Virus record (IMG/VR): IMGVR_UViG_3300032322_002298
Span: 1 to 40,061 of that record
DNA: 40,061 nt
Source of the DNA: a virus
Reading direction: 5' to 3' (one strand)
Part shown: positions 1-40,061 of the stretch, piece by piece
How the letters are laid out: each line of letters starts with the position of its first letter
Position numbering within the stretch: the first letter of the stretch is position 1
Notes under the pieces: generated by a model
Database searches by the model: none
The model's input: the letters and a program-made list of their open reading frames with translations, nothing else
What the model was told of the DNA's origin: nothing
Program-made: the position numbers and the translations under genes

Positions 1-177
1 CCTTCGGAAACGCGGGCGCAGGTTTCGCGGCCCCTTCCCCGGTCGACCTCTCGGAACGGTCGGGAACCCTCCGAGGATCGCGGCTCCGGCGTCCGCGGGT
101 CGGATCCGACCCGGAGGAGGGGTCGAGACGCGGACGCGGCGGAGGCGATCTAGGGGCGAGAGGAAGGGAAGGGAAGT
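1..177. other. Non-coding leader before terminase; contains an 18-bp perfect palindrome
   Basis: I see no convincing gene here. Positions 96-113 form a perfect 18-bp palindrome, CGGGTCGGATCCGACCCG, with no mismatch or spacer. Purine-rich GAGAGGAAGGGAAGGGAAGT at 159-178 supplies the ribosome binding site for the small terminase. Together with 39963-40061 this gives about 276 non-coding bases between the HNH gene and terS if the map is circular. Packaging initiation sites (cos or pac) often lie in this interval in HK97-like phages; that role is inference. Confidence 0.5.
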
Positions 178-708
178 ATGGGCGAACGAGGACCGAACCC
201 GAAACCTACGGCGTTGAAACTCATCGCGGGGAACCCCGGGAAGCGGGACCTCAATCTCGAAGAGGCGGTCCCGGATCCCCTCGTCGATCTCGCTCCTCCT
301 CCCGAGGTCGTCGCGGATCCCCGGGCAGCGGAGATCTGGACGCGACTCGTCCCCCCCCTCGCGGACTGCGGTCTCGTTCGGTCTCCCGACTGGACGGTCC
401 TCGTCCGATACGTCTTGAAACTCTCGCGGTGGCTCTTCCTCGGGGACGAGATCCGGCGGATCGCGAAGGAGAACCCGCAGTCGAAGGGCACGACGTATCC
501 GATCCTCGACGACGCGGGCAAGGTGAAGTACGTCGCGGAGTTCCCGTGGGTGGCCGAGTGGCGAACCCTTGACCGAGAACTCCGGCTCGATGAACGGACG
601 ATCGGGATCTCTCCAGCGGCGAGGTCGAGGATCACGGTCCCGGGAACGAACCGAAAGACCGAAGAGGATCTTCGGCGTGACTTCTTCCGAAGGAAGGGCG
701 CAGGATGA
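178..708 (+). CDS. terS: Terminase small subunit (P27 family)
   Basis: This 176-residue protein is the DNA-recognition part of the packaging motor. It binds the packaging start site and loads the large subunit. The N-terminus (MGERGPNPKPTALKLIAGN) is the typical opening of the P27 family, a basic segment with GxPxxPTALK, followed by an acidic/proline-rich linker and a helical region (about residues 45-145) containing AAEIWTRLVPPL. The ATG is preceded by a strong purine-rich Shine-Dalgarno. Its stop overlaps the start of the large subunit by 4 bp (ATGA at 705-708), so the two are translationally coupled. Length and position directly before a Terminase_1-type large subunit agree with the assignment. 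Confidence 0.93.
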   Translation: MGERGPNPKPTALKLIAGNPGKRDLNLEEAVPDPLVDLAPPPEVVADPRAAEIWTRLVPPLADCGLVRSPDWTVLVRYVLKLSRWLFLGDEIRRIAKENPQSKGTTYPILDDAGKVKYVAEFPWVAEWRTLDRELRLDERTIGISPAARSRITVPGTNRKTEEDLRRDFFRRKGAG

Positions 709-2285
709 CCGAGACCGAACCGAGGACCTATCGCGGCGAGTTCGTCTTTGTCGAGGAGGACGCGAATCACGCGACGACGTTCTTCGAGACCTACCTCCGA
801 CACTCAAAGGGCGAATGGGCGGGTCGTCTTTTCTCTCTCTCCCCGTGGCAACGTGACCTCGTTCGCGAGATCTTCGGATGGCGGCGGATTTCCGATCGGT
901 CGCGGCGATACCGGACGGTGTACATCGAGGTCCCGAGGAAGAACGGGAAGTCGACGTTCGCGGCGGGTCTCGCTCTGTACCTCGCGACGGCGGACGACGA
1001 ACCCGGCGCGGAGGTCTACTCGGCGGCGGCGGATCGCGATCAGGCGTCGATCGTCTTCCGAGAAGCGGCGGAGATGGTCCGGCAATGCGACGAACTCCGG
1101 GAACTATGCGAGGTGCAGACGAAGGCGATCGTGATCGCGGAGACGACCTCGGTCTATCGGGTCCTGTCGGCGGACGCGCACACGAAGCACGGTCTCAACG
1201 CTCACGGGATCGTCTTCGACGAACTTCACGCGCAACCGAACCGGGATCTATGGGACGTCTTGACGACCTCGGTCGGAGCGCGGCGGAACCCTCTCGCGGT
1301 CGCGATCACGACGGCGGGATTCGACCGGAACTCGATCTGTTATGAGATGCACGAATACGCGGCGAAGGTTCGCGACGGCGTGATCGACGACCCGTCGTTC
1401 CTCCCGGTGATCTTCGCGGCGGACGAGGGCGACGACTGGACGTCCCCGGCGACGTGGAGGAAGGCGAACCCGAACCTCGGGGTCTCGGTCTCGGAGGAGT
1501 ACCTCGCGAACGAGTGTCGTAAGGCGAAGGAACTCCCGGGGTATGAGAACACTTTCAAGCGGCTACACCTCAACCTCTGGACGGAGCAGGAAACCCGATG
1601 GATCCCCGTCGAGACGTGGGACTCGAACGACCTCCCCGTCGCGGAGGAACACGAACTCCGCGGGCGGCGGTGCTACGTCGGACTCGACCTCGCGACGACG
1701 ACCGATATTGCGGCGGCGGTCCGGGTCTTCCCGCGGGACGACGGGACGTTCGACGTCCTCCCGACGTTTTTCGTCCCGGCGGAGAACGCGGAGAAGCGGG
1801 CGCGGCGGGATCGCGTCCCGTATCCGGTTTGGATTCGCGAGGGGAAGATCGTCGCGACCCCCGGGAACGTGATCGACTATGAGCGGATAAAGGCGGAGAT
1901 CCTCCGATGGTCGCGGCTCTACGACCTCCGGGAGATCGCGTTCGACCCGTGGTCGGCGACACAAATCGCGCTCCAACTCGACGCGGAGGGCGCGAAGACC
2001 GTCGAGGTCCGGCAGGGGTACGCGACCCTCTCGGAACCGTCAAAGGCGTTCGAGAAGTTCGTCCTCGCGAGGAAGATCCGGCACGGCGGGAACCCCGTTC
2101 TCCGGTGGATGGTCTCGAACGTCGCGATCGAGATCGACGCGGCGGGAAATATCAAGCCGTCGAAGAAGCGGTCTCGGGAGAGGATCGACGGCGTCGTCGC
2201 GTGCGTGATGGCTCTCGCGAGGTCTACAGTCCCGGAGGAGACGGGGAGGTCGATCTATCGGAGTCGCGGACTGGTGTCCTTATGA
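705..2285 (+). CDS. terL: Terminase large subunit (ATPase and nuclease)
   Basis: This 526-residue protein is the packaging motor ATPase and headful/cos nuclease. The N-terminal ATPase shows a Walker A variant VPRKNGKST (residues 76-84), Walker B IVFDEL (about 169-174) and the coupling motif TTAG (about 202-205). The C-terminal RNase H-like nuclease shows YVGLDLATTTD with Asp328, a second acidic site in AFDPWSA and a third near RIDGVVACVMALA. This is the usual Terminase_1 (HK97/YmfN-like) architecture at full length. It overlaps terS by 4 bp and the portal gene by 4 bp (2282-2285). It would act at the portal vertex of the prohead. Confidence 0.97.
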   Translation: MTETEPRTYRGEFVFVEEDANHATTFFETYLRHSKGEWAGRLFSLSPWQRDLVREIFGWRRISDRSRRYRTVYIEVPRKNGKSTFAAGLALYLATADDEPGAEVYSAAADRDQASIVFREAAEMVRQCDELRELCEVQTKAIVIAETTSVYRVLSADAHTKHGLNAHGIVFDELHAQPNRDLWDVLTTSVGARRNPLAVAITTAGFDRNSICYEMHEYAAKVRDGVIDDPSFLPVIFAADEGDDWTSPATWRKANPNLGVSVSEEYLANECRKAKELPGYENTFKRLHLNLWTEQETRWIPVETWDSNDLPVAEEHELRGRRCYVGLDLATTTDIAAAVRVFPRDDGTFDVLPTFFVPAENAEKRARRDRVPYPVWIREGKIVATPGNVIDYERIKAEILRWSRLYDLREIAFDPWSATQIALQLDAEGAKTVEVRQGYATLSEPSKAFEKFVLARKIRHGGNPVLRWMVSNVAIEIDAAGNIKPSKKRSRERIDGVVACVMALARSTVPEETGRSIYRSRGLVSL

Positions 2286-4078
2286 GATCCTTCCTCGCGA
2301 ACGTCGTTCGTCGTCTCGTCCCGTCACGGTCCGAAGGTCGCGCCGCGGCGTACAAGGGCGGGTCTATCTCGGATCCTCCGGCGTGGCTCGAACGTCTCCT
2401 CCTCGGGAACTCGGATCCCGATACGTCCGGTGTCGATATCGACGAGAAGAACGCGCTCCAAATCTCGACGGTCTTCGCGTGCGTTCGCGCGATCGCGGAG
2501 GACGTCGGGAAACTCCCCCTGATCGTCTACCGGGAGACCGAGGGTCGCGGCAAGGAGCGGGTCCGGCGGCATCCGGTCTATCGGCTCCTGCACGACGAAC
2601 CGAACCCCGAGATGAGCGCGTTCGACCTCCGGTCGACGGTCACGGCTCACGCGCTCACCTATGGGAACGGCTTCGTCGAGATCGAACGAGACGGACTCGG
2701 GAACCCTCTGTATCTCTGGCCTCTCGAACCCGATCGGGTCTCGGTCCGGCGATCGGCGTCGACCGGGGCGATCGTGTACGTCTTCAACGACCCGGACTCG
2801 CTCACGGTCCGAACGATCTTCGCGGACGACGTCGTCCACGTCAAGGGACTGGGATTCGACGGTCTCGTCGGCTACTCGGTGATCGCGTGGGCGAGGAAGT
2901 CCCTCGGTCTCGCGGCGGCGGCGGAGCAGTTCGGATCATCGTTCTTCGGGAACTCGTCGATGCCGAAGGGCGTTCTCGAACACCCCGGGATCCTCGGCGA
3001 GGACGGACAGAAGAACCTCCGGAAGTCGTGGGAGGACGTTCATCGCGGCTCGTCGAACTACGGTCGCGTGGCGATCCTCGAAGAGGGGATGAAGTTCAAC
3101 CCGATCACGATCCCCCCGGACGATGCGCAGTTCTTGGAGACGCGGCAGTTCCAAGTTCCGGAAATCTGTCGCTGGTTCCGGATGCCCCCTCACAAGGTCG
3201 CGGACCTCTCGCGGGCGACGTTCTCGAACATCGAACACTCGTCGATCGAATACGTCTCCGACACGCTCCTCCCGTGGCTCGTTCGATGGGAGCAGGAGAT
3301 CCGGCGGAAGTGTTTCCTCGGCTCGGAGTCCGACCTCTTTGCGGAACACTTGACCGCGGCTCTCCTTCGCGGCGACCTGAAGTCCCGATACGATGCGTAT
3401 GCGATCGGTCGGCAATGGGGATGGTTGTCCCCGGACGACGTTCGCGAGTTCGAGAACCTCAACCCAATCGAATCTTCGGGCGGCGATACCTACCTCGTTC
3501 CCTCGAACATGGCGAACGCGGCGACGATGGCGGCTCCGGCTCCCGGTCCGGCTCCGGCTCCCGGTCCGGCGTCCGTAGATATCGACCCCGAGGACGAAGT
3601 CGAGGACGAAGTCGAGGACGAAGTCGAGGACGAGGACGAGGTCGAGGAGGCGGATCCCACGATGGTCCGCGCGTTCCGCGCTCTCGTCGACGACGCGGTT
3701 CGCTCGCTCCGGCGGTCCGAGTCCGAGAAGATCGCGAGGAACGCGAAGCGCGACGACGTCGCGAACTGGTCGTCGACGTTCCCGATTCAGCGGCGGAATA
3801 CCTCCGAGTCGACGTTCTTCCCGATCGTCCTCGCGTTCGTCGCGACCGCGGCTCCGAAGAAGGTCGACCGGCTCGCGGAGTCGCGGTCGATCGCGGAGGC
3901 GGTCGCGGGCGTTCACTGGCGGCGGCTCGAACTTCACCTCGGCGCGGGATGGACTCGCGAAGTCGACCGGCGTTCGGCGGAGTGGTCGGAAGACTGGAAC
4001 GTGGCAGACGAGGTCGAGGAGATCCTCGCGACGATCTCGAAGACGATCGCGGCACGACACGCGGAGAACTGGCGATGA
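2282..4078 (+). CDS. Portal protein (HK97 family) with C-terminal extension
   Basis: This 598-residue protein forms the dodecameric ring through which DNA enters the head. The start is the ATG overlapping the terL stop; the frame is open further upstream but that part shadows terL. Residues about 45-420 match the HK97 portal family: STVFACVRAIAEDVGKLPL, HPVYRLLHDEPNPEMSAFD, TYGNGFVEI, and the wing/clip with EICRWFRMPPHKVADL. After about residue 420 there is a non-standard tail: Ala/Pro/Gly repeats (PAPGP twice), an acidic run built from a 12-base tandem repeat (EDEV units), then about 140 helical residues with WSSTFPIQRR and WSEDW. Homologous portals are often 400-450 residues, so the extension is unusual. 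Confidence 0.95.
   Translation: MRSFLANVVRRLVPSRSEGRAAAYKGGSISDPPAWLERLLLGNSDPDTSGVDIDEKNALQISTVFACVRAIAEDVGKLPLIVYRETEGRGKERVRRHPVYRLLHDEPNPEMSAFDLRSTVTAHALTYGNGFVEIERDGLGNPLYLWPLEPDRVSVRRSASTGAIVYVFNDPDSLTVRTIFADDVVHVKGLGFDGLVGYSVIAWARKSLGLAAAAEQFGSSFFGNSSMPKGVLEHPGILGEDGQKNLRKSWEDVHRGSSNYGRVAILEEGMKFNPITIPPDDAQFLETRQFQVPEICRWFRMPPHKVADLSRATFSNIEHSSIEYVSDTLLPWLVRWEQEIRRKCFLGSESDLFAEHLTAALLRGDLKSRYDAYAIGRQWGWLSPDDVREFENLNPIESSGGDTYLVPSNMANAATMAAPAPGPAPAPGPASVDIDPEDEVEDEVEDEVEDEDEVEEADPTMVRAFRALVDDAVRSLRRSESEKIARNAKRDDVANWSSTFPIQRRNTSESTFFPIVLAFVATAAPKKVDRLAESRSIAEAVAGVHWRRLELHLGAGWTREVDRRSAEWSEDWNVADEVEEILATISKTIAARHAENWR
3590..3650 (+). repeat. 12-bp tandem repeat encoding an acidic linker in the portal
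   Basis: The unit GAGGACGAAGTC occurs three times in register from about 3590 and degenerates into GAGGACGAGGACGAGGTCGAGGAG. It encodes Glu-Asp-Glu-Val units. Directly before it, 3532-3570 repeats Ala-Pro-Gly-Pro codons. The in-frame 12-base period suggests expansion by slippage that is tolerated because it adds only flexible linker. Confidence 0.8.
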
Positions 4079-5028
4079 AGAACAACGAGACTCGGTCAAT
4101 CTCCGGAGTCGAACTCCGGGTCGACGGCGGCGCGGGCGAACCGGCGAAGATCGTCGGATACGCGGCGAAGTTCGGCGTCCGGTCTGAACCGATCGGGGGC
4201 GTCTTCCGGGAGATTATCTCCCCCGGGGCGTTCCGTGACGACCTCCCCGGCGCGGACGTTCGGTTCCTCGTCAACCACGACCCTTCTCAACTCCTCGCGA
4301 GGACGAAGTCCGGGACCCTCCGTCTCGCGGAGGACTCGGTCGGACTTCGGTTCGAGGCGATCATTCCGGAGACGACCCTCGGTCGCGACGTTCTCGAACA
4401 AGTCCGGCGCGGCGATCTCGACTCGACGTCGTTCGGATTTCGGAAGATCGCGGACGACTGGACTCGCGAGGACGACCTTCCCCTCCGGAACCTCCGTCGC
4501 GTCTCGGTCTTCGACGTCTCCCTCGCGACGTTCCCGGCGTATCCCGACACGGAGGTCGCGCTCCGGTCCCTCTCGACGTTCTCCCCGGGCACGGTCCCGG
4601 AGGTCCGGGAGTTCGACCCGAACGACGCGATGAAGGAAGAAGCGGCTCGGGGTCTCGCGTGGCGGGAGGAGTACGGGCGAGGCGGGACCGAGATCGGGGT
4701 CGCGAGGGCGCGGGATATCTCGAACGGTCGCGGTCTCTCCCTCGAAACGGTCTATCGGATGCGGTCCTATTTCGCGAGACACGAAGTCGACAAGCAGGGA
4801 ACCGGGTGGTCTCCCGGCGAGGACGGCTATCCCTCCGCGGGGCGGATCGCGTGGGCGTTGTGGGGCGGCGACCCCGGGCGGACGTGGGCGAACGCGATCG
4901 TCGAACGGGAGGAGGCGTCGGACGACGAGGGGTCGAGAACCTCGTCGGATCGGACTCGACTCCGGCTCCGTCTCGCGACGGTCGCGGACGGGATAGCATT
5001 ATCGCGCCGCGACCCTCGGCGCGGATGA
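4075..5028 (+). CDS. Prohead maturation protease (HK97 gp4-like) with extra C-terminal domain
   Basis: This 317-residue serine protease would trim the capsid delta domain and scaffold during head maturation. Residues 1-175 carry the family core: IVGYAAKFGVRSEPIGGVFREIISPGAF-like opening, catalytic His in FLVNHDPSQLLAR (His68) and Ser in GDLDSTSFGF (Ser119), then VFDVSLATFPAYPDT. After residue 185 a second domain follows (GVARARDISNGRGLSLETVYRMR, ARHEVDKQGTGW, GRIAWALWGGDPGRTWA). This short module is found attached to or near phage protease and capsid genes; its function is not known to me. The ATG overlaps the portal stop (ATGA). The last codons run over a putative late promoter at 4984-5023. 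Confidence 0.93.
   Translation: MKNNETRSISGVELRVDGGAGEPAKIVGYAAKFGVRSEPIGGVFREIISPGAFRDDLPGADVRFLVNHDPSQLLARTKSGTLRLAEDSVGLRFEAIIPETTLGRDVLEQVRRGDLDSTSFGFRKIADDWTREDDLPLRNLRRVSVFDVSLATFPAYPDTEVALRSLSTFSPGTVPEVREFDPNDAMKEEAARGLAWREEYGRGGTEIGVARARDISNGRGLSLETVYRMRSYFARHEVDKQGTGWSPGEDGYPSAGRIAWALWGGDPGRTWANAIVEREEASDDEGSRTSSDRTRLRLRLATVADGIALSRRDPRRG
4984..5023 (+). promoter_or_regulatory. Putative late promoter-like motif and hairpin before the capsid gene
   Basis: GCGGACGGGATAGCATT at 4984-5000 contains a possible -10 (TAGCAT, 4994-4999). An almost identical 17-mer lies before the tail tube gene at about 10110-10127. Downstream, CGCGCCG (5003-5009) and CGGCGCG (5017-5023) form a 7-bp stem that could start the capsid mRNA leader. 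No good -35 is visible 17 bp upstream, so an activator-dependent or modified polymerase may be used. The site sits inside the 3' end of the protease gene. Confidence 0.55.
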
Positions 5029-5098
5029 TTCGACGTCTCGACCTTCGGCGGGACGATCGGTCAAAGAACGAACGAACGAACGACACGGAGATTCAAAC

Positions 5099-6424
5099 AT
5101 GAGTATTCAGGAACTTCGAGAGAAGCGGGCGCAGATGATCGCGGACGCCCGAAAGATCCTCGACAAGGCACAGACGGAAAAGCGGTCGCTGTCGGCGGAC
5201 GAGTCCGGCAAGGCGGACGAGATCCTCGACGGCGCGGAGAACGTCGCGAAGCAGATCTCGGAGATGGAGGGCGCGGAGGCGCGGTCCCGTCGTCTCGAAG
5301 ACGCGGAGAAGGGTCTCGCGGAGACCCGGACCCGTCCGGCTCCGGGTCGCGGCCCGGCTCCGACCGAGACTCGCGAGACCCGGTCCGAGCAGACGTGGAA
5401 GACCCTCGGCGGCGCGGAGCGGCGGTTCGTCTTCGATCCGTCGAAGGACCGTCGCTCGACCGCGGAGTATCGCAGCGCGTTCGAGAACTACCTCGTCTCC
5501 GGACGGGCGAAGGGTCTCGACACGGGCGGCGAGACTCGCGATCTCGCGGCGGACTCCGACGTCGACGGCGGCTATCTCGTCGCTCCGACTCAGACCGTCG
5601 CGTCGCTGATTCAGGCGGTCGACGACGCGGTCGTCGTGCGGCAGTTCGCGACGGTGATCCCCGTCCGTTCCGCGCAGAACCTCGGCGTCCCCGTTCTCGA
5701 CACTGACGTCTCGGACGCGGATTGGACGACCGAGATCCAGACCGGCACGAAGGACACGGCGATGAAGTTCGGCAAGCGCGAACTGAACCCGGTCCCCCTC
5801 GCGAAGCGGATCCTCGTCTCGCGGAAACTCCTCCGGACCGGCGCGCTTCCCGTCGAGTCGATCGTTCAGGCGCGGCTCGCGTACAAGTTCGGCGTCTCAC
5901 AGGAGAAGGCGTTCCTCACGGGCAGCGGCGCGAACGAACCCCTCGGAATGCTGACCCCGACCGCGAACGGGATCTCGACCTCTCGCGACGTGAACACCGG
6001 CTCGTCTACCGATATGACCGCGGACGGTCTTATCGACGCGAAGTTCTATCTCAAGGCGTCCTACTGGTCGCGTCCGTCGACGGCGTGGCTCTTCTCTCGC
6101 GAGGCGATCAAGCGCGTCCGCAAACTCAAGGACAACCAGAACCAGTACCTGTGGCAACCCGGCCTCGTCGCTGGCGAACCCGACCGGATTCTTGATATCC
6201 CGTACGTCGTCTCGGAGTTCGTCCCGAACACCTTCACGACCGGGAAGTACGTCGGCATCCTCGGCGACATGTCCTTCTACTGGATCGCGGAGGCGTTGTC
6301 CCTCGAAGTCCAGCGGCTCTCGGAACTCTACGCGGAGGCGAACCAAATCGGCTACATCGGTCGAATGGAAGTCGACGCGATGCCGGTCCTCGAAGAGGCG
6401 TTCGCGCGTCTCAAGACGAACTGA
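5099..6424 (+). CDS. Major capsid protein (HK97 fold)
   Basis: This 441-residue protein builds the icosahedral shell. Residues 1-95 form an acidic/basic helical delta domain (RAQMIADARKILDKAQTEKRSLSADE) expected to act as internal scaffold and be removed by the protease. A Pro/Arg/Thr-rich stretch follows (about 75-100), then the shell domain with DGGYLVAPTQTVASLIQAVDDAVVVRQFATVIPV, NPVPLAKRILVSRKLLR, EKAFLTGSGANEPLGML and the C-terminal MSFYWIAEALSLEVQRLSELYAE. Length and motifs fit the phage_capsid HK97 family. It has its own leader: stop of the protease, a hairpin, then GGAGATTCAAAC before the ATG, consistent with high expression. Confidence 0.97.
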   Translation: MSIQELREKRAQMIADARKILDKAQTEKRSLSADESGKADEILDGAENVAKQISEMEGAEARSRRLEDAEKGLAETRTRPAPGRGPAPTETRETRSEQTWKTLGGAERRFVFDPSKDRRSTAEYRSAFENYLVSGRAKGLDTGGETRDLAADSDVDGGYLVAPTQTVASLIQAVDDAVVVRQFATVIPVRSAQNLGVPVLDTDVSDADWTTEIQTGTKDTAMKFGKRELNPVPLAKRILVSRKLLRTGALPVESIVQARLAYKFGVSQEKAFLTGSGANEPLGMLTPTANGISTSRDVNTGSSTDMTADGLIDAKFYLKASYWSRPSTAWLFSREAIKRVRKLKDNQNQYLWQPGLVAGEPDRILDIPYVVSEFVPNTFTTGKYVGILGDMSFYWIAEALSLEVQRLSELYAEANQIGYIGRMEVDAMPVLEEAFARLKTN

Positions 6425-6455
6425 TTCACCTCGGCACGAACAAGGAGACACGCAC

Positions 6456-6896
6456 ATGAACGAACTCTCTCTCGCTCGGAACGTCGCCCTCGACCGCGTC
6501 TCGAACGCGGTCGCGGCGGGAACGACGGACGTGAATTGCACGTCCGTCGATATGGAAGGATTCGAGACGGCGACCTTCGTCGTCTCGTTCGGAACGATCA
6601 CGGCGACGGCGGTCACGTCGATTCAGATCGACCACAGTTCGGACAACTCGACTTGGAACGCGGTCGCGGGGTCGAAGGTCACGGTCCCCGACTCGGCGTC
6701 GAACAAGGTCGCGATCACGGAGACCGTCCGTCCGACTCTCCGATACGTTCGCTGCACGGTCGACCGCGGCACGGCGAACGCGGTGATCGACGGCGTCGTC
6801 GCGATCCGGTCGAACGCTCGCAAGGCCCCGGTCACGAACGGCAACACGGTTCAGGGCACGACGATCATCGTCGGTTCGACGACCGGCACTCCGTGA
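6456..6896 (+). CDS. Small beta-rich protein after the capsid, possible head decoration protein
   Basis: I do not recognise the family. The 146-residue product starts at ATG 6456 after AAGGAGACACGCAC. It is rich in Thr, Val, Ser and Ala with alternating polar/hydrophobic residues (TATFVVSFGTITATAVTSIQI, NKVAITETVRPTLRYVRCTV, GVVAIRSNARKAP), suggesting a beta-sandwich without signal peptide or membrane segment. Its place between capsid and head-tail connector genes and its likely co-transcription with the capsid suggest a minor head or decoration protein. That role is inference from context. Confidence 0.8.
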   Translation: MNELSLARNVALDRVSNAVAAGTTDVNCTSVDMEGFETATFVVSFGTITATAVTSIQIDHSSDNSTWNAVAGSKVTVPDSASNKVAITETVRPTLRYVRCTVDRGTANAVIDGVVAIRSNARKAPVTNGNTVQGTTIIVGSTTGTP

Positions 6897-6955
6897 CGAA
6901 CGGCGCATCCCCCCCTCCTAGGACGTCGCGGTCGTCGTGATCGCGGCGTCCATTC

Positions 6956-7555
6956 TTGGCTTACCTCACGCGAACAACCGGACCGGCGACGACTCCGATC
7001 TCTCTCGCGGAGGCGAAGTCACACCTCCGAGTCGAGATCCCCGACGAAGACGGACTGATCTCCGCGCTCGTCGAGGCGGCGACGGTCTACGTCGAGGAGC
7101 GGCTCCGGCGGCGGCTGATCTCTCAGACGTGGACGGTCTACCTCGACGGATTCCCGTCGACCTCCGAGATCGTCGTCCCGTTCTCGCCCCTCGTCTCGGT
7201 CTCGGCGTTCGAGTTCAAGGACCCGGACGGCGGCGCGTGGACGGCGGTCCCCGGCTCGACCTATACGGTCGAGGTCCCGGGCGGGAAGAACCCCGGTCGC
7301 GGGCGTCTCCTCTTGGCCTACGGCGAGTCGTGGCCCGAGGCGAGGTCCGAACCGAACTCGGTCCGATTCACGGTCGCGGCGGGATTCGGCGGCTCGGGAT
7401 CCGACGTCCCCGAACCGATCCGGCTCGCGATCCGTCAACTCGTCGGCACGGCGTACGCGCATCGTGAATCGGTCGTGACGGGAACGATCGCGACGGCGAT
7501 CCCGCAGACGGTCGAGTTCCTCCTCTCCCCGTTCCGTCTCTTTGAGTTCCGATAA
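6956..7555 (+). CDS. Head-tail connector protein (gp6-like)
   Basis: This 199-residue protein resembles the phage gp6-like head-tail connector (adaptor) that sits under the portal. The N-terminus shows the family pattern: ISLAEAKSHLRV, DEDGLISALVEAATVYVEERLRRRLISQTW, then PFSPLVSVSAFEFKD, and PIRLAIRQLVGTAYAHRE near the C-terminus. An in-frame TGA at 6938-6940 leaves TTG 6956 as the only plausible start before the conserved part, and there is no clear Shine-Dalgarno, so translation may be weak. A conserved helix pair at residues 18-50 supports the call. Confidence 0.9.
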   Translation: MAYLTRTTGPATTPISLAEAKSHLRVEIPDEDGLISALVEAATVYVEERLRRRLISQTWTVYLDGFPSTSEIVVPFSPLVSVSAFEFKDPDGGAWTAVPGSTYTVEVPGGKNPGRGRLLLAYGESWPEARSEPNSVRFTVAAGFGGSGSDVPEPIRLAIRQLVGTAYAHRESVVTGTIATAIPQTVEFLLSPFRLFEFR

Positions 7556-7557
7556 CG

Positions 7558-7899
7558 ATGGCGATCAAGTCCGGACAACTCGACCGGCGGATCCGGCTTC
7601 TACGTCCGACGACCGGCTCGAACTCGTTCGGCGAACGAGTCGCGGGGTACGTCGACGACGCGATCGTCTTCGCGAAGTTCGTCCCCGTCTCGGGGAAGGA
7701 GGAGTTCCTTCCCTCCGATCATCACAGCGCGAAACAGGCGACGGTCTTCGAGATCCGATATCGGGCGAACATCGGCCCGCGTTGGCGCGTGGTTTATGAT
7801 GGCGCGACCTACGAGGTCGAGGACGTCGCGGAGATCGGTCGTCGCGAGGGTCTTCGGCTGACGACCTACGCTCGCGACGTGATCTCCGGGACCTCCTGA
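7558..7899 (+). CDS. Head-tail joining / head closure protein
   Basis: This 113-residue protein matches the phage head-tail adaptor family (SPP1 gp16 / HK97 gp7-type). It begins MAIKSGQLDRRIRLLRPTTGSNSFGE, the typical opening GxLDxRIxxxxP, and continues with a beta-barrel containing FAKFVPVSGKE, ATVFEIRYRANIGPRWRVVYDGATYEVEDVAEIGRREGLRLTTYA. It would close the connector after packaging. It starts two bases after the upstream stop and ends one base before the next gene. Confidence 0.93.
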   Translation: MAIKSGQLDRRIRLLRPTTGSNSFGERVAGYVDDAIVFAKFVPVSGKEEFLPSDHHSAKQATVFEIRYRANIGPRWRVVYDGATYEVEDVAEIGRREGLRLTTYARDVISGTS

Positions 7900-7900
7900 A

Positions 7901-8356
7901 ATGCCCCCGATCAACGACAAGATCCTCGTCAACTTCCGGGACGTCCGGCGTGCGCTCGAAGAACTTCCGACGCGCGTCGTGAAGAACGTCGTCCGTCGCG
8001 CGGTCTACGCGGGCGCGGCGAAGATCCGGGACGTCGCGAAGGGGAAGGTCCCTGTCGATACCGGCGCGCTCCGGGCGTCCATCATCGCGTCGACGAACAA
8101 GGCGCAGAAGACCGGGGAGATCTCGGCGTCCGTGGGCGTGGCTCGAAAGAAGTTCGTCCGAGGTCGTCGCGCGGGGCGGAACCCTCGGCGATACGCTCAC
8201 CTCGTCGAGTTCGGAACGGCTCGGACGTCGGCGAACCCGTTCCTCCGTCCGGCTCTCGACACGCAGGTCGACGAGGTCCTCGAAGTCACGGCGGCGCGGA
8301 TGCGAACCGGCATCGACGACGAGGCGCGTCGAGTCGCGAGGAGGGCGGGACGATGA
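7901..8356 (+). CDS. HK97 gp10-like tail completion / morphogenesis protein
   Basis: This 151-residue protein fits the HK97-gp10 family found between head closure and tail terminator genes. Recognisable elements are the helical start NFRDVRRALEELPTRVVKNVVRRAVYAGAAKIRDVAKGKVPVDTGALRASI and the loop YAHLVEFGTARTSANPFLRPAL. Both are highly typical, especially VPVDTGALR and VEFGTxxxxAxPFLRPA. Its stop overlaps the next start by 4 bp. Confidence 0.93.
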   Translation: MPPINDKILVNFRDVRRALEELPTRVVKNVVRRAVYAGAAKIRDVAKGKVPVDTGALRASIIASTNKAQKTGEISASVGVARKKFVRGRRAGRNPRRYAHLVEFGTARTSANPFLRPALDTQVDEVLEVTAARMRTGIDDEARRVARRAGR

Positions 8357-8766
8357 TCGAAAAGATAATCCGGAAGTGGATCGTCGCGAAGGGGACGGGC
8401 GCGGGCGATCGCGTCTTTCCCGTCGTCGCTCCTCAGGACGTGGACCAGTTCCCGATCGTCGTCCTCGAACGGATCTCGACGGATCGTCCGCACTCACACA
8501 CACAACGCTCCTCCGGTCTCGCGGTCGCGAGGATCCAGATCCGAACGTGGGCGAAGACCTATATTGAGGCGAAGCAGGTCGACGAGGAAATCCGGATGAC
8601 GATCGACGGTCGCGTCGGGAAGGACACGATCGACTCGCGGGACTTCGATGTTCAGGCCATTCTCGCGACGGACGATCGCGACGACTACGACGAGGACCTC
8701 CGTTGTTACGGTACGTTGTTCGACGTTCTCGTTTGGTATGACGAAGAGATCCCGGAGACGCTCTAA
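8353..8766 (+). CDS. Tail terminator protein (DUF3168-like)
   Basis: This 137-residue protein occupies the tail terminator slot and shows features of the DUF3168 group: [65 protein letters not shown] and the C-terminal [15 protein letters not shown]. Tail terminators stop tube polymerisation and join tail to head. The ATG overlaps the previous stop (ATGA) and its own TAA overlaps the next ATG (TAATG). Confidence 0.85.
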
Positions 8767-9749
8767 TGTCCATTCAGGCGACGATTCAGATTCGGCGAGG
8801 GACCGCGGCGGAGTGGACGGCGTCGAACCCCGTTCTCGCTCCCGGGGAGATGGGATACGAGACGGACACTCGGCGGAACAAGTTCGGAGACGGCGTGACC
8901 AATTGGAACTCGTTGTCCTACGGGATCGCGGGATCGACGGGTCCGGCGGGCTCGACGGGTCCGACCGGGGCGACGGGTCCGACCGGGGCGACCGGCTCGA
9001 CGGGTCCGGCAGGCGCGACGGGTCCGGCGGGCGCGACGGGTCCGGCGGGCGCGAACGGCGCGACCGGCTCGACGGGTCCGACCGGGGCGACGGGTCCGGC
9101 GGGCTCGACGGGTCCGGCGGGCGCGAACGGCGCGACCGGGGCGACGGGTCCGACCGGGACGACGGGTCCGACCGGGGCGACGGGTCCGACCGGGGCGACG
9201 GGTCCGACCGGGGCGACGGGTCCGACCGGATTCAACTACGTTCCGATCGTCAAACCGGTGGCGAACGAATGGCTTTGGGGTCCGGTCGGCTCGGAGTACG
9301 TCTCGCTTGCGACCGGAACCGGATTCATGAGATGCCGACCGATCTTCATTCCGGAGACTCAAACGTACACCGGAATTTCGACCTACGTCGACGCGGCGGG
9401 CGCAACCGGCGCGGTCGTTCGTCTCGGCATTTACGACGCAGACTCTTCCGGAAAACCCGTGAATCTCGTTCTCGACGCGGGGACGATCTCCTCGACGACT
9501 ACCGGCGTCAAGACGATCACGATCTCTCAATCTCTGACGGCGGGAAAGTATTTCCTCACGGCGGTCTCGCAGACGGCACAATGCAACCTCCTCGCGGAGG
9601 TCGGAGTTCATACCTACGCGCACACTTCTTTCCCATTTTGGCACGCGAACATTTGGGAACTTAGCGGAATAACGGGCGGTCTCCCCGCGACGTGGACGAC
9701 CTACGGAACGTTGCGCTCGACGTCCTTTCGCGTCCTTCTCAGGCGTTGA
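8766..9749 (+). CDS. Collagen-like fibre protein with Mtd-type N-terminal domain
   Basis: This 327-residue protein has three parts. Residues 5-52 ([26 protein letters not shown]..., [15 protein letters not shown]) match the small N-terminal domain of major tropism determinant-like and other phage fibres. Residues 56-155 are about 33 Gly-X-Y triplets, mostly GAT/GPT/GPA, expected to form a collagen-like triple helix. Residues 156-327 are a beta-rich C-terminal domain, less GC-biased in codon use than its neighbours. It probably forms a trimeric fibre or head fibre that touches the host or environment. Its location between tail terminator and tail tube genes, not in the tip region, would also suit a head fibre. 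Confidence 0.85.
8931..9228 (+). repeat. 9-bp-periodic collagen-like repeat
   Basis: Nine-base units encoding Gly-X-Y (GGTCCGACCGGGGCGAC-type) repeat about 33 times without interruption. On the minus strand the same repeat gives an artefactual Pro/Val/Ala reading frame (8918-9235), which I do not count as a gene. High internal identity suggests length variation by recombination. Confidence 0.9.
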
Positions 9750-9751
9750 AT

Positions 9752-10108
9752 ATGAAAGAAACGATCTACGGTCCCGGCGGATTTGATCCGAGCAAACCCA
9801 ACAACAACGTCCTCGAAGAGGTCGAACTCCCCGACGTGGCGATTCCCGTTCCCGACGCGGCGTCTCCGGCGACGATCCGGATCGCGCTCCGTCGTCTCCA
9901 CGGCGTCCCGAACTCTCAACTCGACTTCGTCGTCGACTCGGTGATCGCGTCGATCCCGGACCCCGACGAACGCGAAGACGCGCGAACCCTTTGGACCTAC
10001 TCGGTCTCCATCCGTCGCGATCATCCCCTCGTCGCGGCGGTCTCGTCGTCCCTGTCGCTCACGGCGGCGGACGTCGACGGCGTCTTCCGGCTCGCGGCGA
10101 CGATCTAA
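9752..10108 (+). CDS. Conserved phage hypothetical protein next to the fibre gene
   Basis: This 118-residue protein starts at ATG 9752, 2 bp after the fibre stop; an open frame further upstream shadows the fibre. It has an extended N-terminus rich in Pro/Asn (YGPGGFDPSKPNNNVLEEVELPDVAIPVPDAASPATIRIAL) and a helical C-terminal part with SVIASIPDPDEREDARTLWTYSVSIRRDHPLVAAVSSSLSLTAADVDGVFRLA. The second part (IPDPxxRExARxxWxYxxxIRRDHPLV) recurs in small proteins beside phage fibre genes, where it may be a chaperone or accessory. Function is unknown. Confidence 0.8.
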   Translation: MKETIYGPGGFDPSKPNNNVLEEVELPDVAIPVPDAASPATIRIALRRLHGVPNSQLDFVVDSVIASIPDPDEREDARTLWTYSVSIRRDHPLVAAVSSSLSLTAADVDGVFRLAATI

Positions 10109-10109
10109 G

Positions 10110-10134
10110 GGCGGACGGGATAGCATTGTCCCGG
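10110..10134 (+). promoter_or_regulatory. Putative late promoter-like motif before the tail tube gene
   Basis: GCGGACGGGATAGCATT at about 10111-10127 repeats the motif found before the capsid gene almost base for base (TAGCAT at 10121-10126). CGGGA (10116-10120) and TCCCG flank the box as a 5-bp inverted repeat. The following 50 bases are non-coding leader ending in AACAGGAGATCGGAAC before the ATG. Confidence 0.55.
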
Positions 10135-10177
10135 CGGTTCGAGTTCACGCGGCGTTCGACGAACAGGAGATCGGAAC

Positions 10178-10603
10178 ATGGCAACTACGGCGGCAAGGTC
10201 TGGATTCGGCGCGCTCTTGCAGCGCGGTGACGGCGGCTCTCCCGAGGTCTTCTCGACCGTCGCGGAGGTCGTCAATATCGGGGCGATCGAAACGAGGATG
10301 AACCTCGCCGATGCAACTCACATGGAGAGTCCCGATCAGCACATGGAGCGCGTCCCGACTCTCCTCGAATCGTCGGACGTCTCGCTCGAACTGAACTACC
10401 TCCCCGGCGACACGACGCAGAACAACCTCCGGAACGACTGTTTGAACCGGACCCTCCGGAACTTCCGAGTGACGATCCCCGGCTCGGCGAAGGTCGTCTC
10501 GTTCGCGGCGTTCGTCTCGCAGGTCGGACCGGCGTTGCCTCACGACGGAAAGATGACGCAGGCGATTACGCTCTCCCCGAACGGTCGCGTGACGATCGCC
10601 TAA
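10178..10603 (+). CDS. Major tail (tube) protein
   Basis: This 141-residue protein sits directly before the tail chaperone pair and has its own leader, both expected for the abundant tube subunit. The sequence reads as a tail tube beta-barrel: ARSGFGALLQRGDGGSPEVFSTVAEVVNIGAIETRMNLADATHMES, VSLELNYLPGDTTQNNLRNDC, NFRVTIPGSAKVVSFAAFVSQVGPALPHDGKMTQAITLSPNGRVTIA. The E-x-I-x-x-x..D-x-T motif with a block of SP/S.. after it and the KMTQAITLSPNGRVTI ending resemble siphophage tube proteins (lambda gpV N-terminal domain group). Small size suggests no additional Ig-like domain. Confidence 0.88.
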   Translation: MATTAARSGFGALLQRGDGGSPEVFSTVAEVVNIGAIETRMNLADATHMESPDQHMERVPTLLESSDVSLELNYLPGDTTQNNLRNDCLNRTLRNFRVTIPGSAKVVSFAAFVSQVGPALPHDGKMTQAITLSPNGRVTIA

Positions 10604-10618
10604 ACCGAGGAGGTTCAA

Positions 10619-11008
10619 GTGTCGATCAATGGTCCCCTTTGGCCCCGTTGCGAGATCGCTCTCGCGAACGGGACTGTCGTCGTCTCGTTCTCCCCTCGAA
10701 CTCTCGCGATGATCGAACGGGAGTCCGGTCTCTCCTCGATGGAGTTCGCGGAGAAGTTCTCCGACCCGAAGCGCGCTCCGATCTTCGACCTCGGTCTTCG
10801 GATCATCCTCGGCGCGGTCAAGGCGGCGGTCCCGGGAATGACCGAGGAACTTCTCTCCGAGAGGATCCCTCCCGGCGAGTTCATCGGGATTCTCGAAATC
10901 GTCGCGGAGAAGTGGGCTGAGGGCGTCTCGTCCGCGGGATCGGCGATCTCGAAGGCAGAAGCGGCAAACCCTACTCGAGTCGGAGAGGTCTCTCCCTCTT
11001 CGACTTGA
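10619..11008 (+). CDS. Tail assembly chaperone (gpG-like)
   Basis: This 129-residue protein lies between tail tube and tape measure genes, the invariant slot for the G-type tail assembly chaperone. It begins at GTG 10619 after a strong GAGGAGGTTCAA. Predicted helical content is high (PRTLAMIERESGLSSMEFAEKFSDPKRAPIFDLGLRIILGAVKAAVPGMTEELLSERI). The protein would coat the tape measure during tail assembly and be absent from the virion. A slippery heptamer at 10966-10972 gives a -1 route into the downstream frame, producing a predicted G-T fusion of about 230 residues. Confidence 0.87.
   Translation: MSINGPLWPRCEIALANGTVVVSFSPRTLAMIERESGLSSMEFAEKFSDPKRAPIFDLGLRIILGAVKAAVPGMTEELLSERIPPGEFIGILEIVAEKWAEGVSSAGSAISKAEAANPTRVGEVSPSST
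10966..10972 (+). promoter_or_regulatory. Probable -1 ribosomal frameshift site AAACCCT
   Basis: In the gpG frame the codons are gcA AAC CCT, so A-AAC-CCT fits the XXXYYYZ rule for tandem -1 slippage. The -1 frame from here is open through to 11310. Nine bases downstream GGAGA (10982-10986) and TCTCC (10991-10995) can pair around a 4-base loop as a possible stimulator. AAACCCT is a less common slippery sequence than the lambda one. Confidence 0.6.
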
Positions 11009-11310
11009 AAGCGTGGGCGCGGGTCGAACTCGCGATGACGGCGGAGGAGTTCGACGAGACGGATCCTCGCGACCTCGCGTCCTATTGGATGGCGTGGAAC
11101 GCGAAGAACCAACGAGAGGAGTATCGGTTCGCGACGATCGTCTGTACGATCGGAAACCTCTTCCGGAAGCAAGGCGATAAACCGATGGAACCCGCGGACG
11201 TCTTTCCCGATCTTCCTCGCGCGTCTCGCGCTCGTTCGTCCGATGAACTCGCGACGAAGATCCGGTCCGTCGCGGCGACCCTCGGCGCGATCGGGGAGGT
11301 CGGCGAATGA
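11005..11310 (+). CDS. Tail assembly chaperone T-domain (probably expressed as a -1 G-T fusion)
   Basis: The 101-codon frame (MKAWARVELAMTAEEFDETDPRDLASYWMAWNAK...) ends by overlapping the tape measure ATG by 4 bp. It can only initiate independently at TTG 11005, which has no well-placed Shine-Dalgarno and overlaps the gpG stop. The frame is open further upstream back past the slippery site at 10966, encoding YSSRRGLSLFDLKAW. I therefore interpret it as the T portion of a gpG-T frameshift product, as in lambda, with the coding portion from about 10972. The T domain contacts tube subunits and the G domain the tape measure in that model. Confidence 0.8.
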   Translation: MKAWARVELAMTAEEFDETDPRDLASYWMAWNAKNQREEYRFATIVCTIGNLFRKQGDKPMEPADVFPDLPRASRARSSDELATKIRSVAATLGAIGEVGE

Positions 11311-13448
11311 GTCGCTCTCTCGGCTCCCTCCGTATCGACCTCGTCGCGCTCACGGGGAAGTTCGAGTCCTCGTTCAAGACGGCTCAGGGGGTGATCGACA
11401 AGTTCGGTCTCGCGGCTCGTCGCGTCGGAACGATCGCGACCGGCTCGTTCTCGCGAATGTCGGCGTCTTTCCAGTTCCTCCGGAACACGGTCCTATCCCT
11501 TCACGGCGTCTTCCTGAGTCTCGCGGCGGTCGTCGGCGGCGCGAAACTCGCGGGGTCGTTCCATGCGGCATCGGAGGCGGTCGACGACCTCGGGAAGAAG
11601 TCGAAGGTCCTCGGACTGTCGATCGAAGAACTCTCGGTCCTCCGGTTCTCCGCGGGCGAGTCGGGCGTCGAGTTCGACACGCTCGCGAAGATGGTCGGCA
11701 AGGCGTCGAAGAACATCGGCACGTTCGCGAGAACGGGCGCGGGTCCGGCGGCGGAGGCGATCCGGAGTCTCGGGATCCAAGTTCGCGACTCGAACGGCGG
11801 TCTCCGTGGGATGACGGAACTCCTCCCCGAGATCGCGACGGCGTTCGAGGGAATGACGGACGAGGGCGAACGGCTCTCGCTCTCGGAGGCGATCTTCGGT
11901 CGCGAGGGCGGGAACCAGTTCGTGCAGTGGTTGGAGGACTCCGGCGGATTCATGGAGGATCTCGCGCGGCAGACGGAACGCGCGACGAACCTCGGCGTCG
12001 TCTTCTCCGAGCGGCAGTTCGACCGGCTCAAGGCGTATAACGACGCGATCGGGAGAATCGGCGAATCGTGGCTCGGTCTCCGGGCGCGGATCATGGTCGA
12101 ACTCGCTCCGGCTCTCGAAGACCTCGCGAATAGACTCGCGCTCAGTCTTGCAAGGGTCGGCGAGTTCGGCGCGAACCTCGCTTCCGTGATCGTCGCGGGA
12201 TTCGAGGAGCGCGATATCTTCCAGTCGCGGAACGAACCCGATCTCAATGTCGCGTTCGCGGCGGTGAAGCGGCTCCTCTCGACGTTCTTCAACGCTCTTT
12301 GGGCGGAGGTCTCGACGCGGATCGCTCTCTTCGCGACTCAACTTTGGGACTTCTTGAAAACCGTCTTGATCGACGTTCTCGGAAAACTCGGCGAGGCGAT
12401 CATCAAGTCGGCACAAAAACTTGGAAGTCTACTCGGCGAACTTCTTTCGTTCCTCGGATCGCTCCTCCTTCAACTCGTCGATATCTTGAAAGAGGTCGGA
12501 GTCTACCTCGGCAAGACGTGGGAAGACACCGGGAAAAAACTAGAGGGGTACGCGACCGAACTCGAAGAGACGCGGGCGATTCACTGGGCGTTCTTCAACG
12601 GCGCGATCGCGACGATCGACGAACTCGGCGAGAAGTACCGGGACGCACGGGAGGAGGCGGAGGGGTACGGCGACTCCGTGAAGAAGGTCGGCGCGTCGGC
12701 TAGCGCGATCGCGACGACGTGGTCGGAGTTCTTCGCGGGCATGAAGCAGGAATGGCGGAGTCTTCGCGACGAGGCGAACGACTTCGCGACCCTCGGTCGG
12801 AACGTCTTCGGTTCGATGGCGCGCGGGATCTCCGAGGGTCTCGCGTCGGCGATCGCGAAGGGAGAGGCGTCGTTCAAGAACTTCGGGAAGGTCGCGCTCG
12901 GCGTCCTGACGGACGTCGCGACGTCGATCGCTCAGATGGTTCTTCAGTTCCTCTTCATGCGGGCGATCGTCCAGTCGTTCGGCGGATACTTCGGGAGTCC
13001 GGTCGCGTCGACCGGCTCGGGAGGAACGGGAACGCAGATCCCCGACTTCGCGGGACCGGCGACTCCGACGTTCGCGGCGAAGGGCGGCGTCTTCGGCTTC
13101 GCGGCCGGCGGCGTGGCGTCCGGCGTCCTCGATGGTCCGATGGCGTTCCCGTTCTCGAAGAAGGTCGGGGTCGCGGGCGAGGCGGGACCCGAGGTCGGCT
13201 TCGCTCCCCTCCGGAAGATCGGCGGCGAACTCGGCGTGAAGGCGGTCGGCGGCGAGACGGTCGTCCAGATCATCGACCAAAGGAAGACGGGCGAACGACC
13301 CGAGGTCTCGGAGTCGACCGGCGGCGACGGGAAGAAGTTCCTCCGGGTGGTGATCCGTGACGAGGTCCGTCGCGGGATCGGAGAGGGCGAGTACGATCGG
13401 GCGTTCTCCGGTTCGTTCGGACTGACTCGGAAGGGAACGGCGCGATAA
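11307..13448 (+). CDS. Tape measure protein
   Basis: This 713-residue protein determines tail length and occupies the tube lumen. The N-terminus has the alpha-helical/beta pattern of lambda-type tape measures (GSLRIDLVALTGKFESSFKTAQGVIDKFG). A hydrophobic segment follows at about residues 55-80, a second hydrophobic block lies at about 325-395 (FFNALWAEVSTRIALFA, LGSLLGELLSFLGSLLLQLVDIL). The C-terminal part (about 500-713) holds the lambda-like module AIAKGEASFKNFGKVALGVLTDVATSIAQMVLQFLF and AAKGGVFGFAAGG, VAGEAGPEVGFAPLRKIGGELGV. By the usual 0.15 nm per residue, a tail of roughly 105 nm is inferred. It overlaps the T frame (ATGA) and the next gene (TAATG). Confidence 0.95.
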   Translation: MSRSLGSLRIDLVALTGKFESSFKTAQGVIDKFGLAARRVGTIATGSFSRMSASFQFLRNTVLSLHGVFLSLAAVVGGAKLAGSFHAASEAVDDLGKKSKVLGLSIEELSVLRFSAGESGVEFDTLAKMVGKASKNIGTFARTGAGPAAEAIRSLGIQVRDSNGGLRGMTELLPEIATAFEGMTDEGERLSLSEAIFGREGGNQFVQWLEDSGGFMEDLARQTERATNLGVVFSERQFDRLKAYNDAIGRIGESWLGLRARIMVELAPALEDLANRLALSLARVGEFGANLASVIVAGFEERDIFQSRNEPDLNVAFAAVKRLLSTFFNALWAEVSTRIALFATQLWDFLKTVLIDVLGKLGEAIIKSAQKLGSLLGELLSFLGSLLLQLVDILKEVGVYLGKTWEDTGKKLEGYATELEETRAIHWAFFNGAIATIDELGEKYRDAREEAEGYGDSVKKVGASASAIATTWSEFFAGMKQEWRSLRDEANDFATLGRNVFGSMARGISEGLASAIAKGEASFKNFGKVALGVLTDVATSIAQMVLQFLFMRAIVQSFGGYFGSPVASTGSGGTGTQIPDFAGPATPTFAAKGGVFGFAAGGVASGVLDGPMAFPFSKKVGVAGEAGPEVGFAPLRKIGGELGVKAVGGETVVQIIDQRKTGERPEVSESTGGDGKKFLRVVIRDEVRRGIGEGEYDRAFSGSFGLTRKGTAR

Positions 13449-14245
13449 TGGCGGCGGACACCGTTTGGCCTATCGGATTGACGCGGGCGGCGCGGGTCGC
13501 GGACCTCGAAGAGAGGACCCCGGAAGTCGTCGTTCGATCCGAGGTCGACGTCGGACCGGCGAAGATCCGGCGACGGTTCACGGGCGACCGGCGGACGTTC
13601 ACGATCGGACTCGACCTCACGCGGAACGAGGTCGCGACGTTCGACTCGTTCTTCCTGACGACGACCAAGGGCGGCTCCCTCTCCTTCGCGTGGGATCTTC
13701 CGCGGACCGGATCCCTCGCGGACTTCCGGTTCCTCGGTCCTCCGGCGTATCGACCTCAGGCCCCGAGGGGATCCGGCGGCGAGTGGTGGCGCGTCTCGTT
13801 TGACGTGGAGATGCTCCCGGGAACGGACTCGGCGATCGTTCCTCCCGTCGATCCGGACGTCGGCCCCGAGGGCGGCGGCGGTCCGATCCTCACGGGACCG
13901 AACCCGAGACCGATCGAACCGGGCGGACCCGGGACGTGGGGCGGTGGATTCATCCTCGGCGGCGAGGAGGACGAGTTCGCGATCGTCACGTCGTTCTTCC
14001 CCCTCGGCGGGGCGGCGGGTCCGGACGTCGTTCCCGACCTCTTCTTCCTCGGGCACGGGGCGAGACCGATCGACGACGAGGTCGTCGAGGTCGTCTCGAC
14101 CGAGGAGGAGATCGCGGAGGCGACGTTCTCGAAGACGTCCGCGGTCGCGCCGTGGGTCGCGGCGTGGTCGATCGACGTCTTCTTCATCGACGGCGGGTCT
14201 CCGATCTTGGCTCCGGCGACCGTCGTCGACGGCGGCGAACCGTGA
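13448..14245 (+). CDS. Minor tail protein (lambda gpM-like N-terminus)
   Basis: This 265-residue protein lies in the gpM position directly after the tape measure. Residues 1-125 fit the minor tail protein family of the tip (VWPIGLTRAARVADLEERTPEVVVRSEVDVGPAKIRRRFTGDRRTFTIGLDLTRNEVATFDSFFLTTTKGGSLSFAW..., GGEWWRVSFDVEMLP). Residues 130-265 are an additional Pro/Gly-rich linker plus a small beta domain (EFAIVTSFFPLGGAAGPDVVPDLFFLGHG) not present in lambda gpM. It would help form the cone below the last tube ring. Confidence 0.82.
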   Translation: MAADTVWPIGLTRAARVADLEERTPEVVVRSEVDVGPAKIRRRFTGDRRTFTIGLDLTRNEVATFDSFFLTTTKGGSLSFAWDLPRTGSLADFRFLGPPAYRPQAPRGSGGEWWRVSFDVEMLPGTDSAIVPPVDPDVGPEGGGGPILTGPNPRPIEPGGPGTWGGGFILGGEEDEFAIVTSFFPLGGAAGPDVVPDLFFLGHGARPIDDEVVEVVSTEEEIAEATFSKTSAVAPWVAAWSIDVFFIDGGSPILAPATVVDGGEP

Positions 14246-14246
14246 A

Positions 14247-14276
14247 TAGCATTAGGCGCGGCTCGGCTCGGCTCGG
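14247..14276 (+). promoter_or_regulatory. Putative late promoter-like motif before a small structural gene
   Basis: GAATAGCATTAGG places TAGCAT (14247-14252) two bases after a stop codon. It matches the TAGCATT box before the capsid and tail tube genes, with a shorter conserved upstream part. A GGCTC-type pentamer repeat (GGCTCGGCTCGGCTCGG, 14260-14276) follows, then CTCTCGGAGATCGAAAC as ribosome binding region. Confidence 0.45.
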
Positions 14277-14300
14277 ACACTCTCTCTCGGAGATCGAAAC

Positions 14301-14741
14301 ATGGCAGGCACGAAGGGAACTCTCACGACCTCGGCGGCGTTCTCGACCGGAACGGCAACGAACAAGTCCATCCTCCAACTCTCGGCTCCGGCGTCGATCG
14401 CTGTCGTCGTCACGCGGGCGTCGATCTCGTTCGACGGCAACTCGCCGACCGCGAACAAGATCCTTGTTCAGATCCTCCGGTCGATGACTGGCGGAACGGC
14501 GACGAGTCGATCGGTCGACAAGATCAATGCGTCGGACTCCGAATCTCTCCAGTCGACCGGCAAGGAGAACTTCTCCGCGGAACCGTCCGCGGGAACGGTC
14601 GTCTTTGAGGAACTCGTCCATCCGCAGGGCGGCTATACGGCTCCCGAGTCGATCAAGATCAAGGCGGGCGAGACCCTGACGTTCCGAGTCAACGCTCCGG
14701 CGGCGGTCAACTGTCGCGCTCGGTTCATCTTCGAGGAATGA
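14301..14741 (+). CDS. Small beta-rich protein with own leader, probable virion protein
   Basis: I do not recognise a named family. The 146-residue product is Thr/Ser/Ala-rich with beta character (KGTLTTSAAFSTGTATNKSILQLSAPASIAVVVTRASISFDGNSPTANKILVQILRS, TAPESIKIKAGETLTFRVNAPAAVNCRARFIFEE). It lacks signal peptide or membrane segment. A dedicated putative promoter and leader inside the tail operon suggest it is made in more copies than its neighbours, for example as a decoration or tail-surface protein; that is inference. Confidence 0.78.
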   Translation: MAGTKGTLTTSAAFSTGTATNKSILQLSAPASIAVVVTRASISFDGNSPTANKILVQILRSMTGGTATSRSVDKINASDSESLQSTGKENFSAEPSAGTVVFEELVHPQGGYTAPESIKIKAGETLTFRVNAPAAVNCRARFIFEE

Positions 14742-14745
14742 TCCG

Positions 14746-15222
14746 ATGCCGCGGTCTCTCTCCGCGGTCGCGAAACAGGCGGTCTTCGCTCAGCAGACGG
14801 GCGAGGTCTTCGTCGTTCTCCTCGAACTCGAACACCCCTCGTTCGCTGGCATCATTCGGGTATGCGCGAACGATCGACCGATCGTCTCCGGCGGCTACAC
14901 CTACGTTCCGTTCCCCTTCGAGGTCGTTCTCCCGGACGACACCGACGAGGGCGTCTCGCGCGTGACTCTCCGGATCGACAACGTCGATCGGCGGATCGTC
15001 TCCGAGATTCGCGACGTCACGTCCGGGACGATCCTCGTCCGGATCGCGGTCGTCCTCGCGTCGTCCCCGGACGTTCGCGAGGTCGGCCCCCTCTTGTTCA
15101 CCCTTCGCGATGTGGAGTATGACGCGACGACGGTCGAGGGGACCCTCCTCTTCGAGGACGTCCTGAACGAATCCTTCCCGGCGGACTCCTTCACTCCGGC
15201 CCGATTCCCCGGTCTCTTCTGA
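14746..15222 (+). CDS. Tail protein, DUF1833-like (lambda gpL position)
   Basis: This 158-residue protein starts 4 bp after the previous stop and overlaps the tail tip gene (TGATG). It carries the DUF1833-type pattern: LELEHPSFAGIIRVCANDRPIVSGGYTYVPFPFEVVLPDDTDEGVSRVTLRIDNVDRRIVSEIRD... and ends FPADSFTPARFPGLF, which closely resembles that family (ExLxIxHPxL..PIRVVND and F...PxxRYTPxxFPGLF). It takes the place of lambda gpL upstream of the peptidase/tip genes and is probably a baseplate hub component. Confidence 0.88.
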   Translation: MPRSLSAVAKQAVFAQQTGEVFVVLLELEHPSFAGIIRVCANDRPIVSGGYTYVPFPFEVVLPDDTDEGVSRVTLRIDNVDRRIVSEIRDVTSGTILVRIAVVLASSPDVREVGPLLFTLRDVEYDATTVEGTLLFEDVLNESFPADSFTPARFPGLF

Positions 15223-18200
15223 TGACTCGACGACTCCGGACAACTCCTCCCGACTGGACTTCGCTCTATGTCGGGGTCCCGTGGCGCGACCGCGGACGGG
15301 ATCGCGACGGACTCGACTGTTGGGGTCTCGTCCGTCTGGTCTACGGCGAACGGTTCGGGATCGCTCTCCCGGACCTAGGAGGGTCCTACGGCGCGTCGGA
15401 GGACGCCCCCTCCGTCTCTCGGGTCCTCGGAGAAGAAGCGGCTCCGGCGGGATCGTGGACGCGGCGAGAGGGGTCTCCGGAGGAGGTCGGCGACGTCGGC
15501 GTCTTCCGGATCCGCGGTCTCCCGGCTCACGTCGGGATCGCGGTCTCGGACCGGAAGATCCTTCACGTCGTCCGCGGCGCGAACTCCGTGGTCGAGGAGT
15601 TCGACGGTCCTCTTTGGGGACCCCGGGTCGACGGGTGGTTCCGGTTCTCCGGACCGATCGACGTCCGAACCCGGCGGTCGATCTTCGCTCCCCCTCGTCG
15701 GATCGACCTCCCGGAGGGCGCGACGGTCGAGGAGATGATCGTCGCGGGCGGACTCGACCCGCGGTCTCCCGGCGTCCGGGCGTGGATCGGCGACCGGGAG
15801 ATCGACCGCGGGCACTGGTCGACGGTTCGTCCGAAGGCAGGGCGGCGCGTGACGATCGCGGTCGTCCCCGAGGGCAGCGGGAAGGACTTCGCGAGAATCC
15901 TTCTGGTGATCGCGGTGATCGTCGCGGCGGTCTATCTCGGTCCGATGATCGCGACGGGTCTCGGATTCACGGCGACTGGCTCGGCGGCGGCGATCGCTTC
16001 GGCTATGGTCGGACTCGCGGGAACCCTCGCGGTGAACGCGCTGGTCCCTCCTCCTAAACCCGAACTCTCCGGAGCGGGCGACGGGGCGTCGACGCGATCC
16101 CCCACGATAACGGGTGCAAGGAACGAGGTTCGAGCGTACGCGCCGGTTCCCGTGATCTACGGGACTCACAGGGTCACGCCCCCGTTCGGCGCGCTCCCGT
16201 ATACCGAGGTCGTCGGAGACGACCAGTTCCTCCGGCTCCTCTTCGTCGTCGGCTACGGTCCCCTCGAACTCTCGGACTTCCGGATCGGCGAGACGTCGAT
16301 CGACGAGTTCGACGGCGTCGAGATGGAAGTTCGGAACGGCGTCGAGGGCGAGTCCCCGACGTCGATCTATCCGGGCATCGTGAACGAGGACGGCGAGTCC
16401 GTTCTCCTCCGGCAGGCGGACGGATGGGTGACGCGGACGACGAGCGGCGAGGCGGACGAGATCTCCCTCGACGTGACGTTCCCGCAGGGAGTCGCGAGGA
16501 TCGAATCGGACGGGTCGAGGACGACGACGATCGTCGCGATCGACGTCGAGTTCGCGCCGACCGGCTCGGGCGCGTGGCGGCGCGTGAACTCGGTCGACCC
16601 CTCGACGTCCCGGGAACTCGACGTCCTCTTCCGGACCCCGGAGTCGACGCGGCTCACGCAGGGAAACCGGATCGGTCGGATCAACTGGTCGGCGTCTGGC
16701 GTCTTCGCGGACCCGGCTCCGACCGAGGTCGCGTCCCGGGTCGGGACTGTCGCGGCGATGGCGTGGTCCGCGGAGGGTCTCGTCTTCATTCCGACCGAGG
16801 GCGCGTGGAGGTTCTCCATCGACACGGCGGACGCGGCGGATCTCGAAGTCGACGGTCGGATCGTCGCGACGTTCTACGGGACTCACCCGAGGACGACCGC
16901 GGCGACGTTCGGACAGTCGGGAACGATGACGTCGGAGGCGATGACTCTCCGTCGCGGCTATCACAAGTTCCGGCTCCGGGTCCAGTCGCGGACTCCGGCG
17001 ACGATGGCGGCGGCTCTGGGATGGTCGGGACCGAATGTCGCGTGGCAGGAGATCCCCTCGACGTCGATCTTCCGAAGGACGAATACGGGGTACGCTGCCG
17101 GATATATCTTCCGTCTCTTCGACAACTCGGCTTTCGGGTCGACGATCACGGTCGCGGACTCGCGGGTCGATCAAGTTCGGCGGTCCCTGTCGTGGGCAGT
17201 TCCTCGCGGTCAGTATGATCTTCGGATCCGTCGAACGACCCTCGACTCGACGGACGAACGGACGATCGACGAAGCGTATTGGACTGCGGTCCGGACGATC
17301 CGGAACGACGAACCGATCGTCGTTCGGAACCTCGCCCGAGTCGCTCTTCGGATCAAGGCAACCGATCAACTCTCCGGCGTGATCGACAACTTCAACGTCC
17401 TAGCGGCGGCGAGGATTCCCGACTGGGACGCGGAGTCGCGGACGTGGATCGAACGCACGACGTCGAACCCGGCGTCGATCTATCGGGCGATTCTCCAAGG
17501 TCCGGCGAACGTGAAACCCGTCGACGATTCGCGAGTCGCTCTCTCGACCCTCGTCGAATGGCATGAGGCGAACGCGGCGACCGGCTTCGCGGCGAACCTC
17601 GTCTTCGACTTCGCGGGCACGCTCTTCGAGCGGCTCCAACAAGTCGCGGCGGCGGGACGCGCGACGTTCGGAATGGAGGACGGGAAGTTCTCCGTCGTTC
17701 GCGACCGAGTCCAGACGACGCCGGTTCAACACTTCACCCCGCGGAACTCGCGAGGATTCAAGGGGCGACGAACTTTCCCCGACGTTCCTCACGCGCTCCG
17801 GGTCCGGTTCCTCAACGAGGAGAAGGGGTATCAGCAGGACGAACGGGTTGTGTACGACGACGACTTCGACGCGACGAACGCGACTAGGTTCGAGACGATC
17901 GAACTCTTCGGGATCACGAACCCGACTCTCGCGTGGCGGCACGGTCGATACTTCCTCGCGGTCGGACAACTCCGACCAGAGACCTACGAACTTGGCGTCG
18001 ACTTCGAGCATCTCGTCTGTCGGCGCGGCGACCTCGTCCTCGTCACGCACGACGTCCCCCTCCTCGGCTCGGCGTCGGGTCGCGTCCGGCAAGTCGTCGC
18101 GACGACGATCGGACGTCCGGCGATCGTCGAACTCGACGCGCCGGTCGAGATGGAACTCGGACGAACCTACGGGATCCGGTTCCGGAAGAAGGACGGGACG

Positions 18201-19943
18201 TTCGTCCTTCGCGAGGTCGTGAACGAGACCGGCGGCGAGACGTCGATCCTCACGTTCGCGTCTCCGATTCCCCTCGGACAACCGGCTCCCGAGGCGGGCG
18301 ACCTCTTCTCGTTCGGCGACCTCGGTCTCGACTCCCGGGAGATGATCGTCAAGTCGATATCCATGGGACCGGATCTCTCGGCGACCCTGACTCTCGTCGA
18401 TCACGCTCCGGCGGTTCATTCCGCGGATACGGGCGAGATCCCCCCGTACGAATCGGGGATCGTCCGTCCTCCGGTCTACGAAGACGGTCCCGAACCTCCG
18501 GTCGTCGACCTCGTCCGTTCGGACGATTGGGTAATGGTCCGCGCGGCGGACGGGACTCTCCTCCCGAGGGTCGTCGTCTACCTCCGGCGTCCGTCGTCGT
18601 CGACGCGACCGGCTCCTCTTTGGATTCAGGGACGATACAAGTCGACCGCGGACGGCGGCTCGTTCCGGTCGATCCCGACGACATCGGTCGACGGTCTCTC
18701 CGTGGCGTTCTTCCCGGTCGAACAAGGCGAGGAGTATTCGCTCGCGATCCGATACGTCTCGGCGATCGGGCAGGTCTCCCCGTGGACGACCGTCGTTCAC
18801 ACCGTCGAGGGACACGGCTTCCCCCCTCCGGACGTCGAGTCGTTCTCGGTCGCTCAACTCGGCGACGGGACGAGGCGGTTCGCGTGGGAACTCGGGAACC
18901 CTCCTCCCGACGTGATCGGCGTCCGGCTCCGATACCGGGAGATCACGGTCGCGGACGGAGACGGCGCGGCGTTCCAATGGGACACGATGACCGATCTTCT
19001 CGACGGCTCCGGCGTCGTCGAGGGCGCGTCCCCGACCGATCTCGCGATCCCTTCCCGGCAGGCGTTCTATCGGTTCGCGGTGAAGATGGTCGACGCGGGC
19101 GGTCTCGAATCACGGAACGCGCTCTTCGCGAACGCGCGTCTCGGTCCTCCCCCTCGCGAGTCCGTCGCGCTCGTCGAGGATCTCCGCGCGAAGGGGTGGC
19201 CCGGGACGAAGACGAACTGTTACGTCTCGAACGGCGGCGAACTCGCGGCGCGTGGTCGTCGCGACTGGTGGCGGACGTCGAGTCCGTGGTCGCTCTGGCG
19301 ATCGTGGACCGAGGACCCCTATCCGGAGATCACGTACGAACATCCCGTCGTCGATATCGGTTTTCTCCTCGACTTCTCCCCGTCGTTCGACTACTCGGTC
19401 GAGGGGAACCAACCGATCGAGATCGAGTTCCGATACTCGGAGGACGGCGAGACGTTCACCCCGTATCTCGGCGGCGATGCGTTCCGCGGGCGGACCGTCC
19501 GGGCGCGATACTTTCAGGTCCGCGCGACGGTCGGGAACGCGGGGTCCTATCCGGTCCCGACCCTGCACTCGCTCACGGTTAGCATCATTGCGCCGACGTT
19601 CGTCGAGGTCCTCGACAACCTCTCGACCCTCGGTCTCTCGTCGCGATACCGGCTCGGTCCCGGGCACTTCTTCGCGCCGATCTCCTCGACGTTCGCGTCG
19701 ATCCGAACCGTCTCGGTCTCTTTCAACGGGACTGGCGCGGGGTGGTCGTGGGAGATCATCTCGAAGAACGTCGCGACCGGACCCGAACTCAAGATCTACG
19801 ATCCGTCCGACACGGCGACGGACGCGACGGTCGACGTCACGGTTCGCGGCATCCGATCGGCGGACGGATCGACGTTCGTTCCTCCGGCGATGGCTTACCA
19901 GTTCTTCGAGAAGCGGAACGCGGTCCTCGTCGCGACGATCTAA
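15222..19943 (+). CDS. Tail tip fusion: NlpC/P60 peptidase + gpI-like + gpJ-like host specificity protein with PA14-like insert
   Basis: This 1573-residue protein merges genes that are separate in lambda (K, I, J). Residues 10-145 are an NlpC/P60 cysteine peptidase: DGLDCWGLV (Cys33), LPAHVGIAV (His103), ILHVV (His115). Residues 155-220 look like the ubiquitin-like gpI domain (IDLPEGATVEEMIVAGGLDPRSPGVRAWIGDREIDRGHW), followed by two hydrophobic stretches (225-245, 252-275) ending NALVPPPKP, the usual transition to J. The J part opens RAYAPVPVIYGTHRVTPPFGALPYTEV and LRLLFVVGYGPLELSDFRIGETSI. Residues about 515-615 resemble a PA14 carbohydrate-binding module (EGAWRFSIDTADAADLEVDGRIVAT, RGYHKFRLRV). 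Later residues hold tip and Fn3-like domains. It would degrade peptidoglycan locally and bind the receptor. Confidence 0.92.
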   Translation: MTRRLRTTPPDWTSLYVGVPWRDRGRDRDGLDCWGLVRLVYGERFGIALPDLGGSYGASEDAPSVSRVLGEEAAPAGSWTRREGSPEEVGDVGVFRIRGLPAHVGIAVSDRKILHVVRGANSVVEEFDGPLWGPRVDGWFRFSGPIDVRTRRSIFAPPRRIDLPEGATVEEMIVAGGLDPRSPGVRAWIGDREIDRGHWSTVRPKAGRRVTIAVVPEGSGKDFARILLVIAVIVAAVYLGPMIATGLGFTATGSAAAIASAMVGLAGTLAVNALVPPPKPELSGAGDGASTRSPTITGARNEVRAYAPVPVIYGTHRVTPPFGALPYTEVVGDDQFLRLLFVVGYGPLELSDFRIGETSIDEFDGVEMEVRNGVEGESPTSIYPGIVNEDGESVLLRQADGWVTRTTSGEADEISLDVTFPQGVARIESDGSRTTTIVAIDVEFAPTGSGAWRRVNSVDPSTSRELDVLFRTPESTRLTQGNRIGRINWSASGVFADPAPTEVASRVGTVAAMAWSAEGLVFIPTEGAWRFSIDTADAADLEVDGRIVATFYGTHPRTTAATFGQSGTMTSEAMTLRRGYHKFRLRVQSRTPATMAAALGWSGPNVAWQEIPSTSIFRRTNTGYAAGYIFRLFDNSAFGSTITVADSRVDQVRRSLSWAVPRGQYDLRIRRTTLDSTDERTIDEAYWTAVRTIRNDEPIVVRNLARVALRIKATDQLSGVIDNFNVLAAARIPDWDAESRTWIERTTSNPASIYRAILQGPANVKPVDDSRVALSTLVEWHEANAATGFAANLVFDFAGTLFERLQQVAAAGRATFGMEDGKFSVVRDRVQTTPVQHFTPRNSRGFKGRRTFPDVPHALRVRFLNEEKGYQQDERVVYDDDFDATNATRFETIELFGITNPTLAWRHGRYFLAVGQLRPETYELGVDFEHLVCRRGDLVLVTHDVPLLGSASGRVRQVVATTIGRPAIVELDAPVEMELGRTYGIRFRKKDGTFVLREVVNETGGETSILTFASPIPLGQPAPEAGDLFSFGDLGLDSREMIVKSISMGPDLSATLTLVDHAPAVHSADTGEIPPYESGIVRPPVYEDGPEPPVVDLVRSDDWVMVRAADGTLLPRVVVYLRRPSSSTRPAPLWIQGRYKSTADGGSFRSIPTTSVDGLSVAFFPVEQGEEYSLAIRYVSAIGQVSPWTTVVHTVEGHGFPPPDVESFSVAQLGDGTRRFAWELGNPPPDVIGVRLRYREITVADGDGAAFQWDTMTDLLDGSGVVEGASPTDLAIPSRQAFYRFAVKMVDAGGLESRNALFANARLGPPPRESVALVEDLRAKGWPGTKTNCYVSNGGELAARGRRDWWRTSSPWSLWRSWTEDPYPEITYEHPVVDIGFLLDFSPSFDYSVEGNQPIEIEFRYSEDGETFTPYLGGDAFRGRTVRARYFQVRATVGNAGSYPVPTLHSLTVSIIAPTFVEVLDNLSTLGLSSRYRLGPGHFFAPISSTFASIRTVSVSFNGTGAGWSWEIISKNVATGPELKIYDPSDTATDATVDVTVRGIRSADGSTFVPPAMAYQFFEKRNAVLVATI

Positions 19944-19956
19944 AGGAGTCCCCGGA

Positions 19957-20667
19957 ATGGCTTTGACAGTCCTCGACGGAAACCTCGTCTCTCGAACCCT
20001 CAAGACCTCGACCTCCGGGTCGGACCTCGTTCCTCATCACAACGTCGACTCCGTCTCGGGCACGGTCGCGGCGACTCAGTCCGGCGGGTGGTCCGTGACG
20101 ATCACGGGTACTGTCCCCGCGGTGACTCCGGGGACCGGCTCGACGAACCTCGGCAAGGCGGACGACGTGGCGCACACGACCGGCGACGTCGGCGTGATGG
20201 CTCTCGCGGTCCGGAACGACTCGGGCGCGGTCCTCGCGGGAACTACCGGCGACTACGTTCCGATCGCGACGGACGCGGGCGGCAACGTCCGGGCGGTCTC
20301 GCTCACGAACGGCGACGGGATCGTCGTCGGCGGCTCGTCTCTCGTCGTGAAGAACAAGGGAGACTTCGTCGCGTCTGGCGCGACCGACACGGTCGTCGTC
20401 GCGGCGGTCACGTCGAAGAAGATCCGGGTCCTCGCGGTCGCGGTGATGGGCACGGAGAAGACGCACAAGTTCGATATGGCGTTTCGGACGAAACCCGCGG
20501 GCGCGGGAACGAAGATCTCCGCGTCGATCAACGGACAGGAACGCGGGAACGTCGTCCTCCCGTTCAACCCCTACGGGTGGTTCGAGACGAACGCGGGCGA
20601 GGGACTCTCCGTCTCGACCGGCTCGGACTCCGGCGTCGATATCCAACTTTCCTATATGGAGGTCTGA
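19957..20667 (+). CDS. Tail-tip associated beta-rich protein, probable fibre component
   Basis: This 236-residue protein begins at ATG 19957 after TAAAGGAGTCCCCGGA. The upstream open frame shadows the tip gene. It is Thr/Ser/Gly/Val-rich, with repeated beta segments (DVGVMALAVRNDSGAVLAGTTGDYVPIATDAGGNVRAV, DTVVVAAVTSKKIRVLAVAVMGTEKTHKFDMAF, NVVLPFNPYGWFETNAGEGLSVS). DVGVMALAVRND and DYxPIxTDxxG recur in phage structural proteins downstream of tip genes. The C-terminal half (SKKIRVLAVAVMG... PYGWFETNAGEGLSV) looks like a small jelly-roll. Likely virion-associated; precise role unknown. Confidence 0.82.
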   Translation: MALTVLDGNLVSRTLKTSTSGSDLVPHHNVDSVSGTVAATQSGGWSVTITGTVPAVTPGTGSTNLGKADDVAHTTGDVGVMALAVRNDSGAVLAGTTGDYVPIATDAGGNVRAVSLTNGDGIVVGGSSLVVKNKGDFVASGATDTVVVAAVTSKKIRVLAVAVMGTEKTHKFDMAFRTKPAGAGTKISASINGQERGNVVLPFNPYGWFETNAGEGLSVSTGSDSGVDIQLSYMEV

Positions 20668-20670
20668 TTC

Positions 20671-21450
20671 ATGGCGTGGCCGAACTCCCCGACGTTCGTC
20701 AAGACGAACCTCGACTCCCCGACTGACGATCCCTCCCTCGCGAGGGTCGACCTCTACAACGCGCTCACGGACCTAGAAAACGTCGTCGCGGGACGCGATC
20801 AGGCGTCGGGCGTGGCTCCCCTCGACTCGACGTCGAAGGTCCCTCTCGCGAACCTCCCGGTCCTTCCGATCGCGAACGGGATCGCGTCGTGGCAGACGTC
20901 CGGGACGTTCTCTTGGACGATTCCCGCGGGCGTGACGCGGCTCGTCGTCGAGTGTTGGGGCGGCGGCGGCGGCGGCGGATACTCGTCGTCCTCGACCCAT
21001 CACGGCGGCGGCGGCGGCGCGGGCGGCGGCGCGATCAAGGTCTGGACGGTCTCTCCCGGCGCGACCGTGACGATCGTCGTCGGCGCGGGCGGACAGGGAG
21101 GACTCGGTCCGACTGACTCGAACGGCGGAACGGGCGGGACGTCGACGGTCACGATCGGGGCGACGTCGATCACGGGGATCGGCGGCGCGGGCGGGGAGGG
21201 CGGCGGCTCCCGGTTCGGCGGCTACGGCGGAACGGCGACCGGCGGCGACGTCCTCCTCGAAGGCGGGACGGCGATGACGGGTCTCCCCGGCGTCGGGATG
21301 GGCGGCATCGGCGGAACGAACGCGCGGTCGGGACAGGCCCCCGGGCAAGGGTCCGGATGGGGATTCGGCGGCGGCGGCTACGGCTCCGGCGTGAACGGAC
21401 CGAACCCGGCGATCGCGGGCAAGGCGGGCGGCGTCCTCGTCACCTACTGA
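20671..21450 (+). CDS. Glycine-rich tail fibre / adhesin protein
   Basis: This 259-residue protein has an N-terminal attachment part (residues 1-70, PNSPTFVKTNLDSPTDDPSLARVDLYNALTDLENVV, typical of tail fibre linkers) and a C-terminal glycine-rich domain from about residue 75 (FSWTIPAGVTRLVVECWGGGGGGG... ending AGKAGGVLVTY). That pattern, W/F-x-VPxGVTxxxVxxxGGGGGGG with many poly-Gly turns, is the phage glycine-rich domain seen in receptor-binding proteins. Its stop overlaps by 7 bp the stop of the convergent gene 21444-21878. Confidence 0.88.
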   Translation: MAWPNSPTFVKTNLDSPTDDPSLARVDLYNALTDLENVVAGRDQASGVAPLDSTSKVPLANLPVLPIANGIASWQTSGTFSWTIPAGVTRLVVECWGGGGGGGYSSSSTHHGGGGGAGGGAIKVWTVSPGATVTIVVGAGGQGGLGPTDSNGGTGGTSTVTIGATSITGIGGAGGEGGGSRFGGYGGTATGGDVLLEGGTAMTGLPGVGMGGIGGTNARSGQAPGQGSGWGFGGGGYGSGVNGPNPAIAGKAGGVLVTY

Positions 21451-21878
21451 CCCGGGGCGCGGGCGGGGATCACCCCGACTTCGCGATAGACTCGAAGGCG
21501 TTCGTCGGCACGAACAACGCTCTCGCGATTCTCGCGGTCGTTCGATTCGAGGGAGTCGAGACGTCGAGTCACGAACTCGTCTGTCTGTTGTAGCGGGCGA
21601 ACCCACGACGACCCGATCGCGCCGACGACGGCGATCAGGGCGGAGGTCCCGGCGATCACCCAACCCCAGTTCGTTCGACCCGACGTTCCAAGGTCGCGAC
21701 GGATCTCGGCGAACCCTCCCATGACGTTCGAGGAGAGACGGTCGACCGAACCCTTCACGGATTCGAGTTCGTTCGAGAGACTCCGGACTCCGACTTCGAG
21801 GGCGGCGACCCGGGGAGAGAGGCGAGAGTCCTCGGAGCGGGACTCAGAAGGACCGGGAACGATCGGCGACGTCGACAC
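21444..21878 (-). CDS. Membrane protein with coiled coil; candidate holin or inner-membrane lysis protein
   Basis: The 144-residue protein has an acidic/Ser-rich start, a heptad region at residues 22-60 (RVAALEVGVRSLSNELESVKGSVDRLSSNV), one hydrophobic segment at about 72-93 (WGWVIAGTSALIAVVGAIGSSWV) and a charged helical tail (TDEFVTRRLDSLESNDRENRESVVRADERLRV). This coiled coil-TM-helix layout is reminiscent of XhlA-type holin accessory proteins and some inner-membrane spanins, but I find no decisive family motif. It follows the lipoprotein gene by 13 bp, so the two are co-expressed. Its 3' end overlaps the rightward fibre gene tail to tail. Confidence 0.8.
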   Translation of the reverse strand: MSTSPIVPGPSESRSEDSRLSPRVAALEVGVRSLSNELESVKGSVDRLSSNVMGGFAEIRRDLGTSGRTNWGWVIAGTSALIAVVGAIGSSWVRPLQQTDEFVTRRLDSLESNDRENRESVVRADERLRVYREVGVIPARAPGQ

Positions 21879-21891
21879 GGGCGGCGGCTCC

Positions 21892-22566
21892 TCAGATGAT
21901 CTTCTTGACGTTCCGGGTCTGCGCGTCGTCGACGGCGGACTTCCCGACCGGCGTTTGGATTGTGTCGAGGACCTTCGAGTTCGTCGCGATCGCTTCGCGG
22001 ACCGCGGGCGAGATCGTCGCGAGGGCGTCGATCGACGCGACGATCCGGTCGATCGCGACGGTCTTCGTCGAGACCTCCTGTTCGAGGACTGACTTCGCGC
22101 GGGCGAGTCGCGAGGCGCGATAGGCGATCCCGGCGAGGACCGGGGCGAGGGTCGCGGCTCCCGGGAAGATCATCCCGACGAGACCTCCGATCTCGGCTCC
22201 GTGGTTTGGCGCGGCGAGGATCTCGTCCGTCCGGGCGAGGACGTCTCCGAGTTCGGTCGACCGGGCGCGGGCGTCGTCGATCGCGGCGCGGAGGTCGGCG
22301 ATCCGGGCGGTCGTCTCGCGGATCGTCACGTCGACGGCGGCGCGGTCGGGACTGGTCGGGTCGAGACGATCGGCGAGGGCGGCGAGACGGTTCTTCTCGG
22401 AGACGAGGTCGGCGACGGCTTCGTCCGTCCGGCGGACTGTGGAGTCGAGGACCTCCTTCTCGCGGGCGACCTCTCGTCGACGGGCGTCGATCGACTCGGT
22501 CGTCTCGCAACCGGCGAGGGACACGGCGAGGAGGAGGGCGGCGAGGAACGGAAGGAAGGGTCTCAC
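21892..22566 (-). CDS. Lipoprotein with long coiled coil; candidate outer-membrane spanin
   Basis: The start is GTG at 22566-22564, preceded by GGAG with suitable spacing; the open frame upstream lacks an appropriate signal. The 224-residue product opens with a lipoprotein signal peptide RPFLPFLAALLLAVSLAGC (lipobox LAGC, Cys20). It then has charged heptads over residues 25-110 (RRREVAREKEVLDSTVRRTDEAVADLVSEKNRLAALADRL...), a hydrophobic Gly/Ala patch at about 128-155 (GLVGMIFPGAATLAPVLAGIAYRAS) and another helix. After export the Cys would be acylated. With the adjacent membrane protein it could form an envelope-spanning lysis pair. The gene starts downstream of the terminator at 22664-22689. 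Confidence 0.85.
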   Translation of the reverse strand: MRPFLPFLAALLLAVSLAGCETTESIDARRREVAREKEVLDSTVRRTDEAVADLVSEKNRLAALADRLDPTSPDRAAVDVTIRETTARIADLRAAIDDARARSTELGDVLARTDEILAAPNHGAEIGGLVGMIFPGAATLAPVLAGIAYRASRLARAKSVLEQEVSTKTVAIDRIVASIDALATISPAVREAIATNSKVLDTIQTPVGKSAVDDAQTRNVKKII

Positions 22567-22650
22567 GGCGGCGGCTCCGGGTCGAGGTCGAGGATCCCCT
22601 CCCGGGGACCGTCGTCCTCCGGGAGGGGCGAAGAGGGAGTACGCAGCAGG

Positions 22651-22689
22651 GTAGGAAACAAGAGACCCCGGGGAGAGGTCCCCGGGGTC
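22651..22689 (-). terminator. Intrinsic terminator for leftward transcription
   Basis: GACCCCGGGG (22664-22673) and CCCCGGGGTC (22680-22689) form a perfect 10-bp stem with a 6-base loop. On the minus strand it is followed by TCTTGTTTCC, moderately U-rich. It lies 27 bp downstream of the stop of gene 22716-23105 and before the lipoprotein gene, so it separates early leftward genes from the candidate lysis pair. Confidence 0.75.
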
Positions 22690-22715
22690 GCGGCGGTCGT
22701 CGTCGTCTCGACCGA

Positions 22716-23105
22716 TCATCCGACGCAGAACCGAACTCCGTCGACGATCATCGTCTTCGGGCGGTGGCTGTAGTATGCGTCGGGATTGAAGACGTCGTGA
22801 AACCCGGCGCGACAGAGGTCGGCGTCGATCCGGCGACCCTTCGAGTTCGGAGATCCCGACGTCGTCCGGAACTCGTCGCGGCTCAGAGTGTCGCAGATCT
22901 CGGAGGCGGCTTCCTTCTCCGCGGCGAGGGTCTCGACGGTCGGGACGTCGACGACGCGGATCATCGACTGGAGGAGGGTCGTCCATTCCTCGGCGGACTC
23001 GCGATCGTCGGCGTCGATGCACAGGTCGACTTGGTCGAGGACGTCGTCGATCCGTTCGGCGAGGAGGGCGATCGTGTCGGAGTGGAGGCGGGTCGCGGTC
23101 TTCAT
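22716..23105 (-). CDS. Unknown early protein (129 aa)
   Basis: I do not recognise a family. The soluble 129-residue product has a helical N-terminal half (TATRLHSDTIALLAERIDDVLDQVDLCIDADDRESAEEWTTLLQSMIRVV) and a C-terminal half rich in Arg, Asp and aromatic residues (RIDADLCRAGFHDVFNPDAYYSHRPKTMIVDGVRFCVG). The leader carries CTCTCTCGAAGGAAGGAACGAACG before ATG, the same sequence style as the rightward early genes. Expressed from the divergent region, then ended by the terminator at 22664-22689. Confidence 0.75.
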   Translation of the reverse strand: MKTATRLHSDTIALLAERIDDVLDQVDLCIDADDRESAEEWTTLLQSMIRVVDVPTVETLAAEKEAASEICDTLSRDEFRTTSGSPNSKGRRIDADLCRAGFHDVFNPDAYYSHRPKTMIVDGVRFCVG

Positions 23106-23162
23106 CGTTCGTTCCTTCCTTCGAGAGAGGCGGAGGGGACGACGTTCGTCCCCGGGGAAGAC

Positions 23163-23188
23163 GACCGGGGAGATCTCTCTCCCCGGTC
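23163..23188 (-). promoter_or_regulatory. GNRA-capped intergenic hairpin (leftward mRNA)
   Basis: Read leftward, GACCGGGGAGA-GAGA-TCTCCCCGGTC gives an 11-bp perfect stem with a GAGA (GNRA) tetraloop, starting 17 bases after the stop of gene 23206-23679. No U-tract follows. It matches in position and loop type the hairpins on the rightward early transcripts. Confidence 0.65.
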
Positions 23189-23205
23189 GCGGAGTTCGGT
23201 TCGGA

Positions 23206-23679
23206 TCAGTCCATCACGTTTGCGTCGGCGAGATCGGCGATCTTCGCACGGATCGACCGAATCATCGCGTTGTCGGCGTACAGGGTGAACGAGACGTCGA
23301 GGGTCTCGACGGTGACGATCTGAGTGCTGCGACCGTACACCGAGATGATGAAGTCGATCGACCCGACCTCTTCGATGAAGTCGCGGAGGGTCATCTTCTT
23401 CGACCGGCGACCCTGATCGAACTTCGCGAGACCGAAGAGGTCGAGACCGTATCCGACTTGGTAACCGGTCGAGATCTCGCAACCGGCGTCGATCGCGGCG
23501 TTCGCGGAGGCGAGGTTCGTCAGACCGGTCGTCGTCTCGGCGATCGTCCTCGGTCCCTCCCCACCGTACCGGTTCTTCTCGAAGGCGGCGATGCAGGTCT
23601 CGACGCCATACTTCTGGAGGGCGCGAAGGCAGCGGGGAGAGAGGAGGTTCGAGTCGAGGGTCTTAGCGGCGAGGTTCAT
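23206..23679 (-). CDS. Unknown early protein, paralogue of 24285-24797 (157 aa)
   Basis: Family not recognised. The N-terminus LSPRCLRALQKYGVETCIAAFEKNR aligns with LSPKTRRAVKKFGVATCVAAWKTFD of the rightward gene at 24285, sharing LSP, RA, KxGVxTCxAA. A middle part rich in Gly/Ala/Thr (GPRTIAETTTGLTNLASANAAIDAGCEISTGYQVGYGLDLFG) and a C-terminal alpha/beta region (SIDFIISVYGRSTQIVTVETLDVSFTLYADNAMIRSIRAKIADLADANVMD) follow. It is the first gene on the leftward early transcript, with GAAGGAGACCTCCG before the ATG. The divergence of paralogues from one promoter region suggests a duplicated early host-takeover gene; function is unknown. Confidence 0.78.
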   Translation of the reverse strand: MNLAAKTLDSNLLSPRCLRALQKYGVETCIAAFEKNRYGGEGPRTIAETTTGLTNLASANAAIDAGCEISTGYQVGYGLDLFGLAKFDQGRRSKKMTLRDFIEEVGSIDFIISVYGRSTQIVTVETLDVSFTLYADNAMIRSIRAKIADLADANVMD

Positions 23680-23711
23680 CGGAGGTCTCCTTCGTTCGTG
23701 GTTCTCGTCGG

Positions 23712-23764
23712 CGAGACGTTCTCGCTGACGGGACTATCATCGGCGATCGGCGTCGACTTGTCCA
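23712..23764 (-). promoter_or_regulatory. Leftward early promoter with operator-like palindrome
   Basis: On the minus strand TGGACA (23764-23759) is followed after 17 bp by GATGAT (23741-23736), then AGTCCCGTCAGCGAGAACGTCTCG. The last part includes GCGAGA-N3-TCTCGC (23711-23725), a 6-bp-arm inverted repeat just downstream of the expected start site. The block from CCGAAGGACTGGACA to the inverted repeat is closely matched by the rightward promoter at 23852-23905. Confidence 0.75.
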
Positions 23765-23851
23765 GTCCTTCGGAGACGAATCCGCAAAAAAGATCGACCC
23801 CCCCCCTCCGTTCGGGATTCATTCTTTGCGTGCGGAATCGTTCCGAAGGAC

Positions 23852-23905
23852 TGGACAGGAGGGGGGCGTCTCGCCGACAATAGTCCCGGCGGCGAGAACG
23901 TCTCG
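23852..23905 (+). promoter_or_regulatory. Rightward early promoter with operator-like palindrome
   Basis: TGGACA (23852-23857), an 18-bp spacer and GACAAT (23876-23881) are followed by AGTCCCGGCGGCGAGAACGTCTCG. CGAGA-ACG-TCTCG (23893-23905) repeats the inverted repeat of the leftward promoter. Both promoters also share CCGAAGGAC immediately before the -35. The 23765-23851 stretch between the two -35 boxes is non-coding. Confidence 0.75.
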
Positions 23906-23938
23906 ACCGCGGGACCGAACGACGAAGGAGAACGACCG

Positions 23939-24181
23939 ATGAAGACGATGATCCGATACGAGGCAGTCACGAAGGGCGCGGCGACCGTGGAGGCGACCGG
24001 TCTCCTGACTTGTCGTCGGGCGGCTATCCGGATCGCTCGCAGCATGGCGGCGAGGGTCGGCGGCGCGGTCGTCGTTCGTCACAATCTCGCGATTCGCGAT
24101 CTCTCGGCGAGGATCGCGGATCAGCGGATCGTCCGGCGGTTCGAGTCCGAGGTCGTCGAGTTCCTCTCCGATGCGGCCTGA
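23939..24181 (+). CDS. Unknown small early protein (80 aa)
   Basis: First gene of the rightward early transcript, with GAAGGAGAACGACCG before ATG 23939. The 80-residue basic product (MKTMIRYEAVTKGAATVEATGLLTCRRAAIRIARSMAARVGGAVVVRHNLAIRDLSARIADQRIVRRFESEVVEFLSDAA) combines a beta-like start, an Arg/Ala-rich helix and a charged C-terminus. I see no family match, zinc motif or membrane segment. A role in early host takeover or regulation would be a guess from position alone. Confidence 0.72.
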   Translation: MKTMIRYEAVTKGAATVEATGLLTCRRAAIRIARSMAARVGGAVVVRHNLAIRDLSARIADQRIVRRFESEVVEFLSDAA

Positions 24182-24200
24182 ACGGTCTCCTCCTCGACCG

Positions 24201-24276
24201 CGACCCGGGAACGGGTCGAGAGTCGATTCCCCGCGGGGCGTCCCGCGGATCTCCCCTCCCCTCTCTCTCGAAGGAG
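24201..24276 (+). promoter_or_regulatory. Intergenic cassette: GNRA hairpin, second hairpin, CTCTCTCGAAGGAG ribosome binding site
   Basis: CGACCCG-GGAA-CGGGTCG (24201-24218) is a 7-bp stem with a GGAA GNRA tetraloop, 20 bases after the previous stop. CCGCGGG-GCGT-CCCGCGG (24231-24248) is a second 7-bp stem. A pyrimidine run ending CTCTCTCGAAGGAG (24263-24276) serves the next ATG. No U-tract follows either stem, so they are not standard terminators. Confidence 0.65.
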
Positions 24277-24284
24277 TTCGACCG

Positions 24285-24797
24285 ATGAAGCACCTCTCCC
24301 CGAAGACCCGTCGCGCCGTGAAGAAGTTCGGAGTCGCGACTTGCGTCGCGGCGTGGAAGACGTTCGACGAGTCCGTCCTCGCCCCCCGATGGAAGGAGGT
24401 CCTCGGACGCGAACTCGGGATCTCCCCTCGCTCGGTCGAGTCGGCGATCGTCGCGGGTCGCGAGGTCGAGACCCTGATCCAGACCGTCGACGACGTCGAG
24501 TCGATTCACGGTCGGCGACTTCTCTCGGGACACGGGGACGGATGGGGAACCCTCGGCGACTGGTTGACCGGCGGGGCGGGGCATATTCGCGTGAAGTCCG
24601 TTCGCTGGTCTCCCGATGGAGACGAGAACGTCGGCGACGTCACGATCCGCGGCTCGATGGGGGGATTCACCCTCTTCAGGACGTTCGACTTCCGCGCGAC
24701 CCGAGAGCAGTTCGACGAGGTCGTCGAACTCGCGAAGAGGTTCGGATACCTCGCGACTCCCGGCGGCGTCGACTCGACCGCGACCGCGGGCGTCTGA
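24285..24797 (+). CDS. Unknown early protein, paralogue of 23206-23679 (170 aa)
   Basis: Start chosen at ATG 24285 after CGAAGGAGTTCGACCG; an upstream in-frame ATG lies within the previous stop region. The N-terminus MKHLSPKTRRAVKKFGVATCVAAWKTFD matches the leftward gene product (see that entry). The protein continues with RELGISPRSVESAIVAGREVETLIQTVDD, a Gly/His-rich segment, and SVRWSPDGDENVGDVTIRGSMGGFTLFRTFDFRATREQFDEVVELAKRFGY. The ISPRSVESAI portion looks helical but I cannot assign it confidently as HTH. Function unknown. Confidence 0.78.
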   Translation: MKHLSPKTRRAVKKFGVATCVAAWKTFDESVLAPRWKEVLGRELGISPRSVESAIVAGREVETLIQTVDDVESIHGRRLLSGHGDGWGTLGDWLTGGAGHIRVKSVRWSPDGDENVGDVTIRGSMGGFTLFRTFDFRATREQFDEVVELAKRFGYLATPGGVDSTATAGV

Positions 24798-24814
24798 TCG
24801 GTTCTCCTCGACCG

Positions 24815-24890
24815 CGACCCGGGAACGGGTCGGAGGTCGATTCGATCGCGGGAACGTCTCTCGCGGTCTTCTCCCCCCTCTCTCGAAGGA
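24815..24890 (+). promoter_or_regulatory. Intergenic cassette, second copy: GNRA hairpin and CTCTCTCGAAGGAG
   Basis: CGACCCG-GGAA-CGGGTCG at 24815-24832 is identical to the first copy and lies 18 bases after a stop. A weaker GCGGGAACGTCTCTCGC stem region follows, then CCCTCTCTCGAAGGAG before the GTG start. Sequence identity with the 24201 copy spreads over most of the 80-bp interval. Confidence 0.65.
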
Positions 24891-24897
24891 GCGTAAC

Positions 24898-25317
24898 GTG
24901 GACGACAAAAAGAAGAAGAGACTCGCGAAGATGCTCGAAGAGAACGCGAACGACGCGGAGATGTTCCGTCTCGACACGATGCGGCGCGGGTCGCTCAAGT
25001 TCGAGTTCGAGACGATCATCAACGCGAAGACGGACGACCTGCTTCGTCCGGAGATGGCGGCGTTCCTCCGGGCGAGGGGCGAGGGGTACTCGTCGATGGC
25101 GTCGAAGATCCTCGCGACTGGAGGCGACCGCGGACTCGCGAAGAGGTTCCTCGCTCTCTCGTTCTTGAATGGACTTCTCGCGGAGACGGTCACGGAGGCG
25201 GACCTCTCGTTCCTCGCCCGATTCGGATTCGACCTCGACCGTTCGGTCGAACTGACCGAGAACCTCCTCCGATACTGGAAGATCCTCCCCGTCGAGACGA
25301 AGGAGGTCGGGCAATGA
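24898..25317 (+). CDS. Unknown early protein (139 aa)
   Basis: Starts at GTG 24898 after CGAAGGAGCGTAAC. The 139-residue product has a Lys/Glu-rich helical start (DDKKKKRLAKMLEENANDAEMFRLDTMRRGSLKFEFETIINAKTDDLL) and is helical throughout (FLARFGFDLDRSVELTENLLRYWKILPVETKE). No catalytic or metal-binding motif stands out. Its stop overlaps the ATG of the next gene by 4 bp (ATGA), so the two are coupled. I do not recognise the family. Confidence 0.75.
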   Translation: MDDKKKKRLAKMLEENANDAEMFRLDTMRRGSLKFEFETIINAKTDDLLRPEMAAFLRARGEGYSSMASKILATGGDRGLAKRFLALSFLNGLLAETVTEADLSFLARFGFDLDRSVELTENLLRYWKILPVETKEVGQ

Positions 25318-25775
25318 ACGAGGAGCGTATCGAACAGATCGTCGAGTCCCGCGGGACTCGGTCCTTCGTGACGGTCCTCGGAGGAGTCGGAGAGGCGATC
25401 GTCCTCTTCCGTCGTCGAGGAACGGATCCGGTGATCTCGACCGGGACTCGGTTCGACCTCGTCGACGTCCGGTCCCTCGCGACGACGCACACGGTCCTCG
25501 GATTCGCTCCCGAGGATCGGACGAACGAGGAGATCCTCGCGACCCTCGACGAGGAACGATGGTCTCCGGATGGCGAAGGATTCGACCTCGTTCGGATGGT
25601 CGGCGCGGCGTACGTCTCGATGGGTCCCGGAGACCTCGTCGTCCGGGAGGATCCCGATCTTCCCGGTCGATGGCTCGTCTTCGGGGTCCTCGGGGACCGG
25701 TCGTTCGCGTGTCTCGGTTCCCTCCGGAGAGGGGAATATCCGGTCCTCGGACCGGTCGGACGAAAGAATGCGTGA
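25314..25775 (+). CDS. Unknown protein with C-terminal SxGD module; paralogue of 25885-26364 (153 aa)
   Basis: The 153-residue protein shares with the next gene the order VDVRSLATTHTVLGF, TNEEILATL, WSPDGEG, AYVSMGPGDLVVRE, RWLVFGVLGDRSFACLGSL. The C-terminal part (S-M-x-x-GD-L/V-V then a short beta hairpin with F-G-x-x-x-L) recalls the small SVGD module attached to many phage and plasmid proteins of unknown function. Expressed by coupling with the preceding gene. No enzyme motif seen. Confidence 0.78.
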   Translation: MNEERIEQIVESRGTRSFVTVLGGVGEAIVLFRRRGTDPVISTGTRFDLVDVRSLATTHTVLGFAPEDRTNEEILATLDEERWSPDGEGFDLVRMVGAAYVSMGPGDLVVREDPDLPGRWLVFGVLGDRSFACLGSLRRGEYPVLGPVGRKNA

Positions 25776-25794
25776 CGGATTCCCGATATACCTC

Positions 25795-25843
25795 TGGACG
25801 GGAGTCCCGGAGGCGTGTATGCTTTCCCCGGGGACTATCCCCG
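25795..25843 (+). promoter_or_regulatory. Early promoter with GGGGACTATCCCC operator-like repeat
   Basis: TGGACG (25795-25800), a 17-bp spacer and TATGCT (25818-25823) form a good sigma70-type promoter. CGGGGA-CTA-TCCCCG (25829-25843) is a perfect 6-bp-arm inverted repeat around the expected start site. A similar arrangement precedes 26513. Confidence 0.72.
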
Positions 25844-25884
25844 ACCGCGACCGGCGGACTCCGGAACGAAGGAAGGAACGAACG

Positions 25885-26364
25885 ATGCTCAAGGTTGCGA
25901 ACAAGTTGGTCTTCACGTCAAACGACTCCGAGAACGCGCTCCGCGCGGCGGTCGGGTGGGGAAATGCGATCGTCCTATACGTCCGGGGATATTCCGACCG
26001 GGTCCGATTCGGATTCGTCGAGGGCATCGACTCCGACCTTCGCGATATTGCGGGCGCGGACTTCTCGAAGGTCGACCTCCGAGACCTCGCGAAGACCCAC
26101 GTCATTCTTGGGAACGGCGTCTCCGAGGACTTCTCGAACGAGGATCTTTTCTCCCGGCTTCAGGGCGAGAACTGGTCCCCGAACGGAGAGGCGAATCCGA
26201 TGATCGGGCGTCTCGGTCTCTGGCATACCTCGATGAGCGTGGGGGACCTCGTCCTCCGTCCTGATCCTGAGGACTCGACGCGATACCTCGTCTTCGGCGT
26301 CGATTCGATCGGCTTCCGACGTCTCGGGTCGATCCGTCCGGGATTCGGACACTATCCCCTCTGA
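25885..26364 (+). CDS. Unknown protein with C-terminal SVGD module; paralogue of 25314-25775 (159 aa)
   Basis: Start at ATG 25885 after GGAAGGAACGAACG; the longer frame would run through the promoter. The 159-residue product aligns with the preceding gene (VDLRDLAKTHVILG, SNEDLFSRL, NWSPNGEA, HTSMSVGDLVLRPDP, RYLVFGVDSIGFRRLGSI). HTSMSVGDLV...YLVFGVDSIGFRRL is a closer match to the mobile-element SVGD module than its paralogue. It has its own promoter, so the duplicates can be expressed separately. Function unknown. Confidence 0.8.
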   Translation: MLKVANKLVFTSNDSENALRAAVGWGNAIVLYVRGYSDRVRFGFVEGIDSDLRDIAGADFSKVDLRDLAKTHVILGNGVSEDFSNEDLFSRLQGENWSPNGEANPMIGRLGLWHTSMSVGDLVLRPDPEDSTRYLVFGVDSIGFRRLGSIRPGFGHYPL

Positions 26365-26374
26365 ACCCGACCGG

Positions 26375-26392
26375 GACCCGGGGAACCGGGTC
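26375..26392 (+). promoter_or_regulatory. GNRA-capped intergenic hairpin
   Basis: GACCCGG-GGAA-CCGGGTC forms a 7-bp stem with a GGAA tetraloop, beginning 10 bases after the stop of the preceding gene and just before the next promoter. The base pairs differ from the 24201 and 24815 copies while pairing and loop class are kept, which supports a structured RNA. Confidence 0.65.
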
Positions 26393-26414
26393 TCGGGATT
26401 TATGTCCGAGGGAC

Positions 26415-26467
26415 TCGACAAGAGTCCCGGAGACGAGTACGATGTTCGAGGTCGGGACTATCCCGAC
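26415..26467 (+). promoter_or_regulatory. Early promoter with GTCGGGACTATCCCGAC operator-like repeat
   Basis: TCGACA (26415-26420), a 17-bp spacer and TACGAT (26438-26443) form the promoter. GTCGGGA-CTA-TCCCGAC (26451-26467) is a perfect 7-bp-arm inverted repeat. The spacer AGAGTCCCGGAGACGAG is nearly the same as that of the 25795 promoter (GGAGTCCCGGAGGCGTG), so the two promoter regions are homologous. Confidence 0.72.
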
Positions 26468-26512
26468 GCCGACCCGGCGGATCCGGGAGTCTCGAAGAAG
26501 AAGGAACGAACG

Positions 26513-27670
26513 ATGAACGGAACGAACAACAACGGCTTCTCTCTCCTCGGCACGAACGACGCGATCGCGAACTCGGCAGGGCGCGACCTGATCTCCGTCG
26601 AGGAGACGATCGTCCGGACCGCGGACGCGGTCGAGTTCGGCGGGGCGCGGACGATTCGCGAGGCGACGACCCGTCACGCGATCACGACGAAGGACGCGAT
26701 CGGTCTCCGCGGGACCGCGGCGTGGCACGGTCTCGGGACGGTGATCGACGAGGGTCTCTCGGGCGTCGACGCGATCCGGCGGTTCCTGCCGTGGTCCGTG
26801 GAACGCGCTCCGGCGTACGTCACGATCGACGGCGTCGCGACCCCTCTTCCCCTTTGGGCGAACGTCCGGTCGGACACTCGCGAGATCCTCGGCGTCGTCG
26901 GACCGGACTACAAGGTCGTTCAGAACCACGACCTTGGGCAGTTCGCGGACGCGCTCGTCGGCGCGGACGCGACCGTGACGATGGAGACGGTCGGCTCCCT
27001 CCTCGGCGGTCGCAAGGTCTTCCTCCTCGTTCGCGTCCCGAAGGAGGTTCGGGTCGGGAGGACCGGCGAGGACCTCACTCTCCCGTACCTCCTCCTCGCG
27101 AACGGACACGACGGATCCATGGCGATGACCGTCCTTTGGACGATGGAGCGCGTCGTGTGCCGGAATACCTACGTCCGCGCTCTCGGACCCGCGACCTCGA
27201 CCGCGGCGGAGGGAACGGCGTTCCGGATCCGGCACAATCAGGACGTCGCGTCCGGTCTCGCGGAGGCGAGGAAAGTCCTCGCGATCGCGGCGAAGGGTCT
27301 CACCCAGTATGAGGAACAGGCGCGTCTCCTCGCGGCGACCTCGCGGACCGCGGACGCGCTCGACGAATACTTCGAGACGGTCTTCGCGGCGCAGTTCGGG
27401 GCGCGTCCCGAGGACACCCTCGACGCGGCGTCGTGGGAGATCCGTCGCGACCGGGTCGTCGGCGAGTGGCGGTCGCTCCTCGACGCGGAGACGAACCGGA
27501 TCGACGGGATCGGCGGGACCCTCTGGGCGGCTCTGAACGCGGTGACGGAGTGGACGGACTTCTCGCGGTCTCCCGGCGTGAAGGGCGATCGTCGCGATCA
27601 CCTCAAGACCCTCGGCTCCGGGGCGGTCGCGAAGCGGGTCGCGATGCGGGTCGCGCTGGCGTCCGTCTGA
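26513..27670 (+). CDS. DUF932 (phage/plasmid-like TIGR03299) protein
   Basis: Start at ATG 26513 (GAAGAAGGAACGAACG upstream); an earlier ATG at 26402 lies inside the promoter and is rejected. The 385-residue product matches the DUF932 family of phages and plasmids: GTAAWHGLGTVIDEGLSGVDAIRRFLPWSVERAPAYV, RSDTREILGVVGPDYKVVQNHD, LLGGRKVFLLVRVPKE, YLLLANGHDGSMAMTVLWTMERVVCRNTY, FRIRHNQDV and a helical C-terminus. The family is widespread in mobile elements with no settled function. It is a highly expressed-looking early gene with its own promoter. Confidence 0.92.
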   Translation: MNGTNNNGFSLLGTNDAIANSAGRDLISVEETIVRTADAVEFGGARTIREATTRHAITTKDAIGLRGTAAWHGLGTVIDEGLSGVDAIRRFLPWSVERAPAYVTIDGVATPLPLWANVRSDTREILGVVGPDYKVVQNHDLGQFADALVGADATVTMETVGSLLGGRKVFLLVRVPKEVRVGRTGEDLTLPYLLLANGHDGSMAMTVLWTMERVVCRNTYVRALGPATSTAAEGTAFRIRHNQDVASGLAEARKVLAIAAKGLTQYEEQARLLAATSRTADALDEYFETVFAAQFGARPEDTLDAASWEIRRDRVVGEWRSLLDAETNRIDGIGGTLWAALNAVTEWTDFSRSPGVKGDRRDHLKTLGSGAVAKRVAMRVALASV

Positions 27671-27690
27671 TCGTCGTTCCTTCACGGTCG

Positions 27691-27764
27691 CGACCCGGAG
27701 ACGGGTCGTCGACCGTTTTCCGCGGGAACGTCTCGCGGCTCTCTGGTCTCTCTCTCGAAGGAGT
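27691..27764 (+). promoter_or_regulatory. Intergenic cassette, third full copy: GNRA hairpin, CGCGGGAACGTCTCGCG stem, CTCTCTCGAAGGAG
   Basis: CGACCCG-GAGA-CGGGTCG (27691-27708) keeps the stem of the 24201 copy but changes the loop from GGAA to GAGA, still GNRA. CCGCGGGAACGTCTCGCGG (27720-27738) can fold as a second stem. CTCTCTCGAAGGAG (27751-27764) then leads to the GTG start at 27771. Confidence 0.65.
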
Positions 27765-27770
27765 GTCCCC

Positions 27771-28097
27771 GTGACTTGCAACCCGTTCTCAGTTCGCGAC
27801 GTCGACCTCGTCCCCGTGAAGATGGAGTTCGGCGGCGTCGGCTATCGCGTCGAGGTCTATCCCGGCGTCGAGGGGGAACAACTCTGTCGAGAGTCGACCG
27901 TCGCGGCGATCCGTTCTCTCGTCGAGATTCGCGAGTGGGTCGAGATCTACCTCGACTCGAAGGAGGGCGACTCGGCGCGGGCGTTCGCGATGGAGAACCT
28001 CCGTCGCGTCCTTGGTCCTCACCCTAAGCCCGAGACCCTCGAACGGTCGGACGAGGATCCCGAGAAGTTCGACGAGGCGACCGGTCCCTTCGGATGA
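27771..28097 (+). CDS. Unknown early protein (108 aa)
   Basis: Starts at GTG 27771 after CTCTCTCGAAGGAGTGTCCCC. The acidic 108-residue product (TCNPFSVRDVDLVPVKMEFGGVGYRVEVYPGVEGEQLCRESTVAAIRSLVEIREWVEIYLDSKEGDSARAFAMENLRRVLG...) shows a beta N-terminal part and a helical C-terminal part. No family recognised and no catalytic motif. Its stop is directly followed by an A-tract and the GC hairpin at 28103-28124. Confidence 0.72.
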   Translation: MTCNPFSVRDVDLVPVKMEFGGVGYRVEVYPGVEGEQLCRESTVAAIRSLVEIREWVEIYLDSKEGDSARAFAMENLRRVLGPHPKPETLERSDEDPEKFDEATGPFG

Positions 28098-28124
28098 AAA
28101 AACCCCGGGGACGGATCCCCGGGG
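28097..28124 (-). terminator. GC hairpin with T6 on the minus strand (terminator-like for leftward transcription)
   Basis: CCCCGGGG (28103-28110) and CCCCGGGG (28117-28124) pair as an 8-bp stem around ACGGAT, with A6 at 28097-28102. Read leftward this is a stem followed by TTTTTT, a textbook terminator. Read rightward it lacks a U-tract, although it lies just after a rightward stop codon. It may block antisense transcription or act weakly in both directions. Confidence 0.55.
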
Positions 28125-28138
28125 CGTCGAAGGAGGAG

Positions 28139-28152
28139 GTCGGGATCCCGAC
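28139..28152. promoter_or_regulatory. 14-bp perfect palindrome before the HTH gene, putative operator
   Basis: GTCGGGATCCCGAC is a perfect palindrome 18 bp upstream of the HTH gene start. Its arms GTCGGGA/TCCCGAC are identical to those of the inverted repeat at the 26415 promoter, which has an additional CTA spacer. Binding by the adjacent HTH protein is a natural guess but not shown. Confidence 0.5.
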
Positions 28153-28169
28153 CGCAAGGAGCATAGCAC

Positions 28170-28400
28170 ATGGCGAAGAAGAAGCAAAGTAAGGCGGGAA
28201 GTATCAGGGAGGCGATCCGTGTCGAGGTCGCGAACCGGAACCTCTCGGGGTATCGACTCGTCAAGATGCTGGACGGGCAAGTATCCCGGACGGCGATCTA
28301 TCGGTTCCTCGCGGGCGACGGCGCGTCGACGGACGTCGCGACCGCGGAGAAGTTCCTCGAAGTCCTCGACCTCCGGGTCGTCTCGAACAGGTCGAACTAA
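28170..28400 (+). CDS. Small HTH DNA-binding protein (Cro/C1-like)
   Basis: The 76-residue basic protein has a lysine-rich start and a helix-turn-helix region: SIREAIRVEVANRNLSGYRLVKMLDGQVSRTAIYRFLAGDGASTDVATAEKFLEVLDLRVV. NLSGYRLVKML-x-VSRTAIYRFLAG fits helices 2-3 of the lambda repressor-like fold, and the end TAEKFLEVLDL is typical of the family. SD AAGGAG lies upstream of ATG 28170. It probably represses early promoters or its own gene via the palindrome at 28139-28152; that link is inferred. No larger CI-type repressor is present. Confidence 0.85.
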   Translation: MAKKKQSKAGSIREAIRVEVANRNLSGYRLVKMLDGQVSRTAIYRFLAGDGASTDVATAEKFLEVLDLRVVSNRSN

Positions 28401-28409
28401 GGAGGCGCG

Positions 28410-30179
28410 ATGTCGAAGGTGCAAGTATCTCGGAACGGGACGAAGATCGTCGTCTCTTCCCCTTCGTCCTATCGGGACGTCGTCGCGGCGGTCCCGACCC
28501 GCGAGTGGGATCCTCGTCGCGGCGTCTGGACGTTCGCGGCGACCCCGTTCGTCGCGTCGTCCCTCCTCCGGCGACTTCGTCGCAAGGCGGAGGAGACGGC
28601 GGACGAGGTCGAGGTCTCGGAGAACGTGCGGATGATCGCGGCACGACCGCACGACGTTCGGAAGGGGATCGCGGCGTTCGGCGCGGCGGTCGGAGACGGA
28701 CCGATTCCCGTCGTTCCGGGAAGTCGATTCTCCCCGTGGCGGCATCAGTACATCGGGGCACGTCTCGTCTCCGAGTTCGACTCGGCGTTCTTGGCGTGGG
28801 AGATGGGAACCGGAAAGACGAAGGGCGTGATCGACGGGATCCTCCTCCTCCACGGCACGGGTGCGAAGTCCGTCCTGATCGTCTGTCCGTCCTCGGTCGT
28901 CGACGTTTGGAATCGGGAGATCCCGAAGCACGTCGTCGACCCGGACTCTCGGTTCGTCGTCGCGGCGTCGACGGCGAAGTCCGTGGCGAAGAGGGCGACT
29001 GAGGCGCGGGCGGCGGTCGACCTCGCGGAGGCGACCGGGCGGACCGCGGTCGTCGTGACGAACTACGAATCGTTCGTCCTCGACTCCTCCCCGTTCCTCC
29101 TCTTCGCGGCGTCTCGGGCGTGGGATCTTCTTGTCCTCGATGAGTCTCACAGGATCGCGTCCCCGGGAACGAAGACGTCGCGGGCGATGACGTCGAAGAT
29201 CGGTCCCCTCTCGCGACGTCGCGTCTGTCTCTCGGGAACTCCGATGCGGAACTCCCCCCTCGACCTCTACTCTCAGTGTCGGTTCCTTGACGCGGGGATC
29301 TTCGGGTCGAACGGGCGGCAGTTCCTCGAACGGTTCGCGACCCTCGACTTCTTCGGGAATGTCGTCGGCTTGCAAAACACCGAGGAACTCGCGGAGCGGT
29401 TTGCGTCCGTCGCGATGCGCGTCGACAAGCGGGCGGTCCTCGACCTCCCTCCGGTGACGATTCAGACACGGCGGTGCGATCTCGGACCCGAAGGACGCGC
29501 GCTCTATGAGGCGGTCGAGGGCGAACTCGCGACCGAACTCTTCGACGGCGGGAAGGTGGTCGCGGCGAACTCGCTCGTCCGTCTCCTCCGGCTACAACAG
29601 ATCACTTCGGGATACGTCTCGGCGGAGACCGAGTCCGGTGCGACGGTCGATCGCGAGGTCGACGGCGCGAAGATCGCGGAACTCTCCGAGATCATCGATG
29701 AGATCCGGGACGACGAACCCGTCGTCGTCTTCTGTCGGTTCCGTCGAGACCTCCGGGCGGTCGAACGTCTCGCGACCGAGAAGGGGCGCGGCTACCGGGA
29801 ACTCTCCGGGGACCGGAACGAACTCCGCGCGTGGCAGGACGCGCGGGGCGGCGAGGTTCTCGGCGTTCAAATCAAGGCGGGCGGCGTGGGCGTCGACGGG
29901 ACGCGGGCGGCGTACGTCGTCTTCTTCTCGGTCGGCTTCTCGCTCGCCGACTATGAGCAGGCGTTGGCGCGGGTCGATCGTCCCGGGCAGACTCGACCCG
30001 TCACGGCGATCAACCTCGTCGTCCGCGGAACGGTTGACGAGGCGGTCTTCGGCGCGATCGAATCAAAGAAGGACGTGGTCGAGGGCGTCCTCGACTTCCT
30101 CCGGGGACGGCGTGGGGCGTCGACCGGCGGGTCCTCAACTCTCCCCGCGGAACCGAAGGAGGTTCGCAATGAAGTTTGA
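28410..30179 (+). CDS. SNF2-family (SF2) DNA helicase/translocase
   Basis: This 589-residue ATP-dependent DNA translocase starts 9 bp after the HTH stop. The N-terminal 60 residues (NGTKIVVSSPSSYRDVVAAVPTREWDPRRGVWTFAATP) resemble the HARP-type domain found before phage and SMARCAL1-like SNF2 cores. Motif I is WEMGTGKTKG (about 130-139), motif II LDESH (243-247), motif III LSGTPMRN (274-281). The second RecA lobe has DEPVVVFCRFR, VLGVQIKAGGVGVDG and motif VI QALARVDRPGQTRPV. It would remodel replication forks or assist recombination during phage DNA synthesis. Its 3' end overlaps the next gene by 11 bp. Confidence 0.95.
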   Translation: MSKVQVSRNGTKIVVSSPSSYRDVVAAVPTREWDPRRGVWTFAATPFVASSLLRRLRRKAEETADEVEVSENVRMIAARPHDVRKGIAAFGAAVGDGPIPVVPGSRFSPWRHQYIGARLVSEFDSAFLAWEMGTGKTKGVIDGILLLHGTGAKSVLIVCPSSVVDVWNREIPKHVVDPDSRFVVAASTAKSVAKRATEARAAVDLAEATGRTAVVVTNYESFVLDSSPFLLFAASRAWDLLVLDESHRIASPGTKTSRAMTSKIGPLSRRRVCLSGTPMRNSPLDLYSQCRFLDAGIFGSNGRQFLERFATLDFFGNVVGLQNTEELAERFASVAMRVDKRAVLDLPPVTIQTRRCDLGPEGRALYEAVEGELATELFDGGKVVAANSLVRLLRLQQITSGYVSAETESGATVDREVDGAKIAELSEIIDEIRDDEPVVVFCRFRRDLRAVERLATEKGRGYRELSGDRNELRAWQDARGGEVLGVQIKAGGVGVDGTRAAYVVFFSVGFSLADYEQALARVDRPGQTRPVTAINLVVRGTVDEAVFGAIESKKDVVEGVLDFLRGRRGASTGGSSTLPAEPKEVRNEV

Positions 30180-30744
30180 ACAGGCGTTGGACTTGGAGAC
30201 GGTTCTCTCGGGACTTCGGTCGTCGTTCGACACGACGGTCGGCGAGGGCGGATCGACGGACGAGATCGTCGACGAGGTGATCGGTCTCGACCTCCTCGCG
30301 GACGTCCTCGACGGCTTCCTCTCGGCGGTCAAGAAGAGGAAGACGCGGGCGTCCGAACTCCTCGTCGAGAGGTTTGTCGACGGCGGACAAGAGTCCGTCA
30401 CGCGGCGGAACCGGACGGTCTTCCTCGCGACGGAGTTCTGGCCGAGTCCGCGGGTCTCGGATCTTCTTCCCGACGACGTCGACCCAAACGACCCGCAGTA
30501 TGGCGGGACGATGATGCGTATCCGGGACGCGGCGAAGGATCGTCTCGTCGCCGCTCTCAAGTCGTCCATGAACTTCGCGGACCTCGTCGAGGAGACGTAC
30601 AACCTCCAGTCCCTTCGGAGCGCGCTCGCGGGGAAGGAGGTCGAACGAGACGACGTCGGGAACCCGATCCTCCCGGCGGAACTCGCGACCGTCGTCGAGT
30701 TGAATCCTCGGATCGTCGTTCGCGTCCGGAAGTCGACTCGCTGA
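30169..30744 (+). CDS. Unknown protein in replication cluster (191 aa)
   Basis: Start at ATG 30169 after GAAGGAGGTTCGCA, overlapping the helicase by 11 bp. The acidic, helical 191-residue product includes MKFEQALDLETVLSGLRSSFDTT, VKKRKTRASELLVERFVDGGQESVTRRNRTVFLATEFWPSPRVSDLLPDDVDPNDPQYGGTMM and a helical C-terminal part ending VVELNPRIVVRVRKSTR. I find no family match. Position between a helicase and the conserved 272-residue protein suggests a replication accessory role. Confidence 0.8.
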   Translation: MKFEQALDLETVLSGLRSSFDTTVGEGGSTDEIVDEVIGLDLLADVLDGFLSAVKKRKTRASELLVERFVDGGQESVTRRNRTVFLATEFWPSPRVSDLLPDDVDPNDPQYGGTMMRIRDAAKDRLVAALKSSMNFADLVEETYNLQSLRSALAGKEVERDDVGNPILPAELATVVELNPRIVVRVRKSTR

Positions 30745-30821
30745 CCGGCACGTACCGTGAACCTCCCCGGCGGTCGACCGTCGTCGGCGGAGTATCTCGT
30801 TCGGTCGATGGAGAAGCACAC

Positions 30822-31640
30822 ATGAGCAGCACGCAGAAGAACGGTCTCGCGGTCGTCGACGCGAAGACCTACGCGATCTCGGAGTTCTCGGAGACCGGTC
30901 TCCGGGAGATCGTCGAGATCAATCTCGGCGGCGACAAGTCGATCACGGAGTTCGACCTCGCGAGGGCGAAGATCCCGTCCGGAGGCGGACTCGCGTTCAA
31001 CCTCGAATCCGGTTCGTCGGAGTCCTCGGTCTCCGAACTCGTCGGGGTGATCGTCGCGCACCAGTCGCGGCGTTCGTTCTGGGAGTCGTCGCTCGACGAG
31101 GGCGGCGGCGGATCCCCTCCGGACTGCTGGTCTCCGGACGGCGTGAACGGATTCGGAGGTCCGGCGGATCGGGTCGGCGGACAGTGCGCCCGTTGTCCCC
31201 TCTCGCAGTTCGGATCGGCGAAGGGGAAGGACGGGAAGGGTCGCGGGCAGGCGTGCGCACAACGCAAGGCGATCTTCATCCTCCCGGCGGATTCGATCCT
31301 TCCGGTCTTCCTCTCCCTTCCTCCGACGTCGCTCGCGGCGTTCAAGGCGTACCTCACGGGTCTCATCGGGCGGCGTCTTCCCGTGACCGGCGTCGTGACG
31401 CGGATCTCGCTCGTCAAGCAGAAGAACCGGGCGGGAACTACGTTCGCGGAGGCGAAGTTCGAGACCCTTGGCGTCCTCGACCCGGAGACGGCGAAGAGGT
31501 TCAACTCGTTCGGGAAGACGTTCGACACGATGTTCCGTCCGACGATCCCGGTCGTTGAACCCACCGTCAAGGGGGAGTACATCGACCCGAAGACGGGCGA
31601 GGTCGTCGACCCGAAGTTCGTTCGTCCGATTCTCGACTGA
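30822..31640 (+). CDS. Conserved phage protein with Cys cluster, possible ssDNA-binding role
   Basis: This 272-residue protein belongs to a family I recognise from many phages, where it is annotated hypothetical. Signatures: ARAKIPSGGGLAFNLESG, ELVGVIVAHQSRRSFWESS, the metal-site-like CARCPLSQFGSAKGKDGKGRGQACAQRKAIFIL (C-x2-C...C), LPPTSLAAFKAYLTGLI and TKxxLxK-type VVTRISLVKQKNRAGTTFAEAKFETLGVL. The Cys cluster and its place next to helicase and primase suggest DNA binding, perhaps SSB-like; not established. The start follows GGAGAAGCACAC. Confidence 0.85.
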   Translation: MSSTQKNGLAVVDAKTYAISEFSETGLREIVEINLGGDKSITEFDLARAKIPSGGGLAFNLESGSSESSVSELVGVIVAHQSRRSFWESSLDEGGGGSPPDCWSPDGVNGFGGPADRVGGQCARCPLSQFGSAKGKDGKGRGQACAQRKAIFILPADSILPVFLSLPPTSLAAFKAYLTGLIGRRLPVTGVVTRISLVKQKNRAGTTFAEAKFETLGVLDPETAKRFNSFGKTFDTMFRPTIPVVEPTVKGEYIDPKTGEVVDPKFVRPILD

Positions 31641-31647
31641 TCGTTCC

Positions 31648-31666
31648 GGAGGTCTCGGAGACCTCC
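31648..31666 (+). terminator. Hairpin after the Cys-cluster gene, weak terminator candidate
   Basis: GGAGGTCT (31648-31655) and AGACCTCC (31659-31666) form an 8-bp perfect stem with a 3-base loop, 7 bp after the stop codon. It is followed by TCCTTCATCCC, with few Ts. It could be a partial terminator or mRNA 3' stabiliser between this gene and the primase. Confidence 0.45.
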
Positions 31667-31729
31667 TCCTTCATCCCGTCGCGTCCGAGAGGGCGAGGGC
31701 GGGATTTCACGTCGAACGAGGAAACAACC

Positions 31730-33640
31730 ATGACGAACAAGACGTCGGACGCGGCGCGGCATCTTCGCGCGACCTTTGGGAACCTCGACGAGGACTTCCG
31801 GTTCCTCGTCTGTAGTCGGCGGGACTTCTCCGGGAAGTGGTTCGGCGACGTCGACGCGGCGTCCCGGTTCGCGGAGGTCGAGTCGTCGTCGTCCGACGTC
31901 TACCTTGGCGTGGCGGTCCGTCGCGCCGACCGGCTCCCGGCTCGCGGGGCGCGGGGATCGGCGGAGACCGTCGACGGGATCCCCGGTCTCTGGCTTGACG
32001 TCGACGTCGCGGGACCGGCTCACGCGAAGAAGGGTCTCCCGACCTCGTTCGACGCGGCTCGGAGGTTCGTCGCGGACGTCCTCCCGACGTTTCCTCCCTC
32101 GCTCGTCGTCTTCACGGGGCACGGTCTACAGGCGTGGTGGCTCTTCCCGGAGGTCTGGACGTTCGACACGGACGCGGAACGGGCGGACGCGAAGCGGTTC
32201 CTCGCGAGGTTCGCGGCAACGGTCCGGGCGGTCGCGAACCGATCGAAGATCGTGGTCGACCCGGTCTTCGACCTCGCGAGGGTCTTCCGTCTCGCGGGGA
32301 CGTGGAACCGGAAGACGGATCCCCCGGTCGCGACGATCCTCGAAACGGGCGGCGAGGAGGGGAACCTCCGGCGATGGGATCGCGACGACCTCGACGCGGC
32401 GTTCGTTCTCGACGACGAGGTCGAGACCGGACCCGGGAAGGGGATCGCGGTCGACGGACTCGTCCTCGACGAGACGCGGCGACCTCCGGAGGACGCGCTC
32501 CTCGCGATGGTCGCGAACGACGAGAAGATCCGCGCGACGTGGGAACGTCGGCGGACGGACCTCCGAGACACGTCGGCGAGTTCCTACGACTTCGCGCTCG
32601 CGATCTTCGCGGCGCGGGCGGGGTGGCGCGATCAGGAGATCGCGGACCTCCTCGTCGCGTGGCGCGTGAAGCACGGCGAACCCCTGAAGACCTCGAAGTC
32701 CGGGCGGACGATTCGGTTCGACTACTACGCGCGGACGATCAGGGCGGCACGGGCGGCGATCGCGGACGAACGAGACGAAAAGGCATACGAGGACGAGGAC
32801 GAGGTCCCTCTCGTCGTCGACGGGAGTCCGGTCGACTTGTCGGCGCGGGCGAAGATCCTCGAAAAGGCGAGGGGCGTCTTCGGTCTCCCGATCGTTCGGT
32901 TCGTCCAAAACGGCGAGGAGGAGGACGCGCGGTTTTCGTTCGTTCTCGCGGACGGTCGGTTCGTTCAACTCGGCGGCGGCGGCGACCTCGAAGATCAGCG
33001 GCGGATGCGGGGTCGGATCTATCCGGTGATCCGGAGGTTCCCGAAGTCCCTGAAACCGAAGGCGTGGTCGCGACTTTGGGAAGAACTCGGCGCGGTGTGC
33101 GAGACGATCGCGAACGAGGAGTCGGGGAGGGAGGGTCGCTTCGCGGCTCTCCTGTATGAGTACCTCTCGGAGAAGACGGGCGCGGTCTCGTCGTCGATCC
33201 GGTCGGCGGCGAACTGGAAGGACTCGGTCCCGACCGGCGACCCGTTCGTTCGCGACGGGCGGCTCTTCGTTTGCGTGACGTCGATCGAATCGTTCGCGAG
33301 GACGGTCTTCCCGCGGAAGACCGAGACCCGGGAGATCTGGTCCGTCCTCGGGGAGTGGGGATTCGAGAACTCGACCGTGAAGGTCCGGCAGGGCGGTCGG
33401 GAGATCGGTCGGAAGTACTGGTCGATCCCGGTCGACGACCTCGCGGAGCGGAAGGGCGTCTCGGTCCCCGTGGCCTACCTCGGGGCGACTGGCGGAGAAT
33501 CGGCTAGGACGGGCGGAGACGAGGGGGGGGGTACTGACGGAGGGGGTCCCCCCCTCGGACGCGGCGGAGAGGATCGTCGGGCGGTTTCCGGGGAGATGGC
33601 GGACCCGTTCGGGGACGACTTCGGCGGGATCGGAGGGTAA
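31730..33640 (+). CDS. DNA primase, archaeo-eukaryotic primase (AEP) fold
   Basis: This 636-residue protein has an N-terminal AEP (RepB/prim-pol type) catalytic domain: GLWLDVDVAG with the metal-binding Asp90/Asp92, FTGHGLQAWWLF (129-139), the third acidic element VVDPVFD, and RVFRLAGTWNRK (184-195). Residues 285-345 are helical (PriCT-like: SSYDFALAIFAARAGWRDQEIADLLVAWRVKHGE). The C-terminal half has no Walker A or B motif, so it carries no helicase; a winged-helix-like region and a Gly-rich tail (GGDEGGGTDGGGPPLGRGG) end the protein. It would prime phage DNA synthesis, probably at the adjacent iteron region. Confidence 0.9.
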   Translation: MTNKTSDAARHLRATFGNLDEDFRFLVCSRRDFSGKWFGDVDAASRFAEVESSSSDVYLGVAVRRADRLPARGARGSAETVDGIPGLWLDVDVAGPAHAKKGLPTSFDAARRFVADVLPTFPPSLVVFTGHGLQAWWLFPEVWTFDTDAERADAKRFLARFAATVRAVANRSKIVVDPVFDLARVFRLAGTWNRKTDPPVATILETGGEEGNLRRWDRDDLDAAFVLDDEVETGPGKGIAVDGLVLDETRRPPEDALLAMVANDEKIRATWERRRTDLRDTSASSYDFALAIFAARAGWRDQEIADLLVAWRVKHGEPLKTSKSGRTIRFDYYARTIRAARAAIADERDEKAYEDEDEVPLVVDGSPVDLSARAKILEKARGVFGLPIVRFVQNGEEEDARFSFVLADGRFVQLGGGGDLEDQRRMRGRIYPVIRRFPKSLKPKAWSRLWEELGAVCETIANEESGREGRFAALLYEYLSEKTGAVSSSIRSAANWKDSVPTGDPFVRDGRLFVCVTSIESFARTVFPRKTETREIWSVLGEWGFENSTVKVRQGGREIGRKYWSIPVDDLAERKGVSVPVAYLGATGGESARTGGDEGGGTDGGGPPLGRGGEDRRAVSGEMADPFGDDFGGIGG

Positions 33641-33643
33641 CTT

Positions 33644-33895
33644 GGGAACGGCACCCCCACAATGGGAACGGGTGGGAACGGGTGAACCGTTCCCGGATAA
33701 ACCTCACGGCGACAACGGTTTGGAGTGGGTGGGAACGGCGGAACGGTCGCGCGCCCGCGTGCGCGTGCGCGCCGACGAGACAACCGTTCCCCTGTTCCCA
33801 TGCTGGTCTAAGTGTTTGCGGCATCACGCGATAGCGCGGGAACGGCTCTCCGAAAAGTGCCGTTCCCAACCGTTCCCGCCGTTCCCATGGAACGG
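33644..33895. other. Iteron-like putative replication origin
   Basis: The octamer GGGAACGG or its complement occurs exactly ten times: plus at 33644, 33664, 33674, 33731, 33838; minus (CCGTTCCC) at 33687, 33784, 33860, 33870, 33879. Three more copies have one mismatch (33739, 33792, 33888). The 279-bp gap between primase and helicase genes has no plausible gene. An alternating GCGCGCCCGCGTGCGCGTGCGCGCC-like tract (about 33749-33772) and a less GC-rich stretch (33802-33830) lie between repeat clusters. Repeats of this type next to a primase are a normal sign of an origin. Confidence 0.75.
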
Positions 33896-33919
33896 ACACC
33901 GAACGAGGAGGGTAGGTTC

Positions 33920-35692
33920 GTGACTTATTCGGGATGGTACGGGATCATCGGACCCCCCGGAACGGGCAAGACGACGTTCCTCTCGCGGCAGGTTCGGCGG
34001 ATCGTCGAGACGACCGGGACGACGCGCGTCCTCGTCTCGTCGCTCACGCGGACGGCGGCGGCGGAGATCGCGGGTCGCGACCTCCCTCTTCCCCGTGGCG
34101 CGGTCGGGACCCTTCACGCTCACGCTTTTCGGTCGCTCGAACGTCCGGAGATCTTCGCGGACGATCACGTCGCGACGTGGAACGACCGGCGACCGGAGTT
34201 CGCGGTCTCGGGCGGCACGGCGAAGACGCGGGACGGCGAACTCTCCGCGGAACCGATCGCGGACGCGGTCGACGCGGGCGAACGTCCCGGAGACCGATAC
34301 CTCGCGACGTGGGATCTCGTCCGGGCGAGGCGACTCTCGCTCGACGTCGTCGCGGAGAACCCCGGCTCGAAGGTCTTCGGGCGGTCGGACGTTCTCGCGA
34401 GGGACCTCGCGAGGTTCGTCGACGAGTTCGAGACGTGGAAGACGGACGAGGGTCTTCACGACTTCACGGATCTAATCTCGTCGGCGAGGGGTCTCCCTCC
34501 TCCCGGCGATCCCGAGGTCCTCGTCGTCGACGAGGTTCAGGACCTCTCCTCGCTCGAATGGGACCTCGTTCGGACGTGGGCGGACGGGCGAACCCTCTTC
34601 GCGGTCGGCGACCCGTGGCAGTCGCTCTATGCGTGGCGCGGGGCGGACCCGTCGCTCTTCGACGAGTTCCCGGACGAACGGCTCCGGATCCTCTCGCGGT
34701 CGTGGCGCGTCCCTCGGCGGATCGTCGAGACGGGTCTTCGGTGGATGCGGGGACGGTCGAACGTGCGTCGCGAGATCCGATATCTCCCGAGGGTCGACGA
34801 CCGCGGAGTCCCGGTCGACGGGTCGATCGACTTCGACCCGGGGACGACTCCGTCTCGCGTGGCGGCGATCGTCGATCGGGTCGAGGAGTCGATTCGCGAG
34901 GGGCGAACGTCGATGATTCAGGCGACCGCGGGGTATCTCCTCGGTCCGGTCCTCTCCGCGCTCCGGTCTCGCGGGATCCCCTTCGCGAATCCGTGGCGGA
35001 TCCGTCGCGGGGACTGGAACCCTTTGTCGTCGCGAGGCGTCTCGACCGCGGAACGGTTCTCCGCGCTCGTCGCTCCGGCGTTCTCCGGGCGGCTCTGGAC
35101 GTGGCGGGATCTCTCGAAGTGGATCGACCTCCTCGTCGCGAAGGACGTTCTCCGGCATGGGGCGAAGGAGACGATCCTCGCGAAGTCGACCGAACGTCTC
35201 GCGGACTTCCCGGTCGCGTCCGCGGAGATCCGCGGTCTCTTCCGTGACGAGTCCGCGGTCGCTCTCGGCGAGTCGATGACGGGGCGCGGCGACTGGAGGT
35301 CGGCGGTCCGTGACGCGCACCAGTGGATCATCCCTCGACTCTCGCGGAGGACGGTCGGGACGTCGATCGTCTTTGCGAGGGCGATCCTCGAACGGTTCGG
35401 GGTCGGCGGTCTTCGCGATCGTCCGAAGGTCTTCGTCGGGACGGTTCACTCTTTCAAGGGCGCGGAGGCGGACGACGTTCACCTCTTCTCGGAACTCTCC
35501 GGGGCGGCGGTCGACGGGATCCGTGGCGGGCACGACGTCGAGGAGACGATCGCGGCGGTCCATCGGACCTTCTACGTCGGGATGACCCGGGCGCGGTCGC
35601 GGCTCTTTGTTCACGGGACGTCTTCTCGGCGGGACTCGTCGATCTACGACGTCCTTCGGAAGATCCGGAACGCGGCGATCCCGATCGCGTGA
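33920..35692 (+). CDS. UvrD/Rep-like SF1 DNA helicase
   Basis: GTG 33920 is preferred: GAGGAGGGTAGGTTC lies before it, and earlier in-frame starts (33812, 33887) would place coding sequence across the repeats. The 590-residue enzyme shows motif I IIGPPGTGKTTF (9-20), Ia VLVSSLTRTAAAEI, motif II VLVVDEVQDLS (200-210), motif III FAVGDPWQSLYAWRGAD (227-243), motif IV-V region VGTVHSFKGAEADDVHLF and motif VI FYVGMTRARSRLFVHG. This set defines the UvrD/PcrA class, 3'-5' translocases. It probably supplies fork unwinding because the primase lacks a helicase domain. Confidence 0.95.
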   Translation: MTYSGWYGIIGPPGTGKTTFLSRQVRRIVETTGTTRVLVSSLTRTAAAEIAGRDLPLPRGAVGTLHAHAFRSLERPEIFADDHVATWNDRRPEFAVSGGTAKTRDGELSAEPIADAVDAGERPGDRYLATWDLVRARRLSLDVVAENPGSKVFGRSDVLARDLARFVDEFETWKTDEGLHDFTDLISSARGLPPPGDPEVLVVDEVQDLSSLEWDLVRTWADGRTLFAVGDPWQSLYAWRGADPSLFDEFPDERLRILSRSWRVPRRIVETGLRWMRGRSNVRREIRYLPRVDDRGVPVDGSIDFDPGTTPSRVAAIVDRVEESIREGRTSMIQATAGYLLGPVLSALRSRGIPFANPWRIRRGDWNPLSSRGVSTAERFSALVAPAFSGRLWTWRDLSKWIDLLVAKDVLRHGAKETILAKSTERLADFPVASAEIRGLFRDESAVALGESMTGRGDWRSAVRDAHQWIIPRLSRRTVGTSIVFARAILERFGVGGLRDRPKVFVGTVHSFKGAEADDVHLFSELSGAAVDGIRGGHDVEETIAAVHRTFYVGMTRARSRLFVHGTSSRRDSSIYDVLRKIRNAAIPIA

Positions 35693-35697
35693 CTATC

Positions 35698-36132
35698 ATG
35701 GAAGGAGTGAAGGAGTCGTCGATTATTCGGGGAATCATGTCGGACGTGAAGGAACGTCCGCGGGTCTTCGTTCGCAAGAACCACGGCGGACCGTTTGGCT
35801 CCGCGGGCATCCCGGATCTCGAACTGATTTGGACGGACCCTTTAGGTCGAACTCGGATCGCGTTCCTCGAAGTCAAGACGGCGACGGGTCGCGTCTCGGC
35901 GATTCAATCCGTCCGGCTCGGGGAACTCGCGAACGCTGGCGCGGAGGTCGAGGTCGTTCGATCCGTCGCGGAGGCGATCGCGTGGCTTGAACGTCGGGGT
36001 ATCCCGGCAAGGAGACAACGTGGCGAAGAAGGATCTCTCGAAGGAAGTCGTCGAGGAGACTCTCGGGATCTCGGGATCCCCGGACCTCCGGAATATCGCA
36101 CCGACCCTCCGTTCTCTTGCGGTGCGGATTGA
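35698..36132 (+). CDS. VRR-NUC domain nuclease
   Basis: This 144-residue protein matches the small stand-alone VRR-NUC nucleases of phages: KESSIIRGIMSDVKERPRVFVRKNHGGPFGSAGIPDLELIWTD... with Asp40 and the E-x-K pair in FLEVKTATGR (Glu58, Lys60), then SAIQSVRLGELANAGAEVEVVRSVAEAIAWLE. The metal site is intact. ATG 35698 has no Shine-Dalgarno; GTG 35707 and ATG 35737 are alternatives. The stop lies 113 bp inside the following gene, so the last ~38 residues (RQRGEEGSLEG...) are likely non-conserved. Such enzymes cut branched or structured DNA and are common beside phage helicases. Confidence 0.9.
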   Translation: MEGVKESSIIRGIMSDVKERPRVFVRKNHGGPFGSAGIPDLELIWTDPLGRTRIAFLEVKTATGRVSAIQSVRLGELANAGAEVEVVRSVAEAIAWLERRGIPARRQRGEEGSLEGSRRGDSRDLGIPGPPEYRTDPPFSCGAD

Positions 36133-36619
36133 CGGTCTTCGGCTTGACGAACGGAACGCGCGACTCCATCCGGAGAAGAACCTCCGTGCGATCGAACGGT
36201 CCCTCTCGGAATACGGGCAGCAAAAACCGATCGTCGTCGACCGAGACGGCGTCGTGATTGCGGGGAACGGAACCCTCGCGGCGGCGCGGTCCCTCGGGTG
36301 GCAATACATCGCGGCGTCGACGACGAACCTCTCGGGGGACGCGGCTCGTCTCTTCGCGATCGCGGACAACCGGACGGCGGAACTTGCCGAATGGGATCGC
36401 GATCAACTCGCGGAGATCCTTCGCGAGATTCCCGAGGAGAAGTGGGTCGGATTCGACGCGGATTCGCTCGCGGCGACTCTCGAAGTCGGGAAGCAGGGGA
36501 AGGGACGGGTCGTCGAGTTCTTCGACGACGCGACTCCGGCGAGGACGAATCACGTTTGTCCGAAGTGCGGCTTCGATCTCGGCGCGGGCGGAGTCGTCGA
36601 AGGTGGTGTCGAATGCTGA
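36020..36619 (+). CDS. ParB/Srx-like domain protein
   Basis: Start chosen at GTG 36020 with CAAGGAGACAAC upstream. The 199-residue product has a ParB N-terminal-like domain at about residues 35-120: LDERNARLHPEKNLRAIERSLSEYGQQKPIVVDRDGVVIAGNGTLAAARSLGW, with the GNGxxxAAR motif, followed by LFAIADNRTAELAEWDRDQLAEIL as in the ParB-type proteins that accompany phage DNA methyltransferases. The C-terminus has CPKC (near 184) and a final Cys, a possible partial zinc site. Overlaps VRR-NUC by 113 bp and the next gene by 7 bp. Could be a nuclease, a kinase-like ATPase or DNA-recognition subunit of the modification module; not determined. Confidence 0.87.
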   Translation: MAKKDLSKEVVEETLGISGSPDLRNIAPTLRSLAVRIDGLRLDERNARLHPEKNLRAIERSLSEYGQQKPIVVDRDGVVIAGNGTLAAARSLGWQYIAASTTNLSGDAARLFAIADNRTAELAEWDRDQLAEILREIPEEKWVGFDADSLAATLEVGKQGKGRVVEFFDDATPARTNHVCPKCGFDLGAGGVVEGGVEC

Positions 36620-37437
36620 TCGACGAGGGCGCGAAGGAACTTCGTCGTCTTCTTGTCGAGTCCGTGGAGGAGGTCGAGGAAGATACGGTCGGACTCTTCC
36701 TCTCGGCTGGTCTTGACTCGACCTCTCTCGGTCTCGCGGCGAACGACGCGGGGAAGAGGGTCGTCGCGCTCACGTTTTCGATCAAGGGGATCCCGTCGAC
36801 GGACGCGAAGTTCGCGGCGGAGACGGCGCGACGGTTCGGATGGGAGTTCGTTCCGTTCGTCGTCGTTCCCGAGAACCTCGAAGCAGATCTCCCCGTCCTT
36901 CGGGACGTTCACGGGTGCGTGTCGAAGACAAACTTCGAGTGTTCGTGGCCGTTCCTCCGGATGATGCGGTCTCGGTTCCCCTTCCCGAAGTCGATCCTCT
37001 CGGGAGTCGCGGCGGACGGACACTTCGGTCTATCGAAAAGGGCGATGATCCACTCGCGATATCCGAAGGAAGTCTTCGACGACTTCCGTCGCGAATACTT
37101 CGGGAGGGAGAACCCTGCTGGCTATCGGAACCTTCGGTCGATCGTCGAGACCTACGGCTCCCGGGTCGTCGCACCGTATCTCGACGTCCTCGTCTTCCGG
37201 CTCCTAATCCGATTCGGATGGGACGAACTCAACAGCCCACGGCAGAAGGAGATCACGCGACGGGCGTTCGAGAAGGAACTTGCGAACGTCCGCACGCGCC
37301 GACACGAAAACCTTCAACTCGTCGCGGGCGTCGACCGGATCTTCGAGTCGCTCCTCGGGTCCTCGTTGAACTATCGGGGTCGGCGACGGACTCTCGACGT
37401 CCTTCGCGACTTTGTCTCCGGGAGGAAACATCCGTGA
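36613..37437 (+). CDS. Asparagine-synthetase-like PP-loop amide ligase without glutaminase domain
   Basis: This 274-residue protein corresponds to the C-terminal synthetase domain of asparagine synthetase B. The PP-loop is GLFLSAGLDSTSLG (SAGLDS at 31-36). Further matches are TKFSxxx-type TFSIKG, ETARRFGWEF, ILSGVAADGHFGLSKR in place of LSGEGSDELFGGY, VVAPYLDVLVFRL in place of VPFLDxxLV, and SPRQKEITRRAF. The family adenylates a carboxylate and transfers an amine to it. The N-terminal glutamine amidotransferase domain is absent, so the amine must come from ammonia or a different donor. Coupled to ParB (overlap 7 bp) and to the methyltransferase (GTGA at 37434-37437). In this setting a carboxylated DNA base is a plausible substrate. 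Confidence 0.88.
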   Translation: MLIDEGAKELRRLLVESVEEVEEDTVGLFLSAGLDSTSLGLAANDAGKRVVALTFSIKGIPSTDAKFAAETARRFGWEFVPFVVVPENLEADLPVLRDVHGCVSKTNFECSWPFLRMMRSRFPFPKSILSGVAADGHFGLSKRAMIHSRYPKEVFDDFRREYFGRENPAGYRNLRSIVETYGSRVVAPYLDVLVFRLLIRFGWDELNSPRQKEITRRAFEKELANVRTRRHENLQLVAGVDRIFESLLGSSLNYRGRRRTLDVLRDFVSGRKHP

Positions 37438-38420
37438 TTCGAGTCGCGTCCCTCTTCTCCGGTTGCGGAGGTTCGTCCCTCGGTTATCGTCTCGCTGGAT
37501 GCCGGATCGTCTTCGCGAACGAGTTCGTCGACGTCGCGAGAGAGACCTATTCGGCGAACGCGGATCCCTCGACCATCGTCGACGGACGAGACGTTCGGCT
37601 TGTTCGCGGCGCGGAGATCCCGGAGTTCGATCTTCTCGACGGTTCCCCTCCGTGTTCGTCGTTCTCGCTCGTCGGGAAGAGGGAGGACGGATGGGGCAAG
37701 GCGACTGTCTACTCGGAGGACAAGGTCCAACGGACGGACGACCTCTTCGACGAGTATCTCCGGATCCTCGACGAGACTCGTCCCCGGGCGTTCCTCGCGG
37801 AGAACGTCCTCGGACTCGCGGTCGGGAAGGCGAAGGGGTATCTCTCGATGATCCTCTCGAAGGCGGAGGGTCTCGGCTACGTCGTGTCGGCGAAGATCGT
37901 CGACGCGGCGTTCCTCGGAGTACCTCAGCACAGAAAGAGGACGATCATCGTCGGACTACGTCGGGACGTCTTCGAGTCGACTGGCCCCTATTCGTGGCCG
38001 ACACTTCGCGAACCGATTGTCCTTCGGACCGCGCTCGAATCGGCGATCTCCCCGGCGTGCGAGGAGGAGATCGGTCCGTCGATCGACGGATATGCGATCG
38101 GTCGCGAGTGGAAGAGGATGGGACGTCCGGGGACCAAGTCCCTCAAGTTCTTTCAACTCGTCCGACCGTCGCTCGAACGTCCGTGTCCGACGATTACGGC
38201 GACGGCTTCGCAAGTCGGCGCGGCGTCCGTCTGTCACCCGACCGAGGCGAGGAAGTTTTCGATCCCGGAACTGCGAAGGATCTTCGGATTCCCCGACGAC
38301 TTCGTTCTTCGCGGGACCTACCAACAACGGGCGGAACGGATCGGACGTTCGGTTCCTCCCCCGATGATGCAATCCCTCGCGGAGTTGCTTCGCGCTCAAC
38401 TTGAAAGGAGTCTTCCTTGA
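37434..38420 (+). CDS. C5-cytosine DNA methyltransferase with Arg in motif X (candidate carboxymethyltransferase)
   Basis: This 328-residue enzyme starts at GTG 37434 after GGGAGGAAACATCC. C5-MTase motifs are in order: I ASLFSGCGGSSLGYRLAG (5-22), IV DGSPPCSSFS with catalytic Cys74, VI LAENV (Glu123), VIII GVPQHRKRTII (162-172), IX RPCPTITATASQVGAASV, FSIPELRRIFGFPDDF, X ERIGRSVPPPMMQSLAELL. In motif X the near-invariant Asn of GN(S/A)V is Arg305. In engineered enzymes (M.MpeI N374K and Dcm mutants, from memory) a basic residue at this place confers use of carboxy-SAM. The short region between motifs VIII and IX suggests a compact recognition domain. Overlaps the CmoA-like gene by 4 bp (TTGA). 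Confidence 0.95.
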   Translation: MIRVASLFSGCGGSSLGYRLAGCRIVFANEFVDVARETYSANADPSTIVDGRDVRLVRGAEIPEFDLLDGSPPCSSFSLVGKREDGWGKATVYSEDKVQRTDDLFDEYLRILDETRPRAFLAENVLGLAVGKAKGYLSMILSKAEGLGYVVSAKIVDAAFLGVPQHRKRTIIVGLRRDVFESTGPYSWPTLREPIVLRTALESAISPACEEEIGPSIDGYAIGREWKRMGRPGTKSLKFFQLVRPSLERPCPTITATASQVGAASVCHPTEARKFSIPELRRIFGFPDDFVLRGTYQQRAERIGRSVPPPMMQSLAELLRAQLERSLP

Positions 38421-39163
38421 ATCATCGTGAATGGCCGAAGGGTCTCTCGCTCTCGCATATCCCGTCGTCCCCGTCGTGGGCGTTCGACGACTCGGTCGCG
38501 GAGGTCTTCGACGACATGGCCGTCCGTTCGATTCCGAAGTATCAGGAGGCGATCTCCGAACTTGTCGACGTTGCTCTCGTCTGGTCGACGCCCGAATCGG
38601 ATCGCCCGATCTCTTCGTGGGTCGACCTCGGATCGGCGACCGGCGCGGTTCCCTTCGCGGCGATGAAGAAGGGCGTCCCCGCGGAGTCGATGACTCTCGT
38701 CGAACCGGCAAAGGCGATGCGGGCGAAACTCCGGGAGAGGATCGGCGACGGTCCCCGATACGTCTCGGAAGACGCGATTTCGTTCCTCTCGACTCTTCCG
38801 AACGGCTCGGTCGACGTCGTCTCCTCGCTCTGGACGGCTCAGTTCGTTCCCCTCGAAGATCGCGGGATCCTCTTCGACGAGGTTCGTCGAGTCCTTCGTC
38901 CGGACGGCGTCTTCCTGATCGCGGAAAAGGTTCGCGGGCAGACGGGACGATTCGAGAAGATGCTCCGGCGACGTCACGAAGCGTGGAAGGAGGGGAACGG
39001 ATATCCGAGAGAGGCGATTGAGATCAAGCGGGTCTCGCTTCGCGGCGTTCTCGTTCCCGTCTCGGCTCCCGAACTGAAGAACCTCCTCGTCTCGGCGAGG
39101 TTCGACGTCGAGGAGATCGTCCGGTTCTACAACTTCGGCGCGTGGGTGGCGTTCCCGAAGTGA
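38417..39163 (+). CDS. CmoA-like carboxy-S-adenosylmethionine synthase
   Basis: Starts at TTG 38417 (AAAGGAG six bases upstream), overlapping the methyltransferase stop. The 248-residue length equals E. coli CmoA. Conserved CmoA-type elements: WAFDDSVAEVFDDMAVRSIPKYQEAISELVDV (21-52), SAM motif WVDLGSATG (68-76), LRPDGVFLIAEKV (160-172), RHEAWKEGNGYPREAIEIKRVSL (186-208) and YNFGAWVAF (238-246). Arg205 in IKRVSL aligns with CmoA Arg199, reported to hold the carboxylate of carboxy-SAM. CmoA makes carboxy-SAM from SAM and prephenate for tRNA wobble uridine. There is no CmoB here; the partner is instead a cytosine methyltransferase. Confidence 0.88.
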   Translation: MNHREWPKGLSLSHIPSSPSWAFDDSVAEVFDDMAVRSIPKYQEAISELVDVALVWSTPESDRPISSWVDLGSATGAVPFAAMKKGVPAESMTLVEPAKAMRAKLRERIGDGPRYVSEDAISFLSTLPNGSVDVVSSLWTAQFVPLEDRGILFDEVRRVLRPDGVFLIAEKVRGQTGRFEKMLRRRHEAWKEGNGYPREAIEIKRVSLRGVLVPVSAPELKNLLVSARFDVEEIVRFYNFGAWVAFPK

Positions 39164-39165
39164 GG

Positions 39166-39200
39166 TCGGCGTAACATCAAGGGAGTCGAGGCGTACCTCG
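39166..39200 (+). promoter_or_regulatory. Possible late promoter-like site and leader hairpin before small structural gene
   Basis: TAACAT (39172-39177) lies 9 bp after the CmoA-like stop, resembling the TAGCAT boxes before other structural genes, without a clear -35. CGAGG-CGTA-CCTCG (39187-39200) is a perfect 5-bp stem, comparable in place to the leader hairpin of the capsid mRNA. Weaker than the other three sites. Confidence 0.35.
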
Positions 39201-39225
39201 ACGCGAACCTCTCGGAGACTTTCCT

Positions 39226-39573
39226 ATGGCGACCCTGACCCCTATCACCCCTGTCTTCACTGGCGCGACGATGACCCCGGCTAGCGCGGCCGCGGGCGGC
39301 GACCAGTTCGCGAACCCTCGCGGCTCGACCGTCCTGTACGTCAAGAACGGAAGCGGCGCGTCCGTGAACGTGACCCTCACGGCGCAGACCGTGACCCGTC
39401 CGGCGGACGGTCCCTTCCCCCTGATGACGGTCGCGAACTCGGTGATCGCGGTCCCGGCGTCGGGCGAACGTCTGATCGGGCCGATCCCCTCGGCGTACAA
39501 CGACGGGAACGGGAACGTCCAGATCACCTATTCGTCGGCGACGTCCGTCACGGTCGCGGCTCTGAACGTGTGA
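39226..39573 (+). CDS. Small beta-rich virion-type protein, possible decoration protein
   Basis: This 115-residue protein starts after CTCGGAGACTTTCCT. It resembles small structural proteins usually encoded beside phage head genes: GGDQFANPRGSTVLYVKNGSGASVNVTLTAQTVTRP, TVANSVIAVPASGERLIGPIPSAYNDGNGNVQITYSSATSVTVAALNV. The TVLYVKNGSGASVNVT, VPAGxERLIGP and YND.GNVxITYS..TSVTVAAL elements are the recognisable ones. Its position at the right end is explained if the map is circular, since terS and head genes then follow. Its stop overlaps the HNH start (TGATG). Confidence 0.83.
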   Translation: MATLTPITPVFTGATMTPASAAAGGDQFANPRGSTVLYVKNGSGASVNVTLTAQTVTRPADGPFPLMTVANSVIAVPASGERLIGPIPSAYNDGNGNVQITYSSATSVTVAALNV

Positions 39574-39962
39574 TGCCAACTCGACCGGCGAGGGCGTGCG
39601 CGGTCCCCGGGTGTCCGAACTACGCGGGCGACGGCGGTCGATGCGATGAACACCGGCGACGGGCGTTCTCGGATCGGCGCGGGTCGGCGTCCTCTCGCGG
39701 ATACGGGGCGAACTGGCGTCGACTTCGGCTCCTCGCTCTCCATCGCTTCCCCGTGTGTGGATGCGGGGCGGCGGCGACCGAGGTCGATCACGTCGTCCCG
39801 AAGTCCGCGGGCGGCACGGACGACCTCTCGAACCTCCGCGGAATCTGTCGGGACTGCCATAGGCGGAAGTCGGGTCGCGAGGGGTACGCGGCGGCGTTCG
39901 GCGACGACGACGACGACCCCGGTCGTCCCCCCCCTCCTCCTCGCTCGTCCGGCGGCGGCTGA
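39573..39962 (+). CDS. HNH endonuclease
   Basis: This 129-residue protein starts at ATG 39573 (GTG 39570 in the same frame is an alternative). It has an N-terminal zinc site (CAVPGCPNYAGDGGRCDEHRR), the phage HNH signature RGYGANWRRLRLLALHRFPVC, CGCGAAATEVDHVVPKSAGGTDDLSNLRGICRDCHRRKSGREG with the HNH core DHVVPKSAGG-x-DDLSNL-x-x-xCxxCHxxK, and an acidic/Pro-rich tail. In HK97-like phages such HNH proteins sit next to the terminase genes and take part in DNA cleavage at packaging. That fits here only if the ends of the window are joined. Confidence 0.94.
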   Translation: MPTRPARACAVPGCPNYAGDGGRCDEHRRRAFSDRRGSASSRGYGANWRRLRLLALHRFPVCGCGAAATEVDHVVPKSAGGTDDLSNLRGICRDCHRRKSGREGYAAAFGDDDDDPGRPPPPPRSSGGG

Positions 39963-40061
39963 CGTTCGCGACCCCCCTCGGGTGGGAGGGCGCGGGCGGA
40001 CGCGGTCGGCGTCGGCGGAGGGGAGGGGGGGGTCGGATCTCCGGGACGCGGGTCTCGGGAC
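39963..40061. other. Non-coding GC-rich right end
   Basis: No gene is seen. The stretch has G-rich runs (GGAGGGGAGGGGGGGGTCGG at about 40017-40036) and GGGTCGGATC, which also begins the 18-bp palindrome at 96-113. It probably continues into the left end of the window on a circular map. Confidence 0.4.

Follow-up and report, generated by a model that had tools for sequence, protein, structure and literature searches.

GNRA-loop hairpins at gene ends in an uncultured bacteriophage

Actinophage phiC31 reportedly has terminators without poly-U tails in its early region, as Ingham et al. are said to have described in 1995. In phage T7, RNase III sites of the early region are hairpins between successive early genes, and they form longer, imperfect duplexes. 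Of 34 upstream-stabilised gene pairs in Escherichia coli operons, 26 end directly 3' of a stable hairpin without a U-tract (PMC5927463), and the galE hairpin (8-bp stem, 4-nt loop) is described as an exonuclease block that sets a 3' end inside the operon (PMC11925234). In Streptomyces clavuligerus (72.5% GC), the U-rich tract is missing from 353 of 535 structured transcript ends (PMC8269248). At gene starts, an inverted repeat lies just upstream of about half of the SAS sites of Cluster K phages (PMC3203893, PMC7302621). A literature search over titles and abstract openings returned nothing on GNRA gene-end hairpins in phages.

Here, we describe hairpins in a 40,061-nucleotide stretch of viral DNA (IMG/VR record IMGVR_UViG_3300032322_002298, positions 1 to 40,061), referred to as the window. 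Several genes of this metagenome-only bacteriophage carry a strong hairpin with a stable GNRA-type loop closely 3' of the stop codon. The locus provides a clean case, in an uncultured high-GC phage lineage, of RNA structure rather than sequence being kept at gene ends while the loop class stays constant. It also allows gene-end hairpins to be told apart from start-associated repeats that adjoin them in such gaps. The loop class, combined with distance to the stop codon, is a suggested candidate marker for locating mRNA 3' ends in phages for which RNA data are lacking.

Near and distant DNA searches of the region in named phages gave no match. The best matches of the terminase come from gut phages and from phages infecting Streptococcus or other Bacillota; those of the DUF932 protein are phages of actinobacteria. 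Scanning genomes with the helicase as query returned one 37% match, in a Gemmatimonadetes bin, and one 23% match. The label "early genes", used in the preliminary description, is one that we infer from position and promoter-like sites only.

Hairpins closely behind stop codons

The 5 gene-end hairpins of the window are as follows.

24194..24226 (+): hairpin A; core 24201-24218, loop GGAA, 19 nt from the stop of gene 23939-24181 to the core; z -3.8
24808..24840 (+): hairpin B; core 24815-24832, loop GGAA, 17 nt from the stop of gene 24285-24797 to the core; z -3.2
27684..27716 (+): hairpin C; core 27691-27708, loop GAGA, 20 nt from the stop of the DUF932 gene 26513-27670 to the core; z -5.0
26371..26396 (+): hairpin D; loop GGAA, 11 bp including one G-U pair, tail GATTTATG, 6 nt from the stop of gene 25885-26364 (10 nt to the 7-bp core); z -3.0
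23161..23190 (-): hairpin E; loop GAGA, 12-13 bp, 16 nt from the stop of gene 23206-23679 (-); z -4.5

The preliminary description had reported all 5 at these places, with GGAA or GAGA loops, and both points are confirmed; every loop is GNRA. The boundaries are amended: E has 12 Watson-Crick pairs (23162-23189) instead of 11, D has 11 bp, and A, B, and C carry an additional lower stem below an apical stem of 7 bp. Over the 11 gene-end hairpins compared, the loop reads GGAA in 4, GAGA in 3, GAAA in 3, and GCAA in 1; helices span 11-15 bp, and folding stability gives z values from -2.9 to -6.1. The stem is interrupted by a bulge or mismatch 7-10 bp below the loop in 8 of the 11. All lie on the transcribed strand, 6-24 nt from the stop.

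We counted post-stop gaps holding a sense-strand hairpin with a GNRA loop, a stem of at least 7 bp, and at most one G-U pair. The window has such hairpins in 5 of 22 gaps, while 500 shuffles averaged 0.04 with a maximum of 1. The whole-genome relative G001 has them in 4 of 23 gaps (shuffle mean 0.01), plus one further hairpin with two G-U pairs, and the whole-genome relative G003 in 1 of 16 (shuffle mean 0.00). Perfect GNRA hairpins of at least 7 bp number 4 on the plus and 1 on the minus strand of the window, against a mean of 0.33 per strand in 30 first-order Markov sequences. The hairpins are genuine and not a product of chance. The reverse loop class, TYNC, occurs in none of the sense-strand hairpins of the scanned gaps.

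GNRA accounts for 10 of 15 post-stop tetraloop hairpins in the group versus 17 of 51 in outside loci, and for 2 of 19 in outside loci with GC above 0.58. Ordinary T-tailed terminators of other phage loci have GNRA in 9 of 18 tetraloop cases. Among relatives by structural genes (78 loci returned, 74 scanned after 4 repeats of G001 and G003 were dropped), GNRA hairpins occupy 6 of 347 post-stop gaps, three of them being one repeated element; thus, GNRA is not general to the structural operon. No homologue of the hairpin-adjoining genes occurs on these contigs, two of which have a homologue of 21892-22173. The exact hairpin letters occur in 19 IMG/VR contigs, and no post-stop GNRA hairpin was listed in the 18 long enough to scan. 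Rfam gave 9 matches across 22000-29000, none reaching the gathering score.

Modular gaps, related copies, and relatives

The gaps have a modular build. One module, the GNRA hairpin, goes with the end of the upstream gene; the other, present at A, B, C, and E, consists of a further hairpin and CTCTCTCGAAGGA and goes with the start of the downstream gene. These start-side elements, together with the leader hairpins of the 2 divergent first genes, are listed below.

24231..24248 (+): leader (second) hairpin of A; loop GCGT
24844..24868 (+): leader hairpin of B; GAACGTC at the loop
27720..27738 (+): leader hairpin of C; ACG triloop
23135..23153 (-): leader hairpin of E; ACG triloop
23711..23725 (-): leader hairpin GCGAGA-ACG-TCTCGC, upstream of 23206-23679 (-), between a promoter-like site and the start
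23893..23905 (+): leader hairpin CGAGA-ACG-TCTCG, upstream of gene 23939-24181
24263..24276 (+): start-associated repeat CTCTCTCGAAGGAG of A, including the Shine-Dalgarno sequence
24878..24891 (+): start-associated repeat CTCTCTCGAAGGAG of B
27750..27763 (+): start-associated repeat CTCTCTCGAAGGAG of C
23117..23129 (-): start-associated repeat CTCTCTCGAAGGA of E, 13 of the 14 bases of CTCTCTCGAAGGAG

The preliminary description had given a second stem and a shared sequence to 3 hairpins. This holds exactly for A, B, and C, and it missed E. Its suggestion of a repeated gene cassette is borne out within this genome for A, B, C, and E.

Open reading frames in frame with 24285 and 24898 extend upstream across hairpins A and B. 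A coding reading of these gaps was rejected: their coding scores per codon are -0.35 and -0.31, whereas the genes themselves reach +0.21 and +0.32, and AAGGAG precedes the starts of both genes. Both gaps are therefore treated as non-coding.

Hairpins A, B, and C are copies related to one another (over about 88 nt, identity to A is 82% for B and 73% for C) and are therefore not independent. Their inner 7 pairs are identical, while 3 pairs of the lower stem are changed on both sides. The claim that stem bases vary with pairing kept consequently stands for D, E, and that lower stem, and fails for the inner pairs. A covariance model trained on A, B, and C, a check the preliminary description had proposed, recovers E on the opposite strand (E-value 5e-7), the only clear match besides its own members; the G001 homologue of D comes only ninth of 42 (E-value 0.05). 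Hence, relatives show the gene-end hairpin only, and the full cassette is not demonstrated there. One segment that outranks the G001 homologue, L077:549-638 (E-value 0.0045), falls within a called gene and probably matches by chance.

Absence from relatives had been named as evidence against the structures. Only three of the records covered contain the region. G001 has hairpins at the junctions that match D, C, and E and at two other places, and G003 at the one that matches C; the more distant G004 has none in 20 post-stop gaps. At matching junctions, 9-12 of 14 stem bases differ between relatives with the GNRA loop retained, and hairpins of the D gap failed to align pairwise. Pair types at the cores were counted gap-free by script because MAFFT put gaps into ten 18-base cores. 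In G001, the gene-end hairpin occurs without the start-associated repeat. Putative selection at the RNA level, as the preliminary description had proposed, is supported by GNRA on the sense strand with no TYNC, by stems replaced with pairing kept, and by the compensatory changes among A, B, and C.

How message ends may form

In our favoured reading, held with slightly better than even confidence, each GNRA hairpin marks a gene end and fixes the 3' end of the message from the gene upstream of it. The hairpins would best be read as U-poor leaky terminators, exonuclease blocks, or both. RNA polymerase would pause at the hairpin and terminate partly, as at a U-poor leaky intrinsic terminator, and the remaining GC-rich hairpin of 11-15 bp with its very stable tetraloop cap would stop 3'-to-5' exonucleases. 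At A, B, C, and E, the read-through transcript would continue through the leader hairpin to a strong Shine-Dalgarno sequence. Each gene would thus be a cassette with one hairpin at its 5' end and another at its 3' end, and the amount of transcript may drop stepwise from gene to gene. At D, transcription would be restarted from a promoter-like site, TCGACA-17-TACGAT (26415..26443, +), between the hairpin and the DUF932 gene. No such site lies between hairpin and next gene in A, B, C, or E, so efficient termination there would silence that gene.

As in a canonical Rho-independent terminator, a GC-rich stem lies near the gene end. The hairpins generally lack at least 5 T in the 8 bases right after the stem, and among the 5 of the window only D qualifies as terminator-like. 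As in U-poor terminators and the U-lack transcript ends of high-GC bacteria, the hairpins are stable and stand shortly 3' of the stop with no long U-tract. Most gene-end hairpins have a short T-rich step of 2-3 T after the stem; T fills 19 of the first 44 positions (4 per hairpin), against 0.188 for 64 hairpins inside genes (resampling P 0.0003), a test with fewer than 11 independent cases since A and B are near-identical. The step is absent in E and G1E when stem ends are set automatically. Thus, the statement that there is no U-tract is right in that no run of 5 T occurs, and incomplete in that T is enriched directly after the stem. For contrast, an ordinary terminator-like hairpin (22664..22689, -; 11 bp, loop CCTC, tail TCTTGTTTCC) ends the leftward gene pair. 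Terminator-like sites in the whole region number 5, versus 3.5 +/- 2.0 in shuffles.

A possible but distinctly less probable alternative is a processing and stability cassette, in which the message is cut in the single-stranded, U-containing linker and protected at both ends, with no termination. The 2 hairpins of A, B, C, and E are separated by only a few nucleotides, with TT or TTT among them, and similar leader hairpins stand alone after the promoter-like sites of both divergent first genes, which makes the 5' and 3' modules separable. Hairpins protective at 5' and 3' ends inside operons have been described (PMC5927463). However, no leader hairpin was seen in G001 at E, where the gene-end hairpin is present, no consensus for a cleavage site is demonstrated, and the T-step directly 3' of the stem is equally expected for a weak terminator. 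The hairpin's role would be alike under leaky termination and under cleavage plus trimming, and we regard leaky termination as somewhat likelier.

It is improbable that the gap in its entirety controls how the downstream gene is translated, as an SAS/ESAS-like start-associated repeat, for example, through a post-stop segment that pairs with the Shine-Dalgarno sequence until the upstream ribosome arrives. CTCTCTCGAAGGA does sit at ribosome-binding sites in 4 copies, and pairing of the Shine-Dalgarno sequence with the first 25 nt after the stop is predicted at 0.96 in C, 0.52 in A, and 0.30 in B, but it is absent in D (0.06) and E (0.01). The hairpins of D and of G001 lack the start repeat, and the hairpin keeps a tight distance to the stop, whereas 36-138 nt separate it from the next called start.

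More doubtful again is recognition of the hairpin by an RNA-binding protein of the phage or its host, for example, as a boxB-like antitermination site or an RNase III-type site. The constant loop class and the interrupted stem would suit such a site, but loop letters vary and stem letters are freely replaced. Helices of 11-15 bp are short for RNase III. No boxA as in lambda-type nut/boxB sites precedes the hairpins: within 40 nt upstream, the best octamer agrees with boxA in 6 of 8 positions (C) and elsewhere in 4-5. Marginally less probable still is a phage-wide gene-end tag, in which one dedicated protein would read the loop class and interrupted stem in trans at every tagged junction (e.g., for multi-site antitermination or mRNA protection) in place of separate passive 3'-end hairpins. 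It is very improbable that the RNA hairpin is a by-product of an element acting at the DNA level, such as an operator or another inverted repeat: dyad symmetry and the 17-18 bp inverted repeats, many intergenic, of Cluster O and EG phages speak for such an element, but those repeats keep their arm sequence (PMC4351075, PMC7302621), while here only pairing and loop class are kept, GNRA is on the transcribed strand with no TYNC, and several hairpins, D, G1C, and G1E among them, contain G-U pairs.

Relation to described systems

The hairpins resemble gene-end hairpins already known from phages and bacteria. The early terminators of phiC31, also a high-GC phage, are reportedly stem-loops that likewise lack a long U-tract. 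Like the T7 RNase III sites, the present hairpins lie between putative early genes, and at 11-15 bp they are shorter.

The SAS and ESAS of Cluster K mycobacteriophages and Cluster EF Microbacterium phages are likewise repeats at ribosome-binding sites of non-structural genes (PMC3203893, PMC7302621), and CTCTCTCGAAGGA shares the placement of a conserved sequence at the ribosome-binding sites of several genes. The 13-bp SAS consensus, GGGATAGGAGCCC (PMC3203893), does not match CTCTCTCGAAGGAG. The ESAS has a conserved 17-bp arm consensus and a spacer mostly of 4-13 bp (PMC3203893, PMC7302621), whereas the present hairpins have variable arms and, without exception, a 4-nt GNRA loop.

In the available portions of the E. 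coli studies, the operon 3' hairpins, galE with its 4-nt loop among them, are likewise stable, placed at an internal cistron end, and free of a U-tract (PMC5927463, PMC11925234). There, many lie inside the next gene and loop class is no theme, whereas the present hairpins stand just behind the stop with GNRA loops.

Gene-end hairpins in the phage and its relatives

The single 40,061-base virus record (GC 66%) has tailed-phage gene content, including terminase, protease, head protein, tape measure, and J-like tail protein; genes were called with a custom script. All five GNRA-loop hairpins of the preliminary description are found in place behind stop codons:

24194-24226, plus strand: hairpin A, loop GGAA
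24808-24840, plus strand: hairpin B, loop GGAA
26371-26396, plus strand: hairpin D, loop GGAA, before the DUF932 gene
27684-27716, plus strand: hairpin C, loop GAGA, after the DUF932 gene
23161-23190, minus strand: hairpin E, loop GAGA, after a leftward gene

Each folded alone, they give z-scores of -3.8 (A), -3.2 (B), -5.0 (C), -3.0 (D), and -4.5 (E). We counted hairpins with a GNRA loop, a stem of 7 bp or more, no more than one G-U pair, and a distance from the stop of at most 35 nt: 5 of the window's 22 post-stop gaps carry one, whereas 500 dinucleotide shuffles averaged 0.04 and never gave more than 1. In these gaps the same scan found no loops of the reverse-complement class and no UNCG loops. 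Across the whole window and both strands there are eight such hairpins: the five in sense orientation behind stops, two within genes, and one elsewhere.

IMG/VR scans returned two records matching along the whole genome, G001 (41,046 bases; terminase 76% identical) and G003 (31,616 bases; 75%), and an additional scan with a neighbouring gene yielded no others. G001 has GNRA hairpins at D (after the gene preceding DUF932), C (after DUF932), and E (after the leftward gene), and two extra ones behind the head protein gene and the gene following it. The correspondence at E is by place, since in both phages the leftward gene adjoins the divergent promoters; the two genes gave no match in homology comparison. 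G003 has one GNRA hairpin, at the C junction, where a gene other than DUF932 precedes it. At matching positions, of the 14 apical stem bases 10 differ at D, 12 at C in G001, 12 at C in G003, and 9 at E, yet every loop remains GNRA. Among the 11 hairpins of the three phages, each stem position shows at least two pair types, mostly three or four, and the loops are GGAA (4), GAGA (3), GAAA (3), and GCAA (1). Between relatives, the comparison bears out the earlier claim that pairing and loop class are kept while stem bases vary. Presence in relatives, proposed as a check, holds for G001 (D, C, E) and G003 (C) but fails in the more distant G004 (helicase 38% identical), where 0 of 20 post-stop gaps carry a GNRA hairpin.

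Cassette copies and their two hairpins

Over about 88 nt, B and C are 82% and 73% identical to A. Three of the six pairs in the lower stem have both bases replaced, and 97% of cells in the whole A/B/C helix are paired. None of the slid alignment controls had both-side pair changes, and 19 of 500 shuffles reached the observed value; this covariation is modest support, coming from three sequences of which A and B are nearly identical. Since a covariance model of A, B, and C matches E on the minus strand (E-value 5e-7), E is best interpreted as a fourth cassette copy that has diverged, with a stem sequence quite unlike theirs.

Behind the GNRA hairpin in A, B, C, and E stand a second hairpin and then CTCTCTCGAAGGA(G), which includes the Shine-Dalgarno sequence; the preliminary description had credited this arrangement to three hairpins, and E carries it too. 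Predicted Shine-Dalgarno pairing is present in C, partial in A and B, and missing in D and E. This second, leader hairpin belongs to the start of the next gene. Under a strict descriptor, four of the 21 leaders have an ACG-loop hairpin, where shuffles average 0.2 and reach 2 at most. These leaders are the ones behind C, behind E, and at the first gene of each divergent unit; A and B have relaxed versions. Both first genes have a leader hairpin with no gene-end hairpin ahead, and D is a gene-end hairpin with no ACG-loop leader, followed instead by a promoter-like site. The two hairpins are therefore separable, and the gene-end hairpin belongs with the stop codon ahead of it. GAACGTC, the heptamer of the leader, occurs at 79 places in the genome, both strands combined, so its letters alone mean little.

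Genes 25314-25775 and 25885-26364, adjacent in this region, are 40% identical over 137 aa; they are paralogous, and thus reflect gene duplication.

Transcription signals and other repeats

A scan of 22500-28500 found three promoter-like sites, against 0.1 expected:

23736-23764, minus strand: promoter-like site of the divergent pair
23852-23881, plus strand: promoter-like site of the divergent pair
26415-26443, plus strand: promoter-like site behind D

A, B, C, and E have none, which means that at least part of the transcription must run through these hairpins. The leftward gene pair has its sole ordinary terminator-like hairpin at the pair's end (22664-22689; tail TCTTGTTTCC, non-GNRA loop). 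After the 11 GNRA stems, T fills 19 of 44 positions in the first four bases and 8 of 44 in the next four; the fraction in 64 in-gene control hairpins is 0.19 (resampling P 0.0003). This T-step is below a terminator U-tract and above nothing: the earlier claim of no U-tract stands as regards a terminator tract, but T is enriched in the first four bases. PMC8269248, on a high-GC genome, sets its U-rich class at three or more U in eight bases, and several GNRA hairpins here would rate as U-rich by that mark. The GNRA hairpins are therefore interpreted as probably setting 3' ends; leaky termination is placed slightly ahead of cleavage followed by trimming.

Several other repeats were noted. A CCCCGGGG hairpin at 28102-28125, with an A-tract ahead, is terminator-like on the minus strand; G001 has it, A-tract included, at the same place, and G003 also has the hairpin. 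The divergent promoter region (23707-23900) contains a perfect 16-bp inverted repeat, TGTCCAGTCCTTCGGA, its arms 67 nt apart, nested in a 30-bp inverted repeat (87%); the promoters thus look like mirror copies. GGACTAT/ATAGTCC recurs near 23731, 23880, 25831, and 26454, and the palindrome TAGTCCCGNCATCGGGACTA lies upstream of two G001 genes (L077:6773-6792, minus strand, and L077:7162-7181); a shared operator is possible. In both phages a repeat-rich non-coding stretch precedes the UvrD-like helicase gene (33641-33919 in the window, repeat GGGAACGG; L077:17370-17676 in G001, repeat TGGAAGCGC), a candidate replication origin. The G003 record ends in a non-coding array (L078:14001-14441) whose four units, each about 100-114 bp long, are linked by G-rich GGCNN-type repeats. 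Every unit has a 6-bp GNRA hairpin, with loop GCAA in three units and GAGA in one, and also a GAGA hairpin of 8-10 bp, CGACCTCC-GAGA-GGAGGTCG.

Comparison with known elements

A conserved DNA operator is disfavoured, as the arms vary and the loop class is strand-specific. A boxA search of the 40 nt upstream, with a best match of 6 of 8, speaks against a boxA-boxB site, sequence comparison ruled out SAS/ESAS sequence membership, and Rfam gave no match at its gathering score across 22000-29000. The DUF932 protein of a 90-kb record (L006) shares 57% identity with that of the window; among the hairpins listed for the 21 kb around its gene, none has a GNRA loop on a stem of 7 bp or longer. The GNRA loop class is not novel by itself, since it is frequent in ordinary terminators of other phage loci, where 9 of 18 T-tailed tetraloop terminator hairpins have it. 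One 46% GC phage locus (L057) carries three 11-bp GNRA hairpins, 13-19 nt past stops and lacking T-tails, so that a second phage shows a comparable arrangement at its gene ends.

Follow-up and report, generated by a model that had tools for sequence, protein, structure and literature searches.

A gap between a primase gene and a helicase gene that is crowded with copies of one octamer raises two questions, whether it is the place where the virus starts to replicate its DNA and, if so, which protein reads the repeats. The window, by which we mean the whole stretch of DNA analyzed here, is 40,061 bases long (positions 1 to 40,061 of IMG/VR virus record IMGVR_UViG_3300032322_002298). The original prediction was that ten exact copies of GGGAACGG in both orientations, lying within 33644-33895 together with three one-mismatch copies and an alternating GC tract, mark a likely replication origin inside a 252-bp non-coding gap. 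All of these elements are present (Table 1), and so is the described orientation bias, the exact copies running + + + - + in the left half and - + - - - in the right half. The spacing between primase and helicase also stands, and its size is refined: with the primase stop at 33640 and the helicase start at 33920, the gap measures 279 bp. This GTG is the most likely helicase start, favored because of a ribosome-binding site (GAGGAGG, ~33906-33912) and the alignment with the start in the nearest relative, locus L001; an ATG at 33887 is possible. Nearby genes encode an SNF2-like helicase, a ParB-like protein and methyltransferases.

The density of the array, which had been called far above chance, is borne out by the counts. 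Thirteen exact copies of GGGAACGG are scattered over the other 39.8 kb of the record, a rate that gives 0.08 expected copies per 252 bp, while ten are observed (Poisson P ~4e-18). Across 2000 dinucleotide shuffles of the gap, no octamer reached more than 3 copies. An equal repeat density elsewhere would have spoken against an origin here, and no second array of this kind was found within the 40-kb record, whose sole other dense repeat (8935-9229) encodes a collagen-like protein. That protein (8766-9749) is built of Gly-X-Y repeats, its gene being repetitive in units of 18 and 72 bp, and it probably belongs to the virion surface or a fibre. An iteron-type origin is expected to have short repeats clustered well above chance, and the array begins only 4 bp past the stop of a gene whose product may itself be the initiator. 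The intergenic region is very probably an iteron-type replication origin.

Table 1. Coordinates of the features of the putative origin and its flanking genes in the window.
Feature	Position	Strand	Remarks
AEP-type primase, 636 aa	31730..33640	+	phrog_2478 E=2e-17
Primase C-terminal module, residues 365-585, predicted origin-binding domain	32822..33484	+	AlphaFold mean pLDDT 88.9; stand-alone in Thermus/Meiothermus phages
Predicted wing, residues 546-567, proposed specificity determinant	33365..33430	+	model strand order; low conservation
Intergenic origin region (predicted)	33641..33919	.	279 bp
Iteron 1 GGGAACGG	33644..33651	+	
Iteron 2 GGGAACGG	33664..33671	+	
Iteron 3 GGGAACGG	33674..33681	+	10 bp after iteron 2
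Iteron 4 GGGAACGG	33687..33694	-	
Iteron 5 GGGAACGG	33731..33738	+	
One-mismatch iteron CGGAACGG	33739..33746	+	
Alternating GC tract	33746..33778	.	similar tract mid-array in L001 (~5827-5858)
Relatively AT-rich segment inside array, possible melting site	33774..33833	.	45% AT over 60 bp vs 34% mean
Iteron 6 GGGAACGG	33784..33791	-	
One-mismatch iteron GGGAACAG	33792..33799	-	
Iteron 7 GGGAACGG	33838..33845	+	
Iteron 8 GGGAACGG	33860..33867	-	
Iteron 9 GGGAACGG	33870..33877	-	10 bp after iteron 8
Iteron 10 GGGAACGG	33879..33886	-	9 bp after iteron 9
One-mismatch iteron TGGAACGG	33888..33895	+	
UvrD-like SF1 helicase	33920..35692	+	PF00580 E=3e-19; phrog_1967 E=2e-40; 52% identical to L001

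The AT-rich segment is weak as a signal, as ~3.7% of the record's 60-bp windows reach the same AT content. Cumulative GC skew, which had been proposed as a check, has no turn at the array and is uninformative in this record because nearly all genes lie on the + strand. A single strand of the gap folds much better than its shuffles (z = -4.8), forming a long hairpin largely because the left-hand + copies pair with the right-hand - copies. Rfam and tRNA scans of the window gave no match, and the primase-array-helicase region, searched as DNA against phages, gave none either. Alternating GC (purine-pyrimidine) tracts are found within the gap or close to it in three relatives, namely the window, L001 and L021 (~5855-5905).

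The protein encoded upstream of the array is a primase with an AEP domain (~residues 1-228), a helical domain (~245-355) and a predicted C-terminal DNA-binding module running from 365 to about 580-585. The AEP motifs DxD, sxH and D are represented by D90/D92, H131 and D177, all invariant in 16 relatives, and the fold matches PrimPol of S-2L (6zp9, E=1e-6) and RepB' (3h25, E=2e-5) in Foldseek. No helicase domain was recognized in this primase with Pfam or NCBIfam; D5_N/DUF5906 was not found in it (P0001) and is present in the cluster-K primase P0005. A primase search of bacterial and archaeal genomes confirmed no relative. In a high-confidence AlphaFold model, the C-terminal module follows the alpha-beta-alpha-alpha-beta-beta order of a winged helix. 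Foldseek of the module against the PDB gave no confident match to a solved winged helix, and against viral models it matches other phage primases. Calmodulin chains, which make up most PDB sequence matches of the C-terminal profile, were judged spurious (best E 5e-4, ~50 residues). Between the window and L001, the predicted wing is the least conserved region of the primase (45% vs 57-71% elsewhere), and it is likewise the least conserved part in the pair L008/L013, which fits the expectation for a changing specificity.

The same layout recurs with unrelated repeat words beside related primases, which supports the reading as an origin. In L001, with the same gene order, a primase 59% identical and a helicase 52% identical, the 307-bp gap is filled with 12 copies of a different octamer, GGAAGCGC, in both orientations, together with its GC tract. 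The array word is AACCGCGCC in L018, CGCGCAAC in L019, CCTCGTCC in L026, AGTCAGAG in L146, GGATAAC in L128, and ATTAAATG or ATTAAAC in L004-L013. Cultured phages have further words, including ATCTGTNC in cluster K, CCAGCAAAC in Gordonia phage DelRio, CCGTCATA in TM4, AGGGACAT in Fionnbharth and GGTAGTCAG in Thermus phage Riverbug. The distance between neighboring repeats on the same strand is mostly 8-11 bp. When 70 primase clusters were compared, the primase 3' end was the site of 20 out of 25 strong arrays (score of at least 8) vs ~3 expected, with a word that differed by family. This enrichment is indicative only, because the interval of -450..+650 around the primase stop was picked after viewing the data. 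Sixteen non-redundant loci of the window's family have a real primase-UvrD gap, and in 10 of them one octamer is denser in the gap than in 95% of equal stretches of the same locus. Both gap and array are absent from about half of the related primase-UvrD pairs, including L092, L093, L094, L095, L099, L100, L114, L116, L120 and L123.

The question of which protein reads the repeats can be approached in the cluster-K mycobacteriophages, where 32 primases were compared with iterons of the classes TC, GC, AC, AG and CC after ATCTGT. The variable bases track primase residues 838-852, whereas prediction from the rest of the protein is correct at only ~0.41. Iteron class is predicted at 0.84-0.91 from residues 841-848 vs 0.38-0.47 from residues 1-780, and the best-predicting 8-residue windows across the whole primase start at 838-845. 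Class is nearly unrelated to the tree of residues 1-780, requiring ~12 changes vs a shuffled-label mean of 14. Among disjoint close pairs, residue 842, 845 or 848 has changed in 10 of 10 pairs of different class vs 2 of 11 of the same class. The primases of L051 and L054 are 98.5% identical; of their 14 differences, six lie within 841-848 and another at 865, and the iteron goes from TC to GC. The aligned iterons of L064 and L074 carry the same base change. A possible code at the variable base would pair A at 842 with G, and V at 842 with T or A, S at 845 with A, and V at 848 with G. These patterns suggest that the cluster-K primase reads the repeat word, its tail changing in step with the word. 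The covariation is strong, yet not proof of direct readout, since recombination that exchanges the primase 3' end and the array as one cassette could also give this linkage.

Profile comparison of the window and cluster-K C-termini gives a weak match in the right register (hhalign P ~0.01, probability ~3-4%), so the covariation carries over to the window through analogous position and fold order, not through proven homology. Within cluster K (L043-L074), ATCTGTNN iteron arrays lie behind the primase/helicase gene, at 0 to +300 of the primase stop. The start-associated sequences GGGATAGGAGCCC of these phages (PMC3203893) were set aside as a different repeat type. No report of iterons beside such primases in mycobacteriophages was found in the open-access literature.

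Additionally, the C-terminal module exists on its own. In Meiothermus phage MMP7 and Thermus phage Riverbug it forms a separate protein without AEP (E ~1e-41 to 1e-42), and the repeats sit at the 3' end of this stand-alone gene, before UvrD. The two genes (L033 3935-4729 in MMP7; L034 3932-4903 in Riverbug) bear the public names 'hypothetical' and 'primase', which miss their identity. Riverbug has a second dense array ~3.8 kb downstream (L034 8685-8824), with eight copies of GTTCACCA nearly all on one strand. The suggestion that the primase may bind the iterons directly thus gains comparative support, from the cluster-K covariation and from a C-terminal domain that is followed by an array even when it stands alone. 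An iteron-type origin with the primase C-terminal domain as its initiator is probable, although we hold it less firmly than the origin itself.

The proposed origin would consist of two opposed sets of 8-bp iterons, separated by a GC-alternating stretch and a mildly AT-rich one. Through its putative C-terminal winged-helix domain, the primase encoded upstream would bind the iterons, co-operatively where copies are about one helical turn apart. As for the order of events, we infer that the bound primase complex opens or bends the origin DNA, that the neighboring UvrD-like helicase then unwinds it, and that priming by the AEP domain begins at this site. Every lineage would keep its own matched pair of wing and repeat word.

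Other explanations of the array must be weighed against this mechanism. The repeats may be single-strand template priming sites read by the AEP and helical domains rather than duplex iterons, much as the NrS-1 polymerase needs the 8-nt template word TTTGGTTA (PMC7102993, PMC8718748) and the CCPol of SCCmec primes at iterons (PMC7581432). We consider this unlikely, since ten copies with an 8-11 bp pitch in both orientations resemble co-operative duplex sites, the cluster-K covariation sits at the far C-terminus and not in the AEP or helical domain, and arrays follow the stand-alone module where AEP is missing. It is similarly improbable that another binder of the array starts replication, be it the UvrD helicase, a small HTH-like protein (28170-28400) or a host factor. 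UvrD does adjoin the array in many relatives, and the small HTH-like ORF, judged by eye, lies upstream in the replication module; however, the cluster-K array has no UvrD match beside it, the repeat changes together with the primase C-terminus, and a host factor would leave the lineage-specific words unexplained.

The array immediately precedes the helicase gene and extends into its start region, as a transcriptional operator of the helicase operon would. That it is such an operator and not an origin is very unlikely, given that the arrays of cluster K, L018, L019 and L026 are found at the primase 3' end or within it, with unrelated genes as neighbors, and that the pRN1 and PICI origins in the equivalent position function in replication (PMC4234260, PMC6092414).

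If an iteron origin read by the primase is the correct reading, the origin is located in the window phage and in several cultured groups, none of which has one recorded in the literature that could be searched; among them are the cluster-K mycobacteriophages (TM4, Anaya), Meiothermus phage MMP7 and Thermus phage Riverbug. It would also put a name to the DNA-reading domain, and the wing-to-repeat code would be testable on natural variants. A broader claim is possible, and we hold it with some doubt: there may be a widespread type of phage origin whose iteron-binding initiator is an AEP primase lacking an AAA+/SF3 helicase, with a few wing residues and the repeat word co-changing by a readable code, so that lineages diverge into mutually incompatible replicons. 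Cluster K, with an SF3-type helicase in its primase, would show this code directly.

Among known systems, the PICI/SaPI elements have their origin directly 3' of the gene for the initiator, and two sets of iterons flank its AT-rich core. This organization is said to be common to no other known replicon (PMC6092414), and the SaPI Rep reads the origin via its C-terminal domain (PMC7581432). The window shares the 3' position beside a candidate initiator gene, the two opposed sets of short iterons and an element-specific iteron; its AT-rich core is weak (45% vs 34%). In PICI the iterons are bound by an initiator helicase (Rep), which in some cases is fused to a primase, whereas the candidate of the window is an AEP primase without a recognized helicase domain, accompanied by an SF1 UvrD-like helicase in a tailed-phage gene set. 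The replicon pRN1 has an essential, validated origin in the same place, 3' of orf904; the published description is of a stem-loop that lacks iterons (PMC4234260). This stem-loop (L156 ~5080-5185) contains TGTCCA four times as ++-- with a 9-bp pitch, which is an inverted iteron pair; were our reading true, stem-loop origins of the pRN1 type would be explained as such pairs. ORF904 resembles the window primase as an AEP protein whose gene is closely followed, on the 3' side, by an origin region; its C-terminal winged helix has a predicted counterpart in the window primase, and it differs in its fused SF3 helicase. The alpha protein of phage P4 also carries an SF3 helicase in the same chain, a domain not found in the window primase, and it is a Toprim rather than an AEP primase. 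Priming and an origin-repeat-binding winged helix are united in this one protein (PMC4234260). The NrS-1 PrimPol is likewise an AEP enzyme with an 8-nt word as its proposed origin mark, present in two copies on opposite strands of the genome (PMC7102993, PMC8718748). It differs in having two copies only, a word for priming on the template strand and a helicase-like C-terminal region. The window resembles PICI/SaPI, pRN1 and NrS-1 and coincides fully with none of them, having no SF3 or Rep helicase and many iterons instead of two priming words. On our best reading, the proposed origin would work like the origins of PICI and P4, but without an AAA+/SF3 initiator helicase.
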